From contig NZ_CP036246.2 of the NCBI RefSeq assembly GCF_004299785.2, positions 1,860,001 through 1,924,000 of the forward strand: a DNA stretch of 64,000 nt. Reading direction: 5' to 3'. The DNA is from Arcobacter porcinus. GTDB lineage: Bacteria > Campylobacterota > Campylobacteria > Campylobacterales > Arcobacteraceae. The stretch's first letter is position 1, and the number at the start of each line of letters is the position of its first letter. The translations under genes and the position numbers were made by a program. Positions 1 to 64,000 of the stretch are shown in pieces. The notes below the pieces were generated by a model, which saw only the letters and a list, made by a program, of their open reading frames with translations, was not told the DNA's origin and did not search any database.

Positions 1-314
1 AAGATAAAGATAATAATAAAACAAGATTTTTTATATTAAGTGATTTTGATAATTCTCCAAGTGGAAATGATAAAACTTCACTTCTTGCAAAATTTCCTGA
101 TGAGCAAGGTATATTAGTTAAGTTTTTAAATGATTTGAATAATGCAAAGATAAACTTAACTAAGATAAAATCACATATTGTAGAAGGTGATTCTATTTTC
201 TTCATAGATTTTGATGGTCATAAAGATGATGAAAATATAAAAGAAGTTTTAGAAAAACATAGTGAAAACGTGAAGATACTTGGATCTTATGTAAAAGAGA
301 TAAAAGATATATAA
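1..314 (+). CDS. pheA: Chorismate mutase/prephenate dehydratase, C-terminal part (partial)
   Basis: This is the 3' end of a gene that begins before the window; the open frame runs from base 3 to a TAA at 312-314. The visible 103 residues contain NKTRFF followed by KTSLLAKF, INLTKIKS and FFIDFDGH, the pattern of the prephenate dehydratase C-terminus and its phenylalanine-sensing ACT domain. The full enzyme converts chorismate via prephenate to phenylpyruvate in phenylalanine synthesis. The usual ESRP allosteric motif of the ACT domain is replaced by KSHI, so feedback control may differ. hisC starts 12 bases downstream, so the two are probably cotranscribed, as pheA and hisC are in Campylobacter jejuni. 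Confidence 0.8.
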   Translation, partial: DKDNNKTRFFILSDFDNSPSGNDKTSLLAKFPDEQGILVKFLNDLNNAKINLTKIKSHIVEGDSIFFIDFDGHKDDENIKEVLEKHSENVKILGSYVKEIKDI

Positions 315-326
315 AAAGGAAACAAA

Positions 327-1430
327 ATGAAATTCAATAAAGTGTTAAAAAATGTGCCTCTATATGAAGCTGGAAAACCAATTGAATTGGTTACAAGAGA
401 GTATGGTATATCTCCTAAAGATGTTGTAAAACTGGCATCAAATGAGAATCCTTATGGAACAAGTCCAAAAGTTGTTAAAAAAATTCAAGATATTGCAAAA
501 GATATGTTTAAATATCCTGATGACTCTATGTATGAGCTTAAAGAAGCTTTAGCTTCAAAATATGAGGTAGAAAGTAATAATATTGTTATTGGTTCAGGAA
601 GTGATCAAATTTTAGAGTTTGCAATTCATGCAAAATGTAATAAAAAATCAAAAGTTTTAATGGCAAAAACAACGTTTGCAATGTATGAAATATATGCAAA
701 ACAAACAGGTGCTGAAATAATTAAAACAAAATCTAGCCAACACAATTTAAAAGAGTTTAGAAAACTTTATAAAAAACATAACCCTGATATAATCTTTCTT
801 TGTATTCCAAACAATCCATTAGGGGAGTGTTTAGATAAAGTAGAAGTTTATGAGTTTTTAGAATCTGTTGATAAAAATACACTTGTGATTATTGATGGTG
901 CATATATGGAATATGCTGCTTATAAAGATATTAATAAAAAAATATCACCAAAAGATTTAATAAATACTTTCACAAATGCAATATATCTTGGAACTTTCTC
1001 AAAAGCTTATGCACTTGGTGGAATGAGAGTTGGATATGGTGTTGCTAATCCAGAAATTATTCAAAATCTATATAAATTAAGAGCTCCTTTTAATATTACA
1101 ACTTTAAGTTTAGCAGCTGCTATTGAAGCATTAAAAGATGAAGAGTTTGTAAATGATTGTATTGATAAAAACTTCAAACAGATGAAAAGATTTGAGAAAT
1201 ATTGTAATGATAATAACTTTGAATATATACCTTCATATACAAACTTTATTACAATCTTATTTAAAAATTTCATATCTAAACAAGTTGCTCAAAAGCTTTT
1301 AGAAAGAGGAATGATAATAAGAGATTTAACTGGTTATGGTTTAAATGCAATTCGTGTAACTATTGGTACAACTACTCAAAATACGAAGTTTTTTAAACTA
1401 TTAAATGAAGTTTTAGAAGAGTTAAAATAG
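327..1430 (+). CDS. hisC: Histidinol-phosphate aminotransferase
   Basis: A fold-type I PLP aminotransferase of 367 residues, the usual length for HisC. It transfers an amino group from glutamate to imidazole-acetol phosphate in histidine synthesis, in the cytoplasm. Visible family marks are ASNENPYG near residues 37-44, PNNPLG at 161-166, IIDGAYMEY around 188-195, and the PLP lysine in [12 protein letters not shown] at about residue 226. The ATG at 327 follows an AAAAGGAAA ribosome-binding site. HisC enzymes of this group can also act on aromatic amino acids, which would suit the position just after pheA; that dual role is inference. Confidence 0.93.
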
Positions 1431-1438
1431 ATTTAAAT

Positions 1439-3244
1439 ATGCAGATAAAAGATAAATCAACTGAAGAATTAATTCAAATATCTAATCAAATTAGAGAAAG
1501 AATCATTGATGTAGTGTCAAGAAAAGGTGGTCATTTTTCATCTACTTTAGGTGCAGTTGAACTGACTTTAGGTATGCATAAAGTTTTTGATGTAAAAAAA
1601 GACCCATTTATTTTTGATGTTTCTCATCAATGCTATGCACATAAACTTCTCACAGAAAGATGGGAAGAGTTTGAAACTGTTAGACAATTTAATGGAATGT
1701 GTGGTTTTACAAAACCAAAAGAACATCCAGCTGACTACTTTGTAGCTGGGCATAGTTCTACTTCTATATCTATTGCAACAGGTGCTGCAAAAGCAATTAA
1801 ATTAAAAAATCAAGATAGAGTTCCTGTTGTTATGATTGGTGATGGCTCTATGAGTGCTGGAATGGTTTATGAAGCTATGAATGAGCTTGGTGATTTAAAA
1901 CTTCCTGTTGTAATAATATTAAATGATAATGAGATGAGTATTGCAAAACCAATTGGAGCAATTTCAAAATATCTATCAAAAATATTAGCAGGAAAGTTTT
2001 ATCAAAGCTTTAAAGCAAGAGTTGATAAATTTATTAGAAACAATATGCCAGAAGGTACAACTTATCTTGCAAAAAGATTTGAGAATTCTATAAAATTAAT
2101 AACTCCTGGAATACTATTTGAAGAGTTGGGAATTGATTATATTGGTCCTATAGATGGTCATGATATTGAAGAGATAATTGATACACTAACTATTGCAAAG
2201 TCTATGAATAAACCAGTTATTGTACATGCAAGAACAACAAAAGGTAAAGGCTATAAAATAGCAGAAGGTCAGCATGAAAAGTGGCATGGAGTTGGTCCTT
2301 TTAATGTTGAAGATGGAGAATTTATAAAAAAATCATCTGATAAAAGTGCAACTGCTGTATATTCAGATGCCCTTTTAAATCTTGCAGAAAAATATGACAA
2401 TGTAGTTGGTGTAACCGCTGCAATGCCTAGTGGAACTGGTTTGGATAAGCTTTTAGATAAATTTCCAGAGAGATTTTGGGATGTTGCAATTGCCGAACAA
2501 CATGCAGTTACATCTATGGCTGCGATGGCGAAAGAGGGATTCAAACCTTTTGTTACAATATACTCAACATTCTTACAAAGAGGATTTGATCAAATAGTTC
2601 ATGATGTTTGTATTATGGATCTACCTGTTGTTTTTGCTATGGATAGAGCTGGAATTGTAGGGAATGATGGAGAGACTCATCAAGGTGTTTTTGATATTAG
2701 CTTTTTAAGATTTATACCAAATATGGTTTTATTTGCTCCAAGAGATAATGAAACTTTAAATTTTGCTTTAGATTTTGCTTATACTTTAAATAAACCATGT
2801 GCTATTAGATATCCAAGAGGAGCTTTTAAGCAGTTAGAGTATAAATCAACTCCCTTTGTTTTAGGTAAATCTGAACTTTTAAAAGATGGAAAATCAAATA
2901 AACTTTTTATTGCATATGGAGCAGGAGTTAATAAAGCGATAGAAGTAGAAAAACTACATGAAGAAGATATTGCAATTTTAGATTTAAGATTTGTAAAACC
3001 CTTAGATAAAGAGATGTTAATCAAACTTTCAAAAGAGTATAACTCTTGGTATATTTTTAGTGATTCACAAAAACAAGGTGGAGTAGCTAGTGCTATTTTA
3101 GAACTATTAAGCGAAGAAAATATACTAAATATTAGTGTAAACTCTTTTGAATATGATGATATATTTATAGAACATGGTGATACTAAACTTGTAGAAGAAT
3201 CACTTAATTTATTGCCTGAACAGTTAGTAAAAAGAGTTATATAG
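1439..3244 (+). CDS. dxs: 1-deoxy-D-xylulose-5-phosphate synthase
   Basis: A thiamine-diphosphate enzyme of 601 residues that condenses pyruvate and glyceraldehyde 3-phosphate, the first step of the MEP isoprenoid pathway. The N-terminal third has GGHFSSTLG and the TPP/Mg motif GDGSMSAGMVYEAMN near residue 140. The transketolase-like pyrimidine domain has AEQHAVTSMAAMA and DRAGIVGNDGETHQG, and a C-terminal transketolase domain follows. It starts 8 bases after hisC with no clear Shine-Dalgarno, so it may depend on translational coupling. In C. jejuni the flagellar genes fliF, fliG and fliH lie between hisC and dxs; here they are absent. Its product feeds the UppS step encoded at 40593-41285. 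Confidence 0.95.
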   Translation: MQIKDKSTEELIQISNQIRERIIDVVSRKGGHFSSTLGAVELTLGMHKVFDVKKDPFIFDVSHQCYAHKLLTERWEEFETVRQFNGMCGFTKPKEHPADYFVAGHSSTSISIATGAAKAIKLKNQDRVPVVMIGDGSMSAGMVYEAMNELGDLKLPVVIILNDNEMSIAKPIGAISKYLSKILAGKFYQSFKARVDKFIRNNMPEGTTYLAKRFENSIKLITPGILFEELGIDYIGPIDGHDIEEIIDTLTIAKSMNKPVIVHARTTKGKGYKIAEGQHEKWHGVGPFNVEDGEFIKKSSDKSATAVYSDALLNLAEKYDNVVGVTAAMPSGTGLDKLLDKFPERFWDVAIAEQHAVTSMAAMAKEGFKPFVTIYSTFLQRGFDQIVHDVCIMDLPVVFAMDRAGIVGNDGETHQGVFDISFLRFIPNMVLFAPRDNETLNFALDFAYTLNKPCAIRYPRGAFKQLEYKSTPFVLGKSELLKDGKSNKLFIAYGAGVNKAIEVEKLHEEDIAILDLRFVKPLDKEMLIKLSKEYNSWYIFSDSQKQGGVASAILELLSEENILNISVNSFEYDDIFIEHGDTKLVEESLNLLPEQLVKRVI

Positions 3245-3261
3245 GACAAATAGTATCTTGT

Positions 3262-3304
3262 ATTATAAGTAAAAATTATAATATTTCTCAAAAAAAACTA
3301 TAAT
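3262..3304 (+). promoter_or_regulatory. Candidate promoter and operator of the cytochrome c peroxidase gene
   Basis: A consensus -10 hexamer TATAAT lies at 3299-3304, about 60 bases before the ATG. Upstream is a perfect inverted repeat, ATTATAA at 3262-3268 and TTATAAT at 3276-3282 with a 7-base spacer. Its right arm covers the place expected for the -35 hexamer. A repressor there would block RNA polymerase. The region is AT-rich, so the repeat could be chance. No regulator is assigned. Confidence 0.4.
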
Positions 3305-3327
3305 TTAACCTCTATTTAATAAAAATT

Positions 3328-3357
3328 CTCCTATGATTTAATAAATCATTTAGGAGG
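3328..3357 (+). promoter_or_regulatory. Hairpin covering the ribosome-binding site of the cytochrome c peroxidase gene
   Basis: In the leader, CTCCTA (3328-3333) can pair with TAGGAG (3351-3356), and TGATT (3334-3338) with AATCA (3344-3348), leaving a 5-base loop and a 2-base bulge. The 3' arm contains the AGGAGG Shine-Dalgarno that serves the ATG at 3364. The structure could therefore hide the ribosome-binding site, as RNA thermometers or protein-bound leaders do. That it acts as a switch is inference. Confidence 0.5.
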
Positions 3358-3363
3358 AAAATA

Positions 3364-4389
3364 ATGAAATTTAAAATTACTTTAGCAATACTTTGTTGTG
3401 CTACTTTTTCATTTGCAAATGAAGCACTAATTAAAAAAGCAAAAGATTCAGGTCTTAAGGCTATTCCTGCAAATAAATCAGAACTTATGAAGTTAATTGA
3501 TACAGATCCAAAAGATCCAATCACTGATGCAAAAGTAGAGTTAGGAAAAAAGTTATACTTTGATCCAAGACTTTCAAGAAGTAACCTTATTTCATGTAAT
3601 ACATGTCATAACTTAGCTCTTGGGGGAGCTGATGGAGTTCCAGCTGCTATTGGTCATGGATGGACAGCAAATCCATTTCATTTAAACTCACCAACTGTTT
3701 ATAACTCTGTATTCTTTAAAGCACAATTCTGGGATGGAAGAAGTCCACACCTTGCTGATCAAGCAGCTGGACCAATTCAAGCTGGACCTGAAATGGCAGC
3801 ACCACCTGCACTTGTTGAGCAAAGAATAAACTCAATACCTGCTTATGTTGAAGAGTTTAAAAATGCTTACGGAAAAGATACAAAAGTAGATTTCAAAATA
3901 ATCACTGAAACTATTGCAACTTTTGAAAAAACTTTAGTTACTCCATCAAGATTTGATGATTTTTTAAATGGTGATTCAAAAGCTCTTACAAAAGCAGAGC
4001 AAGATGGATTAAATCTATTTTTATCAAAAGGTTGTACAGCTTGTCATACAGGAATTGCTCTTGGTGGAACAATGCAACCATTCCAAATTGCTAACCAATA
4101 TAAATTTATTAGTGTAGGTGGTTTTAAAGGTGATGAAAATGGTATGGTAAAAACTCCAACTTTAAGAAATATTACTCAAACAGCACCATATTTCCATAAT
4201 GGACAATTCTGGTCATTAAGTGATGCAATTAAAGAGATGGGTTCAGTACAATTAGGAATTAAAATTAACGATGCAGAAGCTTCAAAAATCATAACATTTT
4301 TGAAAACTTTAGATGGAAGAATGCCTGATTTTGTATATCCACAACTTCCAGCAAGTACAGAAGAGACAGCAAAACCAACATTTGACTAA
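3364..4389 (+). CDS. Di-haem cytochrome c peroxidase, periplasmic
   Basis: A secreted protein of 341 residues with an N-terminal signal peptide (KITLAILCCATFSFA) and two c-type haem motifs, SCNTCH near residue 79 and GCTACH near residue 220. This is the arrangement of bacterial di-haem peroxidases (CcpA/MauG superfamily), which reduce hydrogen peroxide to water in the periplasm with electrons from cytochrome c. LGKKLYFDPRLS and PTLRNITQTAPYFHNG are typical flanking motifs. The ATG at 3364 sits 6 bases after a strong AGGAGG. The gene appears monocistronic, with its own promoter, a hairpin leader and a terminator at 4410-4446. Low-oxygen Campylobacterota commonly carry several such peroxidases. 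Confidence 0.92.
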   Translation: MKFKITLAILCCATFSFANEALIKKAKDSGLKAIPANKSELMKLIDTDPKDPITDAKVELGKKLYFDPRLSRSNLISCNTCHNLALGGADGVPAAIGHGWTANPFHLNSPTVYNSVFFKAQFWDGRSPHLADQAAGPIQAGPEMAAPPALVEQRINSIPAYVEEFKNAYGKDTKVDFKIITETIATFEKTLVTPSRFDDFLNGDSKALTKAEQDGLNLFLSKGCTACHTGIALGGTMQPFQIANQYKFISVGGFKGDENGMVKTPTLRNITQTAPYFHNGQFWSLSDAIKEMGSVQLGIKINDAEASKIITFLKTLDGRMPDFVYPQLPASTEETAKPTFD

Positions 4390-4409
4390 TCTTGCTTTAC
4401 TTTCAATTT

Positions 4410-4446
4410 AAAAGGCTAAGAGTTTTAAACTTTTAGCCTTTTTTTA
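4410..4446. terminator. Bidirectional rho-independent terminator
   Basis: AAAAGGCTAA (4410-4419) pairs with TTAGCCTTTT (4433-4442), and the intervening bases add a smaller inner stem. A T-run follows on the plus strand and an A-run precedes the stem, so it can end both the peroxidase transcript and the convergent maf transcript. Confidence 0.8.
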
Positions 4447-4995
4447 TATTTTTAAAAAGGGAATTAATTTTTCTATACTAAGTCCCATAGCTGTACTTTC
4501 AAGCCCGATAACATTTTTTATATATGGTTTACAAAAACCTTCAACCATAATAGCTCCTGCTTTTCCAAAACATTCGCCTGATTTAATATAGTTTTCTATA
4601 TCTTTTTTATCAAACTCCATAAATTCATATGTTGTGATTGAAATATCAATAAGTTCTAGCTCTTTACTTTTAAAGATCATACAAGATATTACAGAGGTTT
4701 TATTTCCACTTTGAAGCTCTAACATATATTTTGCATCATTAAAATCTTTTGCTTTTCTAAGAAGTTTTCCTTCACAAGTAACGACACTATCTGCTACAAG
4801 CAAAGGCATATCTTCTACTGTATATTTACTATATAGCTCTTCAAACTTCCCTTTTGTAGCTAAAAAACAGAACTCTTTTGGATTAGTTGTTTTTATACTA
4901 TCTTCATCAAAATTTCCACCATTTTGTATAAAATCTATATTAAAACTTTTTAGAATTTGTGCTCTTGTTGGTGAATTTGAACCAAGTCTTATCAA
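4444..4995 (-). CDS. maf: Maf-family nucleoside triphosphate pyrophosphatase
   Basis: A cytoplasmic protein of 183 residues of the Maf/HAM1-like family, which hydrolyses non-canonical or modified nucleoside triphosphates to monophosphates; some members affect septum formation. The N-terminal RLGSNSPTRAQIL corresponds to the family's S.SPRR.LL motif. DSVV, KAKDFNDAKYML and the C-terminal GLESTAMGLSIEKLIPFL match conserved blocks. It converges on the peroxidase gene and shares its terminator. It is unrelated to the motility accessory factor at 50815-52857, which is also often called Maf. Confidence 0.85.
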   Translation of the reverse strand: MIRLGSNSPTRAQILKSFNIDFIQNGGNFDEDSIKTTNPKEFCFLATKGKFEELYSKYTVEDMPLLVADSVVTCEGKLLRKAKDFNDAKYMLELQSGNKTSVISCMIFKSKELELIDISITTYEFMEFDKKDIENYIKSGECFGKAGAIMVEGFCKPYIKNVIGLESTAMGLSIEKLIPFLKI

Positions 4996-5062
4996 AACTT
5001 ATCCTTTTTGCTTAGATTATACTAAGTTTTTATATAATACATTTTTACAAAAAAGGTTTTAA

Positions 5063-6346
5063 ATGCTATTTTTATCAAGACTTTCAGGTCTTTTAATATT
5101 TCTTAGTTTTATTTTTACTATTTACTCATACTTTATAGATAATAGCTTTAATATATTTGCTGTTTCTTCTATTTGGATAGCTTCTATATTACTTTTTCCA
5201 ACTCTAAAATCAAAAAAACTAATCATAATTTTATTAATATTCTCTTTTATAGCTTTTTTATATAGCTATTTAAATGACTTTTATATAGATTTTGAAAAGA
5301 TCTTTAGTATAAACTTATATCTTCTAATCCTTTTAATTTCTGTAAGCTTTTTAAAGCTTGTTGCAATCCCAAAAGAAGATAAAGAGACTTTACTAAATGG
5401 TAAAAAAGCATTTATTAAAACATATTTAGGAATACACCTATTTGGTTCTGTTATTAATATCTCTTCTTTACTTTTGGTTGCAGATAAAATGTATAAAAAA
5501 GGTGCTTTATCCTCTTTACAAATAATAGTTTTAACTCGTTCTTTCGCAAGTGATGCATACTGGTCACCATTCTTTGTTGCTTTTGCAGCAGCATTAACTT
5601 ATGCACCAAATTTGAATACATTTTCTATAATTTCATTTGGTCTTATATTGGCTATTTTTTCTTTTATAATTACCTACTTTGAAGTAACAAAAAACAAGTT
5701 TGATTTAGACAATTTTTATGGTTATCCTCTATCTTTAGAAAATCTTTTTTTACCAGCTATTTTAGCTTTTCTTGTGATTGTTACTCATTTTTATTTTGAA
5801 GATTTAAAAATAATATTGCTTATTTCATCATTTGCATTTGCTCTTACAGTTATTATTTTACCTATGAAAAAAGGTTTAAAACCTAGTTTTCTTATATTAA
5901 AAGATTATATCTTTGATGATTTACCAAAAATGAAAAGTGAAATATCACTATTTTTGGTTGCTGGACTTTTTGGTATTTTAGCTGGAAGTGTTTTACTAGG
6001 ATTAAATTTTAGCTTTCCTTTTGAGATTTTTGATTATAAAATAGCTTCTATAATTCTTTTTATATTTATTGCCCTCTCTTTTGTAGGAATTCATCCAATA
6101 ATATCAATATCAATTTTTGCAGATTTTTTTATAGATGCAAATCATACTTTATTGGCGATGACTTTTTTGATGGCTTGGGCAACAACTGTTTCAACATCAC
6201 CAATCTCAGGATTAAATCTTACAATGAGCTCAAGATACTCTTGTAGTGCTAAAGAGATCTTTAAACTAAACTTCTTTTATAGTATAAAAATGTATTTAGC
6301 TTGTGTTGCTTTACTTTTTCTACTATCAAAGTTTTTAGCGATTTAA
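5063..6346 (+). CDS. Multi-pass membrane protein, possible ion or organic-anion transporter
   Basis: An integral membrane protein of 427 residues, with about ten to twelve hydrophobic segments along its length. I do not recognise a specific family. The most distinctive stretches are TRSFASDAYWSPFFVAFAAA in the first half and ATTVSTSPISGLNLTMSSRY in the second. They may be equivalent re-entrant regions of a two-repeat carrier, as in the ion transporter (ArsB/NhaD/DASS-like) superfamily; that placement is a guess. It begins after an AAAAAGG ribosome-binding site. Its stop codon overlaps the stop of the convergent marC gene by 4 bases. Confidence 0.6.
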   Translation: MLFLSRLSGLLIFLSFIFTIYSYFIDNSFNIFAVSSIWIASILLFPTLKSKKLIIILLIFSFIAFLYSYLNDFYIDFEKIFSINLYLLILLISVSFLKLVAIPKEDKETLLNGKKAFIKTYLGIHLFGSVINISSLLLVADKMYKKGALSSLQIIVLTRSFASDAYWSPFFVAFAAALTYAPNLNTFSIISFGLILAIFSFIITYFEVTKNKFDLDNFYGYPLSLENLFLPAILAFLVIVTHFYFEDLKIILLISSFAFALTVIILPMKKGLKPSFLILKDYIFDDLPKMKSEISLFLVAGLFGILAGSVLLGLNFSFPFEIFDYKIASIILFIFIALSFVGIHPIISISIFADFFIDANHTLLAMTFLMAWATTVSTSPISGLNLTMSSRYSCSAKEIFKLNFFYSIKMYLACVALLFLLSKFLAI

Positions 6347-6942
6347 AGGTTGAAAAAGCCTTTTATACCTGTAAACATAATTTGTGCTGATAAAGCAGAT
6401 AAAATCAATCCTGTGATTTTGGAAATTATCAATAATCCCTCTTTTCTTATAAGTTTTTCAATTAATGATGATAAATAAAGCATAGTTCCTATTGTTAATA
6501 TTGCAAATAGTAGTGCAAAACCAGCTGTTAATTTTGCTTGAAAACTTTGGAACTCTATTCCAAAAACCAAAAGGATTCCTATTGTTCCTGGTCCAATTGT
6601 AATTGGTAAAGCCAAAGGAACAACAGCTAACTCTTGTAAGTTCTTATCATTTAGTTTTTGTCCATCCTTATTTCCATAAATTAAACCAATTGCTGTTACA
6701 AAAAGTAGTGCTCCAGCTCCAATTTTAAAAGCATCTAATGTAATACCAAATATAGAGAATATATGTTCTCCAAAAAATAGAAGAATAAAAGCCATTATTA
6801 TTACTGAAATTGTAACTTTTATAGCTAGTTTTCTTTTCTCTTCTATTGTTGCATCACTTGTTACAGTTAAGAATACACTTAATACAAAAAAAGGTGTCAT
6901 AATAAAGAACATCTTTAAATAAGTAGATAAAAAAAGCTCCAT
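6343..6942 (-). CDS. MarC-family membrane protein
   Basis: An inner-membrane protein of 199 residues with about six transmembrane helices. FFIMTPFFVLSVFLTVT near the start, a central LPITIGPGTIG and a C-terminal SAQIMFTGIKGF are the pattern of the MarC/UPF0056 family. The family was named for its place beside the E. coli mar locus and has no established transport function; the early link to multidrug resistance is disputed. The gene follows the SGNH hydrolase gene after only 4 bases, so the two are probably one transcript. Confidence 0.85.
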   Translation of the reverse strand: MELFLSTYLKMFFIMTPFFVLSVFLTVTSDATIEEKRKLAIKVTISVIIMAFILLFFGEHIFSIFGITLDAFKIGAGALLFVTAIGLIYGNKDGQKLNDKNLQELAVVPLALPITIGPGTIGILLVFGIEFQSFQAKLTAGFALLFAILTIGTMLYLSSLIEKLIRKEGLLIISKITGLILSALSAQIMFTGIKGFFNL

Positions 6943-6946
6943 ATTC

Positions 6947-7573
6947 TTATCTCCTATTCTCTTTTAAAAAGTTTATCCATAATTGATAAGCTTCTCCATT
7001 TAAGTGCAGATCATCTTTTGTATATTGTGAGTTTAATATTTTATTTTCAGATAATATAGTATTCAAATCAATAAAATTTATATCTTTTGACTTTGCAAAA
7101 TCTTCTAAATATCTATTTAATATCTCTATTTCATTATTAAAATTGGATTTTCTACTTTCACCAATATATAATGTAGATTGAATATTTACTTTTATTTTTT
7201 TATTTAAAAAATATTTAACTATCTCTTTATAGTTTTTAAATACCTCTTTAGCATTTGATCCTCTCATAATATCGTTTACTCCAATCATTATGTAAACCTC
7301 CTCGATATTTGAGCTAATTGTATGAACTCTATCTAAAATCCCTAAAGTTGTATCTCCACTAATTCCCCTATTTTGAACAACTTCTCCCCAAAGTTCACTC
7401 CATTCTCCTTCATCAGTTATAGAATCACCAAGCATCATTATTTTTGAAATATTTGTATCTTTTAACATAAAAAATTGACTCACCTTATGCTTATAATATG
7501 GATCATTTTGTATTGTCCACTCATTAGAATAAGTGTAAATAGCAAAAAAAAGCAAAATAGATAATAGTTTCAT
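6947..7573 (-). CDS. SGNH/GDSL-family hydrolase, exported
   Basis: A serine esterase/lipase-like protein of 208 residues. The four SGNH blocks are visible: MLGDSITDEGEW with the nucleophile serine, a glycine block around NRGISGDTT, MIGVNDI (GxND) and KDDLHLNGEAY with the Asp-His pair. A start at 7573 gives MKLLSILLFFAIYTYS, a signal peptide, and follows a good AGGAGA. A longer frame could begin 30 bases upstream but lacks these features. It likely deacylates an envelope lipid, peptidoglycan or glycan substrate in the periplasm; the substrate is not evident. Confidence 0.82.
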   Translation of the reverse strand: MKLLSILLFFAIYTYSNEWTIQNDPYYKHKVSQFFMLKDTNISKIMMLGDSITDEGEWSELWGEVVQNRGISGDTTLGILDRVHTISSNIEEVYIMIGVNDIMRGSNAKEVFKNYKEIVKYFLNKKIKVNIQSTLYIGESRKSNFNNEIEILNRYLEDFAKSKDINFIDLNTILSENKILNSQYTKDDLHLNGEAYQLWINFLKENRR

Positions 7574-7692
7574 ATCGTCTCCTATTTTTTGATATTGTAG
7601 CAAAATGTAATTAATATGTAATATTTATTATAATTTAAAACTATTAACTAGTAATTTATACTATAATTCAAAAAAATTATTTAGGAGTACTT

Positions 7693-9102
7693 ATGTCGCA
7701 GAAAAATATTAAGCTACTAATACCTGTATTAATAGCCTTAGTAATTTGGTTTATCCCCGCACCTGAAGGTTTATCTCAGGACTCTTGGAGATATCTAGGA
7801 GTATTTATAGCAGTAATTATAGGGCTTATTCTTGAGCCTATTCCAGCAGCACTTATTGGTTTTGTAGGAATATCTTTTGTTGCTGCTGTAGGTCTTATAG
7901 GAAACTCTAAAGAGAGTATCAATTGGGCTTTATCAGGTTTTTCAAACACTACAATTTGGTTAATTTTTGCAGCATTTATGTTTGCAGCTGGTTACAAAAA
8001 AACAGGTTTAGGTAAAAGAATCTCTTTACTTATGGTTAAATATATGGGTAAAAGCTCTTTAGGTTTAGGTTATGCTGTTGCATTCTCTGATTTAGCTTTA
8101 GCTCCATTTATGCCATCAAACACTGCAAGAAGTGGTGGAACAATTTATCCTGTTGCTATTCATATTCCAGAAATATTTGGTTCATATCCAGATAAAGATC
8201 CAAGAAAACTTGGTGCTTATATATCTTGGGTTGCTATTGCATCTACATGTGTAACAAGTTCTATGTTCTTAACAGCTCTTGCACCAAACGTTTTAGCAGT
8301 TGGAATGGTTGCTCAACACGATGCACATATTATTGTTCCTTGGATGGAGTGGGCAAAAATAATGCTACCTCTTATGATTCCTCTATTTTTATTAACTCCA
8401 TGGCTTACTTATGTAGTTTATCCACCAACACAAAAGAAATCTCCTGAAGCTCCAGCTTGGGCAGCAGAAGAACTTAAAAAATTAGGTGGAGTTACATTTA
8501 AAGAGTATTTAATGCTAGGTCTTGCTTTAGTTGCACTTGTTCTTTGGATATTTGGAAAAGAGGTTGGAATAGACTCTACAACAACTGCTATTTGTGTTGT
8601 TTCAGTAATTATTTTATCAGGTATTTTAACTTGGGATGATTTACTTTCAGACAAAGCAGCATTTAACGTATTTATTTGGTTTGCTACTTTAGTTGCTTTA
8701 GCAGATGGTTTAAAGAAAGTTGGTTTAATTAAATATCTTGAATCAAATATTTCAAGTATATTTACAGATATAAGTGTAACAACAGCTGTTATTACATTAA
8801 TAGTTGTTTTCTATATTTTACACTATTTCTTTGCTAGTACAACGGCACATGTTAGTGCTTTAGTTCCAGTATTTATTACTATTGCTGTAGCTATTTTACC
8901 AGCTGAGCAAGTTCTTCCATTTACTATTCTTTTACTTGGAAGTTTAGGAGTTATGGGAATTATCACTCCTTATGGTTGTGGTCCTTCTCCTATTTGGTAT
9001 GGAGCTGGTTATATTTCACAAGCAAAATGGTGGTCATTGGGTGCTATATTTGGTACTATTTATTTAATACCAATCATTATTGGAGTATTTATATTCCTTT
9101 AA
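7693..9102 (+). CDS. SLC13/DASS-family anion transporter
   Basis: A polytopic inner-membrane carrier of 469 residues of the divalent anion:sodium symporter family, which moves dicarboxylates, citrate, 2-oxoglutarate or sulfate. Family features are LSGFSNTTIWLIFAAFMFA and PFMPSNTARSGGTIYPVA in the first half, and FFASTTAHVSALVPVF and MGIITPYGCGPSPIWYGAGY in the second. The two SNT/TTA-type motifs are the substrate and sodium sites of the two inverted repeats. The last motif resembles the 2-oxoglutarate/malate (DiT/CitT) branch, so a C4/C5-dicarboxylate is likely. It is preceded by TTTAGGAGT. TATAAT at 7662-7667 is a possible -10. Confidence 0.88.
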   Translation: MSQKNIKLLIPVLIALVIWFIPAPEGLSQDSWRYLGVFIAVIIGLILEPIPAALIGFVGISFVAAVGLIGNSKESINWALSGFSNTTIWLIFAAFMFAAGYKKTGLGKRISLLMVKYMGKSSLGLGYAVAFSDLALAPFMPSNTARSGGTIYPVAIHIPEIFGSYPDKDPRKLGAYISWVAIASTCVTSSMFLTALAPNVLAVGMVAQHDAHIIVPWMEWAKIMLPLMIPLFLLTPWLTYVVYPPTQKKSPEAPAWAAEELKKLGGVTFKEYLMLGLALVALVLWIFGKEVGIDSTTTAICVVSVIILSGILTWDDLLSDKAAFNVFIWFATLVALADGLKKVGLIKYLESNISSIFTDISVTTAVITLIVVFYILHYFFASTTAHVSALVPVFITIAVAILPAEQVLPFTILLLGSLGVMGIITPYGCGPSPIWYGAGYISQAKWWSLGAIFGTIYLIPIIIGVFIFL

Positions 9103-9133
9103 AAATTAAAAGAGAGTTTTTCTCTTTTAATTT
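9103..9133. terminator. Bidirectional terminator
   Basis: A perfect 13-base stem, AAATTAAAAGAGA (9103-9115) against TCTCTTTTAATTT (9121-9133), with a 5-base loop. It lies between the convergent SLC13 and TauE/SafE genes and touches the stop codon of the latter. Confidence 0.8.
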
Positions 9134-9881
9134 ATGGAAAGATCAATTTAAATATTAATATAAATGCAATAATTAATAAAACTACTCTTATTATTTTATT
9201 GTATAACTCTTGAGAAATCTTATCTTTTATCTTAAACCCAAAATAGACAAAAACAATAGTAGCAAAAACTGAAAATAGTGAAACACTTAATACTTCATTT
9301 GTAATATATCCATAATATGAGAAAAGTATAATTTGGATAACTTTACTAGATAAAAAACATAAATTTGCAGCCTGAATTGTCTCTTTTTTTGTAAATTTTG
9401 ACTCTAATGTATATATTAAAAGGCTAGCAGACATTACATTTGTTAATCCACCTAATAATCCTGTTATAAGACCAAAAAATACTCTACTAAAAGTTTTCTT
9501 CTCATAAATCCAAGTAAATTTGATATTAAACTTGTTAAAGAAAAGATAAAAGAGAATAGAAAATACAAGTAGAATTTTAAAAATTTCAGAGTTTGAATAA
9601 AGTAGAATATATGTTCCTATTGCACTACCAATTAAAGAAAATAGTGCTAATTTATAAAATTTTAAAAATGCCTCTTTAAAACTTCCTTCTTTTAATATTG
9701 ACATAATATTTATAACAATTGCTGGTATAAGTAGATATATTATTGCAGTTTTTAGATCTGTAAAAGTTGCTAATATTGGTGTAGCTAACATCAAAAAGCC
9801 AATACCAATGCTTCCTTGGATTAGAGCAGATATAGCTATTGAAGCTATTAATACTAAGTTAAAAGTAGTTATTAGTTCCAT
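9132..9881 (-). CDS. TauE/SafE-family sulfite/organosulfonate exporter-like protein
   Basis: A membrane protein of 249 residues with seven to eight hydrophobic helices. The N-terminal IQGSIGIGFLMLATPIL and the central GLITGLLGGLTNVMSASLLI are the two glycine-rich repeats of the TauE/SafE (DUF81) family. These proteins export sulfite, sulfoacetate or related anions across the inner membrane. Substrate cannot be read from the sequence. It lies 15 bases downstream of dsbD on the same strand and may be the last gene of that operon, which would put a sulfur-anion carrier beside a thiol redox system. Confidence 0.82.
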   Translation of the reverse strand: MELITTFNLVLIASIAISALIQGSIGIGFLMLATPILATFTDLKTAIIYLLIPAIVINIMSILKEGSFKEAFLKFYKLALFSLIGSAIGTYILLYSNSEIFKILLVFSILFYLFFNKFNIKFTWIYEKKTFSRVFFGLITGLLGGLTNVMSASLLIYTLESKFTKKETIQAANLCFLSSKVIQIILFSYYGYITNEVLSVSLFSVFATIVFVYFGFKIKDKISQELYNKIIRVVLLIIAFILIFKLIFP

Positions 9882-9896
9882 TTTAGAAATAGAAGC

Positions 9897-11654
9897 TTAA
9901 AAGCTTCTATTAATAATTTCTAAAAACTCTTTTGGATTTTTATATCCAACAATTTTTGCTGCTTTAACTTCTTCTTTATTTTCATCCCAAAAAATAAGTG
10001 CAGGTGGTCCAACTATTCCAAATTTCTTCTGAATAGCTTTATCGTCTTCATTATTTTCTGTTACATCAACTTTTAGAAGTGTAAAGTTTTTTAATTTTGC
10101 TATTACTTCATTGTCTTTAAAAGTAATTTCATCTAGCTCTTTACAAGATACGCACCAAGATGCCCAAAAATCAAGAATAACTGGTTTTGATGATTTTGAT
10201 ATTTCATCTTCTAGCTCTTTTATATTTTTAATATATGTAAAACTTATTTCATCTTTTTGTGAAAAAGATACTCCACTTGTGAATTTATCAAGTGGATTAA
10301 GTGGATTCGTAGCACCACTAACTGCTCCTACAAAAAGAATAACTCCTAAAATAGTAATTACAACTTTTATAAGTTCAGCCAAAATATGAGTATAAATTTT
10401 TAGATATATTCCTGTTCCTAAAAATAATAATGCCCATAAATACATAGTAATACTTGGGTTTAAAACTCTATCAAGAAGCCAAATAGCAACTCCTAGCATA
10501 ATAATTCCAAATATCTTTGTAACACTCATCATCCATCCACCTGGTTTTGGCATAAACTTACCAGCTCCAATACCTATTAGCAATAAAGGAACTCCCATTC
10601 CTAAACTCATAACAAATAGAGCCATTCCACCTAGAAGTGCATCTCCTGTTTGTCCAATATATACTAAAGCTCCTGCAAGTGGAGGTGCAACACAAGGTCC
10701 AACAATAAGTGCAGATAAGAATCCCATAATAGCAATTCCTAAAATTCCTTGTTGCTCTTTTCCATCTGTTGTTTTATTTATTTTTGATTGTATTGCTTGA
10801 GGAAGTTTAATCTCAAAATATCCAAACATAGAAAAAGCAAGAGCAATAAATATTAAAGCAAAAGTAACCAATACATAAGGGTTTTGTAAACTTGCTTGTA
10901 AATTTGCTCCAAAAACTCCTGCTATTATTCCAGCCATTGCATATGCAATACTCATTGAAATAACATAAACAAGTGACATAAAGAAACCTTTTTTTGCACT
11001 CATTTTCTCATTTTGAGAAGCTTTTACTATAATTGAAGATAAAATTGGAATCATAGGGAAAACACAAGGTGTAAATGATAATAAAAGTCCAAAACCAAAG
11101 AATGTAGCAAGAACTAATAATATACTTGAATCTTTAAATGTATTTGCAATACTATCTGTTTCACTTAAAAGTTCATTTGAAGCTAAAGCATCTTCAATAA
11201 TCTCTTCTTGTTTTTCTATATTATCTACAATATTTGAAGCTTCAAAAAATATAACTTTCTTCTCTTTCATAGGTGCATAACAAAGTCCTGCTTTTGAACA
11301 ACCTTGAAATTTCAACTCAATTTCATATTTATTTGAATCAACTTTATCTTTTAATAAACTGTAAGGCAAACTTAGATTTAATTTATCTAAATGAACTATA
11401 AAACCATCATATTCAACTGGTTTAGGAAGATTCATTTCATCCCTTAAAGCAACTTTTTTAGGTTTTGTAATATTTATCTCTATTTTATCATCATATAAAT
11501 ATATATTTTTTCCTAAATCCAACTTAATATTTAAATCTTTTTCATTTTGTATAAAAGTAACTTGAAAAGCCTCTTCTGGTTCTAGAACTTTATGTCCTAA
11601 ATCTAATGAAAAAGAGTATGTAATTATCAATAAACTCAAAAGCCATTTTCTCAT
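9897..11654 (-). CDS. dsbD: Thiol:disulfide interchange protein DsbD
   Basis: An inner-membrane protein of 585 residues that carries electrons from cytoplasmic thioredoxin to the periplasm for disulfide reduction and cytochrome c maturation. Order: signal peptide; N-terminal immunoglobulin-like alpha domain with CSKAGLCYAPM; eight-helix CcdA-like core with FTPCVFPMIPIL and LIVGPCVAPPLAGALV carrying the membrane cysteine pair; C-terminal thioredoxin domain with FWASWCVSCKELDE. All three cysteine pairs are present, so it should be functional. The upstream gene (11663-12022) ends 8 bases before it and encodes a thioredoxin-like protein, a probable partner. Confidence 0.93.
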   Translation of the reverse strand: MRKWLLSLLIITYSFSLDLGHKVLEPEEAFQVTFIQNEKDLNIKLDLGKNIYLYDDKIEINITKPKKVALRDEMNLPKPVEYDGFIVHLDKLNLSLPYSLLKDKVDSNKYEIELKFQGCSKAGLCYAPMKEKKVIFFEASNIVDNIEKQEEIIEDALASNELLSETDSIANTFKDSSILLVLATFFGFGLLLSFTPCVFPMIPILSSIIVKASQNEKMSAKKGFFMSLVYVISMSIAYAMAGIIAGVFGANLQASLQNPYVLVTFALIFIALAFSMFGYFEIKLPQAIQSKINKTTDGKEQQGILGIAIMGFLSALIVGPCVAPPLAGALVYIGQTGDALLGGMALFVMSLGMGVPLLLIGIGAGKFMPKPGGWMMSVTKIFGIIMLGVAIWLLDRVLNPSITMYLWALLFLGTGIYLKIYTHILAELIKVVITILGVILFVGAVSGATNPLNPLDKFTSGVSFSQKDEISFTYIKNIKELEDEISKSSKPVILDFWASWCVSCKELDEITFKDNEVIAKLKNFTLLKVDVTENNEDDKAIQKKFGIVGPPALIFWDENKEEVKAAKIVGYKNPKEFLEIINRSF

Positions 11655-11662
11655 ATCTTCTC

Positions 11663-12022
11663 CTATTTAAAATCATTTTTAGATATTTCCAACAGCTCAT
11701 CTGCTGTTTTAATACCTGCATATTGTTTAATCATTTCACCATCTTTAAAAAGTATTATTGTTGGTAATCTTCTTACTTTATATATTCTTGATAACTCTTG
11801 TTCATTATCAATATTTACTTTAAATACTTCAACATTATCATGTTTTATAACATCAAACTCTTCTAGATTTACTGCTAATATTTTACAAGGTGGGCACCAA
11901 GGTGCATGAAAATCTATAATAACATTTTTACCTTCTATTTTTTGGTGAAAATTATCTTTATTTAACTCTTCAAAAGAGAATAAAGAACTCACCAATATTC
12001 CCAGTAGAATAATCTTTTTCAT
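11663..12022 (-). CDS. Periplasmic thioredoxin-like protein
   Basis: A protein of 119 residues with a hydrophobic signal peptide (KKIILLGILVSSLFSF) and a single thioredoxin fold. The active site is DFHAPWCPPCKILA, the classical WCPPC variant, and the cis-proline loop is RRLPTIILFKDG. It is the first gene of the trx-dsbD(-tauE) unit and is probably a periplasmic reductant that receives electrons from DsbD. The start ATG at 12022 follows AAAGGAGTAGGT. A perfect palindrome upstream (12084-12097) may control the operon. Confidence 0.85.
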   Translation of the reverse strand: MKKIILLGILVSSLFSFEELNKDNFHQKIEGKNVIIDFHAPWCPPCKILAVNLEEFDVIKHDNVEVFKVNIDNEQELSRIYKVRRLPTIILFKDGEMIKQYAGIKTADELLEISKNDFK

Positions 12023-12083
12023 ACCTACTCCTTTATTTCAAAGATTAATTGTATATAAGTTTTGTAAATGAAAAGTTTATATT

Positions 12084-12097
12084 GATAATTAATTATC
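12084..12097. promoter_or_regulatory. Palindrome upstream of the thioredoxin-like/dsbD operon
   Basis: GATAATTAATTATC is a perfect 14-base palindrome about 62-75 bases upstream of the ATG at 12022, in a 94-base gap after rimK. GATAAT/ATTATC halves resemble Fur-family operators, but the central spacing differs from a classical 19-base Fur box. The region is AT-rich. Confidence 0.3.
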
Positions 12098-12116
12098 TCT
12101 TATAATTCTTAATATT

Positions 12117-13049
12117 TTATGCACCAATATTATCTTTTTTTATTTTTCTTTTCTTTGGATTAATCTCATCTGTTATTTTTATATTTTTTTCTATGTATTC
12201 AACAAGCTTTAAAGCAACATTTATTCCAGTTGATTTTTCAATTCCTTCTAATCCTGGGCTTGAATTTACCTCCATAACAAGTGGACCTCTATTTGAGATT
12301 ATCATATCAACTCCACAAACCCCAAGTCCCATTGCCTTTGCAGCAGCTATTGCTGTACTTTTCTCTTTTCTATTTAATTTATATATTGTTGCATTTCCAC
12401 CTTGATGAAGATTAGATCTAAAATCGCCTTCAGCACCTTGTCTTTTCATAGCAGCAACCACTTCACCATCTACAATTAAAACTCTTATATCACTTCCATT
12501 TGCTTCTTCTATATACTCTTGTACAAGTAAATTAACTTCCATTCCATAAAAAGCATCTAATACAGACTTTGCAGCTTTTTTACTATCTACTAAAACAACT
12601 CCAACTCCTTGAGTTCCTTCTAATATTTTTAAAACTAAAGGTGCTCCACCACTTAAAGCAATAACATCTTTTGCATTTGATTTATTTGATGCAAAAACAG
12701 TTCTTGGTAAATCTACTCCATTTTTTGATAAAACTTGAAGGCTTCTTAACTTATCTCTACTTCTTGTTAATGCTAAATTTCCAGTTGTGCTAAATACATC
12801 TTGCATCTCAAAGTGTCTTACTATTGAAGCACCAAAAAAAGTCCTACTAGCACCAATTCTAGGAATTATTGCATCAGGAACTTTTAAAACTTCTCCTTCA
12901 TAATTTACAACTAACTCATTTTTCATAATCTCTATTGTACATTTTAGGTAGTCAATTACTCTAACTTCCCACCCTCTCTTTTCTATCTCTTCATATAATC
13001 TTCTTGTGGAATATAGATTTTCATTTCTTGATAAAATGTAAATTAACAT
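12117..13049 (-). CDS. rimK: RimK-family alpha-L-glutamate ligase
   Basis: An ATP-grasp ligase of 310 residues. The family adds glutamate residues to the C-terminus of ribosomal protein S6 or to related acceptors. The ATP-grasp core shows VLKILEGTQGVGVVLVDS (phosphate loop), LLVQEYIEEANGSDIRVLIV, RQGAEGDFRSNLHQGG and the Mg-binding VMEVNSSPGLEGIEKSTG near the C-terminus. The C-terminal tail is lysine-rich. The start ATG shares a base with the end of the upstream protease-like gene (13049-13471), so the pair is translationally coupled. The acceptor is not shown by the sequence. Confidence 0.88.
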   Translation of the reverse strand: MLIYILSRNENLYSTRRLYEEIEKRGWEVRVIDYLKCTIEIMKNELVVNYEGEVLKVPDAIIPRIGASRTFFGASIVRHFEMQDVFSTTGNLALTRSRDKLRSLQVLSKNGVDLPRTVFASNKSNAKDVIALSGGAPLVLKILEGTQGVGVVLVDSKKAAKSVLDAFYGMEVNLLVQEYIEEANGSDIRVLIVDGEVVAAMKRQGAEGDFRSNLHQGGNATIYKLNRKEKSTAIAAAKAMGLGVCGVDMIISNRGPLVMEVNSSPGLEGIEKSTGINVALKLVEYIEKNIKITDEINPKKRKIKKDNIGA

Positions 13050-13471
13050 TATTTATCCTTTTTTGTAATATTCTTTTTTGATACATCAACTAAAAATCTA
13101 TTTTGTAGGAATTTTCTTCCAATTAGCATTGGATATTTCATACTTTTTCTTGAAGTTAAAGAGATTACAGTTTTGTAAATTTTTCCTGCAAAACTAACTC
13201 TAACTATTATAGAAGCTCTAAGTTCAATATTTCCATTTGAACTCTTTACATTTTTAAATTTATATATTGGTAGTAAAAAAAATTTATTGTGATATGATGG
13301 ATGAACTTTATCTAAAAGTCTAAAACTAACATATTTATCATCTATTATTTTTATTTCATCACAATGTAGAGAGTTTGAGTAGGCTCCTGTATCAATTTTT
13401 GCATCAAGATTTATTAAATCTAAATCCAAAATAGATATAGGTTCTACTCTTCCAATTATTTTTTCTTGCAA
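13049..13471 (-). CDS. RimK/LysX-linked aspartic-protease-like protein (PF05618-type)
   Basis: A protein of 140 residues with a retropepsin-like beta fold. LDAKIDTGAYSNSLHC is the DTGA motif of the family often labelled putative ATP-dependent zinc protease, and YPMLIGRKFLQNRFLVDVS is the second conserved block. Members are commonly found beside RimK ligases and may trim or cap poly-glutamate tails. The start is a TTG at 13471, with GAGGAG a few bases upstream; no ATG fits. The ribosome-binding site is inside a small hairpin (13479-13496). The stop overlaps the rimK start. Confidence 0.75.
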   Translation of the reverse strand: MQEKIIGRVEPISILDLDLINLDAKIDTGAYSNSLHCDEIKIIDDKYVSFRLLDKVHPSYHNKFFLLPIYKFKNVKSSNGNIELRASIIVRVSFAGKIYKTVISLTSRKSMKYPMLIGRKFLQNRFLVDVSKKNITKKDK

Positions 13472-13478
13472 GATAAAC

Positions 13479-13496
13479 TCCTCTTAAATTAGAGGA
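13479..13496 (-). promoter_or_regulatory. Hairpin over the ribosome-binding site of the RimK-linked gene
   Basis: Read on the minus strand, TCCTCT pairs with AGAGGA around a 6-base loop. The 3' arm contains most of the GAGGAG used by the TTG start at 13471. A weak start codon plus a hidden Shine-Dalgarno predicts low or controlled translation. Confidence 0.45.
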
Positions 13497-13522
13497 ATTA
13501 TATCACAAAATAGAGTTTGTAT

Positions 13523-13747
13523 TTACTTTTTTAAGCTTTTTGCTTTTGCTAAAGCTTCTATTAGTTCATCGATATTATCATATGGAATATGAGCTTTCCA
13601 TTGAACATCTTCACCATTTAATGCAATTCCTATACTAACAACATCTTCTGTGTCTTTTCCATAAGGTTCACTTACATTTGATACAGAGATTTTCCCCTTT
13701 TTAGTTCCAGAAAGTTCAAACTCTTTTATTTTAGTAATCACAGTCAT
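13523..13747 (-). CDS. Small conserved-looking hypothetical protein, 74 residues
   Basis: I do not recognise a family. The 74-residue product is soluble, slightly acidic and without cysteines or membrane segments. A beta-rich first half (KIKEFELSGTKKGKISVSNV) leads to a C-terminal helix DNIDELIEALAKAKSLKK. The start ATG follows AAGGAGATAAA, a strong ribosome-binding site, and codon use matches neighbouring genes, so it is likely real. It stands between the GGDEF-EAL gene and the rimK pair, about 50 bases from each, and could be separately transcribed. Confidence 0.6.
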   Translation of the reverse strand: MTVITKIKEFELSGTKKGKISVSNVSEPYGKDTEDVVSIGIALNGEDVQWKAHIPYDNIDELIEALAKAKSLKK

Positions 13748-13804
13748 TTTATCTCCTTATTAGTTTGTTTTATTCTACAAAAAAATTCTTTTATTATTGT
13801 TAAA

Positions 13805-15199
13805 TTATGAGAAAGAAGCTGTTGGTTTTCCTAAATAGAAACCTTGAAATTCATCAATTTCTAACTCTATCAATATTTCAAATATCTCCTCTTTATGAAC
13901 AAACTCAGCAACTGTTCTAATATTTAAAGTTTTACAAAAAGCAACTATTGATTTTACTATTTCATAAGAGTTTTGGTCTGTATCTATATTCTTGATTAAA
14001 CTTCCATCTATCTTTATATACTCAGGTTTTATTCTTATAATTCTTAAAAAGTTTGAATATCCACTTCCAAAATCATCAATAGCAATCTTTATTCCCATCT
14101 TTTTGTATTTTAAAATAAACTCTTCAAGAAACTCATAATCACTCACATTTTCACTCTCTAAAATCTCAAAAATCAATCTTTTTCTATCTTTTTCAGAGAT
14201 TTTACTTATAGCTTCCTCTAAATAATCTATAAATTCATAGCTTAGAATATCCCTAAAACTTATATTAATTGTAATTTGTTTTTCTGTTTTTAGAAGATTT
14301 TTTAAAGTTTTAGAGATAATCGCTTTTGATAACTCTAAATATTGTTTAGTTTTGAATGATATTCCTAGAAATTTATCTGGAGTTACAACAATATTTTGAT
14401 TATATTGATCTTTATCCTCTATTCTCATAAGAGTTTCATATTTAATTATATTTTTATTTTTATCTACTATTGCTTGATAATATGGAACTATTCTATTCTC
14501 TTCCAAAGCTTTCTTAATATTCTCTCTCCAATATAAAGATTGAATTATTAACTCTTTTGAATCTAGTTCATTGTTATATATAAAATATCCCTGATTAAGT
14601 GATTTGGCTCTTTTTAATGCCATAGCAGCAGTTATAATCGGCTCTTCTTGGAAAATAGAGACTCCAAGAGTCATAGATATAGTTAAGTCATCTTTTAGCT
14701 TTTCTACATAGATTTTTCTATTTGTAAAAGTTTTTTCTAACTTCTCTATTAAAACAAAAATCTCTTCTATTGGCATATTATTTATATTTGAAACAGCAAA
14801 TATATCTCCACTCATCCTAAATGCTGTACAATCATAACTATTTTCAAAAGTTTTTAGAATTTTTCCTATTTCACTTAATACAAATTCAGCATTTATAAAT
14901 CCATAAATTTCATTTAAATCTTCAAATGCATCAACATCAAGCAAAATTACAATTACAGACTCTTCATCTTTTATCTGATCTTCAAGAGCTTTTCTATTTT
15001 TAAGCCCTGTTAGTTCATCTTTATAAAGTCTCTCTTCAACCTCTTCTTTTGCTTTTAAGATTATCTCTTTATTGCTCTTCTTTGCTTTTATATTAGTTCT
15101 TATATAAAGATAAAAAAAGATTACTGCTAAAGAAGAGCTAAATATTAATAGAAATATTATTAAATCAGAATTTAGCAATTTTTTGTCCAAACTTAACAT
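13805..15199 (-). CDS. Membrane-anchored GGDEF-EAL protein with degenerate GGDEF
   Basis: A protein of 464 residues. An N-terminal helix (SDLIIFLLIFSSSLAVIFFY) anchors it in the membrane. A GGDEF domain follows, starting at DELTGLKNRKALEDQ, but its active site reads MSGDIF instead of GGDEF, so it probably cannot make cyclic di-GMP. The C-terminal EAL domain keeps the key residues: YETLMR, INISFRD, FEILESE, DDFGSGYSNF, KIDGSLI and QGFYLG. It is therefore likely a cyclic di-GMP phosphodiesterase with a regulatory GGDEF module, or a receptor. The start overlaps the end of psd by 35 bases. Confidence 0.85.
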   Translation of the reverse strand: MLSLDKKLLNSDLIIFLLIFSSSLAVIFFYLYIRTNIKAKKSNKEIILKAKEEVEERLYKDELTGLKNRKALEDQIKDEESVIVILLDVDAFEDLNEIYGFINAEFVLSEIGKILKTFENSYDCTAFRMSGDIFAVSNINNMPIEEIFVLIEKLEKTFTNRKIYVEKLKDDLTISMTLGVSIFQEEPIITAAMALKRAKSLNQGYFIYNNELDSKELIIQSLYWRENIKKALEENRIVPYYQAIVDKNKNIIKYETLMRIEDKDQYNQNIVVTPDKFLGISFKTKQYLELSKAIISKTLKNLLKTEKQITINISFRDILSYEFIDYLEEAISKISEKDRKRLIFEILESENVSDYEFLEEFILKYKKMGIKIAIDDFGSGYSNFLRIIRIKPEYIKIDGSLIKNIDTDQNSYEIVKSIVAFCKTLNIRTVAEFVHKEEIFEILIELEIDEFQGFYLGKPTASFS

Positions 15200-15968
15200 C
15201 TTTATTTAAAAGCTCTTCAAGTTTTACAAAATCTTTCTCCCACAACATAACAACTGTTGAACCCATTTTAAAGTATCCTAAACAATCAGCTTTTGAAATT
15301 TCTATATTGTCATAATTATATACTTTTATCTCACTTGTATCTTTATTTGTTTCAACACTCTTTTCAAATTCAAATACCATTTGTCCAACATTTAGTGCTC
15401 CTACAAAAACCATATAAAATAGTTTTCCATTTGATTCACACTCTAAAATCACTCTTTCATTCTGAACAAAAAGTTCAAACTCTTTATTAAGATATTTTAA
15501 ATTTACAGGATATAGTTTCCCAGGTACATGGATTAGTTTTTTAAGTTTAAAATCAATTGGTGCATGATATCTATGATAATCTTTTGGAGATAGATAAAAA
15601 TTCATAAAATTTCCATCTTTTAATCTATCAAAATTTGAACTACAATAATATGTCAAAAGCTCTTCAACACTATATTGCATTCCTTTAATTTGTAAAGCAA
15701 TATCTTTTTCTAATTTTCCACACTCTGTAATTAAACTATCAGTTGGAGAGATAAATATATTTTCACTATTATCTATTTCTCTTTTTATTATTAATTCTCT
15801 TGTAAATAATTCATTTAAACTTTTATAATGTTTTGCACTTTTAAACTCGGTTAAATCCAATTTCATAATTTTTGCATATGAGTTGTTTATAAGTTTTTGA
15901 ATAGTGTTTGGAAACTCTTTTTTAGCAAACTTTCCAAAGTATTGTGATAAAAGATTTGTTATATGCAT
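15165..15968 (-). CDS. psd: Phosphatidylserine decarboxylase
   Basis: A proenzyme of 267 residues that makes phosphatidylethanolamine at the inner membrane. The self-cleavage site is the C-terminal FKMGSTVVMLWE, a variant of the LGST motif; the serine becomes the pyruvoyl cofactor. YLSPKDYHRYHAPIDF holds the conserved histidines and VNLKYLNKEFELFVQNERV the usual central block. Length fits the short class of Psd. The gene begins at 15968, about 85 bases from the divergent 16053 gene, and its end overlaps the GGDEF-EAL gene. That links membrane lipid synthesis and a signalling protein on one message. Confidence 0.92.
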   Translation of the reverse strand: MHITNLLSQYFGKFAKKEFPNTIQKLINNSYAKIMKLDLTEFKSAKHYKSLNELFTRELIIKREIDNSENIFISPTDSLITECGKLEKDIALQIKGMQYSVEELLTYYCSSNFDRLKDGNFMNFYLSPKDYHRYHAPIDFKLKKLIHVPGKLYPVNLKYLNKEFELFVQNERVILECESNGKLFYMVFVGALNVGQMVFEFEKSVETNKDTSEIKVYNYDNIEISKADCLGYFKMGSTVVMLWEKDFVKLEELLNKDVKFGQKIAKF

Positions 15969-16052
15969 ATTTTTCCCCAGATTTAATTTGGCTAATATTT
16001 TACTCTTTTTTTGCTAGAATTCTGCTTTTATTAATATATTTTAGGAATTTTT

Positions 16053-16295
16053 ATGTATAAATTAGTAATTCAAGATAAATGTAGTTGTTTTCACAAATAT
16101 AAATTAGATGGAATTTTAGAGTTTTCTTCAAAAGATGATGCTTTACAAAAAGCTATTGATTTAAGAAATTATATGAATAGCACTTTTTGTAAAAAGCACT
16201 CTTTTGAAGTTCAAGAGATGTTTAATAATTTTGTTATTAAATTTTATAAAGATGAGCCTATTAGCTCTTGCTGTGGGAATGGTTGCTGTATGTAA
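16053..16295 (+). CDS. Small cysteine-rich hypothetical protein, 80 residues
   Basis: I do not recognise the family. The product is soluble and unusually rich in cysteine for this genome: CSCFHKY near the N-terminus, a single Cys before KKHSFEV, and a C-terminal SSCCGNGCCM. The clustered cysteines suggest metal or haem binding, or a redox role, but no standard motif fits. The ATG follows TTTTAGGAATTTTT, and TTTGCTAGAATT about 40 bases upstream may hold a promoter. The gene diverges from psd. Confidence 0.6.
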   Translation: MYKLVIQDKCSCFHKYKLDGILEFSSKDDALQKAIDLRNYMNSTFCKKHSFEVQEMFNNFVIKFYKDEPISSCCGNGCCM

Positions 16296-16441
16296 TAATT
16301 ATAAAATAATTTGGGGTAAGCTTAAACTAAGATTCTCTTCTGTACTATGTATCGATCTTCATTGTGTTTTTTATTTAAAAGAACTATAAAGAAGGTAAGT
16401 TTACTATATTTTGTAAACAAAAACATTACACGGAGTATAAA

Positions 16442-16669
16442 ATGAAAACTACAAAAGCAGTTAAAGAACTTGTGAAACTTACAAAAAAAGATGAGTTAAG
16501 CAAATCACAAAAAAAAGAGGCTAAGAAACTTGTTGGTGAATTAAAGTCAAAAAGATCAAAAATAAAGTCTGAACTTAAAAAAACATCAAAAAATGATAAA
16601 AAAAAAGTTAAAAAACTTAAAAACAAACAAAGTTTAATCAAAAAAGCTATTAAAAAAAGTAGCAAATAA
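16442..16669 (+). CDS. Small lysine-rich protein, histone-H1-like in composition
   Basis: A 75-residue protein in which about 30 residues are lysine. There are no aromatic residues or cysteines; KKEAKKLVGELKSKRSKIKS and KKKVKKLKNKQS are typical stretches. Hydrophobic residues spaced every three to four positions would allow amphipathic helices. Composition suggests binding to DNA or RNA, as for histone-H1-like or ribosome-associated proteins, but no family was recognised. An ACGGAGTATAAA leader supports the ATG. Downstream is a strong terminator (16676-16706), evidence that this is an expressed gene. It is the antisense frame at 16426-16665 that I reject. Confidence 0.6.
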   Translation: MKTTKAVKELVKLTKKDELSKSQKKEAKKLVGELKSKRSKIKSELKKTSKNDKKKVKKLKNKQSLIKKAIKKSSK

Positions 16670-16675
16670 TTTAGT

Positions 16676-16706
16676 TTAGTGTAGATTTTTCTACACTAAC
16701 TATTTT
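16676..16706. terminator. Bidirectional terminator
   Basis: TTAGTGTAGA (16676-16685) pairs perfectly with TCTACACTAA (16690-16699) around a TTTT loop; T-runs lie on both sides. It serves the lysine-rich gene on the plus strand and the convergent mltA on the minus strand. Confidence 0.8.
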
Positions 16707-17761
16707 TTAGGTTCCAATACAATTATTTCGCCATACTCTTTCATTTTATGTGAATTTAATTTGGCTTCTTCTCCAAAACCCCAATAGAAATCAGCTCTTA
16801 TTTCACCTTTTATTGCACCACCAACATCAGCAGCTACAACAAGTTTATTTATAGGCTCTTTTGTTATTGGATTTGTTGTTTTAATAAACACAGGCGTTCC
16901 AAGCTCAATATATCTTCTATCAACAGCAATATTTCTCTTTGGAGTCAATACTGTATTTAAAGCACCTGTTGCGATATTTGGAGATATTTTAAAGAATATA
17001 TAGCTCTCATTTGTATTTAAAATTTCATCAACTTTTTCTTGGTTTTCATTTAGATACTCTTTTATCTTTATTCCATCAATCTCTTCAAGAGTAAAAATAT
17101 TGTTCTCTACTAAGTATTTACCAATAGATCTATAAGCTCTTCCATTTTGCCCTGCCCAAGCAAGATTTATAAGAGTTTTATCTTCAAGTTCAACTCTTCC
17201 ACTTCCTTGAATCTGAAGAAAAAATAGATCTATCTTATTATCTACATAAAGTATTGCTTTTAAACTTTTACTTATTTGCGCATCTATCTCTTCTCTTTTA
17301 TAGTATGGAGTTAATCTATTGTTTTCTACTCTACCTATATTTCTATAATCTTTTAATTTACTATCATCAGAAATCACTAAATCTTCTGGCAAAGCATAAA
17401 CTGGATATTTATATTTTAAAGTTTTTTCAAAACTCCCTTTTAAAAGAGGTTCATAATATCCTGTTATTAGTCCTTGCTTACTTTTGTTTCTATCAACAAT
17501 TGTAAAAGCTTCGAAATTTTCTGTAAAGAACTTTTTGGCATCATTATAAGTTTCTGAAAGTTTACAAACATTTGTGAATTTTGGATTAATTTGTGATTTT
17601 TCACAATCTTTTTTAAATACTTCAAAAGCAAGATTTAAATCATCATCAAAAAAACCATCTATTTTTGAAAATGAAGTTTTCTCAAAACTTATATCTTTTT
17701 GTGAACATGAAATAAAAAAAAATGAGATTAATATTATAAGAAGATATTTAATGTGTTGCAT
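16700..17761 (-). CDS. mltA: Membrane-bound lytic murein transglycosylase A
   Basis: A lipoprotein of 353 residues. The N-terminal ILISFFFISCSQK is a signal sequence with a lipobox cysteine. The MltA barrel follows, with QGLITGYYEPLLKG and FFLQIQGSGRVEL, and a C-terminal 3D domain with VAADVGGAIKGEIRADFYWG, whose aspartates include the catalytic acid of the family. It cleaves peptidoglycan glycan strands with formation of 1,6-anhydro ends, at the outer membrane. It begins 10 bases after dnaK ends and may be the distal gene of the heat-shock operon. Confidence 0.9.
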   Translation of the reverse strand: MQHIKYLLIILISFFFISCSQKDISFEKTSFSKIDGFFDDDLNLAFEVFKKDCEKSQINPKFTNVCKLSETYNDAKKFFTENFEAFTIVDRNKSKQGLITGYYEPLLKGSFEKTLKYKYPVYALPEDLVISDDSKLKDYRNIGRVENNRLTPYYKREEIDAQISKSLKAILYVDNKIDLFFLQIQGSGRVELEDKTLINLAWAGQNGRAYRSIGKYLVENNIFTLEEIDGIKIKEYLNENQEKVDEILNTNESYIFFKISPNIATGALNTVLTPKRNIAVDRRYIELGTPVFIKTTNPITKEPINKLVVAADVGGAIKGEIRADFYWGFGEEAKLNSHKMKEYGEIIVLEPKK

Positions 17762-17771
17762 GAAGTAGAGA

Positions 17772-19655
17772 TTACTCTACTTCTGCATCGATAACATCGT
17801 CATCTTTTTTTGATTTTTGGTTTGCTTGTCCACCTTGAGCAGCTTCACCCTCTTTTTTATACATAGCTTCTGCTAATTTATGAGATTTTTCAGTTAAAAC
17901 TTTTAACTTCTCTTCAATTTGCTCTTTTGTAGCATTATCATCTTTTAAAATCTCTTCAAGTTCAGCAGCTGCATCAATAATAGCTTTTTTCTCTTCTTCA
18001 GAGATTGCATTTTCATTCTCTTCTAAAGTTTTTTTAGTAGAGTGAAGCATTGCATCTGCTTGATTTCTTATCTCAATTAGAGCTTTTTTCTTAGCATCAG
18101 CATCTTTGTTTGCTTCAGCTTCTGCAACCATTTTTGCAATTTCATCATCACTTAATCCAGAACTTCCAGAAATTGTAATTGTATTTTCTTTTCCTGTTCC
18201 TTTATCTTTAGCACTTACATTTAAAACACCATTTGCATCAATATCAAATGTTACTTCAATTTGAGGAACACCTCTTGGAGCTGCTGGAATATCTGAAAGT
18301 TCAAACATACCTAAAGATTTATTATCTTTTGCAAACTCTCTTTCTCCTTGAGAAACATGAATAGAAACTGCTGGTTGATTATCATCAGCTGTTGAGAAAA
18401 CTTGTGACTTTTTAACAGGAATTGTAGTTCCTTTTTCAATAAGTTTTGTCATAACTCCACCTAGAGTTTCAATTCCAAGAGATAGTGGTGTAACATCAAG
18501 TAAAAGAACATCTTTTACATCTCCTCTTAAAACTCCAGCTTGCACAGCTGCACCAGCTGCTACAACCTCATCTGGATTTACACCTTTATTTAAATCTTTT
18601 CCAAAGAAATCTCTTACAACTTGGTTTGCTTTTGGTAATCTTGTAGATCCACCAACCATGATAATTTCATTAATTTCACCTTTATCAAGACCTGAATCTT
18701 TTAAAGCAACTTTAATATGATTTAGTGTTTCATTGATTAATTTTTCAGTCATTGCTTCAAATTTTGCTCTTGTTAAAGATTTAACTAAGTGTACAGGACC
18801 TGCATTTCCCATAGAGATAAATGGTAAGTTAATCTCTGTACTTTCTGCACTACTTAGCTCTTTTTTAGCATTTTCAGCAGCATCTTTTAATCTTTGAAGA
18901 GCCATTTTGTCATTTTTTATATCAAATCCATTTTCACTTTTGAACTCTTCTGCTAACCAATCAATAATTGCATTATCAAAATCATCTCCACCTAAGAAAG
19001 CATTTCCATCTGTTGAAAGTACTTCAAATGTTCCATCACCAATCTCTAAAACTGTAACGTCAAATGTTCCTCCACCAAAGTCATAAACTAAAACTTTCTC
19101 TTCACCTTTTTTATCAAGTCCATATGCAAGTGAAGCTGCTGTTGGCTCATTTATAATTCTAAGTACATTTAATCCAGCAATAGTTCCAGCTTCTTGAGTA
19201 GCTTTTCTTTGTGCATCATTAAAATATGCAGGAACAGTAATAACAGCATCTGTAACTTTTGCTCCTAAATACTCTTCAGCATCAGCTTTTAATTTTCCTA
19301 AAATTTTTGCAGAAATCTCTTGCGGAGTATAAACTTTTCCACCAATTTCAACAGCTGCTGCTCCATTTCTATCAACAATTTTATATCCAACTTTTGATTG
19401 TGCTTCTTTAGCATTCTCTTCATTCATCATTAAACCCATAATTCTTTTAATAGAATATATTGTTTTCTCTGGATTTGTAATTGCTTGTCTTTTTGCTGGA
19501 TCTCCAACTAAAACATCACCTTTGTCTGTATATGCAACAATTGATGGAGTTGTATTTTTTCCCTCTTTATTTGGAATAATTTTTGCTTCACCATTTTCAT
19601 AAACAGCAACACAAGAGTTTGTTGTTCCTAAATCTATACCTATAACTTTACTCAT
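17772..19655 (-). CDS. dnaK: Molecular chaperone DnaK (Hsp70)
   Basis: A cytoplasmic ATP-dependent chaperone of 627 residues. Hsp70 signatures are [14 protein letters not shown] at the N-terminus, [17 protein letters not shown] around residue 190 and [20 protein letters not shown] around 335. They are followed by the substrate-binding domain with [14 protein letters not shown], the helical lid and an acidic tail. It works with GrpE, encoded immediately upstream, and with a DnaJ encoded elsewhere. A 64-base gap separates it from grpE, with a normal AAAAGGAAA leader. Control is expected through HrcA and the CIRCE operator before hrcA. Confidence 0.98.
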
Positions 19656-19719
19656 TTTTTTTCCTTTTATTAAGTTTTAAATCTATTATTAATAGTTTTA
19701 TGACATTACGGTCAATATT

Positions 19720-20289
19720 TTAGTTTGCTATACTAACCATTGCAGGTCTTAAAAGCCTATCTTTTAAAACATAACCTTTTTGTAACTCAGCTACAATTTC
19801 ACCTGTTTTGTGATTTTCGCTATCTACTTGCATAACAGCATTATGAAAGTTTGGATCAAATTCACCATCTGTTTCTACTTTACTTACTCCATGTTTTTCA
19901 AAAGTGCTTAAAAAACTTTTAATTGTAAGCTCTATTCCCTCTTTTATTTTTGGAAGTAACTCTTCTGCTTTAATATCAGCTTCTGAAGATTTAAGAGCCA
20001 TTTCAAGAGTATCTAATGGTGTTAAAATATCTTTTGCAAACTTTTCACTTGCATAATCTATTGCCATAAATTTCTCTTTTTCTAATCTTTTTTTGATATT
20101 CTCAAAATCAGCATGAACTCTTAAAAACTTCTCTTCACTTTGTTTTAGTTCTTCTTGAAGTTTTGCAATAATATCTTCAGAACTCTCCTCTTTTTTCTCT
20201 TCACACTCTTTATTTTCACAACAATTTTCAGATTTCTCAATCTCTTGTTCTACTTGTTCTTCTATTTTTTCTTCTATTTTCTCACTCAA
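19720..20289 (-). CDS. grpE: Nucleotide exchange factor GrpE
   Basis: A 189-residue co-chaperone that releases ADP from DnaK. The first 50 residues are strongly acidic (EKIEEKIEEQVEQEIEKSE), then a long coiled coil (LQEELKQSEEKFLRVHADFE) forms the dimer stalk. The C-terminal beta domain carries the family motif HNAVMQVDSENHKTGEIVAE and ends near VLKDRLLRPAMVSIA. It is the middle gene of hrcA-grpE-dnaK, 10 bases after hrcA. Confidence 0.95.
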   Translation of the reverse strand: MSEKIEEKIEEQVEQEIEKSENCCENKECEEKKEESSEDIIAKLQEELKQSEEKFLRVHADFENIKKRLEKEKFMAIDYASEKFAKDILTPLDTLEMALKSSEADIKAEELLPKIKEGIELTIKSFLSTFEKHGVSKVETDGEFDPNFHNAVMQVDSENHKTGEIVAELQKGYVLKDRLLRPAMVSIAN

Positions 20290-20299
20290 GTTTTACTCC

Positions 20300-21088
20300 T
20301 TAAAAATTTGTAATTTGTTCAAAAAAGTATTCATAATCTTTTGATAACTCACCAACAATAAACATCTTATAATCTTCATTATTGATTTTGCAGAATTTAC
20401 ATATTCCAATATAATTTTGAGGTAACAAACCATCAAAATATAGACCTTCTTTCAAATCTTCCATAATATTTCCCTTAAGAAATCTATTAATTATAAACTC
20501 ATCAAAATCATAATTTAAAGCTAAATTTAAAAACTCTTTATAGTTAAATATTTCAAAATCATTTTGCAAAGATTGTTTTATTGCATTATATAATTCATAT
20601 GCTCCAACATCTTTTGAAATTTTTAGAATTTTATCTAAAGAGATTTGTAAAAAATCACTCAAAAATTTGTATAAAGCTTGACTATACTTTATACTAACTG
20701 CAAAATTTGTAAACTCTAAAATGATATATCTACTCTCAACATTTATAATATTCTCTAAGATATCACTTCTTTCTTTTTGTAAAAAAATTGTTAATCCAAT
20801 ATTTTTTGCAAAATGTTCTAAAGCTTTGATATTTATACCTTTAAGCTTGAAATTTAATCTTCCTATCCAATACTGTTTTAAAGCTTCATTTGTAGGAGTT
20901 CTTCCACTACTTACATGTTCTTGAGCTAAAAAACCTTCATCTCCAAGCTTTTTAAAATATCCTCTTATTGTTGCAGTTGAATACTCTAGATCATACATAG
21001 ATTTCAGCTCTTTTGAACCTATTGGCTCAAGATGCTCAATATATGCTTTTATTATAGATTGTAGTAAAAACTCTTTTTTATCTATCAT
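20300..21088 (-). CDS. hrcA: Heat-inducible transcription repressor HrcA
   Basis: A 262-residue repressor, shorter than the roughly 340 residues of Bacillus HrcA, as is usual in Campylobacterota. An N-terminal winged helix (IEPIGSKELKSMYDLEYSTATIRGYFKKL) binds CIRCE, and the conserved EGFLAQEHVSSGRTPT follows. The C-terminal half is more divergent. It heads the hrcA-grpE-dnaK operon, and its own promoter overlaps the CIRCE at 21111-21137, giving autoregulation by the known HrcA mechanism. Confidence 0.93.
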   Translation of the reverse strand: MIDKKEFLLQSIIKAYIEHLEPIGSKELKSMYDLEYSTATIRGYFKKLGDEGFLAQEHVSSGRTPTNEALKQYWIGRLNFKLKGINIKALEHFAKNIGLTIFLQKERSDILENIINVESRYIILEFTNFAVSIKYSQALYKFLSDFLQISLDKILKISKDVGAYELYNAIKQSLQNDFEIFNYKEFLNLALNYDFDEFIINRFLKGNIMEDLKEGLYFDGLLPQNYIGICKFCKINNEDYKMFIVGELSKDYEYFFEQITNF

Positions 21089-21110
21089 AAACCTGCTCTT
21101 TATTTAAATT

Positions 21111-21137
21111 TTAGCACTCTATAACTTTAACTGCTAA
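21111..21137. promoter_or_regulatory. CIRCE operator upstream of hrcA
   Basis: TTAGCACTC (21111-21119), nine bases, then AACTGCTAA (21129-21137). The left half is exact CIRCE and the right half matches 7 of 9 bases of GAGTGCTAA. It overlaps the predicted transcription start of hrcA-grpE-dnaK, so HrcA bound here should repress the operon at normal temperature. Confidence 0.85.
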
Positions 21138-21140
21138 AGA

Positions 21141-21170
21141 ATTATAACAAAGTGAGTGAATGTTTGTCAA
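21141..21170 (-). promoter_or_regulatory. Sigma-70 promoter of hrcA-grpE-dnaK
   Basis: On the minus strand, a perfect -35 TTGACA (21170-21165) is followed after 18 bases by a perfect -10 TATAAT (21146-21141). Transcription would begin inside the CIRCE element just downstream. Such a consensus promoter is unusual in this AT-rich window and suggests high output when derepressed. Confidence 0.85.
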
Positions 21171-21189
21171 GTATTGTATTGTGAAAATT

Positions 21190-21837
21190 TTAATATTTTA
21201 AAGTTTTATCTTCTAAATGATATGTTTTTGAGACTAACTTATCTAAAAAAGCTTGTTTATGAGACACTATTATCATTGATTTTTCTGTATTATTTAAAAT
21301 TTCTAAAACTCTCTTTTCACTACTTTCATCTAAGTCATTTGTAGGTTCATCAAGAAGTAATATCTCAGGCTCTTTAACCAAAATAGCTGCTAATGCTACA
21401 ATTTTTTTCTCTCCTCCACTTAATTCATAGATTACTCTATTTTCTAAATGAAGAATATCTAGTTTTTTTAAGATATCTATACTTTTTTTATATGCTTTCT
21501 CTTTATTAATTCCAAGAGTTCTTAAAGAGAACATAACATCTTCAATTACACTAATAGTTAAAAAAAAGCTATTTATATTTTGTGGTAAATATGCTATTTT
21601 ATCTCTAAACTTTTCAAAATCATCACTACTATTTATTCTATTGTGAAAAAGTTCAATAGTTCCAGCTGATGGAGTTTGTAATCCTGCTATAATTTTTAAT
21701 AATGTAGTTTTACCTACACCATTTTTCCCAATAATTGCTATCTTTTCTTTATGCTTTAAATCAATTATTACATTTTCAAACAATACATAATCATCTTTTT
21801 TATATGAAATATTTTTTAAATTTATTGAACAACTCAT
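21190..21837 (-). CDS. nikO: Nickel/cobalt ECF transporter ATPase (NikO/CbiO-type)
   Basis: An ABC ATPase of 215 residues. Walker A is AIIGKNGVGKTTLLKII, the ABC signature is ELSGGEKKIVALAAIL and Walker B is EILLLDEPTNDLDE, followed by the switch histidine in MIIVSHKQAF. It powers the energy-coupling-factor importer formed with the upstream nikQ, nikM, nikL and nikK products. Its start overlaps the nikQ end by 4 bases. Nickel rather than cobalt is inferred from the adjacent [NiFe]-hydrogenase and hyp genes. Confidence 0.85.
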   Translation of the reverse strand: MSCSINLKNISYKKDDYVLFENVIIDLKHKEKIAIIGKNGVGKTTLLKIIAGLQTPSAGTIELFHNRINSSDDFEKFRDKIAYLPQNINSFFLTISVIEDVMFSLRTLGINKEKAYKKSIDILKKLDILHLENRVIYELSGGEKKIVALAAILVKEPEILLLDEPTNDLDESSEKRVLEILNNTEKSMIIVSHKQAFLDKLVSKTYHLEDKTLKY

Positions 21838-22478
21838 AAAACTACCTTCACTAAAAGTATAATAATCAATAGTACTACTAAAATAAAATCTAAAATTTTG
21901 AAACTATTTTCATAGTTTAAAAAAATCTCATCTTTAAAAGCTCTTATTTTAAAAGTATCTTTTAAACTTTCACTATTTTTAATAGTTTTTATAAAAAGGA
22001 TTCCAAAAATATTTCCATATGTTTTGTATGTAAATATATCTGTTCTTGCTTTAAAATTTCTAGCTTTTAAAGACTCTTTTATACTTTTTAATTCAAGATT
22101 TAAATCAAAAATAAACTTAACTGTAAAATATAAAATAGAGTTAATTTTTTTTGGAAATCTCAATATCATAAAAGCTTTTACAATATCAAACCCACTTGAA
22201 GAGTAAAAAAGTAAAAGATTAAACAGAAGTATAAAATTTACTTTGAAGAATAGTTCTAAAGCTTCATTTATATTACTTTCAAAATATAAAAAAAGAGCCA
22301 ATACAACTATAAAGATATTTAAAAATATTAATTTCTTTAAAATATTTATAATGTTTTTATAGTTTAAATATATAAGGAAAATTATTGGAAGGATAAAAAA
22401 AAGTTCAAATTTTGAGAAACTTAAAATCAAACTAAATCCAACTGCACTCAACAAAGAGATAGCTGGGTTTAATCTCAA
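21834..22478 (-). CDS. nikQ: ECF transporter transmembrane subunit (NikQ/CbiQ-type)
   Basis: A membrane protein of 214 residues with about five hydrophobic helices. The cytoplasmic coupling region ELKSIKESLKARNFKART resembles the arginine-containing coupling motifs of CbiQ/EcfT proteins that dock on the ATPase. It connects the ATPase with the substrate-binding NikM. Both ends overlap neighbouring genes by 4 bases, so it is inside the nikKMLQO operon. Confidence 0.75.
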   Translation of the reverse strand: MRLNPAISLLSAVGFSLILSFSKFELFFILPIIFLIYLNYKNIINILKKLIFLNIFIVVLALFLYFESNINEALELFFKVNFILLFNLLLFYSSSGFDIVKAFMILRFPKKINSILYFTVKFIFDLNLELKSIKESLKARNFKARTDIFTYKTYGNIFGILFIKTIKNSESLKDTFKIRAFKDEIFLNYENSFKILDFILVVLLIIILLVKVVL

Positions 22479-22954
22479 CTTTTAACTCTTTTTATAATTA
22501 AAAATATCAAAGATATTAAAATCAAACCAAAAATAATTTTGAATATTTCAAAATAGTTTAATTGTTCTTCTAAAACCTCTATTTTATTCTTTAGTAAACT
22601 ATTCTCTTCTATTAAATCTTTAAGCTTTTTATCTTCTATTTTTTCTTCAATTATATTTTCATTTTTTATTTTTAAAGATTCTATCTCTTTAGTCACAATA
22701 TGAGAACTTCCAGCATCAACTGTCACTTTAAAATACTCATTTGAACCTTTATAAATATATTCTCCATTATCATTTAATCTATCTTCAAGAACTAATCTAT
22801 CTTTTGTCTCTATTTTAAACTTACAGTTTTTACATGGCTTTGCATTTGCAAAATATGAGTTTATGTATAAACTATCATCTTTTATATCTAAATACATATT
22901 TATCTTATGAGCAAATAGAAATATAGGCAAAACTAAAATTAAAAAAATTCTCAT
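22475..22954 (-). CDS. nikL: Nickel ECF transporter accessory protein (NikL-like)
   Basis: A protein of 159 residues with an N-terminal signal sequence (RIFLILVLPIFLFA), a periplasmic domain with CKNCKF, a coiled-coil segment (LKDLIEENSLLKNKIEVLEE) and a C-terminal transmembrane helix. Topology and position between the M and Q genes match NikL/CbiN-type small subunits that help load metal on NikM. Overall sequence conservation is low, so the call rests mainly on context. Confidence 0.65.
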   Translation of the reverse strand: MRIFLILVLPIFLFAHKINMYLDIKDDSLYINSYFANAKPCKNCKFKIETKDRLVLEDRLNDNGEYIYKGSNEYFKVTVDAGSSHIVTKEIESLKIKNENIIEEKIEDKKLKDLIEENSLLKNKIEVLEEQLNYFEIFKIIFGLILISLIFLIIKRVKS

Positions 22955-23553
22955 ATATTTAATCCTTTAAATAGATTTGGCATCGCCTTTTTTACATATA
23001 AAAATAAGAAAAGTGTGATTAAAGCTTCTAATATCATAGTTGGTATATTTACTATAATTATAGAATATGCAGCATTTTTATACTCTTCTTTTGAAAAAAT
23101 CAGAAGTATAAACATAATAATTGTAGGAATAAGTACTCCAATAAAACCAATTAAAAAAAATTTAACTTTTTCATTTAGTTTTTTAAGAATCTCTATTTTA
23201 AATAACAAAAATACCAAATATGCAGGAACAGCTATAATCAAAATATTTGCTCCTATAGAACTTAATCCACCATATCCCAAAAGTAAAGCTTGAAGAATAA
23301 GTGCAATTGATATAGAAAATATTGCAATACTTCCTAAAAATATTCCAATAAAACCTACAAGCATTAGATGAATTTGAGTAAAACCAAAAGGAATATGAAT
23401 AAATGAAGCTATAAAAAATAAAGCACTAAACGAAGATGCCAATGCTATTTTATCATTTGATAAATTTTTAAAAGAGTAAACTAAAAAACCAAAAGCTACA
23501 GCTGTACTAACTGCTGTAACTTCAAGGCTTAAAACACCATCACTAATATGCAT
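22951..23553 (-). CDS. nikM: ECF transporter substrate-specific subunit NikM/CbiM
   Basis: A membrane protein of 200 residues with about six to seven helices. It begins MHISDGVLS; in NikM/CbiM the amino group, His2 and further histidines form the metal site, so this start is well fixed. SFIHIPFGFTQIHLMLVGFIG has the other conserved histidines. It binds Ni(II) (or Co(II)) in the membrane and works with NikK and NikL on the outside. The stop overlaps the nikL start by 4 bases. Confidence 0.87.
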   Translation of the reverse strand: MHISDGVLSLEVTAVSTAVAFGFLVYSFKNLSNDKIALASSFSALFFIASFIHIPFGFTQIHLMLVGFIGIFLGSIAIFSISIALILQALLLGYGGLSSIGANILIIAVPAYLVFLLFKIEILKKLNEKVKFFLIGFIGVLIPTIIMFILLIFSKEEYKNAAYSIIIVNIPTMILEALITLFLFLYVKKAMPNLFKGLNI

Positions 23554-23554
23554 A

Positions 23555-24280
23555 TTAGTGTGCTTTTATCCAAATTAATGCACCATTTTCAATAGGATAT
23601 TTTTTTCCATTTAGCTCTTTTTCATTTTCTACCATTAAACCAGCAAATCCCCACCAACCTTTTTGGTTCATAACAAAAGAGAAAACTCCATTTTTATCTG
23701 TTTTTACAGTTTGAGTAGTATGCATTTCTGTTGGAGCCTTAATACCAGCTTCATTGTATAGTTCAACCTCAACACTAATATTAGCTTGTGGTTTTCCATC
23801 TTTTAGAAAAACTCCTTGAAAAAGATTTCCAGAGTATAAAGCAAATGGTTTTGTAAGAGGGACAATCTCATATTTTAAACCAATTGGCTCATCCCATCCT
23901 TCTTGTACACCAAATGAACTAACTATAACTTTTGGAACATGGCTGATAAATAGATCTTCTGCTTCCTCAAAATATGGCTCTGGTTGTACAAAAAACTTAT
24001 AAACACCTGGTGTTTTAATCTCATAACTTGTAGTCCAAGCTTTGTGATCAAACTTTTTTGTCTCCGTTAAAGGCAATGAGTTTTTAGTACTATTTACAAA
24101 AATTCCTTTTGGTTTTTCCATATTCATACCACTTTGATCAAAAGGGTGAATAAACATAGCATCTAATTCTATTTTTGCATCTTTTTTATCTTCAACATTG
24201 TCCGTACTTGGAAGAAGAGTTAAGAAGTGAGCATTTGCGAAAAGCGATGCTAAAGCTAATAAACTTATAATTTTTTTCAT
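23555..24280 (-). CDS. nikK: Periplasmic nickel-binding component NikK (DUF4198-type)
   Basis: An exported protein of 241 residues. After the signal peptide (SLLALASLFANA) the mature protein begins HFLTLLPSTD; an N-terminal histidine after cleavage is typical of the DUF4198/NikK family and is a likely metal ligand. MFIHPFDQSGMNMEKP and MNQKGWWGFAGLMVE are further conserved stretches. It is the first gene of nikKMLQO and has its own promoter region after hypA, with TATAAT at 24313-24308 and the shared 18-base element at 24351-24368. Confidence 0.82.
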   Translation of the reverse strand: MKKIISLLALASLFANAHFLTLLPSTDNVEDKKDAKIELDAMFIHPFDQSGMNMEKPKGIFVNSTKNSLPLTETKKFDHKAWTTSYEIKTPGVYKFFVQPEPYFEEAEDLFISHVPKVIVSSFGVQEGWDEPIGLKYEIVPLTKPFALYSGNLFQGVFLKDGKPQANISVEVELYNEAGIKAPTEMHTTQTVKTDKNGVFSFVMNQKGWWGFAGLMVENEKELNGKKYPIENGALIWIKAH

Positions 24281-24307
24281 AAAATTGTCCTTTGTAGTTT
24301 TTTGTAG

Positions 24308-24313
24308 ATTATA
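24308..24313 (-). promoter_or_regulatory. Candidate -10 element of the nikKMLQO promoter
   Basis: On the minus strand TATAAT sits 28-33 bases before the nikK ATG. No good -35 is seen at the right distance (ATATTT), which fits a promoter that needs an activator. The repeated element at 24351-24368 would be centred near -59. Confidence 0.45.
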
Positions 24314-24350
24314 ATTGGCTTTACTTTATAAAATATAAATTTTGTAGTTT

Positions 24351-24368
24351 CTTATATATTTTTAGAAC
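24351..24368 (-). repeat. 18-base element shared with the hypB upstream region, copy 1
   Basis: CTTATATATTTTTAGAAC (plus strand) is identical to 29623-29640. This copy lies 71-88 bases upstream of nikK, just after the hypA stop codon. In this copy it is part of an imperfect inverted repeat (GTTTCTTA...TAGAACC). It is a candidate binding site for a nickel- or hydrogenase-related regulator; no NikR consensus is evident. Confidence 0.55.
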
Positions 24369-24372
24369 CAAT

Positions 24373-24714
24373 TCACTCTAATTCTAAACTCATCAAATAC
24401 ATATCTTCACCATCTATTACTTTTATATCTGTACTTTTGCATTTTGGACATGAAAACTCATGTTTTTCCAATATTGATTCACTATTGCATTTATTACAAG
24501 AAATCTCAACTTTTTGAATATTTATTATAAATTCTGCTTTATCACATATTGTTTTTTCTTTAAAAGTATCAAAAGCTGTTTGAAGTAAATTAGGTTCAAC
24601 TCCACTTAAAACTCCAATTTTTACAACTACTTTTGTAACTTCTTTTGCACTATTTTGTCTTGCATGTTCTTCACAACTTTCCAATAGTGACTGAACTATA
24701 CTATATTCATGCAT
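24373..24714 (-). CDS. hypA: Hydrogenase nickel insertion protein HypA
   Basis: A metallochaperone of 113 residues that, with HypB, delivers Ni to the hydrogenase large subunit. It starts MHEYSIVQSLL, with the nickel ligand His2, which fixes the start. The zinc site is two CxxC pairs, CNKC and CPKC, near residues 73-93. It is the last gene of the hypBCD-KAP-MazG-hypE-hypA unit. In Helicobacter HypA also serves urease; no urease gene is in this window. Confidence 0.95.
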   Translation of the reverse strand: MHEYSIVQSLLESCEEHARQNSAKEVTKVVVKIGVLSGVEPNLLQTAFDTFKEKTICDKAEFIINIQKVEISCNKCNSESILEKHEFSCPKCKSTDIKVIDGEDMYLMSLELE

Positions 24715-24731
24715 ATTTTATTTTCTCTCTT

Positions 24732-25730
24732 TTAGCATATTCTTGGAAGAAGCTCACCACTTGGTATATCTAAAAATCTTTTAGTTCCCCATGGACTATT
24801 TAAAATAACTTTTTCTGGATATTCTTGTGTCACTTTCCCAATAATTGAAGCATTTTTTTTATCATTAAATCTATTTAGTATCTCAATAGTTTTTTCTGCA
24901 TCACTTCTTGAGATAGCTAATACAAATGTTCCTTCGTTTGCTAAATTTGTTGCTTCAAATCCAAGTATTTCACAAACTCCTTTTACTTCATCACTTACAG
25001 GAATACTATCTTCTTCTATTTCTATACAAATATTTGATTGCTTTGCCCATTCATTTAAAACTGCACTAACTCCACCTCTTGTAGCATCTCTTAAAGCAGT
25101 TATCTTTATTTTACTATCTATTAAAGCTTTTACTTGTGGAAATAAAGAGGCACAATCACTTTGTAAATTTGAATTTAATTCTATTCCTTCTCTTGCAGTA
25201 AAAATAGTAGCTCCATGAGCTCCAATATCTCTACTTACTATTATTAAATCATCTTCACTTATATTATTTGAACTAATTCCTTGATAAAGCACTTCTCCAA
25301 TACCTGTTGTATTTATAAAAATCTTATCAACTGCTCCTTTTGGTACTACTTTTGTATCTCCACTTACAACTATTGCTTCATTAAGTTCAAGCTCTTTTTT
25401 CATAGAATTTACTATATTTTGTAGTTGTTCTACTTCAAATCCCTCTTCAATAATTACTGAACATGTAAGGTATTTTGGCTTTGCTCCCATCATTGCTAAA
25501 TCGTTACAAGTTCCACAAATAGCAAGTTTTCCTATATCTGCACCTTTAAAAAACAGTGGACTTACCGTAAATGAATCTGTACTAAAAGCAAGTTTTCCAT
25601 TTTCAATAATAGCTGCATCTTCACTTTTTTCTAAAATATCATTTTTAAAAGCTTTATAAAAAACCTCTTTAATTAGTTCATTATTTTCTAATCCACCATT
25701 TCCATGAGCTAAACTTACTATTTGTGTCAT
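24732..25730 (-). CDS. hypE: Hydrogenase maturation protein HypE (carbamoyl dehydratase)
   Basis: A 332-residue protein of the PurM/AIR-synthase-like ATPase superfamily. It takes the carbamoyl group from HypF onto its C-terminal cysteine and dehydrates it to thiocyanate, the source of the CN ligands of the NiFe site. The C-terminus PSGELLPRIC, with the final cysteine, is diagnostic. AAIIENGKLAFSTDSFTVSP and ALRDATRGGVSAVLNEWAKQ are conserved nucleotide-binding blocks. It overlaps the MazG-like gene by 4 bases. Confidence 0.96.
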   Translation of the reverse strand: MTQIVSLAHGNGGLENNELIKEVFYKAFKNDILEKSEDAAIIENGKLAFSTDSFTVSPLFFKGADIGKLAICGTCNDLAMMGAKPKYLTCSVIIEEGFEVEQLQNIVNSMKKELELNEAIVVSGDTKVVPKGAVDKIFINTTGIGEVLYQGISSNNISEDDLIIVSRDIGAHGATIFTAREGIELNSNLQSDCASLFPQVKALIDSKIKITALRDATRGGVSAVLNEWAKQSNICIEIEEDSIPVSDEVKGVCEILGFEATNLANEGTFVLAISRSDAEKTIEILNRFNDKKNASIIGKVTQEYPEKVILNSPWGTKRFLDIPSGELLPRIC

Positions 25731-26083
25731 CTATTTTCTCTACTTTTACTATATTTTTTACTTCCTACTTGAGAAGTTTCACTTGGATATTTTAATTCAT
25801 TTTTTATCATTTTATTTAAAATTGCTTCTTCTAAGTCAATATCCAATTTCATACAAATTCGTATAAGATATATTGCAATATCTGCTACTTCCTCTTTTGT
25901 ATGTTCTTTCACATCTTCTGGTAAATTTATACTCTCTTCAAAATTTAACCACTGAAAAATCTCATTTAGCTCTCCAACTTCTCCATTTAATGCCATAACT
26001 AGATTTTTTGGATTATGAAACTCTTCCCAATTTCTATCATCACTAAACTTTTGAATTCTTTGTTTTATTTTTTCTATATTCAT
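25727..26083 (-). CDS. MazG-like nucleotide pyrophosphohydrolase
   Basis: A small all-alpha NTP pyrophosphatase of 118 residues. The metal site is formed by NGEVGELNEIFQWL (ExxE) and KEEVADIAIYLIRIC (EExxD), and RNWEEFHNPKNLVMALNGE is typical of the short MazG/dCTPase group. Such enzymes hydrolyse (d)NTPs to monophosphates and pyrophosphate, for cleaning the pool or as part of stress and phage responses. Here it is inserted between hypD and hypE with 4-base overlap to hypE and 2 bases from the KAP-like gene. It has no known role in hydrogenase maturation. Confidence 0.85.
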   Translation of the reverse strand: MNIEKIKQRIQKFSDDRNWEEFHNPKNLVMALNGEVGELNEIFQWLNFEESINLPEDVKEHTKEEVADIAIYLIRICMKLDIDLEEAILNKMIKNELKYPSETSQVGSKKYSKSRENR

Positions 26084-26085
26084 AT

Positions 26086-27312
26086 TTACTCTTTTATTAA
26101 AATTCCAGTTTCTATAAACTTATTTATTTTTGTAAAAGTATCATCATCTATTCCTCTTCCAATATCAAGTTTATTTGCAAAATAGATACTTTTGAATATT
26201 AAAATATTATCTTCTATAAATTTTAAATCTATTCTTACAACCTCATCTAAAGACTCTTTTTTTGTTTTAATTTTATTTTTTAGTTCCATTTTAAAGTCTA
26301 AGAAAGTATTATTTGTAGAAATATAATCTAAATAAAAAAAATTAAAATTTGTTCTAATTTCAGTATCAATATGATAAACATATTTAATTTCGTTAAGATT
26401 AATTTTTATAGAACATAAAATTGTATGGTATAAAATAAAATTTATATTTACTAGAATTAAGCTTCTTAATGTATTATTATTTTTATCTTGATTATTAGCT
26501 ATCCATTCAATAAGATTATCTAAAATTTGGATATAAATTCTTGCATTTAGTATATCTGTTTCTTGTATTGTTTTTAAGATCAATTCTTTGTATTCATCTA
26601 ATTTTTTATAAGATTCATTTCCAAATATTATTTCAAATAACTCTTTTGTAGTTGGCTCATATTTTATATATTTTGATACAGATTTTTCTTTTACATTTGA
26701 AAATATTGTCTTATCACCATCTTCAAAAGCATCATCATTTAAAATAATTACTACTTTACATGAAAAATTTAAAGTCAGTTGAGTTATAAAACCAAATAAG
26801 TCATTTAAATCAATATCTTTTGATTTTCTTTCAAAGTCATCAAAACAAATAATTGCTCCACTATTAAGATATTCTACTGTTTTTTCTAATTTCTTATTTT
26901 TTAATATATTTTCTAGTTTATCAAATGGTTTATCTGATACTTTTGATATATCTAAATTTACTCCAAAAAAATTAATTGCACTAGAAAAAGATGAAAATAG
27001 ATTGACCACATTTTTGCTAAGCTCTACTGCTTTCTCTTTTGACTCAAAAGAGTCTACGCTTTCAAAGATTTTTAAAAAAATCTCGTTTTCAATCTCTTGG
27101 ATAGATTTTTTACCATAAAGACTTATATAATGATTTGGTATTTTTTTATCTTTTTCATTATTTAAATTTTCAATAATTTTATCTTTCCAAAAGAAAGTTT
27201 TACCACTTCCCCATTTTCCAGAAAGCATAATTATCTTATGGTTTGAAATATTACTTTTTAAATAACCATTTTCTCCAATTAAATACTCTTTTATTATTTC
27301 TTGATTTGTCAT
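26086..27312 (-). CDS. KAP-like P-loop NTPase
   Basis: A 408-residue ATPase. Walker A is MLSGKWGSGKTFFWKDKI near residues 29-46 and Walker B is AIICFDDFERKS near 152-163. NHYISLYGKKSIQEIENEIF between them resembles KAP-family NTPases. There is no clear transmembrane insertion. The C-terminal half is rich in helices and has no recognised domain. Related proteins occur in phage-exclusion and other accessory loci. It sits between hypD and the MazG-like gene in the hyp unit, and its AT content and codon use look extreme even for this window. Function unknown. Confidence 0.7.
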   Translation of the reverse strand: MTNQEIIKEYLIGENGYLKSNISNHKIIMLSGKWGSGKTFFWKDKIIENLNNEKDKKIPNHYISLYGKKSIQEIENEIFLKIFESVDSFESKEKAVELSKNVVNLFSSFSSAINFFGVNLDISKVSDKPFDKLENILKNKKLEKTVEYLNSGAIICFDDFERKSKDIDLNDLFGFITQLTLNFSCKVVIILNDDAFEDGDKTIFSNVKEKSVSKYIKYEPTTKELFEIIFGNESYKKLDEYKELILKTIQETDILNARIYIQILDNLIEWIANNQDKNNNTLRSLILVNINFILYHTILCSIKINLNEIKYVYHIDTEIRTNFNFFYLDYISTNNTFLDFKMELKNKIKTKKESLDEVVRIDLKFIEDNILIFKSIYFANKLDIGRGIDDDTFTKINKFIETGILIKE

Positions 27313-27329
27313 TCTGTATTCTCTATTTC

Positions 27330-28457
27330 TTATTTTAATAAATTCCCATATTTATAATAAGCACTACAAGCACCCTCACTACTTACCATACAAGAACCAA
27401 TTGGGTTTGCTGGATTACATACAGTTCCAAAAATTTTACAATCAGTTGGTTTTGCAACTCCTTTTAAAATTTCAGGACATCTACAAACTTTATTCTCTTT
27501 TACCTCGTGTGTTGGAAGTATATTTTTATAAACTATTTTTGCATTATAATTTTCTAACTCATCTTTTAACTCATATCCACTATTTTCTACTTCGCCAATT
27601 CCTCTAAATTTAAAAGGAACTTTTTTGAAGTATCTATTTATAAGCTCTTGAGCTTTTATATTTCCATCATAAGAAACAAGCCTTTTATACTCTATTTCAA
27701 GATTTGCTCTTTGTTCCTTAAACTGTTTTACAATCATATAAATACTTTGCATCACATCAACTGGCTCAAAACCAGCTACAACAACAGGTTTATTGTACTT
27801 TAAAGGAAACTCTTCATAAATTTTACTTCCACTAATAACACTTACATGAGATGGTCCTAAAAAAGCATCTATCTTACAATTTTCATCATCTACTAAAACT
27901 CTCATAACCTCAGGAACTGTAATATGGTTTATAGAAAATAGAATATTTTTAATATCATTTTTAATAACTTGTTCAATTAAAGCACAAGTCATAGGAGTTG
28001 TTGTTTCAAAACCAATTGCAAAAAAGATTATAATTTTATCTCTATTTTCACTAGCAATTTTCAAACAATCAAGTGGAGAATAGACAAATCTTACATAAGC
28101 ACCTTTGCTTCTAGCATCTTGTAAACTACCAAGGCTTCCAGGAACTTTTATCATATCTCCAAGCGTTACAAGTATCACATCTTTTTGTAAACTTAAAGTA
28201 TATGCACTATCAATTCTATCTTTTGGCATAACACAAACAGGGCAACCAGGTCCATGAATAAAATTAATTTTTTTATCCATAATTTGTGGTATTCCATACT
28301 TCATAATTGTATGAGTATGCCCTCCACAAACCTCCATAATATTTATAGTTTTAGGATAATCTTTTAACTCATCATCTATTAGTTTTTTAAATGCTTTTAT
28401 TGTTTTTGCATCTCTAAAACCATCATATAAATCTTTTAATTCTAAACTATTTTTCAT
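27330..28457 (-). CDS. hypD: Hydrogenase maturation protein HypD
   Basis: A 375-residue iron-sulfur protein that with HypC builds the Fe(CN)2CO group. Conserved blocks are NIMEVCGGHTHTIMKYGI, INFIHGPGCPVCVMPKDRID and GFETTTPMTCALI. The C-terminal cysteines of the [4Fe-4S] site are in CRCPEILKGVAKPTDCKIFG and CNPANPIGSCMVSSEGACSAYY. It lies 2 bases after hypC. Confidence 0.97.
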   Translation of the reverse strand: MKNSLELKDLYDGFRDAKTIKAFKKLIDDELKDYPKTINIMEVCGGHTHTIMKYGIPQIMDKKINFIHGPGCPVCVMPKDRIDSAYTLSLQKDVILVTLGDMIKVPGSLGSLQDARSKGAYVRFVYSPLDCLKIASENRDKIIIFFAIGFETTTPMTCALIEQVIKNDIKNILFSINHITVPEVMRVLVDDENCKIDAFLGPSHVSVISGSKIYEEFPLKYNKPVVVAGFEPVDVMQSIYMIVKQFKEQRANLEIEYKRLVSYDGNIKAQELINRYFKKVPFKFRGIGEVENSGYELKDELENYNAKIVYKNILPTHEVKENKVCRCPEILKGVAKPTDCKIFGTVCNPANPIGSCMVSSEGACSAYYKYGNLLK

Positions 28458-28459
28458 TT

Positions 28460-28741
28460 TTATCTATTTGGACAATTTTGGGAATCTTCAATAGCCACTA
28501 ACCTATCTTCTTCCTCGAGCTCTTCTATTATCTTTTCATAAAGCTTGAGAGATTCCAAAGCATACTCTTCATCTATTTTATTCATTGCAAATCCAATATG
28601 AATCAACACATAGTCCCCTATTTGTACCTCTTCATCTATCAAATCCAAACTAGCAACTCTTTCAACACCCATAGTATCAACTACACAACTATTTAACTCT
28701 TTATCTATACTTTTTATTTTTGATGGAATTGATAAACACAT
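28460..28741 (-). CDS. hypC: Hydrogenase maturation chaperone HypC
   Basis: A 93-residue chaperone. It starts MCLSIPSKI; Cys2 binds the iron centre during assembly and fixes the start. GDYVLIHIGFAMNKIDEEYA is the second conserved block. It forms a complex with HypD and then passes the iron group to the hydrogenase large subunit precursor. It is between hypB (4 bases) and hypD (2 bases). A short charged C-terminal tail extends past the usual core. Confidence 0.95.
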   Translation of the reverse strand: MCLSIPSKIKSIDKELNSCVVDTMGVERVASLDLIDEEVQIGDYVLIHIGFAMNKIDEEYALESLKLYEKIIEELEEEDRLVAIEDSQNCPNR

Positions 28742-28745
28742 CTTG

Positions 28746-29543
28746 TTATCTCATCTTTCTTTTAAAGTTTATCCAATCAATAACATTTTGAAGTGATTGC
28801 TTATCTTTTATAGAAACTTCCAAAATATCAACATTTGGTTTTAGTTTTCTAGCTTCAGTTTTCTCTTTTTCTATATCATATTCAAAGTGCGGAAGTAGAT
28901 CAACTTTTGTAAAAAGTATTAAATCAGCACTTCTAAACATAACTGGATATTTTGCTATTTTATCTTCACCTTCTGGAATTGAAACCATAACAATATTTAA
29001 ATGAGTTCCTACATCATAAGATGCTGGACAAACTAAATTCCCAACATTTTCCACAAAACAAACATCAATATTTTCTAAAGATAGATCATGTAAACCTTTA
29101 TGAACCATAAATGCGTCAAGATGACAAGCACTTCCTGTTTGTATCTGAACAGCATCTATTCCTTTTGCTTTTAATCTATCTGCATCTCTTGAAGTTTCTA
29201 AATCACCCTCTACAACTGCAAATTTAAAATCTGCAATATCTACTATATGTTCCAAAAGCGTAGTTTTTCCACTTCCAGGACTCGACATAAGATTTATTCC
29301 TAAAACTTTATGATTATCAAAATGAGCTCTATTATGTCTTGCTTCATGGTCATTTTTATCTAAAATCTTTTGAATAACAGAAATTGTTTTTGCATCATTT
29401 AGCTGTGGATTATGATGTATATTCTCATTTAAATGAGAATGCTCATGTGAATGATGATGATCATGAGAGTGCTCGTGATGATGTTCATGATCATGATGAT
29501 TATGTTCTTGTCCTGCTATTGTACAACCGCAATCTTTACACAT
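28746..29543 (-). CDS. hypB: Hydrogenase nickel incorporation GTPase HypB
   Basis: A 265-residue GTPase. It begins with CKDCGCTI, a high-affinity Ni motif, followed by a histidine-rich stretch to about residue 45 that can store nickel. The GTPase core has Walker A LMSSPGSGKTTLLEHI, VEGDLETSRDADR, the metal site QIQTGSACHLDAFM and the guanine motif LFTKVDLLPH. It heads the hypBCD unit. A promoter is likely in the 117 bases upstream, where the 18-base element shared with nikK occurs. Confidence 0.96.
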   Translation of the reverse strand: MCKDCGCTIAGQEHNHHDHEHHHEHSHDHHHSHEHSHLNENIHHNPQLNDAKTISVIQKILDKNDHEARHNRAHFDNHKVLGINLMSSPGSGKTTLLEHIVDIADFKFAVVEGDLETSRDADRLKAKGIDAVQIQTGSACHLDAFMVHKGLHDLSLENIDVCFVENVGNLVCPASYDVGTHLNIVMVSIPEGEDKIAKYPVMFRSADLILFTKVDLLPHFEYDIEKEKTEARKLKPNVDILEVSIKDKQSLQNVIDWINFKRKMR

Positions 29544-29562
29544 TTTTATTTCCTTTTGTTTT

Positions 29563-29590
29563 TATATATCTTTTATCTAGTTTAACTCAA
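29563..29590 (-). promoter_or_regulatory. Candidate promoter of the hypB operon
   Basis: On the minus strand TTGAGT (29590-29585), 16 bases, then TATATA (29568-29563), about 20 bases before the hypB ATG. The match is moderate. The 18-base element lies about 50-70 bases further upstream. Confidence 0.35.
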
Positions 29591-29622
29591 AAAGGCTAAA
29601 TATCTAATAATAGTCTATGTCA

Positions 29623-29640
29623 CTTATATATTTTTAGAAC
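29623..29640 (-). repeat. 18-base element shared with the nikK upstream region, copy 2
   Basis: CTTATATATTTTTAGAAC (plus strand), identical to 24351-24368. It is 80-97 bases upstream of hypB, 9 bases further than the nikK copy, close to one helical turn. It is also 21 bases before the divergent transposase-derived gene. Confidence 0.55.
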
Positions 29641-29660
29641 AAACTTGATAAACTATTCTT

Positions 29661-30308
29661 ATGATTTGTCCAAACTGCAAAAACAAAAAATTTTATAATT
29701 TAGCAAATGATTACATAAAATGCAAAAAATGTGCAAAAAAGCTATCTTTAAAAAAAATAGAAAAAGATATATTAATCATAGAGAAATTTTGCGAAGCTAA
29801 AAATGCACTTCAAAGTTCAAAAGAGCTAAATCTAAACTATAAAACCATAAAAGATAGATTTGATCTATTTAGAAAAAAAATAGCTGTTTTTTTAGAAAAC
29901 TCTTATCAAGCATCTATAAAAGATTATAGTGAATATGAGGAGTTTTACTACTTTAAACAAAGAGGAAAAAGTAAAAAAGTAAAATCACTAGATGAAGCTA
30001 TAAATATTATAGGTTTTCACTCAAATCAAAAAGTATATACCCTTCTAATGCCAAATATAAAATATAGAACTTTTGCTACAAACGATGAAGATTTTTTTCA
30101 ATATCTACTTTGGTACAAACTTCAATCCCAAAATTCACATAAAACAACTCTGAAACTATTTTGGGAATTTCTTGAAGATGAGTTGAAAAAATACAAAGGT
30201 GTAGATGAAAACAATTTTTTCTACTACTTAAAAGAGTGTGAGTTTAGATTTAATTACAATAAAAATGAGCAATTAGAGATTTTAAATTCTATTTATTTTC
30301 AAGAGTAA
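29661..30308 (+). CDS. Transposase-derived zinc-ribbon protein (IS1595/ISXO2-like, catalytically degenerate)
   Basis: A 215-residue protein. The N-terminus has a zinc ribbon (ICPNCKNKKF, then IKCKKC), then a predicted helix-turn-helix (ALQSSKELNLNYKTIKDRF). The rest follows the plan of ISXO2-like transposases: FKQRGKSKK, QKVYTLLMPN, then LKLFWEFLEDELKKYKGV and YYLKECEFRFNYNK. The DDE catalytic positions are lost: the first Asp region reads EYEEFYY, and the Glu before the FW pair is replaced by Leu. No terminal inverted repeats are apparent. It is probably a domesticated DNA-binding protein. Its end overlaps hypF by 20 bases, convergently. Confidence 0.65.
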   Translation: MICPNCKNKKFYNLANDYIKCKKCAKKLSLKKIEKDILIIEKFCEAKNALQSSKELNLNYKTIKDRFDLFRKKIAVFLENSYQASIKDYSEYEEFYYFKQRGKSKKVKSLDEAINIIGFHSNQKVYTLLMPNIKYRTFATNDEDFFQYLLWYKLQSQNSHKTTLKLFWEFLEDELKKYKGVDENNFFYYLKECEFRFNYNKNEQLEILNSIYFQE

Positions 30309-32538
30309 AAAAAGCTTGTCCTAAAGATATATTCTCATCATTTGTACTATAATTTTCACCTATATAAAGCTCTTTATCTTTTAATTTTTCAAACACAATT
30401 TTAAGTAAAGTTCTATTCTGAAACACTCCACCACTTAAAACAATATCTAATTCTTGATTTAAATTTGAGATATCAAAAATTATATCTGCAATAGTATTTA
30501 TAAATTTTGAAGCAATAGAGCTTTTATCTTTTTCAAACACTAGCTCTTTTATCATTGGTGAAATATCTATAATATTATCAATCAGCTCATAAGAGAAACT
30601 ATCTTTGATATTTTCATCATATAAATTTTCTAAATAAAGACCTGTTTGTCCTTCAAACTCTTGAATATGAAGAATATTAGCAAGTGAACAAACTGCATCA
30701 AAGACTCTTCCAAAAGAGCTTGTAAGTGGTGAATTTATACTTTTTTGCCAAATTGTATATAGATTTTTTATCTCATTTTTTTCAAATATTTTTAGAAATT
30801 CCAAAGGTAAAGATAAAATTTCCTCTAGTGAATAGCTATCAAAAAGTAATGACAAAGCGACTCTTTTTGGCTCTTTTATAGCTAATTCTCCACCTATAAG
30901 TTTAAAATATTTTAGATGATAAACTCTTTTATACTCTTTTTGATTTGCTATAAAAACTTCTCCACCCCAAATATTTCCATCATCACCATATCCTGTTCCA
31001 TCAAAACAAAATGCCAAAACATCTTTTTTTAAAGATTTTTCTGCTAAAACAGCTAAAATATGAGAATAATGATGTTGAACTTGAACTAAATTCAATTCTT
31101 CATTTTTATTTAAAAACTCAAAAGCAATTTTTGTGGTCTCATATTTTGGATGTTTATCACAAACTATAATTTCAGGTATAAAATCATATAAATTAAGAAA
31201 TTTATGAAGAGTTTTCTTATAGTTTTCTATTGAAGATATTGATTTTAAATCTCCTAAATATGGTGTTGTTATAATTTTATTTCCAAAAGCTATACTAAAA
31301 GTAGATTTTTGATTAGCTCCTAAGCTTAAAACTCTTTTTGAAAAATTATTTTCTACTTGCAATATATTTGGAGAGAAACCTCTACTATTTCTAAGCTTTA
31401 TTATTTTTTCATCTACGATTTGAACTATTGAATCATCACAACTATTTACTATTTCTCTATTATAATCAAGCACATAATCAACAAGTAAAGATAGTTTTGA
31501 AAAGATATCCTCTTTTTTTGTAACTATTGGCTCATCTTTCAAATTTGCACTTGTTGCCAAGATTGGTTTTTCTAAATTTTTAAATAGAAGATAGTGTAAA
31601 GCACTATTTGGTAAAAAAGAACCAACAAGTTCTATATTTGGAGCTATTTGCTTTGATAATTTACTGTTTTTTTTCTTTTTCAATAAAACTATTGGTCTCT
31701 CTTTTGAACTTAAGATATTCTCTTCAAATTTATTAAAATCTGCATACTTTTTTAACTCTTCTATATCTTTAAACATCACAGCAAAAGGTTTTGTAGCTCT
31801 TTTTTTAAACTCTCTTATTTTTAATATAGCATTACAATTTGTTGCATCACAAACAATATGAAAACCTGCTATACCTTTAATAGCTACAATTTTTCCATCT
31901 TTTATATATTGTGTTGCTTGAGTTATAGCATCTATTTTTTTAGATATCATTTTTTGATTTTTATCATATAAAAAAGTAGTTGGTCCACACTCTTCACAAG
32001 ATATTGCTTGTGCATGATATCTTCTATTTTTAGGGTTTTCAAACTCAGCTTTGCATTTTTCACATAAGACAAAATCTTTTAAAGAGATGTGTTCTCTATC
32101 ATAAGGAGTATTTTCAATAATTGAGTACCTTGGTCCACAATTTATACAGTTTGTTAAAGCATAGTTATATCTAAAACTATTTTTATCAGAAATATCATCT
32201 ATACATTCTTCACAAATAGAGATATCAGGGTAAATAAGAGCATTTTTATTTCCATAATTTAAATTCGAGCTAGCTATAATTTCAAATTTATCATACTTTT
32301 TAAACTCTAAATTCTGAATGTTTATATCAATTATTTTTGCTAATTTTGGTGGATTTAATCTAAGCTCTTTTGTAAACTCTTCTATATCTTTTATCTTTGC
32401 AAAAGCAAGGATTTCAACTCCATTTTCATCATTTTTAACACAACCTTTTATATTGTATTTTAATGCTAAATTATAGATAAATGGTCGAAAACCAACACCT
32501 TGAACCAATCCAAAAATAGATATTTTTTGATTTATCAT
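30289..32538 (-). CDS. hypF: Hydrogenase maturation carbamoyltransferase HypF
   Basis: A 749-residue enzyme that makes the carbamoyl group for the CN ligands of the NiFe site. Domains in order are an N-terminal acylphosphatase (FGLVQGVGFRPFIYN), two zinc-finger pairs (CEECIDDI with CINCGPR, CEKCKAEF with CEECGPT), a YrdC-like domain (VAIKGIAGFHIVCDA) and a C-terminal Kae1-like domain (VQHHYSHILAVLAEK, CFDGTGYGDDGNIWGG, VLSGGVFQNRTLL). It lies downstream of hydE by 11 bases. Its 3' end overlaps the convergent transposase-derived gene. Confidence 0.96.
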   Translation of the reverse strand: MINQKISIFGLVQGVGFRPFIYNLALKYNIKGCVKNDENGVEILAFAKIKDIEEFTKELRLNPPKLAKIIDINIQNLEFKKYDKFEIIASSNLNYGNKNALIYPDISICEECIDDISDKNSFRYNYALTNCINCGPRYSIIENTPYDREHISLKDFVLCEKCKAEFENPKNRRYHAQAISCEECGPTTFLYDKNQKMISKKIDAITQATQYIKDGKIVAIKGIAGFHIVCDATNCNAILKIREFKKRATKPFAVMFKDIEELKKYADFNKFEENILSSKERPIVLLKKKKNSKLSKQIAPNIELVGSFLPNSALHYLLFKNLEKPILATSANLKDEPIVTKKEDIFSKLSLLVDYVLDYNREIVNSCDDSIVQIVDEKIIKLRNSRGFSPNILQVENNFSKRVLSLGANQKSTFSIAFGNKIITTPYLGDLKSISSIENYKKTLHKFLNLYDFIPEIIVCDKHPKYETTKIAFEFLNKNEELNLVQVQHHYSHILAVLAEKSLKKDVLAFCFDGTGYGDDGNIWGGEVFIANQKEYKRVYHLKYFKLIGGELAIKEPKRVALSLLFDSYSLEEILSLPLEFLKIFEKNEIKNLYTIWQKSINSPLTSSFGRVFDAVCSLANILHIQEFEGQTGLYLENLYDENIKDSFSYELIDNIIDISPMIKELVFEKDKSSIASKFINTIADIIFDISNLNQELDIVLSGGVFQNRTLLKIVFEKLKDKELYIGENYSTNDENISLGQAFFTLENK

Positions 32539-32549
32539 AAATTTTATAC

Positions 32550-34169
32550 CTATTTTTGAATTACAAACTCTTTGTTGTAGTATATTTTAAAGTTTTTTGT
32601 TATGCTTTTTTCAACAAGCTGATTAAATCTAATATTGCTAAACATATCTCCACTTAAACTAACTCCTTCAAGCTCATAATTACCATGTAAATTATCAACT
32701 TCATTTGCTATAAAGTGTGCCAAACTTTCAATAAAACCCAAACTAATTGTTTGTTCATCAACTCCTGCTAATTTAAAACTCATAGCTGATTTTAAAAGTG
32801 GCAAATAATCAAACTTTCTATTAAACACCTCTTTATTATCAAGAAGTTTATAGTCTATTCTTGGTCCTTTTTCAAGCAGAGAGTTTGTAGCATTTAAAAT
32901 AATATCATCTTCAAAATTTAGTATAATCTTTGCTATTTTAAAATATGAGAGAAATGTTTTATCACTAAAATCTATCTCTGTATTTAATGCTTTGTTGTAA
33001 ATATCTTCAAACTTATTTTTATAGTTTTTCAAGAGTCTTTCACCTTTTGTATCTTTTTTTATAGATTCAAAAACCTCTTCTATTGAACTTGGAATATATA
33101 GATCTTGCAAAATATCAACTAAACCATTTTTTGAGTAATAAGAGATTTTATTTTTGTTTGAAGAGCTAATATAAAAACTTATAATAGAGTTTTCAAAAAG
33201 TTCATTTTCTGCCAAAACTGTCATAAACTGAGATTTATCTTTCTCTTTAAATTTACTAAAAACTGTATCTAATTTTTTAGAGTAAGAGTTTGACTCCAAA
33301 ATAAGTTTTTTATTATCAAAGCACAATATTTTTAGGATATCCAGATTTATAATATTTTTGCTTTTTACATCTAAGAAATAATCAAAACTAGCATCTTCAT
33401 TTTCAATATTTAAAAAATCAATATCTAGTTTTTTTAGCTCAAGACTAAGTAAGTATAGTGTTAAATCATTTACATATCTTATATCTATACTTTTTTTATC
33501 TGTTTTATTTTTTAATCTAAAAATCTCATTTATTCTAAACTCTATTTTAGGTTTTTCAATACTTGCAAGAGCAACTATCGAATTTGCATCTTCAACCACT
33601 AAGCTACTTATATTTTCTAAATTTACAACTAAAAGCTCTTTACTTTTTTCTATATTTTTTAGTTTTGAAAATACAAAAGTTCCACTTAAAGTCTTTATCT
33701 TTATCTTTTTATCTTCATTTATTAAAAAACTTAATTTCTCAAAAAGTTTTTTATCTGATTTTACTTCTTGATTTTCAAAAATAAAAGTTGCATCTTCAAA
33801 ACCTTTAGAAACTTCACAAGATTTAAAAGCATTATAAAAATCTATACTATCTTTATCTTCTACTTCTTTTAGTGAACTTGGAGAAAAAGAGATTATACTC
33901 TCTTCATCAAAAGAGCTTGAAGTTTCAAGAGGGAGTTTTTCAACTACTTCAAGCTCCAAACCATAATAAAAAATTGACATAGGTACATACAAAGACAAAG
34001 TATTTGAGAACTCTTCTAATATCTCATCTTCTGCTTCAATATACAAATAAACAAAATCTAATTTTTGATATATTTTATAATCACAATTAAACTTTTTTGC
34101 AACAAAATCCAAGAATTTCATCAAAATTTTATTACTTGATTTATAGTTAAACTTAAACTCTAGGACCAT
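32550..34169 (-). CDS. hydE: Hydrogenase-associated protein HydE
   Basis: A 539-residue protein in the place and of the size of HydE of Wolinella and Helicobacter, which is needed for full hydrogenase activity by an unknown mechanism. The first 60 residues are a mixed alpha/beta region and the middle is lysine/leucine-rich. The C-terminal part, with LGFIESLAHFIANEV and LEGVSLSGDMFSNIRFNQLV, resembles the end of the Kae1-like domain of HypF (FINTIADIIFDI, VLSGGVFQNRTLL). It may be a diverged HypF paralogue; that is inference. It overlaps hydD by 17 bases. Confidence 0.75.
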   Translation of the reverse strand: MVLEFKFNYKSSNKILMKFLDFVAKKFNCDYKIYQKLDFVYLYIEAEDEILEEFSNTLSLYVPMSIFYYGLELEVVEKLPLETSSSFDEESIISFSPSSLKEVEDKDSIDFYNAFKSCEVSKGFEDATFIFENQEVKSDKKLFEKLSFLINEDKKIKIKTLSGTFVFSKLKNIEKSKELLVVNLENISSLVVEDANSIVALASIEKPKIEFRINEIFRLKNKTDKKSIDIRYVNDLTLYLLSLELKKLDIDFLNIENEDASFDYFLDVKSKNIINLDILKILCFDNKKLILESNSYSKKLDTVFSKFKEKDKSQFMTVLAENELFENSIISFYISSSNKNKISYYSKNGLVDILQDLYIPSSIEEVFESIKKDTKGERLLKNYKNKFEDIYNKALNTEIDFSDKTFLSYFKIAKIILNFEDDIILNATNSLLEKGPRIDYKLLDNKEVFNRKFDYLPLLKSAMSFKLAGVDEQTISLGFIESLAHFIANEVDNLHGNYELEGVSLSGDMFSNIRFNQLVEKSITKNFKIYYNKEFVIQK

Positions 34170-34713
34170 TTTTTATATCTCTTTTAAATGAAATCATAGC
34201 TATCTCTTCTATGCTAATATCTTTTATTTTTTTTACTTCTACATCTAATTTAGAAAGATACTCTATTACACTCTTTTCCATAACTTTTGTAGCTTCAATT
34301 ATTTCACTACTTAAATCAAATGTAGTATCATCTGCAACTCTTTTAGGAATAACTCCCAAAATATGAGTTCTTGGTAAATCATCATTCATTTCAATCATAT
34401 TTAAAGTTTGAAGCATTTCAACTTCGTGAGCACTTCCTTGCCAGTTTATCTCTGATGGAACTTTTCTATAATCAAAGAAGAAAACATCTCCAGCTTTTGA
34501 GTTTAAAGAATCAATACAATCAACCACTAAAACTTCATCATATTTAACAATTAAAGGAATAAGTCTTTGAGCCAAAGTTCCACCATCAACTAAACTTATA
34601 CTATTATTTGAAGATTTGAACTCATACTTTTCATCTAAATAGTGAATAAAATGTGCTCCAATTCCCTCATCTTGGAATAGGATATTTCCTATTCCTAAAA
34701 TTAAGATATTCAT
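34153..34713 (-). CDS. hydD: Hydrogenase maturation endopeptidase HydD
   Basis: A 186-residue nickel-dependent protease of the HybD/HyaD family. It removes the C-terminal peptide of the large subunit HydB after Ni insertion. LGIGNILFQDEGIGAHFIHY contains the conserved glycine motif and metal-binding acid, LVDGGTLAQRLIP and VVDCIDS the second acid, and QGSAHEVEMLQTL the histidine. Start overlaps the hydC stop by 4 bases. Confidence 0.93.
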   Translation of the reverse strand: MNILILGIGNILFQDEGIGAHFIHYLDEKYEFKSSNNSISLVDGGTLAQRLIPLIVKYDEVLVVDCIDSLNSKAGDVFFFDYRKVPSEINWQGSAHEVEMLQTLNMIEMNDDLPRTHILGVIPKRVADDTTFDLSSEIIEATKVMEKSVIEYLSKLDVEVKKIKDISIEEIAMISFKRDIKNGPRV

Positions 34714-35378
34714 TTATGATCATCTTCCCATTTATATCCTGAGATAATTGAATCCATATCCCCTTTTTTTCCATAAATTGAGTTGAAAACAACCAAATAA
34801 ATATGTATAGGTAGAAATATTAAAAATATCCACATAAAAATATGATGAAGTTCTCTAACTAAAGCTAAACCACCCATTAAAACCTCAATTGGTCTTAAAA
34901 TATCATATAAAAATCCACCTAATCCCTCATGATAAACATGTATATATAAAATCAATCCAGTTAAAGATATAAATATCAAAGATATATATACTGTTGAATA
35001 AGCAATAAATTGTAGTGGATTATAAAGTCCTTTTAATTTAGTATGTTCACCTATTAAAATATAATATTTAATCTGTTTTATCCACATTTTTGGAGATATA
35101 AAATCCCAAAATGAAGCTCTTTCATTTTTACTCTCTTTATCAAAGAAAAAAAGATACATTTTTCCAATAGTTACACAAATTAGTAAAAATCCAAAAATTA
35201 TATGCCAACTTCTCATTAAAGCATTTAAGAAATTTGTTGGTTCTCCTCCATTTAAAGCTGGTGCTATAAATGGAAAAGCTAAATAAAATCCTGTAAAAGT
35301 AAGAGCCGTTATAGATAAAACTCTAAGCCAGTGTGTAATTCTAAGCCATACAGAGTATTCATAATGTTTTTTTATCAT
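34710..35378 (-). CDS. hydC: Ni/Fe-hydrogenase b-type cytochrome subunit HydC
   Basis: A di-haem cytochrome b of 222 residues with four transmembrane helices. It takes electrons from HydAB to menaquinone in the membrane. Histidines of the haem sites are seen in LRITHWLRVLSI, RSWHIIFGFLLICV, IYVHVYHEG-like IHVYHEGLGG and ELHHIFMWIFLIFLPIHIYL. It is 9 bases after hydB. The family is the same as that of HyaC and of the formate dehydrogenase gamma subunit. Confidence 0.93.
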   Translation of the reverse strand: MIKKHYEYSVWLRITHWLRVLSITALTFTGFYLAFPFIAPALNGGEPTNFLNALMRSWHIIFGFLLICVTIGKMYLFFFDKESKNERASFWDFISPKMWIKQIKYYILIGEHTKLKGLYNPLQFIAYSTVYISLIFISLTGLILYIHVYHEGLGGFLYDILRPIEVLMGGLALVRELHHIFMWIFLIFLPIHIYLVVFNSIYGKKGDMDSIISGYKWEDDHK

Positions 35379-35387
35379 AGTTTATCC

Positions 35388-37124
35388 TTAACTATTGCAA
35401 GAAAAACCATATAATGGATCTACTTTGTATGTTCCTAAATCATTACCTTTTTGATCCATAACATGAACAGCACATGCAATACAAGGGTCAAAACTATGAA
35501 TAATTCTAATAATTTCAAGTGGTTGAGAAATATCTTGAACTTTTAAACCAACTAAATTTGCTTCATAAGGTCCCATTTGTCCTTTTGCATCAATTGGTCC
35601 TGCATTCCAAGTTGAAGGAACAACAGCTTGATAATTTTCAATAACTCCATTTTTTATTCTTACCCAATGAGATAACATTCCTCTTGGAACATCTCCTAAA
35701 TATCTACCTTTATACTCTTTGTTTTTATCTATTTTGTAAGATGTAAAAGTCTCTTCATCTACTTTTAAATTTTCTATTAAAGTATTAAATGTTTCTAATC
35801 CATGTTTTGCAATAGTTTTTACTTGAAGCATTCTAGCAGCTGTTCTTCCTAGAGCAGTAAATAATGCACTTTTTGGTAAACCTGTTTTAGCTAAAAATTC
35901 ATCAACTATTGGAACTACTCTTTTATTTCCTCTTGCATAAGATACTAAAATACAAGCAAGTGGTCCAACTTCCATAGCTTTTCCATCATATCTTGGAGAT
36001 TTTATCCATGAATATTTACCTTTTACATCTAAGACTTTTGAATCTACAAGCTCTTTATTCATTCCAACAGTTTTCATATCTTTTAATCCTGTATATAAAG
36101 GATTTGTTTTACCATCATAAGGATGAAGTGCTTCATCATTTTCATACCAAGCATGAGTTGCTTCTTCTGTTATTAAATCTTCATTTATATCAAATACTTT
36201 TGATAAATCTCCATCAAAAATAATTCCCGAATCAAATAAAAACTCTGTCTTATTTAACATAACTTCTTGATTAGCCATAAAGTTCATAACTCCAGCCTCT
36301 TGCGTAACTGATAACTCATCTTTATAAACACTAGCTGCCATTACGATATCTGCATGATAAGCATTTTCTATAAACTCTGCTGCATTTTTAAATAGTGTTA
36401 GGTATTCCCCCATTCTTGAAGGATCTAAGAGATCCATAATACATGTAACTCCACCTACACTTAAACTTTGAGGATGTGGTTGCTTTCCACCAAAAATAGC
36501 CATAAGTTTTGCTAAATCTCTTTGAACTTCTAATGCTTTTAAATAGTGTGATAATAAGATTAAATTTTGTTCAGCAGATAATCTATAAGTTTTATGTCCC
36601 CAATATGCATTTGCAAATGGTCCTAATTGTCCTTTTTCAACAAACTCTTTTACTCTTGTTTTAACTTTTTTTAAATCATTTTCACCTGTTGATATTGGGA
36701 AATCTGCATATTTAAACGCTTCATTTGAAGCTTTTTTTTCATCTGCATCAAGAGCTGATACAATATCAACCCAATCAAGCCCATGAAGATGATAGAAATG
36801 AACAACATGATCATGCATAAAAAGTGCCATTGACATTAAACTTCTTGTAAGTTTTGCATTTAAAGGAGGTACTATTCCTAAAGCATTTTCAACAGCCTCA
36901 ATTCCTGCTCTATAATGAGAATATGTACAAACTCCACAAATTCTTTGCATTAAAAAACCTGCATCTCTTGGATCTCTATTTTTTACTATTGTCTCTAATC
37001 CTCTCCATAAAGTTGAAGATGAATAAGCTTTTTGAATCACATTATTTTCATCAACTTCAACTTCAACTCTTAAATGTCCCTCTATTCTTGTAATTGGGTC
37101 TATTATAACTCTTTTATTTGACAC
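35388..37124 (-). CDS. hydB: [NiFe]-hydrogenase large subunit HydB
   Basis: The 578-residue catalytic subunit. The four nickel cysteines are in RICGVCTYSHYRAG near residues 62-65 and in DPCIACAVHVMDQKG near the end. GHLRVEVEVDENNVI and SVGGVTCIMD are further typical blocks. Cleavage by HydD after the final His of DPCxxCxxH would remove 24 residues. No Sec or Tat signal is present; it is exported with HydA. It is a group 1 (membrane-bound uptake) enzyme, allowing growth on H2. hydA ends 2 bases upstream. Confidence 0.97.
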   Translation of the reverse strand: MSNKRVIIDPITRIEGHLRVEVEVDENNVIQKAYSSSTLWRGLETIVKNRDPRDAGFLMQRICGVCTYSHYRAGIEAVENALGIVPPLNAKLTRSLMSMALFMHDHVVHFYHLHGLDWVDIVSALDADEKKASNEAFKYADFPISTGENDLKKVKTRVKEFVEKGQLGPFANAYWGHKTYRLSAEQNLILLSHYLKALEVQRDLAKLMAIFGGKQPHPQSLSVGGVTCIMDLLDPSRMGEYLTLFKNAAEFIENAYHADIVMAASVYKDELSVTQEAGVMNFMANQEVMLNKTEFLFDSGIIFDGDLSKVFDINEDLITEEATHAWYENDEALHPYDGKTNPLYTGLKDMKTVGMNKELVDSKVLDVKGKYSWIKSPRYDGKAMEVGPLACILVSYARGNKRVVPIVDEFLAKTGLPKSALFTALGRTAARMLQVKTIAKHGLETFNTLIENLKVDEETFTSYKIDKNKEYKGRYLGDVPRGMLSHWVRIKNGVIENYQAVVPSTWNAGPIDAKGQMGPYEANLVGLKVQDISQPLEIIRIIHSFDPCIACAVHVMDQKGNDLGTYKVDPLYGFSCNS

Positions 37125-37126
37125 TA

Positions 37127-38290
37127 TTATTCTCCTTGTGAATCTTTTGGATTTTTATACTTTGAAATAGCTGCATGTGCTGCAATTCCAATTCCTGTAA
37201 GAGTCAATAATCCAACTCCTATTTTATCAGCTGTTGCATCTGCCCCTAAACCTTTAAATATTGTATTGTACAATCTATTTGCAAGTGGTTCTTCAAGTGG
37301 TCCCATTGTATCCCAGAAATTTGGTTCACTACAACCAATACATCCATGCCCAGCTTGAATTGGCCAAGACATATGAGAGTTGAATTTATTCTTTGAACAG
37401 TTATTAAATGTATATGGTCCTTTACATCCTACTTTATATAAACAGTAACCTTGTTTAGCCCCTTCATCTCCAAACTCTTCAACAAACTCACCTGCATCAA
37501 AGTGCCCTCTTCTTTCACATAAGTCATGAATTCTTAATCCATAAGCCCATTTTGGTCTGTTATAAGCATCAAGTGCTGGTAAAGTTCCATAAAGTATATA
37601 ATGAAGTAATGTTCCAACTATATTTTTCTCACTTGGTGGACACCCTGGAACATTTATTACATGTTTATCTGTAACTTTTGATAAGGCTTGAGCTCCTGTT
37701 GGATTTGGATGAGCTGCTTGAATCCCTCCAAAAGCAGAACAAGTTCCTATTGCAAATATTGCTAAAGCATTATTAGATGCTTCGATTGCTGACTGTTCTC
37801 CTGTTTTTCCATGACCTCCAATTGTTAAAAAAGAAGCATTTTCCCCTGTTGGTATTCCACCCTCAACCATTAAAATATATCTTCCCTTATATTTTTCAAT
37901 AGCTGTTTCAAGATTGTGTTCAGCTTGCCAACCAGAAGCCGCCATCAAAGTTTCATGATATTCTAAAGAGATATAATCAAAAATAAGTGAATCAATTGTA
38001 GGAGCATCTGTTCTAAGTAAAGATTCACTACATCCTGTACACTCAGCCATATGTAACCAGATAATAGGCAACCTATCACTTAAAGTCGCTGCTTTTGCAA
38101 TTAAAGGAGAAAAGCTTGAAGGAAGAGCTAACATAGCTGTCATAGCAGCTGCCCACTTCATAAAATCCCTTCTTGATACACCTTTTTCTTCTAAGTGTGT
38201 AGTTAAAGACTTTTCTTCTTTAAAACCTTCTAAAGCTTCTAAACCAATTAATCGATTAGATAATTTTTCATAAAGTTCACTATTCTTCAA
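37127..38290 (-). CDS. hydA: [NiFe]-hydrogenase small subunit HydA
   Basis: The electron-transfer subunit with three iron-sulfur clusters. The Tat signal is VSRRDFMKWAAAMTAMLALP, which takes the HydAB dimer through the inner membrane. Cluster ligands include ECTGCSESLLR, GTCSAFGGIQ, NVPGCPPSE, CLYKVGCKGPYTFNNC and HGCIGCSEPNFWD. A C-terminal helix (GVGLLTLTGIGIAAHAAI) anchors it. I prefer the TTG at 38290, which follows AAGGAG by 5 bases. An in-frame ATG at 38347 would add 19 residues but has no Shine-Dalgarno. Either way the Tat motif lies about 40-60 residues in, which is known for this group. Confidence 0.93.
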   Translation of the reverse strand: MKNSELYEKLSNRLIGLEALEGFKEEKSLTTHLEEKGVSRRDFMKWAAAMTAMLALPSSFSPLIAKAATLSDRLPIIWLHMAECTGCSESLLRTDAPTIDSLIFDYISLEYHETLMAASGWQAEHNLETAIEKYKGRYILMVEGGIPTGENASFLTIGGHGKTGEQSAIEASNNALAIFAIGTCSAFGGIQAAHPNPTGAQALSKVTDKHVINVPGCPPSEKNIVGTLLHYILYGTLPALDAYNRPKWAYGLRIHDLCERRGHFDAGEFVEEFGDEGAKQGYCLYKVGCKGPYTFNNCSKNKFNSHMSWPIQAGHGCIGCSEPNFWDTMGPLEEPLANRLYNTIFKGLGADATADKIGVGLLTLTGIGIAAHAAISKYKNPKDSQGE

Positions 38291-38360
38291 AAATGCTCCT
38301 TGCTTATATTTTTTGTAGTTTATTTTATCTTCTTTAGCTTTAATCATTTATAAATAATAA

Positions 38361-39083
38361 TCAATAATCGATTTTAGTCAAATACAATCCATTGGGAACT
38401 ACTGGAGTTTTAAATATATGTTTTTTAACTCTTAATTGATCTTTTAAATCTTCAATACTTAATTTTTTCTCATTAATTGCTAGTAAAAATCCAACCATTA
38501 ATCTTATTTGAGATCTTAAATATGAGTTTGCTGTAAATTTAAAAACATAAATATCTCTATATTTATAAAATTTTGTATCAAAAACTTCTCTTTTTGTTTG
38601 TTCTTTTTCGCTTCCTGTTTTATGAAAATATTTAAAATCATAGATACCAATAAACTCTTTTATTGCCTCTTTTAAAAGTTCTTCATCAACACTTTTTACA
38701 TAAGTTATATATTTTTGGTTAAAAGGATTTGTATTCTTTGTTGTTATTAGATATCTATAAGTTCTTCTCTTTGCAGAAAATCTTGAATGAAAATCATCAT
38801 TTACTTTTTCTATTTTCAAAATCTTTATACTTTGAACTACTCTTCTATTTATAACTTCTCTTAATTTAATTAAATCTTCCCAGAAATCTGGTATTTCACA
38901 ATTGAATACTTGCTTTGTTGCGTGAACATCTCTATCTGTTCTTCCACTTAGAATAATTTTTGTACTAATATTTAAAGCTTTAAAGACTTTTAGAAGTTCA
39001 TCTTCAACTGTACTCTTATTTGGCTGTTTTTGACTTCCCAAAAAAGCACTTCCATCATAAGAGATAGTAAACTTTAAATTCAA
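38361..39083 (-). CDS. truA: tRNA pseudouridine synthase A
   Basis: A 240-residue enzyme that forms pseudouridine at positions 38-40 of tRNA anticodon stems. The catalytic aspartate is in LSGRTDRDVHATKQVFNCE. KRRTYRYLI, FHKTG, and SYLRSQIRLMVGFLLAI are other conserved blocks. It is followed by hydA after 13-70 bases, depending on the hydA start, so hyd transcription may start inside truA or read through from housekeeping genes upstream. Confidence 0.95.
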   Translation of the reverse strand: MNLKFTISYDGSAFLGSQKQPNKSTVEDELLKVFKALNISTKIILSGRTDRDVHATKQVFNCEIPDFWEDLIKLREVINRRVVQSIKILKIEKVNDDFHSRFSAKRRTYRYLITTKNTNPFNQKYITYVKSVDEELLKEAIKEFIGIYDFKYFHKTGSEKEQTKREVFDTKFYKYRDIYVFKFTANSYLRSQIRLMVGFLLAINEKKLSIEDLKDQLRVKKHIFKTPVVPNGLYLTKIDY

Positions 39084-39085
39084 GT

Positions 39086-40102
39086 TTAATACTCTTTTTT
39101 GATTGTTGTACTATATAAAATATAACTAGCTATTATCCAAATAAGTGGAATAATATATATTGCGTGTAAAAGAAAGTTATCTCCAATATACTTTATTAAT
39201 ATATAGTATAAAACAACTGCTAAAACTGCAAAAGCTGTTGTTTTGTTTTTTTCATATCTTGGATTAAAATATCCAAAAACAACAACTAAAAACAGAGAGA
39301 TCAAAGGAAAAATTGAAGTTAATATAAAAAAAGTAAAATCATCAAGATCTTTATTCTTCTTTAAATTACTTTTCCAAAACTTATAACTATTTTTAAAATC
39401 TTCATAATTTGAATTTTCTATTGTGTCATTTATATACATATTTTCATAATCAATTTGATTAAACTCTTTATGATCAATTATAAAAACTTTTCCACTTTCA
39501 AGTTTAAAACTAAGGTTTCCATCTTGATTTATTAAGTGTGCTTGTTCACTTATAATAAATTGCTCTTTATCTTTTTCTGTTTTAAATAGTTTTACATCTT
39601 TATATGTTTTATCATCTTTTGAAGAGATATAAATAAGCCAATCTCCAAACTTTTGTCCAAATTCACTCTCTTTTATATTAAAGTTTGCCTCTTTTTTCTT
39701 AAAATCCATAAATGTTTTTGTAAGATATTTCGTTTTTGGAATTAATCCTAAAGATATAACTAAAAGAATAGCTGTCATTAAAACTGTTATTGGTAAAAAT
39801 ATTTTTAATACTTTTAAAGGATTTAGTCCAAAAGATGTAATAACAGTAAGTTCATACTCACTTGATAATTTACCAACACTAATAGCAAGTGAAATAAAAA
39901 AAGTAATTGGTAAAGTATAAAAAATAATTTGTGGAATTGAGTAAGAGAATAGAACTATTAATTCCCGTAAACTCATTGTAATTACAGATGTAAGACTAGC
40001 AAGTTTTACTAAGAATACAACTGAAGTTATAAAAAATAGTCCTAAAAATATAGGAAAAAATGTAAGGCTAAGTTGTGTATGTAAATATCTGTTTAATCTC
40101 AA
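39086..40102 (-). CDS. LptF/LptG-family permease
   Basis: An inner-membrane protein of 338 residues of the YjgP/YjgQ family. Three helices at the N-terminus (SLTFFPIFLGLFFITSVVFL and following), a periplasmic beta-jellyroll domain from about residue 130 to 250, and three C-terminal helices. It works with the LptB ATPase to extract lipopolysaccharide or lipooligosaccharide from the inner membrane. ELIVLFSYSIPQIIFYTLPI and SSEYELTVITSFGL are typical. LptF is slightly favoured over LptG. Two bases from truA and overlapping the next gene by 4. Confidence 0.85.
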   Translation of the reverse strand: MRLNRYLHTQLSLTFFPIFLGLFFITSVVFLVKLASLTSVITMSLRELIVLFSYSIPQIIFYTLPITFFISLAISVGKLSSEYELTVITSFGLNPLKVLKIFLPITVLMTAILLVISLGLIPKTKYLTKTFMDFKKKEANFNIKESEFGQKFGDWLIYISSKDDKTYKDVKLFKTEKDKEQFIISEQAHLINQDGNLSFKLESGKVFIIDHKEFNQIDYENMYINDTIENSNYEDFKNSYKFWKSNLKKNKDLDDFTFFILTSIFPLISLFLVVVFGYFNPRYEKNKTTAFAVLAVVLYYILIKYIGDNFLLHAIYIIPLIWIIASYILYSTTIKKEY

Positions 40103-40596
40103 ATATAATCCTTAAAAAGCGTTAAAATATCAGAAAAATGTGTTATAAAAAATGCTATTGCTAAAGGAGGAATAAAAGGAATTTCTCTATTTCCACCTCT
40201 TTTTACTTGGTATATATATAAGAATATTGCAAATATTGCTGCTAAGAATACTAAAATTACAGTAGATGTAAGACCTAAAATAACTCCAAAAGATGCTAAT
40301 AAGATAACATCTCCTTCTCCCAAAGCTGTTTGAGTTTTTAAACTCTCATCTTTAAAGATTCTTGATTTTATATTTTGTATATAAAAAGTTGCCAAAAAAT
40401 TAAGAAGTACAAATGCACCACTTATTATAAATGCTGTTTTAATAGCTTCTATTAAATTCTCATTTGTTATGAAAAATGCCAAAATTAATGATATTAATAA
40501 AAGATAATCAGGAACTGCTTTATACTTAAAATCATAAACAACTAGAATCAATAAATTTATACAAAAAATTGCCAATAAAATATTTTCCATAATCAA
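40099..40596 (-). CDS. Prepilin-peptidase-like A24 membrane protein
   Basis: A 165-residue membrane protein with about five helices. The two aspartates of type IV prepilin peptidases are in VYDFKYKAVPDYLLL and ALGEGDVILLASFG (GxGD). The N-terminal methyltransferase part of full PilD enzymes is absent, so it corresponds to the short peptidase-only form. Substrates could be type IV pilins or pseudopilins, none of which is in this window. It overlaps uppS and the LptF/LptG gene by 4 bases each. Confidence 0.8.
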   Translation of the reverse strand: MIMENILLAIFCINLLILVVYDFKYKAVPDYLLLISLILAFFITNENLIEAIKTAFIISGAFVLLNFLATFYIQNIKSRIFKDESLKTQTALGEGDVILLASFGVILGLTSTVILVFLAAIFAIFLYIYQVKRGGNREIPFIPPLAIAFFITHFSDILTLFKDYI

Positions 40597-41285
40597 ACTC
40601 CTCCAAATCTTCTTTGTCTATTATAAAACTCTTCAATAATATTTTCTAACTCTTTTGAGTTAAAATCTGGCCAAAGTGTAGATGTAAAAAACATCTCTGC
40701 ATACGCATTTTGCCACAATAAATAGTTTGAAAGCCTTATTTCTCCACTTGTTCTTATAAGTAAGTCAACATTTCCTATCTCTGCTGTATCAAGACAAGCT
40801 TCGAAGTTTTTCTCATTTATTTCAAGATTTTGCTCAGTTAATTTCTTTATAGCTCTAATAATCTCATCTTTTGAACCATAATTCAGTGCTAAAACTTGAG
40901 TTAAGTTTTTATTATCTGCCGTTTTCTCTTCTACATCTTTTATAGTTTTTTGTAAAGCTTTAGAAAATTTACTTAAATCTCCAATTGCTTTAAATCTAAT
41001 ACTATTTTCCATCAAAGTTTTTAACTCATTTTTTAGATATTTATCAAGAAGTTTCATAAGATACTCTATTTCAAGTTTTGGTCTTGCCCAGTTTTCAGTA
41101 GAAAAAGCATACAAAGTTAAATATTTAATACCTATTTTTGCACAATAAGTTGTGATTTCTCTTACAACTTTTGCACCCTCTTCATGACCTGCTGTTCTAT
41201 TTAATCCCTTATTTTTCGCCCATCTTCCATTTCCATCCATTATTATTGCAATATGATTTAAGGAATTATTAGAAGTTTGCTCCAT
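40593..41285 (-). CDS. uppS: Undecaprenyl diphosphate synthase
   Basis: A cis-prenyltransferase of 230 residues that makes the C55 lipid carrier for peptidoglycan and surface glycans. HIAIIMDGNGRWAKNKGL holds the catalytic Asp and the phosphate-binding Arg, and LYAFSTENWARPKLEIEYLM, LLIRTSGEIRLSNYLLWQ and FFTSTLWPDF are conserved. It starts at the coaBC stop codon, sharing one base. Confidence 0.97.
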   Translation of the reverse strand: MEQTSNNSLNHIAIIMDGNGRWAKNKGLNRTAGHEEGAKVVREITTYCAKIGIKYLTLYAFSTENWARPKLEIEYLMKLLDKYLKNELKTLMENSIRFKAIGDLSKFSKALQKTIKDVEEKTADNKNLTQVLALNYGSKDEIIRAIKKLTEQNLEINEKNFEACLDTAEIGNVDLLIRTSGEIRLSNYLLWQNAYAEMFFTSTLWPDFNSKELENIIEEFYNRQRRFGGV

Positions 41286-42496
41286 TATTTATACTCTTTT
41301 TCAAAAAAATCTAAAATTTCTAAAGATAAATTTAATTTATCTCCATTAAAGCTTTTCTCAAAGTTTTTTCCTATTAATTCTATTTTATTATTTGATGTTC
41401 CAAAACTATCAGAGTTTTCTAAGATATTAAGGCAAACAGCATCTAATGATTTTTTTATAAGCATATTTTGTGCATTCTTTTGTGCATTTTCTTTATCCAT
41501 TTCTGCTTTGAATCCAATACTATAAAAATAGTTTTTTGGAAGAGTATTCAATATATCTATATTTTGAACTAATTCTAGGGAAAAACTATCTCCTAAACTC
41601 TCTTTTTTTAGTTTTCCTTCATATGTTTTTTTAGGAATATAATCACTAACAGCTGCTGCTTTAAAGAGATATGGTTTTTTATATAAATTCGCATTTTCCA
41701 TAAAATAAAGTAAACTATCTAACATCTCTTTAGAACTCTCTACAACTCTTAATTCTATGTTTTTAGCAATATTTTCATATCCTCTTGTACTTACAAGCTT
41801 TACATTTGCACCTTTATAATAAAGTGCCATTGCCATAGATGATGCCATTTTCCCACTTGAAAAGTTTGAAATATATCTTACCTCATCAATTTTTTCTAAT
41901 GTTCCACCACCACTTATTACAGCATCTCTATTTTCCCAATATTCACTTTTTAATAATTCTCTTGCAGTTTGATGAAAAACATCTATTGGTTCAGCCATAG
42001 CACCATTTCCAATATCTTTACAAGCTAACTCTTTAGTTTGTGTATCAACAATTTTAAATCCAAGTGAATTTAATTTTTTTAAACTCTCTTTTGTAATACT
42101 ATTTTCTATCATATTTGTATTTGCAGCAGGAGCCAAAACAATTGGTTTTTTACAAGCAAGAACTGTTTGTAAAAGTAAATTATCTGCAATTCCATTTGCA
42201 ATTTTATTGATGCTATTTGCACTAAGTGGTGCAAGTACAAATATATCTGCCCATTTTGTAATATCTATATGATTATAGTTTTGATTTTTTTCCCAGTTTT
42301 CTGTTGTTTCATCTAGCGCTCTGTTTTGAGATATTACCTCAAAAGTTAAAGGTGTAATAAACTTCTTTGAAGCTTCACTCATAAGAACTTTTACATTTGC
42401 TCCAGCTTTTATATATAGTCTTACAAGCTCTAAACTCTTATAAATTGCAATAGAACCTGTAACTCCTAGAAGTATATTTTTACCTTTTAAAATCAT
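41285..42496 (-). CDS. coaBC: Bifunctional phosphopantothenoylcysteine synthetase/decarboxylase
   Basis: A 403-residue coenzyme A synthesis enzyme. The N-terminal flavin decarboxylase (CoaC) has LLGVTGSIAIYKSLELVR and APLSANSINKIANGIADNL, with LAPAANTNM as the substrate block. The C-terminal CTP-dependent synthetase (CoaB) has AVISGGGTLEKIDEVRYISN, FSSGKMASSMAMALY and KAAAVSDYIPK. It joins 4'-phosphopantothenate to cysteine and decarboxylates the product. Overlaps glmU by 4 bases. Confidence 0.96.
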   Translation of the reverse strand: MILKGKNILLGVTGSIAIYKSLELVRLYIKAGANVKVLMSEASKKFITPLTFEVISQNRALDETTENWEKNQNYNHIDITKWADIFVLAPLSANSINKIANGIADNLLLQTVLACKKPIVLAPAANTNMIENSITKESLKKLNSLGFKIVDTQTKELACKDIGNGAMAEPIDVFHQTARELLKSEYWENRDAVISGGGTLEKIDEVRYISNFSSGKMASSMAMALYYKGANVKLVSTRGYENIAKNIELRVVESSKEMLDSLLYFMENANLYKKPYLFKAAAVSDYIPKKTYEGKLKKESLGDSFSLELVQNIDILNTLPKNYFYSIGFKAEMDKENAQKNAQNMLIKKSLDAVCLNILENSDSFGTSNNKIELIGKNFEKSFNGDKLNLSLEILDFFEKEYK

Positions 42497-43791
42497 TTTT
42501 TCTTACTTTCAAAATGTTTATAAAAGTATCCATCAATCTGTCTTGATTTTGCTCTTGTTACATATAATTGACCTTTTTTCAAATTATCTGTAACAGTTGT
42601 TCCAGCACCAATTATTACATCATCTTCAACAGTAATTGGAGCTACAAATTGTGTATCACTTCCTACAAAAACATTTTTTCCTATAATTGTTTGGTGTTTT
42701 TTTACTCCATCATAATTACAAGTAATTGTTCCACAACCAATATTTGTCCCACTATCTATAAAACAATCTCCTAAATAGCTTAAATGCCCAGCTTTTACTC
42801 CATTTAATTCAGCTTTTTTTGTCTCAACAAAATTCCCAATATGTGTATCTTTTATTTTACAATCAGGTCTTACTCTTGCAAGTGGTCCAACATCGCTATT
42901 TTCTATAATAGAGCTTTCTATTATTGAGTTTGTTTTTATATGAGAGTTTATAATCTTTGTATTTCCAAGAAGAGTAACTCCATTTTCAATAATACTCTCA
43001 CCTTCTATTTCAACTCCATCTTCAATATAGATAGTTTCAGGCAGTCTCATAATCACACCAGCTTTTAAGAACTCTTGCTTTATTCTGTTTTGATGAATAA
43101 CTTCAGCATCAGCTAACTCAACTTTTGAATTAACTCCTTTAAAATTCTCTTCACTTACATAGATTGGTTTTAACTCTAAGTTTTGATTAATAGCCATCTC
43201 AACTAAATCAGTTATGTAGTACTCTTTTTGATTATTATTGTTATTTAGTTTTGATAAGTTTTCAAGTAAAAACTTTGTACAAAACTGATAGATACCAGCA
43301 TTTGCTGTTGTTATTTTAAGCTCATTTTCATTTGCATCTTTTTGTTCAACTATTTTTTTTACATTATCATTTTCTATAACAACTCTTCCATATCCATCTG
43401 CACTTTTTAAGTTTAAAACAGACATTACAATTGTTGCATCTAAATCAAACTTCTTTAACTCTGTTGCCTGAATAAGTGGCATATCAGCATTTAAAACCAA
43501 AACTTTCTCATATTTTGGAATAATATTCATAACAGCTCCACCAGTTCCTGGATAGTTTGCATGATCTTGTATTACAAAATTTATATTTGAAAAATATTTT
43601 TCTATCTCTTCTTGTACTCTTTCAAATTGATGATATAAAACAACTGTAATATCATCACTTATTTTTAGTGCTTCTTTTATAGAGTAGTAAATCATTGGCT
43701 TTCCTGAAATTCTATGCAGAACTTTTGGTAAAGTTGATTTCATTCTAGTTCCTTGACCTGCTGCAAGAATTATTACTGATTTTTTATTCAA
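42493..43791 (-). CDS. glmU: Bifunctional GlcNAc-1-P uridylyltransferase/GlcN-1-P acetyltransferase
   Basis: A 432-residue enzyme that makes UDP-GlcNAc. The N-terminal pyrophosphorylase begins ILAAGQGTRMKSTLPKVLH with VLNADMPLI for metal binding. The C-terminal left-handed beta-helix has GPLARVRPDC, GNFVETKKAELNGVKAGHLS and GTITCNYDGVKKHQT. UDP-GlcNAc feeds peptidoglycan, lipid A and, in this window, PseB, the first step of pseudaminic acid synthesis at 58728-59720. Confidence 0.97.
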   Translation of the reverse strand: MNKKSVIILAAGQGTRMKSTLPKVLHRISGKPMIYYSIKEALKISDDITVVLYHQFERVQEEIEKYFSNINFVIQDHANYPGTGGAVMNIIPKYEKVLVLNADMPLIQATELKKFDLDATIVMSVLNLKSADGYGRVVIENDNVKKIVEQKDANENELKITTANAGIYQFCTKFLLENLSKLNNNNNQKEYYITDLVEMAINQNLELKPIYVSEENFKGVNSKVELADAEVIHQNRIKQEFLKAGVIMRLPETIYIEDGVEIEGESIIENGVTLLGNTKIINSHIKTNSIIESSIIENSDVGPLARVRPDCKIKDTHIGNFVETKKAELNGVKAGHLSYLGDCFIDSGTNIGCGTITCNYDGVKKHQTIIGKNVFVGSDTQFVAPITVEDDVIIGAGTTVTDNLKKGQLYVTRAKSRQIDGYFYKHFESKKK

Positions 43792-43811
43792 AATATTTTC
43801 CTTTTTTGCTT

Positions 43812-45749
43812 TTAAATTATAGCTTGGTTTATCTCTTTTCTAAAATTTGTTACAAGTTCTATTAGTGCTGTTTTCATTTTAAAATCACTAATATTTGTAC
43901 CTTCTAAATATCTATCTAAAACTCTTTCTTTACTCTTAAAAAAAGCTGCGATTTTTTTATTTTTTGGGTGATTATTATGTAGTAAAGCTCCTGATTTTAT
44001 AAGAGTTATTACCAATCTTGCATGACCCAATATTGTTGCATAGTTTAAGATATTAAATCCACTATTATCAGGAATATTTATATCAGCACCAGCTGCTAAA
44101 AGCCATCTTGCTATCTCATAATTTCCTTTCCATTGAGTATGATGAAGAGCTGTTCTTCCATGACTATCTTTTATATTTAAATTTGCTTTTTTTATCATAA
44201 GTTTTTCTACAACCTGTAAATTATCTGCAATTACAGCTTTATGAACAACTGTTCGTCCATCTTTATCTTGAATATCCAAACTAACTTTGTACTTTAAAAA
44301 ACTTTGTAATCTTTTTAAAAACTCATTTTGCTCTTTTATATTTGTAAGTTTTAAGCCCTCTTCTACCATATGTGTAATTGGAGTAATTCCACTTTGATCA
44401 ATACAATTTACATCTGCTCCGTGTTCAACCAAACTATCCATAATAACTTGGCAATTATATTGCACCAAATCAAATAGTATATTTCTTCCCATAAATCTTT
44501 TTAGATTTACATTTACTCCATGAGCCAAGATTTTTTTAATATAAAAATCAAAATCACCATTTTCTTGAACATAGGTTTCCAACTCTTCTCTAGGCTCTTT
44601 TTCTCCCTCTGAAGCTAAATACAACTCTATTAAATTATCCAAAATAGATTTTCCATAATTATCTATTTGATCTACATTTGCTCCATTTAAAATAAGAAAT
44701 TCAACAGTTCTTCTACTTGAAAAACCTTTTAAAATCTCTTGATGAAGAAGACTTCTTCCATTTTCATCTGTTATCTCAACATCAGCTTTATTTCTTATTA
44801 ATATCTCTGCAAAAGCATAATTATTTTTTTCTAGTTCTTTTTGTAATGTTGTCTTTCCATCTTTATCCAAACTATCTACACTAGATGAGAAGCCTAAAAT
44901 CTGTTGTGCTAAAGAGAAATAATCATCTTTTTGATTTATTCTTAAATATTTTTTATCTTCAATATCTTTATCATGTTTTTGTAAAGTTGTAATATAAAAT
45001 ATTTCATCAACAATAGACATATTTCTATTGTCAACAACATTTAAATCTATTCTTCTATCTATTAGATGGTTAATTAATATTCTATTTCTACTTCCTAATA
45101 AAACAGCATTATATAGTGCATTTTGACCACTATTATCAATTCGATTTATATTTATTCCCTTTGCCATCAAAACCAAAGAGATTCTTAGATTTTCTTGTAA
45201 AACTGAGTAAAATAGTGCTGTTTGTCCATTTTTATCACTTGCATTTATATCTTTTACTTTTTTTACCACATCTTCGACAAGCTCTAAACTTCCACTTAAA
45301 ACAGCATCAAATAAGACAGTTTTTCCACTATTATCAACAGAGTCATAATCAGGATTAAAATCTTGTAAAAAACTATATGCTTTTAGATTAGAACTTACTA
45401 CTAACTCTTGTAGAAGTGTTCTTCCTTTACTATTTTTTTGATTTATGTTGTAACCATTTTCAAGTAAAAATTTTGCTGCTGTAAAATCATATTTATCACA
45501 AGAGTTACTTAAAATAGTTGCATTTGTACTATCTTCTTTATATAAGTCTATTCCTAACTCTATCAAAAGTTTGATAGAGTTAAATTTCTTTTTAAATACT
45601 AGATAAAATAGTATAGTTTTTCCTCTTTCATCAACAGAGTTTATATCTACACCTTTAGCAATAAGTTTTTTAATTTTATCTTCATTAGCATTATCTAAAA
45701 GAAGCTCTCTTAAAAGAGCCTCTCTATCTGCTTTAAAATAACTTAGCAC
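43812..45749 (-). CDS. Large ankyrin-repeat protein
   Basis: A 645-residue protein made almost wholly of ankyrin repeats of about 33 residues; examples are DERGKTILFYLV, DKNGQTALFYSVL, NGRSLLHQEILKG, KDGRTVVHKAV and SHGRTALHHTQWKG. I count roughly fifteen. There is no signal peptide or membrane helix, so it is probably cytoplasmic and binds other proteins. The partner is not known. The start is GTG at 45749, with GGAT about 9 bases upstream; no ATG fits better. It lies 48 bases after the helicase gene, probably in one unit. Confidence 0.85.
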   Translation of the reverse strand: MLSYFKADREALLRELLLDNANEDKIKKLIAKGVDINSVDERGKTILFYLVFKKKFNSIKLLIELGIDLYKEDSTNATILSNSCDKYDFTAAKFLLENGYNINQKNSKGRTLLQELVVSSNLKAYSFLQDFNPDYDSVDNSGKTVLFDAVLSGSLELVEDVVKKVKDINASDKNGQTALFYSVLQENLRISLVLMAKGININRIDNSGQNALYNAVLLGSRNRILINHLIDRRIDLNVVDNRNMSIVDEIFYITTLQKHDKDIEDKKYLRINQKDDYFSLAQQILGFSSSVDSLDKDGKTTLQKELEKNNYAFAEILIRNKADVEITDENGRSLLHQEILKGFSSRRTVEFLILNGANVDQIDNYGKSILDNLIELYLASEGEKEPREELETYVQENGDFDFYIKKILAHGVNVNLKRFMGRNILFDLVQYNCQVIMDSLVEHGADVNCIDQSGITPITHMVEEGLKLTNIKEQNEFLKRLQSFLKYKVSLDIQDKDGRTVVHKAVIADNLQVVEKLMIKKANLNIKDSHGRTALHHTQWKGNYEIARWLLAAGADINIPDNSGFNILNYATILGHARLVITLIKSGALLHNNHPKNKKIAAFFKSKERVLDRYLEGTNISDFKMKTALIELVTNFRKEINQAII

Positions 45750-45797
45750 TACAAATTATCCTTATTTATTTTTTAATCACTATCTTTTTATTTTATC

Positions 45798-47375
45798 TTA
45801 ATTTCGTTTAAAAGGTTTTTTAAAAGAATTATTACTATCTCTTTTTCTATTTCTATTGCTTCTATTTACCACTTTATCATCTTTTTTTCTATCGAAATCT
45901 CTATCATCTAACAATCTTCCTTTTAATGACTTTTCTATAAAGCTATTAAAAGAGTTTCTTAAAATGTATGCCTTTTCACTATCTGGAAAAAGTTCTGGAA
46001 TCTTATATGAAAGCCATAAATATAAAGAGATTTTTTTAACCTCATCTTCAACCAAAAGCAAATCTCTTTGAGTAATAGCTTTTTTAGGCAAAGTTATAGA
46101 TGGTTTATAATGATTTACTCTTTTTTTGACAATACTTGCAATATATGAGTCATAAGCTTGTAAAATAATTGTAGATTTTATACTAATTGGTGCTTGTGCT
46201 AAAAGATATTTCTCTTCCATATTTAGCAAATCTTTACTATCAACTATTTTTGAAGCTTCAAGCATACTTGAAAGATTTGCTGCTTCAAAAGGTCCGCTAA
46301 ACTTCATATTTAAAGAGAAGAAGTTCAATACTTTTGTCAAAGATTTTGTCTTTAAATGCATTGATAAATCTTGAAGTTGTTTATTATTTATTTTTACTTT
46401 AAATGGTGGTTTTATAGTTTTTATTGGCTGTTCAAACTCATATTTTATATACTCTAAAATATCTCTTCTCGTTGCTCCTAAATACCCTGCTTCAAAAAGC
46501 CCAAATCTTCCAGCACGACCAGCTATTTGGACAATCTCATTTACAGATATTTTTCTTTTTCTTACACCATCAAATTTTGTATCATTTGTAAATAAGATTG
46601 TTTTTATTGGAAGATTTAATCCCATACTTATTGCATCTGTTGCTATTAATATTTGACTCTGTTTTTCTCTAAATCTTCTTGCTTCATCTCGTCTTACTTC
46701 AGGAGATAGATTTCCATAAATCACTGATACAGAGTATTTTTTTTGAAGTTTTTGTTTTAATTTTAAAACTTCTGCCCTTGAAAAAGCTATTAAAGCTGTT
46801 CCATCTTCAAGATTATCAAGACTTGTATATTTTTCTAAAACATTTAGTGGATTTTTTCTTTTATGTTTTACTATTTCTAAATCTTCATCTAAATATTGAA
46901 CAATTTTTTTAACAGCTTCAAGTGCATTTACACTTCCTGTCATTATTACTTTTTTTGCAGGAACTCCAATAATTGCATTTACCCAAGCCCAACCTCTTTC
47001 ACTATCTTCAAGCATTTGAACTTCATCTATTACTGCAACATCAACCTCTAAATCAAAATCCAACATCTCAATAGTTGAACAAATATGAGCTGCATCTTCA
47101 TCTAAAACTTGCTCTTCTCCTGTAATTAATGAGCTGTTTATATTTGATTTCTTTAAATCTTCATGCCCTTCTAAAGCTAGAAGTCTAAGTGGAGCTAAAT
47201 ACAAACCACTATTTGCCTCTTTTAATTTTTGCATTGCATTATATGTTTTACCACTATTTGTAGGTCCAACATAAAATTCTAATTTTCTATTTAAGCTTCT
47301 TGCTATTGGATATAACTCTTTTAAATCACAATTTAATAAATTTTTTAAATCTTCTTGCCAACTATTTTGTTTCAT
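45798..47375 (-). CDS. Suv3-like DExH-box RNA helicase
   Basis: A 525-residue superfamily 2 helicase. Motif I is FYVGPTNSGKTYNAMQKL, motif II is VAVIDEVQMLEDSERGWAW (DEVQ), motif III is MTGSVNALEA, and the C-terminal RecA fold has ILIATDAISMGLNLPIKTIL and EIVQIAGRAGRFG (motif VI). The DEVQ form and the GPTNSGKT motif match the Suv3 family, which acts with RNases in RNA decay. A basic tail (SNRNRKRDSNNSFKKPFKRN) may bind RNA. Confidence 0.87.
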   Translation of the reverse strand: MKQNSWQEDLKNLLNCDLKELYPIARSLNRKLEFYVGPTNSGKTYNAMQKLKEANSGLYLAPLRLLALEGHEDLKKSNINSSLITGEEQVLDEDAAHICSTIEMLDFDLEVDVAVIDEVQMLEDSERGWAWVNAIIGVPAKKVIMTGSVNALEAVKKIVQYLDEDLEIVKHKRKNPLNVLEKYTSLDNLEDGTALIAFSRAEVLKLKQKLQKKYSVSVIYGNLSPEVRRDEARRFREKQSQILIATDAISMGLNLPIKTILFTNDTKFDGVRKRKISVNEIVQIAGRAGRFGLFEAGYLGATRRDILEYIKYEFEQPIKTIKPPFKVKINNKQLQDLSMHLKTKSLTKVLNFFSLNMKFSGPFEAANLSSMLEASKIVDSKDLLNMEEKYLLAQAPISIKSTIILQAYDSYIASIVKKRVNHYKPSITLPKKAITQRDLLLVEDEVKKISLYLWLSYKIPELFPDSEKAYILRNSFNSFIEKSLKGRLLDDRDFDRKKDDKVVNRSNRNRKRDSNNSFKKPFKRN

Positions 47376-47468
47376 TATTTTATATATTCTTTTTTTAAAA
47401 TTTGTCGATTATATCCAAAAAAAGCAAACTTTCAATATAATAAATTTTTAAATAAAGGATGATATTTT

Positions 47469-48602
47469 ATGCAGTGTGATTATTTTGCTTCGTGTGCTTC
47501 GTGTACTTTACACAATATGTCTTATGATGAACAATTGAATTTTAAGGTAGATAGAGAAAAAGAGAGATTCAATGATTTAATAGATTTTTCTAAAACTCCT
47601 CTTGATATTATAAAAAGTAAAGAGTCAAATTTTAGAAATAGAGCTGAATTTAGAATTTGGTGGGAAAAAGATGAGAATTCTATAAAAGATATTTTATCTT
47701 ATGCAATGAATGATTTTGATAAAAATATCTTACAAATCAACTCTTGCTCTATTGTTAGCCCAAAAATTGCTGAACTTATGCCAAAAATTTTGAATGAACT
47801 ACAAAAAGATATGATTTTATCTTTTAGACTTTTTGCTATTGAATTTTTAAGTTCTAGCACAGATGATATTTTGGTAACTTTGATCTATCATAAAAAACTA
47901 GAACAAAACTGGGAAGAGTTAGCAAAAAGTTTAGAAACAAAATTTTCTATAAAAATAATAGGAAGAAGCAAAAAACAAAAAATAGTTTTAAGTAAAAATT
48001 TTATTGAAGAGAGTTTAAATATTGAAAATAAGAGTTTTAGATTTAACTATGAAGAGAATGGTTTTACTCAACCAAACACTGAAGTAAATATTCAGATGAT
48101 TGAGTGGGTTTTAAATAATACTCCTAAAACAAATGATGATTTATGCGAACTATATTGTGGTGGTGGAAATTTTACAATTCCTCTTTCTACAAAATTTAAT
48201 AAAGTTTTAGCCACAGAAATCTCAAAAACATCTATAAAATCTGCTTTAAAAAACTGTGAACTAAACAATATTTCAAATATAAAGTTTATAAGAATGAGTG
48301 CAGAAGATTTTGTACAAGCTTTAAATAAAGTAAGAAAATTCAATAGATTAAAAGATATAGAACTTGATGATTATAATTTTTCAACAATATTTATGGATCC
48401 TCCAAGAAGCGGTTTAGATGATACAACAAGAAATTTAGCAAAAAATTTTGAAAATATCATATATATCTCTTGTAATCCTGAAACACTACATAGAGATTTG
48501 AAAGAACTTTTAAAAACTCATGAAGCCGTTAAATTCGCACTATTTGACCAATTTGCTTACTCAAAGCATATTGAATCTGGGATAATTTTAAAAAGAAAAT
48601 AG
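47469..48602 (+). CDS. trmA: tRNA (uracil-5-)-methyltransferase
   Basis: A SAM-dependent RNA methyltransferase of 377 residues, making m5U54 in tRNA. LCELYCGGGNFTIPLS is the SAM site, FMDPPRSGLDD a conserved catalytic-region block and YISCNPETLHRDL holds the nucleophilic cysteine. The N-terminus has an unusual cysteine set (CDYFASCASCTLH) that may bind a metal. The start follows AAAGGATGATATTTT. It diverges from the helicase gene. Confidence 0.92.
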   Translation: MQCDYFASCASCTLHNMSYDEQLNFKVDREKERFNDLIDFSKTPLDIIKSKESNFRNRAEFRIWWEKDENSIKDILSYAMNDFDKNILQINSCSIVSPKIAELMPKILNELQKDMILSFRLFAIEFLSSSTDDILVTLIYHKKLEQNWEELAKSLETKFSIKIIGRSKKQKIVLSKNFIEESLNIENKSFRFNYEENGFTQPNTEVNIQMIEWVLNNTPKTNDDLCELYCGGGNFTIPLSTKFNKVLATEISKTSIKSALKNCELNNISNIKFIRMSAEDFVQALNKVRKFNRLKDIELDDYNFSTIFMDPPRSGLDDTTRNLAKNFENIIYISCNPETLHRDLKELLKTHEAVKFALFDQFAYSKHIESGIILKRK

Positions 48603-48639
48603 CTTTCTTTTTAATTTAATCTAATTTTAAGAAAAGTTA

Positions 48640-48711
48640 TATAATAATTCTCCTATCAAAACATTTTAGGGTTAAATTTAATCCGAAGAGTTAAAAGAAA
48701 TTTTAAACTCT
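48640..48711 (+). promoter_or_regulatory. Upstream -10 box and hairpins in the flaA leader region
   Basis: In the 194-base gap before flaA, TATAAT at 48640-48645 is a possible upstream promoter. Downstream are two hairpins: GGGTTAAATTTAATCC (48669-48684, all paired with one G-U) and AGAGTTAAAA with TTTTAAACTCT (48687-48711, one bulged A). They match no riboswitch class that I know. Confidence 0.35.
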
Positions 48712-48760
48712 ATGCTTGAATCTTTTTAAGTGACAAGAAAGTTTCCAGTCAGTGAGAAAT

Positions 48761-48776
48761 CACAATGTGTCATAAT
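48761..48776 (+). promoter_or_regulatory. Flagellin upstream element, flaA copy
   Basis: CACAATGTGTCATAAT, ending 20 bases before the flaA ATG. The flaB copy at 49840-49855 differs by one base. CATAAT could be a -10 box with a very short leader, and CACA-A-TGTG is a small palindrome. No sigma-54 (GG-N10-GC) or sigma-28 motif is evident. Confidence 0.55.
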
Positions 48777-48796
48777 TAATATATAAAGGATTTATT

Positions 48797-49684
48797 ATGA
48801 GAATTAATACAAACGTATCTTCATTAAATGCTCAAGAGTCTTCAACTCTTACAAATAACAAAATCAAAAATTCACTAGAAAAATTATCTTCTGGTTTACA
48901 AATTAACAAAGCTTCTGATGATGCTTCTGGTCTTGCTATTGCAGATAAATTAAGAACTCAAGTTACATCTATTAACCAAGGTGTTTCAAACGGTAACTCT
49001 GCTATTGCTTTATTACAAATTGCTGATAAATCTATGGCTGAGCAATCAAATATTCTTGATACAGTAAAAGCAAAACTAATTCAAGCAAATACAGATACTA
49101 CATCTCAAGCTGGTAGAACTGCTATTGCAAAAGACGTTAATAAACTTCTTGAACAATTAGGTAATATTGCAAAACAGACTAACTATAATGGTACAAATTT
49201 ACTTCAAGCAACAGCTACAAATGGTGCAGCTAAAACAGCTCTATCTTTCCAAGTTGGTGAGAATGCTAGAGATGAGATTAAAACTACTGATATTCAAGCT
49301 AATGTTACAGGATATGCATTAAATACTTTAAAAGGTCAAGTTTCTTTAGGTGCTGTTGTTTCTGCTGATGCTACTGCTGGTACAACTAATGCATTTTCAA
49401 GGGCACATGCTACAGCTGGTCAAGCTGCAATTGATAAAGCTATTTCGACTCTAAATGGATATAGAGGAGATATCGGTTCTACTCAAAACCAAGTTGAATC
49501 TGCTGTTAGAAACTTAATGACTCAATCTACAAATATTAAAGCAGCTGAGTCTGTGATTAGAGATGTTGATTATGCTGCTGAAAGTGCTAACTTCAATAAA
49601 TTGAATATCATTTCTCAAGCTGGTTCTTATGCAATCAGCCAAGCAAATGCTACTCAACAAAATGTTCTTAGATTACTTCAATAA
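48797..49684 (+). CDS. flaA: Flagellin A
   Basis: A short flagellin of 295 residues, the filament subunit secreted by the flagellar type III system. The N-terminal D0/D1 has RINTNVSSLNAQESSTLTNN and SSGLQINKASDDASGLAIAD. The C-terminal has GDIGSTQNQVESAVRNLMTQ and ends NVLRLLQ. Only a small variable middle (about residues 165-220) is present, as in Arcobacter, instead of the large D2/D3 of Campylobacter. Ser/Thr in the middle are probable sites for the pseudaminic acid made by the neighbouring genes. It is followed by a terminator. Confidence 0.96.
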   Translation: MRINTNVSSLNAQESSTLTNNKIKNSLEKLSSGLQINKASDDASGLAIADKLRTQVTSINQGVSNGNSAIALLQIADKSMAEQSNILDTVKAKLIQANTDTTSQAGRTAIAKDVNKLLEQLGNIAKQTNYNGTNLLQATATNGAAKTALSFQVGENARDEIKTTDIQANVTGYALNTLKGQVSLGAVVSADATAGTTNAFSRAHATAGQAAIDKAISTLNGYRGDIGSTQNQVESAVRNLMTQSTNIKAAESVIRDVDYAAESANFNKLNIISQAGSYAISQANATQQNVLRLLQ

Positions 49685-49742
49685 TCTAAGTTAAATATAG
49701 AAATTGGACTTTAATCCTTTTTCTATAATATTCTCTTTTATT

Positions 49743-49786
49743 AAAAGAAGTGAAGTTAATTTTCTTCACTTCTTTTCTTTTTGATT
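49743..49786 (+). terminator. Terminator between flaA and flaB
   Basis: A perfect 13-base stem, AAAAGAAGTGAAG (49743-49755) and CTTCACTTCTTTT (49764-49776), 8-base loop and a T-rich tail. It makes flaA and flaB separate transcripts. Confidence 0.85.
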
Positions 49787-49839
49787 CTTTTTAATCTATT
49801 TTTATGATTTACTTTGTATAATAGTCCAATTTAAATATT

Positions 49840-49855
49840 CACAATGTGACATAAT
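49840..49855 (+). promoter_or_regulatory. Flagellin upstream element, flaB copy
   Basis: CACAATGTGACATAAT, ending 19 bases before the flaB ATG; the same element as at 48761-48776 with one difference. Here the palindrome extends to TCACA-A-TGTGA. Flanking sequence is not conserved, pointing to selection on the element. Confidence 0.55.
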
Positions 49856-49874
49856 CTAAAATAAGGACATATTT

Positions 49875-50762
49875 ATGAAAATAAATACAAATGTATCTTC
49901 ATTAACAGCTCAAGAGTCTTCAACTCTTACAAATAATGCTCTTAAAAATTCTTTAGAAAAACTAAGTTCTGGTTTAAAAATAAATAAAGCTAGTGATGAT
50001 GCTTCTGGTTTAGCTATTGCTGATAAACTTAGAACTCAGGTTACTTCTGTAAATCAAGGAATTGCAAATGGTAATTCAGCTATTGCTATGTTACAAATTG
50101 CTGATAAATCTATGGCTGAGCAGTCTCAAATTCTGGATACAGTAAAAGCAAAACTAATCCAAGCAAATACAGATACTACTTCAACAGCTGGTAGAACTGC
50201 TATTGCTAAAGATATTACAAAGTTACTTGATCAGTTAAATAATATTGCAAAACAAACAAATTATAATGGTACAGCTTTACTTCAAGCAACAGCTACAAAT
50301 GGTGCAGCTAAAACAGCTCTATCTTTCCAAATTGGTGAAAGTACAAGAGATATGATCTCAACTGCAACTATTCAAGCAAATATTACAGGATATTCATTAG
50401 ATACTTTAAAAGGTGAAGTTTCTTTAGGTGCTGCTGTTTCTGCTGGTGCTACTGCTGGAACTACAAATGTATTTACAAGGGCAATGGCTACAGCTGGTCA
50501 AGCTGCTGTTGATAAAGCTATTACAACTCTAAATGGTTATAGAGGAGATATTGGTTCTACTCAAAATCAAATTGAAAGTGCTGTTAGAAATTTAATGACT
50601 CAATCTACAAATATAAAAAATGCGGAATCAGTTTTAAGAGATGTTGATTATGCTGAAGAGAGTGCAAACTTTAATAAGCTAAATATCATTTCTCAAGCTG
50701 GTTCTTATGCTATTAGTCAGTCAAATGCTGTTTCTCAAAATGTTCTTAGACTACTTCAATAG
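49875..50762 (+). CDS. flaB: Flagellin B
   Basis: A second flagellin of 295 residues, colinear with FlaA without gaps and very similar along its length. It differs at scattered positions, for example KINTNVSSLTAQESS at the start and SNAVSQNVLRLLQ at the end. The middle region differs most (STRDMISTATIQANITGY). A 55-base block (50276-50330) is identical to flaA, suggesting gene conversion. It has its own copy of the flagellin element and a separate terminator at 50783-50816. Confidence 0.96.
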   Translation: MKINTNVSSLTAQESSTLTNNALKNSLEKLSSGLKINKASDDASGLAIADKLRTQVTSVNQGIANGNSAIAMLQIADKSMAEQSQILDTVKAKLIQANTDTTSTAGRTAIAKDITKLLDQLNNIAKQTNYNGTALLQATATNGAAKTALSFQIGESTRDMISTATIQANITGYSLDTLKGEVSLGAAVSAGATAGTTNVFTRAMATAGQAAVDKAITTLNGYRGDIGSTQNQIESAVRNLMTQSTNIKNAESVLRDVDYAEESANFNKLNIISQAGSYAISQSNAVSQNVLRLLQ

Positions 50763-50782
50763 TCTAAGATAAAAAAATTTTT

Positions 50783-50816
50783 AAATAATATGAGAAATTA
50801 ATAACTCATATTATTT
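50783..50816. terminator. Bidirectional terminator after flaB
   Basis: AAATAATATGAG (50783-50794) pairs with CTCATATTATTT (50805-50816) around a 10-base loop. It lies between the convergent flaB and motility accessory factor genes. Confidence 0.65.
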
Positions 50817-52857
50817 ATATCACTCTTTTTAAACACTCTACATAATCCTTTAACATAAACTCTACCTGCTTTACAAATATTTCTTTTATTTTTTTTACTT
50901 TCTTAACTTCAGATTTTAGCTTCATATCATTAAAATGATAAAATAAAGAAGGTGCAAATATTTGAAAATAGTTTACTAAAATTTGATACAAGGCATTATA
51001 ATTCTTTTCTAATACAGAAGATATTATTAAATACATATCCTCAAATAAATCATCAAATGTTTTATAATCTTTTTCTTTTATATTATTTATAATTTTTCTA
51101 ATATCACTTTCTATAAATTCTACCTCTTGTTTTAAATCCTTTTTTGAATCAGTTGATAAAAAAGTAGTAGAGTATTTATTTAAATCATTAAAAAATTTAT
51201 CTCTATAGTTTCCTATTTCTTTCATCTGATTTATATCTACTTCTTCTATTTTTTTAAAGAAAGAACCTTCAAAAAATGCTCCATTTGTAGATAAATTATA
51301 GATTTTTGTTAAATTATTATTTCTTTTTATTTTTTGTTCTAAGTTTTTTATTGAACTATAAAATAGAGGTGTTGTAAAAACGGTATCTTGACTATTTCCT
51401 TTTACTTCTATCAAACTACCTCTTACACTATATGTATCTCTATTTTGCTTCTCTTGTAAATTTAGTTTTGAAAGAGCAGAAGATGACTCTTTAGAGTGAC
51501 TTTCTCCTGTTTTTTGATTTAGAGCCAAATCAAGCCCTATTAGATAAATCTCTTTTGCATTTAAATGAAATAATATATCAAGAGTAATCTCTCCAACACT
51601 AAAACCATCAAAAGATATATTATTTTTATGTATAGAATTAAAAACTTCAACTAAATATAAATTGCCTTTATTAAACTTATTTAAAATCTTTTCATTTGTT
51701 ATTGTAGAAGCTAAAATTATAGTATCTTTAGAAATCTTTGAAACACTTTCATCATCAAATTGTTTATCATTTAATATATTATACTGTTCGTCAATAGTTG
51801 TTATAATATTGATATGAATATTATTTTTAATTAATTTTTTATATGCTGCACCTATTGTAACTATAAAAAATTTATTTTGATTCTTTTTTATCCACTCTAT
51901 ATTTTCATCTAATGAAGGTCCTGCAGTAAGATATAAAATAGGTAAATTATTAAAAAAATCGAAATTCTCTTTTGTTTTATTAAAAAGTAAAACTTTATAT
52001 TTATCTTCTATATATTTTGTTGTTCTATTTGTATGAACATATAATCTTCTATTATATGTATATGCTGATGGACTCAAAAGATGTAAGCCATTTAATACAT
52101 TATCTACATATTCTTGAATATTTATAGATGTTGTAGAAAATTTTATAAGATAATTTTCTAAATAAGATATACTTAAAAATTGATTTATTTTCTTTTCTGT
52201 TTGAAGTACTGAGTCCATTATAGAAAAAATCACAGATTTTTTTGCAAGAACTGTGTAATCAACAGTAAATAATGACAATCTAAAAATTTCTAAATTTCTT
52301 TCAAGTACCAAGTATATATTTGCATCTATTTTTTCAGCGATTCTTGGTATGTGTCTTCCAAGAAGTGTACCAATAAAAATAAATTTTTTTACTTTCTTTA
52401 GTCTTTTTTTCTTATTATCAAGTAAATCACCCGTAGCTTCTATATATTCATTTATATCATTAATAACTATAGTATTTAATTCTTCTAAATGTTCATATTC
52501 AAATCTTTTTTCTCTATTTATTTTAGGAAAATTTCTAAATTTATGTGCATAATATTCTGGTAAATCTAAAATATAATTATTTTCATATTGCTCAGATTTT
52601 CTAATTAAATCATTATTGAATTTTTTGGGATTTTTATTATATAAATATTTATCATTTACAGTATCATATATATCAAAATCTCCATCTTGCATATTAAATT
52701 CTAAATGATATTTTTCTTTATAAGTCCCATTTTCTATCATACGAGATAGTTCATCTACTCTATGATAAAGTTCATTATCATATTCACTTAAGAAAGCAAG
52801 ATTTGCTAAAAAAGTAGTTGTAAGTGCATTTTGTAATTGTATTTGGGCTTCTGTCAT
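50815..52857 (-). CDS. Motility accessory factor (Maf/DUF115 flagellin glycosyltransferase)
   Basis: A 680-residue cytoplasmic protein of the motility accessory factor family, thought to transfer pseudaminic or legionaminic acid from the CMP-sugar to Ser/Thr of flagellin before export. The central DUF115 domain has LPILYLTAGPSLDENIEWIK, IITTIDEQYN and IYLIGLDLALNQKTGESHSK. N- and C-terminal helical regions flank it. A good AAAGG leader precedes the ATG. Its place between flaB and the pse genes fits the job. It is probably the last gene of the minus-strand pse unit, and is unrelated to the Maf pyrophosphatase at 4444-4995. Confidence 0.88.
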   Translation of the reverse strand: MTEAQIQLQNALTTTFLANLAFLSEYDNELYHRVDELSRMIENGTYKEKYHLEFNMQDGDFDIYDTVNDKYLYNKNPKKFNNDLIRKSEQYENNYILDLPEYYAHKFRNFPKINREKRFEYEHLEELNTIVINDINEYIEATGDLLDNKKKRLKKVKKFIFIGTLLGRHIPRIAEKIDANIYLVLERNLEIFRLSLFTVDYTVLAKKSVIFSIMDSVLQTEKKINQFLSISYLENYLIKFSTTSINIQEYVDNVLNGLHLLSPSAYTYNRRLYVHTNRTTKYIEDKYKVLLFNKTKENFDFFNNLPILYLTAGPSLDENIEWIKKNQNKFFIVTIGAAYKKLIKNNIHINIITTIDEQYNILNDKQFDDESVSKISKDTIILASTITNEKILNKFNKGNLYLVEVFNSIHKNNISFDGFSVGEITLDILFHLNAKEIYLIGLDLALNQKTGESHSKESSSALSKLNLQEKQNRDTYSVRGSLIEVKGNSQDTVFTTPLFYSSIKNLEQKIKRNNNLTKIYNLSTNGAFFEGSFFKKIEEVDINQMKEIGNYRDKFFNDLNKYSTTFLSTDSKKDLKQEVEFIESDIRKIINNIKEKDYKTFDDLFEDMYLIISSVLEKNYNALYQILVNYFQIFAPSLFYHFNDMKLKSEVKKVKKIKEIFVKQVEFMLKDYVECLKRVI

Positions 52858-52898
52858 TATTTACCTTTATTTATTTTAAAAATTTATACTTTTTATAT

Positions 52899-53579
52899 TT
52901 ATTTTAAAACTCTTATAGATTTAAAAGCTTCAACATATCTTTTTCCAACTCTCATACCTTGATATTCTGCATTTAATGTAATTCCTTTTAGACTTCTTGG
53001 ATGAGGATATTCACATAATTCTGATTTATACTCTTTCATAGCATCTATTTTAAGATTTATTGTATTTTCTATATCAAAGAAAACATCTGGATTATATGAT
53101 AATGGATAATTCCATTCAGTTGAAGATAATATTTCAAAACTATATATCTCCTTTACAGTCTCATCAATCATCGGTCTAGTAGCAGTTAAGACTGCTTTAT
53201 AGGTGATTTGATGATCAATATTTAAATCATTTTCATAATGTGTAAATATTATATCTGGTTGGATGTCATTTTTAATTTTTGATATAACTTTTACAATATC
53301 AAGTATATCTACACTATCAAATCTATTATCAGGAAAATCATAAACAAAGCATTTTTTTATACCTATAATATCATTTGCTTTTTTTATCTCTAAATTTAAA
53401 AGTTTTATCTCTTCTTTTTTATTTTCAACAACTCTTTTTTCATCTCTACTTGTCTTTCCCTCTCCTAAAATAAGAGTATAAGCTTCATAACCTTCTTGAA
53501 TAAGTTTTGCAACTGTACCAAAACATCCTAAAACTTCATCATCTGGATGAGCCGCTACTATTAATATCTTTTTATTCAT
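52899..53579 (-). CDS. PIG-L/LmbE-family deacetylase
   Basis: A 226-residue protein with the zinc-dependent GlcNAc de-N-acetylase fold. VAAHPDDEVLGCFGTV is the AHPDDE motif with catalytic Asp and zinc ligands, and THYENDLNIDHQITYKAVLT gives the HxxDH-type block with the third ligand. It should remove an N-acetyl group from a sugar or sugar nucleotide. Its start overlaps the formyltransferase stop by 8 bases, so the two are coupled. In the pse cluster it may deacetylate pseudaminic acid or an intermediate so that another acyl group can be placed; the substrate is inference. Confidence 0.85.
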   Translation of the reverse strand: MNKKILIVAAHPDDEVLGCFGTVAKLIQEGYEAYTLILGEGKTSRDEKRVVENKKEEIKLLNLEIKKANDIIGIKKCFVYDFPDNRFDSVDILDIVKVISKIKNDIQPDIIFTHYENDLNIDHQITYKAVLTATRPMIDETVKEIYSFEILSSTEWNYPLSYNPDVFFDIENTINLKIDAMKEYKSELCEYPHPRSLKGITLNAEYQGMRVGKRYVEAFKSIRVLK

Positions 53580-54267
53580 TATTTTTTACCTCAAATTTAC
53601 CTTCGTAAGTTTTACCATTAAAGAAAATATCTTTTAACTCTATTTTTAAATCTGAAATTTGGAAATAGGCTCTTGGGTATCCATCTGCATCAAGCATTCT
53701 AATAAAATCATATAAAGTATCTAATGTAATATTGTTTAACAACTTTAAATTACTCTCTTCAGGAGTTCTTCTTTTAAAAGTTACAATTTCTCCAACTTGT
53801 TTCTTTTTTTCTAAATTACTTTTTAATATTTTTGGAATTAGCTTATTAAAAATTATTTTAGAAATATTTTTATATATTTCACCTGCACTACCTTTTGATA
53901 TATCAAAATCTTCTTTTAGATAAACATCCCCTTCATCTAAGTTTTTTGACACTTGAATTGCAGATATCTTTGTATTATATCTTTTATTCATAATTAAATT
54001 TTGTAAAGGACTCCCTCCTCTACCATAAGGTAAATCTGTCATATGAAATAATATACATTCATAATTTAGATATATTTCTTCAGGAATTATCCATGACCAA
54101 TGTGGGAAAAATATATATTTTGGATTAATTTTTCTAATATTATCTAAAGTCAATTCTTCTTTATTATCAATTATATGAAAGTTATATTCATTATATAATT
54201 TTTCTTTCAATTTAAAATAATTCTTAATATTCCAATCTTTTATTGTTACAATTAAAATATTATTCAT
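53572..54267 (-). CDS. Formyltransferase-family protein (sugar N-formyltransferase candidate)
   Basis: A 231-residue enzyme of the methionyl-tRNA formyltransferase/GART superfamily. ILFHMTDLPYGRGGSPLQNL holds the catalytic His and substrate loop, and VSKNLDEGDVYLKEDFD the catalytic Asp. The asparagine usually two residues before the His (NxH) reads as Leu here. It is too short for tRNA formylation and should use N10-formyl-tetrahydrofolate to formylate an amino sugar. The start at 54267 follows GGAAATG at the pseI end; a longer frame to 54324 would overlap pseI by 56 bases. It pairs with the deacetylase just downstream. Confidence 0.8.
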   Translation of the reverse strand: MNNILIVTIKDWNIKNYFKLKEKLYNEYNFHIIDNKEELTLDNIRKINPKYIFFPHWSWIIPEEIYLNYECILFHMTDLPYGRGGSPLQNLIMNKRYNTKISAIQVSKNLDEGDVYLKEDFDISKGSAGEIYKNISKIIFNKLIPKILKSNLEKKKQVGEIVTFKRRTPEESNLKLLNNITLDTLYDFIRMLDADGYPRAYFQISDLKIELKDIFFNGKTYEGKFEVKNNE

Positions 54268-54268
54268 A

Positions 54269-55297
54269 TTAAAACATTTCCAATCTATCACCAAATTTAT
54301 AATCTTTTTTAGAAACCTTCCCAATAATATCGTTTAAATATTTAGGATGAAGCCCATACCCTGGTCTTACACTTCGTATATTATCAGTATTAAATATTTC
54401 TCCTTTTTTTATATCTTTTGATATATATAGACTTCTTGCGAAACGACGCTGTTTTGTTCTTTTTTCATTTAAACTATACTCTACTTTTCCTAACAACTTT
54501 TCACTATCTCTAACAGCTTTTATCATATCTTCAAACTCTTTTTTATCTAAAGAAAAATCAGCATCTGCTCCACCTATACTTTTATCAATAATAAAATGTT
54601 TCTCTATAATCTTTGCTCCTAAAGTAACTGCAACAACTGGTGCAATATGTCCCATAGTATGATCAGAAAAACCAACTTCTACACCAAATGTTTCCTTCAT
54701 ATTTTGTATTGTTTTTAAATTTGCTTCTTCTAGCTTTGCTGGATATTCACTTGTACATTTTAAAAGAATAATATCTTCATTTCCAACACTTTTACAAATA
54801 TTCACAACATCTTGTATCTCATCAATAGTTGCAATACCTGTACTTATAATTATTGGTTTTCCTTTACTTGCTGTATATTTTACAAGTTCATAATCTGTTA
54901 TTTCAAAAGATGCAATTTTATAAGCACTTGGATTAAATTGTTCAAGAAAATCAACTGCACTTTTATCGAAAGGTGTTGAGAAAATATCTATATCTAAACT
55001 TCTTGCATAATCAAAAAGTTCTTTATGCCACTCCCAAGGAGTATATGCTTCTTCATAAAGTTCATAAAGATTTTTTCCATCCCAAAGTGTTCCACCACTT
55101 ATCATAAAATCTTCATTATTACTATTTATAGTCATTGTATCAGCACGATATGTTTGAAGTTTTATTGCATTTGCCCCAATTTCCTTTGCAGCTTTTATAG
55201 TCTCTTTTGCTACCTCTAAACTTCCATTGTGATTTGCACTTAACTCTGCAATTATATAAGTTCCATCTTTATTTAAATCAAATTTTCCTATCTTCAT
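54269..55297 (-). CDS. pseI: Pseudaminic acid synthase
   Basis: A NeuB-family enzyme of 342 residues that condenses phosphoenolpyruvate with 2,4-diacetamido-2,4,6-trideoxy-altrose to give pseudaminic acid. The N-terminal TIM barrel has IIAELSANHNGSLEVAKETI, GGTLWDGKNLYELYEEAYTP (diagnostic for PseI rather than NeuB) and CTSEYPAKLEEANL, plus FSDHTMGHIAPV. A C-terminal SAF/antifreeze-like domain follows (ARSLYISKDIKKGEIFNTDN). It overlaps pseH by 20 bases. Confidence 0.95.
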   Translation of the reverse strand: MKIGKFDLNKDGTYIIAELSANHNGSLEVAKETIKAAKEIGANAIKLQTYRADTMTINSNNEDFMISGGTLWDGKNLYELYEEAYTPWEWHKELFDYARSLDIDIFSTPFDKSAVDFLEQFNPSAYKIASFEITDYELVKYTASKGKPIIISTGIATIDEIQDVVNICKSVGNEDIILLKCTSEYPAKLEEANLKTIQNMKETFGVEVGFSDHTMGHIAPVVAVTLGAKIIEKHFIIDKSIGGADADFSLDKKEFEDMIKAVRDSEKLLGKVEYSLNEKRTKQRRFARSLYISKDIKKGEIFNTDNIRSVRPGYGLHPKYLNDIIGKVSKKDYKFGDRLEMF

Positions 55298-55892
55298 TTT
55301 TTAACTCCATACAAATTACATTTATATTATTAACAATTTTTCTATCTACTTCTTTAAATTTATATTTTTTATGTAGATTTATAACCTTGATATTATTTTC
55401 AAATATCTCTAATTTTAGTCTATTTACCTTTAATACATCAAAAGCAAATTTTATTGATGTTTCTTCTAATACTCTTCCTATTCCTGAAACTGAATTAGGA
55501 TTTCCATAAAAACCAAAATATGAAAACTCACTATTTATATCAACAAAATAAATTACACCTAAATTATCTCCATCTTTTTTTAATAGAAAATATAATTTAT
55601 CTTTATTTATTTTTAAATTTTCAATAAAATTCAAATGTTCTTCTAGTTTTATAATATGTTGATTGTACATCCATTTTCTAACTTCTGGATTATTTCTCCA
55701 TTCTAAAATTAGATTATTTTCTTCTAAGCTTAAATCTATAAAATCATGAAGAGTTATACTTTTCCCTTCATCTAGTTCAATTTTTAGTATATATTTAGTA
55801 CCATCTACTTCAAAAAATTCTGGATGATTTTCATTATCTATAATTCTCAATAAATTAAATTGTTCTTTTGATGTTGATATTACTTTTTTCAT
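55278..55892 (-). CDS. pseH: PseH-like N-acetyltransferase with N-terminal extension
   Basis: A GNAT-fold enzyme of 204 residues, expected to acetylate the 4-amino group of UDP-4-amino-4,6-dideoxy-AltNAc. The core begins near residue 46 at ITLHDFIDLS; LILEWRNNPEVRKWMYNQHI and FYGNPNSVSGIGRVLEETSI (acetyl-CoA loop) are typical. About 45 residues precede the core (STSKEQFNLLRIIDNENHPE), not found in the roughly 160-residue Campylobacter PseH as I know it. A GGTAAATTT leader supports the long start. It is between pseG and pseI. Confidence 0.83.
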   Translation of the reverse strand: MKKVISTSKEQFNLLRIIDNENHPEFFEVDGTKYILKIELDEGKSITLHDFIDLSLEENNLILEWRNNPEVRKWMYNQHIIKLEEHLNFIENLKINKDKLYFLLKKDGDNLGVIYFVDINSEFSYFGFYGNPNSVSGIGRVLEETSIKFAFDVLKVNRLKLEIFENNIKVINLHKKYKFKEVDRKIVNNINVICMELKNEDRKI

Positions 55893-55915
55893 ATAAATTT
55901 ACCTTTTAATCATTT

Positions 55916-56860
55916 TTAAACTTTATACTTTTCATTTTCTACACCTAAGATTTTATCTATACCTTTTTCCAACTCTTTTTTATTAAAGCTTCTCAAAGTT
56001 TTATATCCATCTTTTACTATATATTTATACATATATTTTTGATTTTTAGCTGTTTTTATAGCAATAAAAGGAATATCTAAATAAAAAACTTCATTTAAAG
56101 TAACACTTGGAGTAACTATTGCTAAATCACTTTTAATCATATAATTAGCAATTATTCTTGAATTAATATGTAAATTTATCCATTTCTTACTTTTACAATA
56201 TTTATTTAATTGTTTTAGATTTTTATTTGCATTTGTAGTAAAAAGATTTACTACTATTTTTTCTTTATTATTTTTTCTAAATTTCTTAATTATTCTTAAA
56301 ATCTTTATATTTTTATTTGTATGGTCAGCTCCACCCATAGCTACAAAAATAGTTTTTATTTTTTTATTTTTTTTTATTTTTTTTGTTTGTTTTTTAGCTT
56401 CTAAAAATTCTTCTCTTAAAAGTGTGTATTTACTTCCACATCTTAATTCACAATTATATGGTACTAGATTTTTATATCTTTTTTCATCTGCATAAATATT
56501 ATGATTTAATAAAATATCACAATAATGTTTTTCATAAGTATCATCAAACACAAATATTTTTAAACTTGGATTTAACTCTTTTAATTTTTTCTCAAAATTA
56601 TAATTTATTTCATAATTATCTATAATTATCATATCAATATTTAATTTTTTAATTAACTCATTTAATTCATCAAAGTTATTTGATTTTAGAAGTTCTATTT
56701 TATAACCTGCTTCAATAATTTTGTGATTTATATTTCCATCTAAATTTTCTGTAGCAAAAATAATATTATCATTTAAATATTGTTTTGCTAAAACCAAATC
56801 TCTCATAATATGCCCCGTTCCAATATATGAGGATGAATTGGCTCTTATTAAAATATTCAT
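55916..56860 (-). CDS. pseG: UDP-2,4-diacetamido-2,4,6-trideoxy-L-altrose hydrolase
   Basis: A GT-B fold nucleotide-sugar hydrolase of 314 residues that releases the free sugar for PseI. RANSSSYIGTGHIMRDLVLA is the N-terminal motif with the catalytic His, VFDDTYEKHYCDILLNHN the next block, and TIFVAMGGADHTNKN and LAIVTPSVTLNEVFYLDIP form the UDP site. It starts 1 base after pseF. The long lysine run near residue 165 reflects AT-rich drift. Confidence 0.93.
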   Translation of the reverse strand: MNILIRANSSSYIGTGHIMRDLVLAKQYLNDNIIFATENLDGNINHKIIEAGYKIELLKSNNFDELNELIKKLNIDMIIIDNYEINYNFEKKLKELNPSLKIFVFDDTYEKHYCDILLNHNIYADEKRYKNLVPYNCELRCGSKYTLLREEFLEAKKQTKKIKKNKKIKTIFVAMGGADHTNKNIKILRIIKKFRKNNKEKIVVNLFTTNANKNLKQLNKYCKSKKWINLHINSRIIANYMIKSDLAIVTPSVTLNEVFYLDIPFIAIKTAKNQKYMYKYIVKDGYKTLRSFNKKELEKGIDKILGVENEKYKV

Positions 56861-56861
56861 A

Positions 56862-57564
56862 TCAAATCTTTTTTATATCTTGTGATTTTCTAATAGCTTC
56901 ATACATAATCTCTGCCCTTTGCCAATCTTCAAGTGTATCAATATCCTGTACTAAACATCTAGGAAGTATTATAGGAATACTATCTTTTCCAAACATTATC
57001 TCATCTGATTTTATACTTAAGTTTTCCCAATAAAATTGTCCAGCATCTTGATAAGCTTCTTCTAAATCCTGACTTCGTTTCATAAAATTTTCTGGCCAAA
57101 ACATCTCACATCTTTCTTCTTGAGTGATTTTAAATGTTCTTTGAATTGGAAATGGCATAGAAGTACAAGAAAAAGCATTTTTAACAGTTGAATTTTTGAG
57201 TTTAGTAAAACCTTCTATTAGATATTTTTCTTGAAGAAATGGGGCTGTTGCATAAATTGTACAAACAAAATCTATTTTTTCTCCATTTTGTTTTAAAAAA
57301 TCTATTGCATGATTTACAACTGCACCCGTTCCTGTAAAATCATCACTTAATTCTTTTGGTCTTATAAATGGAACATCTGCTCCATATTCCTTTGCAATTT
57401 TTGCAATTTCTTCATCATCTGTTGAAACTATAACTTTGGAAAAAAGTTTTGATTTTATTGCAGCTTCAATACTATAAGCAATAAGCGGTTTTCCATGAAA
57501 TAGTTTTATATTTTTTTTAGGAATTCTTTTACTTCCACCACGTGCTGGAATTATTGCTACACAA

Positions 57565-57572
<8 letters not shown>
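56862..57572 (-). CDS. pseF: CMP-pseudaminic acid cytidylyltransferase
   Basis: A 236-residue nucleotidyltransferase that activates pseudaminic acid with CTP. VAIIPARGGSKRIPKKNIKL is the signature loop; KVIVSTDDEEIAKIAKEYGA, TIYATAPFLQEKYLIEGFTK and DAGQFYWEN match PseF/NeuA. The product CMP-Pse is the donor for the motility accessory factor. Overlaps pseC by 8 bases. Confidence 0.95.
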
Positions 57573-59729
<2,157 letters not shown>

Positions 59730-59828
59730 TCAAATTACAAATTTATTCTATATTCTAACCTAATTTATTTATTATTTTATTAAATTATGTAATAATAAAG
59801 AACTATTATTTAAGAAAAAAAGAGAAAT

Positions 59829-60017
59829 ATGAGCGAAATAATCCCAGAAAATATTTTAAAAATACAAAAAAAGCTTGCAACTTTACAAAAAGATTCAAGA
59901 AACTATAAAAAATATACTAAAATATTAGCAAAACATATAAAATCTCATACTATGAAGAAAAGAGTAAATGCCCATATTAAGAGCATTGAAATAATTCAAA
60001 CTTTAGATAAAGAGTAA
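59829..60017 (+). CDS. Small basic hypothetical protein, 62 residues
   Basis: I do not recognise a family. The 62-residue product is basic and helical: IPENILKIQKKLATLQKDSR, then YTKILAKHIKSHTMKKRVNA and a tail IEIIQTLDKE. It has no cysteine or tryptophan. An AAAAGAGAAAT leader precedes the ATG and a strong terminator (60015-60043) follows, so it is probably a real, separate gene between pseB and recA. RNA or DNA binding is possible from the charge only. Confidence 0.55.
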   Translation: MSEIIPENILKIQKKLATLQKDSRNYKKYTKILAKHIKSHTMKKRVNAHIKSIEIIQTLDKE

Positions 60018-60043
60018 AAATATTGCAAATTGTAATATTTTTA
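60015..60043 (+). terminator. Terminator after the 62-residue gene
   Basis: TAAAAATATT (60015-60024) pairs with AATATTTTTA (60034-60043), with inner GCAA/TTGT pairing. The T-run is inside the 3' arm. It separates this gene from recA. Confidence 0.65.
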
Positions 60044-60103
60044 GGCTCTTTTAAAAAATTGTGCTAATATTCCAACAGAAAAGAAAAGGCGAGGTAAAAC
60101 AAA

Positions 60104-61150
60104 ATGGATGAAAATCAAAAAAAATCACTAGAACTAGCAATTAAACAAATAGACAAAGCTTTTGGAAAAGGTACTTTAATAAGACTTGGGGATAAAGAAG
60201 TAATTCCTACTGAAGCTATTAGTACAGGTTCTTTAGGACTTGATTTAGCTTTAGGTGTTGGTGGAATTCCAAAAGGAAGAGTTATTGAAATTTATGGACC
60301 AGAAAGTTCAGGAAAAACAACTCTTACTTTACATGCTATTGCAGAAGCTCAAAAAGCTGGTGGAGTTTGTGCTTTTATAGATGCTGAACACGCTTTAGAT
60401 GTAAAATATGCAAAAGACATTGGAGTTGATATTGATAATTTACTTGTTTCTCAACCAGATTTTGGAGAACAAGCTTTAGAAATCCTTGAAACTGTTATTA
60501 GAAGTGGAGCTGTTGATTTAGTTGTTATTGACTCAGTTGCTGCACTTACACCAAAAGTTGAGATTGATGGTGATATGGATGATATGCAAGTTGGAGTTCA
60601 AGCAAGACTTATGAGTAAAGCTCTAAGAAAAGTTACTGGTCTTTTAAGTAAGATGAACTGTACAGTTATTTTTATTAACCAAATAAGAATGAAAATTGGA
60701 ATGACTGGTTATGGAAGTCCTGAAACAACAACTGGTGGAAATGCACTTAAATTTTACTCTTCTGTTAGACTTGATATTAGAAGAATTGCAACACTTAAAC
60801 AAGGTGAAAACTCTATTGGAAATAGAGTTAAAGTTAAAGTTGTAAAAAATAAAGTTGCAGCTCCATTTAAACAAGCAGAGTTTGATATTATGTTTGGAGA
60901 AGGAATTTCTAAAACAGGTGAACTTGTAGATTATGGAGTTAAACTTGATATTGTTGATAAAGCTGGAGCTTGGTTTAGCTACGGTGATACAAAAATTGGT
61001 CAAGGAAGAGAAAATTCAAAAGTATTCTTAAGAGATAATCCAGAGATTGCAAAAGAGATAGAAGATAAAATTTTAAATTCTATGGGAATAAATGATGCTA
61101 TTATCACTGGAAGTGATGAAGAAAGTTCTTCTGATTCTTTAGATGATTAA
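60104..61150 (+). CDS. recA: Recombinase RecA
   Basis: The 348-residue DNA strand-exchange ATPase for recombination and repair. Walker A is [20 protein letters not shown] and Walker [34 protein letters not shown] is loop L2 and the RecA signature. The tail [12 protein letters not shown] is acidic, as usual. The ATG follows AAAAGGCGAGGTAAAAC. No SOS box was seen upstream, in line with the absence of LexA in most Campylobacterota. Confidence 0.98.
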
Positions 61151-61153
61151 TTA

Positions 61154-61190
61154 AATCTTGAGACAAGATTTACTTGTCTCAAGATTTTTA
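61154..61190. terminator. Terminator after recA
   Basis: A 14-base perfect stem, AATCTTGAGACAAG (61154-61167) with CTTGTCTCAAGATT (61173-61186), a 5-base loop and a T-run. It can also act for the convergent transporter gene. Confidence 0.88.
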
Positions 61191-61202
61191 CAACACTTAA
61201 AA

Positions 61203-62549
61203 CTAAAAACTTACAAGTCCTGCTTCTTTTAACATCAAAATAAATATTGCAAAAGGTGTTAAATATCTTAAAATTATAAGCCATAAAGAGAACAAAAACT
61301 TTCCTAAATATGGTTCAAGTGCTTTTCTTATAAGCTCTTTATCTGCAACATATGCAACGAAGATTGATATTGCTATTCCTCCAAGAGGCATCATAATTGC
61401 AGATGTAGAAAAATCTAACCAGTCAAAAAATGATCTTCCGTAAAAAGTTAGATAATCTTTAAAATCATTTGAAAAAGATAATATTGCTAGAAGCCCTAAA
61501 CTATATGCAAAAGCAGATACTGTAATTGTTGCTTTTAATCTTTTAAAACCTTTTCTTTCCATTAAATACATAATTGCAGGTTCTATCATTGAAACAGCTG
61601 ATGTAATTGCTGCAAAAGCTAATGCAAGAAAGAAAAATATTGCAAATATCGTTCCAGCAAATCCCATATCAGAAAAAATTGCAGGTAAAGTAATAAAAAC
61701 CAATCCAACACCTTTATCAACATTCGCATCTGCACTAAATATTATTGTAAAAATAATAAGTCCTGATAAAAATGCAGTTAAAACATCCATAATTACTACA
61801 AAAAGTGTTGCTTTTAAGATATGTGTATCTTCACTTATAGAAGCTGAATAAGTCAAAATAGTTACTACTCCAACAGATAAACAAAAAAATGCATGTCCAA
61901 CTGCAATTAATATTGAATTTGTATCAAAATTCTCAAAATCTACTTTAAACATAAACTCCATAGCTTTTGGAAAACCACTTAAAGTAAGTGAATAAAAAAA
62001 CATCAAAATAAATATAATAAATAGAGCAGGAATTAACATATTATTTAACCTCTCTATACCTTTTTTTATACCTTTTGAAATGATAAAAGCAATTAAAAAA
62101 AATACAAATGTAAAGTAAGATATCTGAGATAAAAGATTAGTTTGTGAATAATTTACAAAATACTTTTCAGCTAAATCTACACTTGCAGGCAAAGTTGTAA
62201 AGCTTAGAACTGTATAGTGTAAAATCCAAGCTATAACAATAGGATAAAAAGAGATTATTAAGATTCCTGTTATAAAAGTAAAACCAATATATTTAAAATA
62301 TTTATGCTTTTTTGGAGATAAAACTTCAAAAGTTGTAACAGCATCTTTTTTTACAATTTTTCCTAAAATCACCTCAGCAATGAATATAGAAATTCCAATA
62401 GAAAAAACTGCAAGTAAGAATACTAAAACAAAAGCTCCACCACCATTTTCTCCTGTAATATAAGGAAATTTCCAAATATTACCAAGCCCAATTGCACTTC
62501 CTGCAATCGCCAAAACATATCCAACTCTTGAAAACCTATTTTTATGCAA
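61203..62549 (-). CDS. SNF-family sodium-dependent transporter
   Basis: An inner-membrane symporter of 448 residues of the neurotransmitter:sodium symporter family (LeuT fold), with about eleven helices. The N-terminal VGYVLAIAGSAIGLGNIWKF holds the sodium site and conserved NxWRFP-like motif, here NIWKFPYITGENGGGAFVL. Helix 6 is FFCLSVGVVTILTYSASIS and helix 8 ALAFAAITSAVSMIEP. Bacterial members take up amino acids such as leucine, tryptophan or tyrosine; the substrate is not evident. It converges on recA. Confidence 0.92.
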   Translation of the reverse strand: MHKNRFSRVGYVLAIAGSAIGLGNIWKFPYITGENGGGAFVLVFLLAVFSIGISIFIAEVILGKIVKKDAVTTFEVLSPKKHKYFKYIGFTFITGILIISFYPIVIAWILHYTVLSFTTLPASVDLAEKYFVNYSQTNLLSQISYFTFVFFLIAFIISKGIKKGIERLNNMLIPALFIIFILMFFYSLTLSGFPKAMEFMFKVDFENFDTNSILIAVGHAFFCLSVGVVTILTYSASISEDTHILKATLFVVIMDVLTAFLSGLIIFTIIFSADANVDKGVGLVFITLPAIFSDMGFAGTIFAIFFFLALAFAAITSAVSMIEPAIMYLMERKGFKRLKATITVSAFAYSLGLLAILSFSNDFKDYLTFYGRSFFDWLDFSTSAIMMPLGGIAISIFVAYVADKELIRKALEPYLGKFLFSLWLIILRYLTPFAIFILMLKEAGLVSF

Positions 62550-62690
62550 AACAACCTCTGATATAAACTTTTTTTGATTGTATCTAAAAGTTTATAATTT
62601 TTTTACCTCTACTTTATACTATTATCTCTTAAACACTCTATTATTCTATACTTAGCTGTTTTAGGATATTATAAATTTCTAATTAAATTG

Positions 62691-62709
62691 GATAAAGATT
62701 ATCATAATA
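62691..62709. promoter_or_regulatory. Fur-like box in the nfo promoter
   Basis: GATAAAGATTATCATAATA matches the 19-base Fur consensus GATAATGATAATCATTATC at 15 of 19 positions by eye. It lies between a possible -35 TTGGAT (62688-62693) and -10 TATATA (62712-62717), about 50 bases before the nfo ATG. Confidence 0.45.
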
Positions 62710-62749
62710 TGTATATAAATATTACTTTTATTCATAAATAGGAGTTAAA

Positions 62750-63595
62750 ATGAAATTTGTTGGTGCTCATGTGAGTGCAAGTGGTGGAGTTTATAATTCA
62801 CCAATAAATGCTAGTTTAATAGGAGCAAAAGCTTTTGCTTTATTTACTAAAAACCAAAGACAATGGAATGCAAAAGCTTTAGATAATGAGACAATTGATA
62901 GATGGTTTAAAGAGCTTGAAAAAAGTGGAATACAAAGCAAACATATTTTACCTCACAACTCATATCTTATAAATCTTGGTCATCCAGATAGTGATGCTAG
63001 AGAAAAATCTTTAAATAGTTTTATTGATGAAGTTCAAAGATGTGAAATATTAGCTTTAGATAAATTAAATTTTCATCCAGGTTCTCACTTAAGAAAAATA
63101 AGCGAAGATGAGTGTTTAGATAATATTGCAGAGTGTTTAAATATAACTTTAGAAAAAACAAGTGGTGTTAAACTTGTTATTGAAAATACTGCTGGTCAAG
63201 GAAGTAATCTTGGTTACAAATTTGAACATCTTGCATATTTAATAGATAAAGTTGAAGATAAAAGTAGAATTGGTGTATGTATTGATACTTGTCATATGTT
63301 TACAGCTGGTTATGATATTAGAACAAAAGAAGCTTACGATAAAACTTGGGCAGAATTTGACAAAATTGTAGGAAGAGAATATTTGGCAGGAATGCACATA
63401 AATGATTCAAAACCAGAACTTGGAAGCCGTGTTGATAGACACGATAGTCTTGGAGCTGGTCAAATTGGTTGGGATGCTTTTAAATTTATAATGAATGATT
63501 CAAGAATGGATGATATTCCACTTGTTTTAGAAACAATAGATGAAAACATTTGGGCAGAAGAGATAGAAACTTTATATAGTTTTATAGGAAAATAG
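62750..63595 (+). CDS. nfo: Endonuclease IV
   Basis: A zinc-dependent AP endonuclease of 281 residues that cuts at abasic sites and removes blocked 3' ends in base-excision repair. [92 protein letters not shown] and PLVLETIDE are the AP2 signatures with the metal ligands. The ATG follows AGGAGTTAAA. It overlaps the downstream transporter leader. The Fur-like box upstream suggests a link to iron or oxidative stress. Confidence 0.97.
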
Positions 63596-63596
63596 T

Positions 63597-64000
63597 TTGA
63601 AAAAAAGATTAATAAACCCTAAGTTTATAACAACAATTTCACTAATTGTAATTTTATGTTATATGGCTATTGATATGTATCTAGCTTCAATGCCTGATAT
63701 TGCAACATATTTCCAAACTTCATATGCAAAAGTACAGCTTTCACTTACTTTTTATCTTTTTGCTTTGGGAATTGGACAACTGTTTTTTGGACCACTTATT
63801 GACTATTTTGGAAGAAAAAAGCTTCTTCTATTTGGTTTTTTAGTTTATGCTTTTTGTTCATATTTGATCACAACTGCATCAAGCGTTGAGATATTTTTAT
63901 TTTATAGAATAATCCAAGGGTTAGGAGTATCTTTAACTTATGTTTCATTAATAAGTATGATAAGAGATGTTTCAAAAGGAAAAGTAGCAGCAAAAATATT
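63597..64000 (+). CDS. Bcr/CflA-type MFS transporter, N-terminal part (partial)
   Basis: An open frame that runs off the window after 134 codons. It begins at TTG (63597), one base after the nfo stop, with AGGAAA inside the nfo end as ribosome-binding site; no ATG gives the first helix. LIVILCYMAIDMYLASMPDI is the first helix with the conserved Asp of Bcr/CflA proteins. GPLIDYFGRKKLLLFGFLVY is the MFS loop 2-3 motif, and FYRIIQGLGVSLTYVSLISM is helix 4-5. Members export drugs such as bicyclomycin, or other small molecules. The substrate is unknown. Confidence 0.87.
   Translation, partial: MKKRLINPKFITTISLIVILCYMAIDMYLASMPDIATYFQTSYAKVQLSLTFYLFALGIGQLFFGPLIDYFGRKKLLLFGFLVYAFCSYLITTASSVEIFLFYRIIQGLGVSLTYVSLISMIRDVSKGKVAAKI

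Follow-up and report, generated by a model that had tools for sequence, protein, structure and literature searches.

A sequence of 18 bases occurs twice in the 64,000-nucleotide stretch of Arcobacter porcinus DNA that was analyzed here (the window), once ahead of the hydrogenase maturation gene hypB and once ahead of nikK, the first gene of a nickel importer operon. This raises the question of whether the two units share a control site and, if so, which protein reads it. A window search found CTTATATATTTTTAGAAC exactly at both places, each time on the plus strand; read on the strand of the genes, it is GTTCTAAAAATATATAAG. The initial annotation had suggested that the element may be an operator through which nickel uptake and hydrogenase maturation are controlled jointly, and that the protein which binds it is perhaps the transposase-derived one encoded next to it. 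The exact match, its common orientation, and its distances to the start codons of nikK (71 bases), hypB (80 bases), and the neighboring gene (21 bases) were all confirmed. Our reading, to which we assign a probability of roughly 80%, is that the 18-mer is an operator bound by the product of this neighboring gene, here given the working name TnpL. TnpL would be a regulator without catalytic activity that activates the genes for nickel uptake and [NiFe]-hydrogenase maturation and restrains its own synthesis. The features of the region are collected in Table 1.

Table 1. Element copies, putative promoter boxes, and genes of the nickel and hydrogenase region, in window coordinates.
Feature	Position	Strand	Basis
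Candidate operator element GTTCTAAAAATATATAAG, common to hypB (-) and divergent tnpL (+)	29623..29640	-	exact match; conservation in the genus; de novo class motif
Candidate operator element GTTCTAAAAATATATAAG of the nikK operon, between hypA and nikK	24351..24368	-	exact match; conservation in the genus
TAAACT, putative -10 box of hypB at a spacing of 38 bases to the element	29579..29584	-	spacing of 37-39 is the commonest at hypB
TATAAT, putative -10 box of nikK at a spacing of 37 bases to the element	24308..24313	-	spacing of 37/38 at nikK/nikM
TGATAAACT, putative extended -10 box of tnpL at a spacing of 8 bases to the element	29646..29654	+	spacing of 8-10 is the commonest
tnpL (working name), candidate regulator, 215 aa	29661..30308	+	sub-threshold IS1595 matches; structure model
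Predicted parts of the tnpL product: four-Cys zinc ribbon, helix-turn-helix, degenerate integrase-like core			invariant cysteines; loss of catalytic Glu in homologs; structure model
hypB, first gene of the maturation operon	28746..29543	-	PF02492; His-rich N terminus
hypC	28460..28741	-	ORF; matching ORF adjoins hypB in relatives
hypD	27330..28457	-	ORF; matching ORF in relatives
KAP-family P-loop NTPase inside the hyp operon	26086..27312	-	PF07693
MazG-like small protein inside the hyp operon	25727..26083	-	ORF; name from sequence only
hypE	24732..25730	-	ORF; matching ORF in relatives
hypA, last gene ahead of the nikK element	24373..24714	-	ORF; matching ORF in relatives
nikK, first gene of the nickel importer operon	23555..24280	-	DUF4198, PF10670
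nikM	22951..23553	-	CbiM, PF01891
nikL	22475..22954	-	NF058648 NikL-type subunit, E 1.2e-11 but below cut-off
nikQ	21834..22478	-	CbiQ, PF02361
nikO, importer ATPase	21190..21837	-	ORF; ABC ATPase motifs, name by position

The exact repeat had been called unlikely by chance, and this argument did not survive. Order-3 Markov sequence with 27% G+C contains on average 1.9 exact repeats of at least 18 bases per 64 kb, and the window holds four further exact pairs of this length when the duplicated flagellin genes are excluded. The repeat was therefore rejected as evidence by itself, and the count of matches with up to three mismatches is only mildly raised (3, with 0.82 expected). The flagellin genes, two in tandem at 48797-50762, are identical over long stretches. 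A pattern search of the 2,018,219-base genome returned the exact 18-mer only at the two sites described and one more copy with a single mismatch, rather than the many unrelated copies that the initial annotation named as grounds for abandoning the idea. The one-mismatch copy (G000:C1:1170832) is taken as a chance occurrence because it overlaps the start of a short ORF and is otherwise found only in the closest species. Since the repeat is at chance level, the case for the element rests on comparison with relatives, and it is conservation rather than the exact match that makes it significant.

Within the genus, 31 genomes were searched allowing one mismatch, and 34 matches were found as compared to about 8 for the reversed pattern. 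Most lie between hypB and a divergent tnpL, before nikK, or beside a hydrogenase small-subunit gene, while a few (L043, L044, and L056) are apparently chance matches. Upstream of nikK, the element lies at -84 to -94 in each of the 22 genomes that have this gene. Upstream of hypB, it lies at -88 to -117 in all tnpL-bearing genomes whose hypB upstream region was readable; in G029, the hypB site has diverged to GTTCCAAAAACACCTAAC, the second-best match there. In most of the genomes, the tnpL promoter carries the element at -37/-38 or about one helical turn further out, at -49/-50. The genus consensus is GTTC[TC]AAA[AT]A[TC]A[TC][AC]TAA[GC], in which GTTC is invariant and the TAAG end nearly so. 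In some variants of the element, such as GTTCTAAAAATACCTAAG, CTAA recurs 10 bases apart, possibly as two directly repeated half-sites that face the same side of the helix.

The gene tnpL is present once in 25 of the 31 genomes, and hypB is likewise found in 25 of 31; the complete genomes without hypB (G009 and G028) both also lack tnpL. G023 has the nikK element with no tnpL found, and this genome is fragmented, its hypB contig ending at that point. Where tnpL has moved away from hypB, it keeps an element of its own (G001, G016, G018, G020, G021, and G029). No element stands directly before tnpL in G004, G010, G011, and G025, nor in G002/G006, so any autoregulation would not be universal. At three loci (L064, L071, and L074, belonging to G011, G010, and G025), tnpL is separated from the hypB element by an extra ORF, so that it is about 500 bases from that element, and it lacks one of its own. 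Downstream of the element, the hypB leader (window 28746-29599) contains a second conserved stretch, which reads TTTAGACTTTTTGGGTTAAACT on the strand of hypB and is present in many of the genus genomes. This stretch coincides in part with the putative -10 box, and the remainder is without explanation.

De novo motif discovery arrived at the same element across the class. Expectation-maximisation was run on 112 regions upstream of tnpL, without the 18-mer as input, and yielded GTYCYAAAANTATATAAG/GTCCCAAAAATATATAAGAA, a motif of 22.5 bits that is the same as the 18-mer. Its log-likelihood was 934, as compared to 63-68 in shuffled sets. The motif is present in ∼81% of the 112 regions, always in one orientation, and about a fifth are without it. 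When 558 kb of loci were scanned with the position weight matrix, sites appeared at the promoters of tnpL, hypB, nikK, and nikM, with one unexplained match (L174), and the scan of shuffled sequence gave no sites. Overall, sites are found almost only before nikK, nikM, a NikA-like gene, hypB, tnpL, and some hydrogenase genes.

Ten sites that fit the strict pattern and are distant from tnpL were inspected individually, with unscanned ORFs named from inspection of the sequence. Four precede nikK and one hypB; one precedes, at the same distance, the NikA-like gene of a different nickel importer; one lies between a hydrogenase small-subunit gene and a divergent gene for an ABC-transporter binding protein; and one is ∼175 bases from a hydrogenase small-subunit gene. 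The remaining two are located inside a coding sequence (L358) and in a genome without tnpL (L339). At L050, L053, L042, and L346, a hydrogenase small-subunit gene is preceded, at a distance of ∼175 bases, by an element in the reverse orientation. For the one near hydA (L346), the opposite orientation and the distance are not accounted for by the promoter geometry described below. Judged by sequence comparison, nickel-uptake and hydrogenase genes of free-living Campylobacteria have in the 18-mer a conserved control site. This supports the joint operator of the initial annotation, and conservation, which was to be sought in close relatives, reaches far beyond the genus.

The same data bear on whether the element could be an ordinary part of an AT-rich promoter, or an RNA element, that has no dedicated protein. 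The upstream regions of Campylobacteria promoters are typically AT-rich, as is the element, and the exact match alone is within chance. However, an invariant GTTC and a nearly invariant TAAG across the genus, together with sites that are few, function-specific, and lost along with tnpL, are not what this explanation predicts, and an Rfam scan of the 20-40 kb portion of the window detected no known RNA family or riboswitch. We consider it extremely improbable.

The distribution of TnpL was determined by searching its profile in 397 Campylobacteria genomes. Full-length or long homologs were found in 125, and 17 more genomes gave only weak C-terminal matches; those examined proved to be active IS1595 elements. 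Among 40 distant tnpL loci, inspected with 14 kb around each, hyp, nik, or hydrogenase genes were present in all but about one (L172), and most of the tnpL genes are divergent from hypB, nikK, or nikM. A tnpL (L276) from a metagenome bin that bears the title Helicobacter pylori PMSS1 groups with Arcobacteraceae sequences, and the species label is probably wrong. The strict motif and a strong TnpL match occur together in 68 of the 397 genomes, the motif only in 22, TnpL only in 57, and neither in 250. The resulting association (odds ratio 13.6, Fisher p = 3e-23) is indicative only, since related genomes were counted as independent and the p values of such co-occurrences are too small. In all 20 tnpL-less genomes with hypB that were analyzed, hypB has no site: the best score at these loci was 14 and most were below 10, as compared to 12 to 29 in TnpL-bearing relatives. 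Four genomes carry two copies of TnpL, one beside nikK and the other near hypB. In these, the nikK site has T at position 13 and the hypB site has C, a distinction that rests on four cases only, and the nikK-linked copies form their own well-supported clade.

Five observations support TnpL as the binder that the initial annotation had suspected. A tnpL gene relocated away from hypB still has the element in its promoter; across the 397 genomes, element and protein co-occur; and in the 20 genomes that lack the protein, no element is found at hypB. Each of the two TnpL copies of a two-copy genome goes with its own site variant, and the present genome has no NikR. Some of this would also be seen if another trans-acting protein, such as a response regulator or an unlisted regulator, read the element and tnpL were a mere member of the regulon, because co-occurrence and common promoters fit any regulon member. 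An atypical response regulator, CemR, does affect energy metabolism genes in A. butzleri (PMC11334517). Against such a reader, the element is tied most tightly to tnpL (also the only gene that was screened for such a correlation), which adjoins it in most genomes, keeps a copy when relocated, and has the same distribution. The two copies in two-copy genomes go with different site variants, and TnpL has a zinc ribbon and a predicted helix-turn-helix, as expected of a DNA-binding protein. We therefore regard a different reader as quite improbable.

Among known metal regulators, NikR is the obvious candidate, and it was ruled out as the reader of the element in this genome: its C-terminal domain (PF08753) has no match here, while control genomes were matched. 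NikR is also absent from 104 of the 125 tnpL-bearing genomes. Outside the Sulfurospirillaceae (family f10), 2 genomes have both proteins, 102 have TnpL only, and 126 have NikR only, which is a near exclusion (odds ratio 0.023, p = 6.5e-20, with genomes treated as independent although they are related). Within the Sulfurospirillaceae, NikR and TnpL both occur. In eight genomes of this family (G254, G231, G084, G150, G191, G363, G220, and G172), nikR directly adjoins tnpL on the opposite strand, and the two regulators may act together there. The two proteins have a similar apparent target set, consisting of nickel importers, hydrogenase genes, and their own or a neighboring gene. However, NikR, a ribbon-helix-helix protein with the PF08753 metal domain, is unrelated to TnpL, and its site lies over the core promoter, whereas the TnpL element lies upstream of it. 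We propose that TnpL would stand in for the missing NikR.

That the element is instead an operator of a known metal regulator, either NikR or Fur, is very improbable. We take the element to be distinct from the NikR palindrome and presumably unlike the Helicobacter NikR or Fur boxes. The attraction of this explanation is that the targets are nickel genes and that, in Helicobacter pylori, NikR and Fur both control hydrogenase and nickel genes (PMC6682613). Besides the absence of NikR noted above, genomes without tnpL, many of which bear NikR, have no element at hypB, and iron genes, the expected targets of Fur, are not among the sites.

What kind of protein is TnpL? Cysteines 3, 6, 21, and 24 are invariant in 74 sequences and form an N-terminal zinc ribbon. 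Among these homologs, 43 of 74 match PF12760 at E ≤ 0.1, and 68 of 74 match NF033547 weakly, with a best E of 2.9e-9. The protein of the window is below the curated cut-offs of all three relevant models (NF033547, 21.2 versus 75 bits; PF12762, 13.5 versus 27 bits; PF12760, 17.9 versus 25.4 bits). An AlphaFold2 model of TnpL has a mean pLDDT of 83. In this model, residues 33-85 align to a NarL/LuxR-type helix-turn-helix (Z up to 5.8, a weak value within the chance range) and residues 84-208 to retroviral integrase cores (Z ∼5, likewise within the chance range). Foldseek of the model against the PDB gave no significant match, and a PDB sequence search with TnpL returned nothing.

By its sequence, TnpL is a conserved, remote relative of IS1595 transposases. 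The C-terminal region resembles that of the ISXO2/IS1016-like proteins (e.g., KFKGIKKENFLLHLKECEFRYN aligned with KYKGVDENNFFYYLKECEFRFN), and further likeness is found in the zinc ribbon, as in PF12760, and possibly in the integrase-like fold of the model. TnpL differs from these transposases in its catalytic residues. In an alignment with active IS1595 proteins, the catalytic Glu of GIENFW is present in 0 of 47 homologs, while the Phe two residues further on is present in all 47. The segment with the second catalytic Asp is largely deleted (Asp at this column in 5/47), and the first Asp remains in 22/47. TnpL is very probably catalytically dead. It also differs in being a single copy at a fixed functional locus: there is one copy of tnpL per genome in the genus, whereas the active IS1595 relatives in the class are multi-copy.

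With this ancestry, TnpL could also be viewed as a transposase that is silent or in decay, with the element left over from its terminal repeat. The relationship to IS1595 is in keeping with it, and so is the terminal repeat of active IS1595 elements of the class, GGCTCAAGATAAGTTAAG, which weakly resembles the element in register (shuffle p of 0.006 and 0.04 for the two ends, or 0.015 and 0.10 with the first G held). Decay is, however, hard to reconcile with a single copy, an intact frame, invariant cysteines, a core conserved class-wide, a fixed place in functional clusters, and separate elements at genes far from tnpL, and we give it hardly any credence. These same properties of the gene mark tnpL as a preserved host gene. 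The similarity to the terminal repeat is weak, and descent of the element from it is kept as a lead only.

The position of the element within the promoters suggests how TnpL might act. The -10 boxes considered here are best consensus guesses, and start sites were predicted from the usual box-to-start distance. The best -10 box begins 37-39 bases past the element at 21 of 30 nikK, 5 of 8 nikM, and 30 of 54 hypB sites; at the other 24 hypB sites, it lies elsewhere. For tnpL, it begins 8-10 bases past the element at 43 of 94 sites. Relative to the inferred start, the element therefore spans approximately -67 to -50 at nikK and hypB and approximately -38 to -21 at tnpL. The offset of about one helical turn between the nikK and hypB copies, to which the initial annotation had drawn attention, turned out to be an artefact of measuring to start codons, as the distances from the putative -10 boxes are 37 and 38 bases.

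The sites at nikK, nikM, and hypB resemble those of class I activator promoters in lying at a fixed distance upstream of the predicted core promoter. We infer that TnpL would bind the operator upstream of nikK and hypB at the class I activator position and would activate the nickel uptake and maturation genes. At tnpL, the operator would cover the -35 region, so that binding of TnpL would restrain its own transcription. A single element in the hypB/tnpL intergenic region would thus serve both the activation of hypB and the restraint of tnpL. This arrangement is similar to that of LysR-type regulators, which are divergent from their target, share one site with it, activate the target, and limit themselves. 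TnpL differs from them in lacking a LysR domain and in having a zinc ribbon and a predicted helix-turn-helix and integrase-like core instead. The list of targets makes nickel supply the likeliest signal, and TnpL would probably read nickel availability, possibly via its zinc-ribbon cysteines or a partner.

TnpL could also be a regulator of opposite sign, which represses nikK and hypB in nickel excess in the way that NikR does. NikR, which TnpL seemingly replaces, is a nickel-dependent repressor of uptake genes, and the element in the core promoter of tnpL itself is what an autorepressor would have. At nikK, nikM, and hypB, though, the element is ∼37 bases upstream of the -10 box and outside the core promoter, and activators usually bind upstream of the core promoter. 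In addition, a cell that makes hydrogenase while nickel is scarce requires HypB and the uptake genes at the same time. Repression at these genes is therefore possible but unlikely, and activation by TnpL is the reading that we prefer.

A candidate activator of this kind bears on how nickel genes are controlled where NikR is missing. In a survey of nickel use, fewer than half of the organisms that have NikABCDE also had NikR, and the existence of control independent of NikR was inferred (PMC2667541). The hydrogenases of S. multivorans have been described as lacking regulators other than NikR, and the main hydrogenase of this organism is reported to be constitutive, which counts against the regulation proposed here (PMC5357620). 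Our search of an open-access library found no report of a transposase-like regulator in Campylobacterota hydrogenase clusters. For Campylobacteria without NikR, the present analysis names both a protein and a site for the control of nickel and hydrogenase genes and predicts a regulon of small size.

If the proposal is true, TnpL is a transcription regulator derived from a DDE transposase and preserved across a bacterial class, of which we found no example in the open-access literature. The nearest bacterial case to our knowledge is TldR, a TnpB-derived, RNA-guided repressor that works via RNA guides. In plants, FHY3 and FAR1 are likewise derived from a transposase that lost catalysis, kept DNA binding, and is now a transcription regulator (PMC13306707). 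They differ from TnpL in belonging to the MULE transposase family, in being eukaryotic, and in having no tie to metal. It is tempting to speculate that a transposase without catalysis became, early in Campylobacteria, a master regulator that senses nickel (or hydrogen), that it replaced NikR in most free-living lineages, and that its operator arose from the terminal repeat of the ancestral transposon, though this scenario as a whole is tentative and on balance doubtful.

The hyp operon of the window also contains a KAP-family NTPase and a MazG-like protein between hypD and hypE, a pair that is unmatched at this place in most of the relatives compared. The KAP NTPase is probably not part of the function of the operon, and the pair may be a recent, defence-like insertion.
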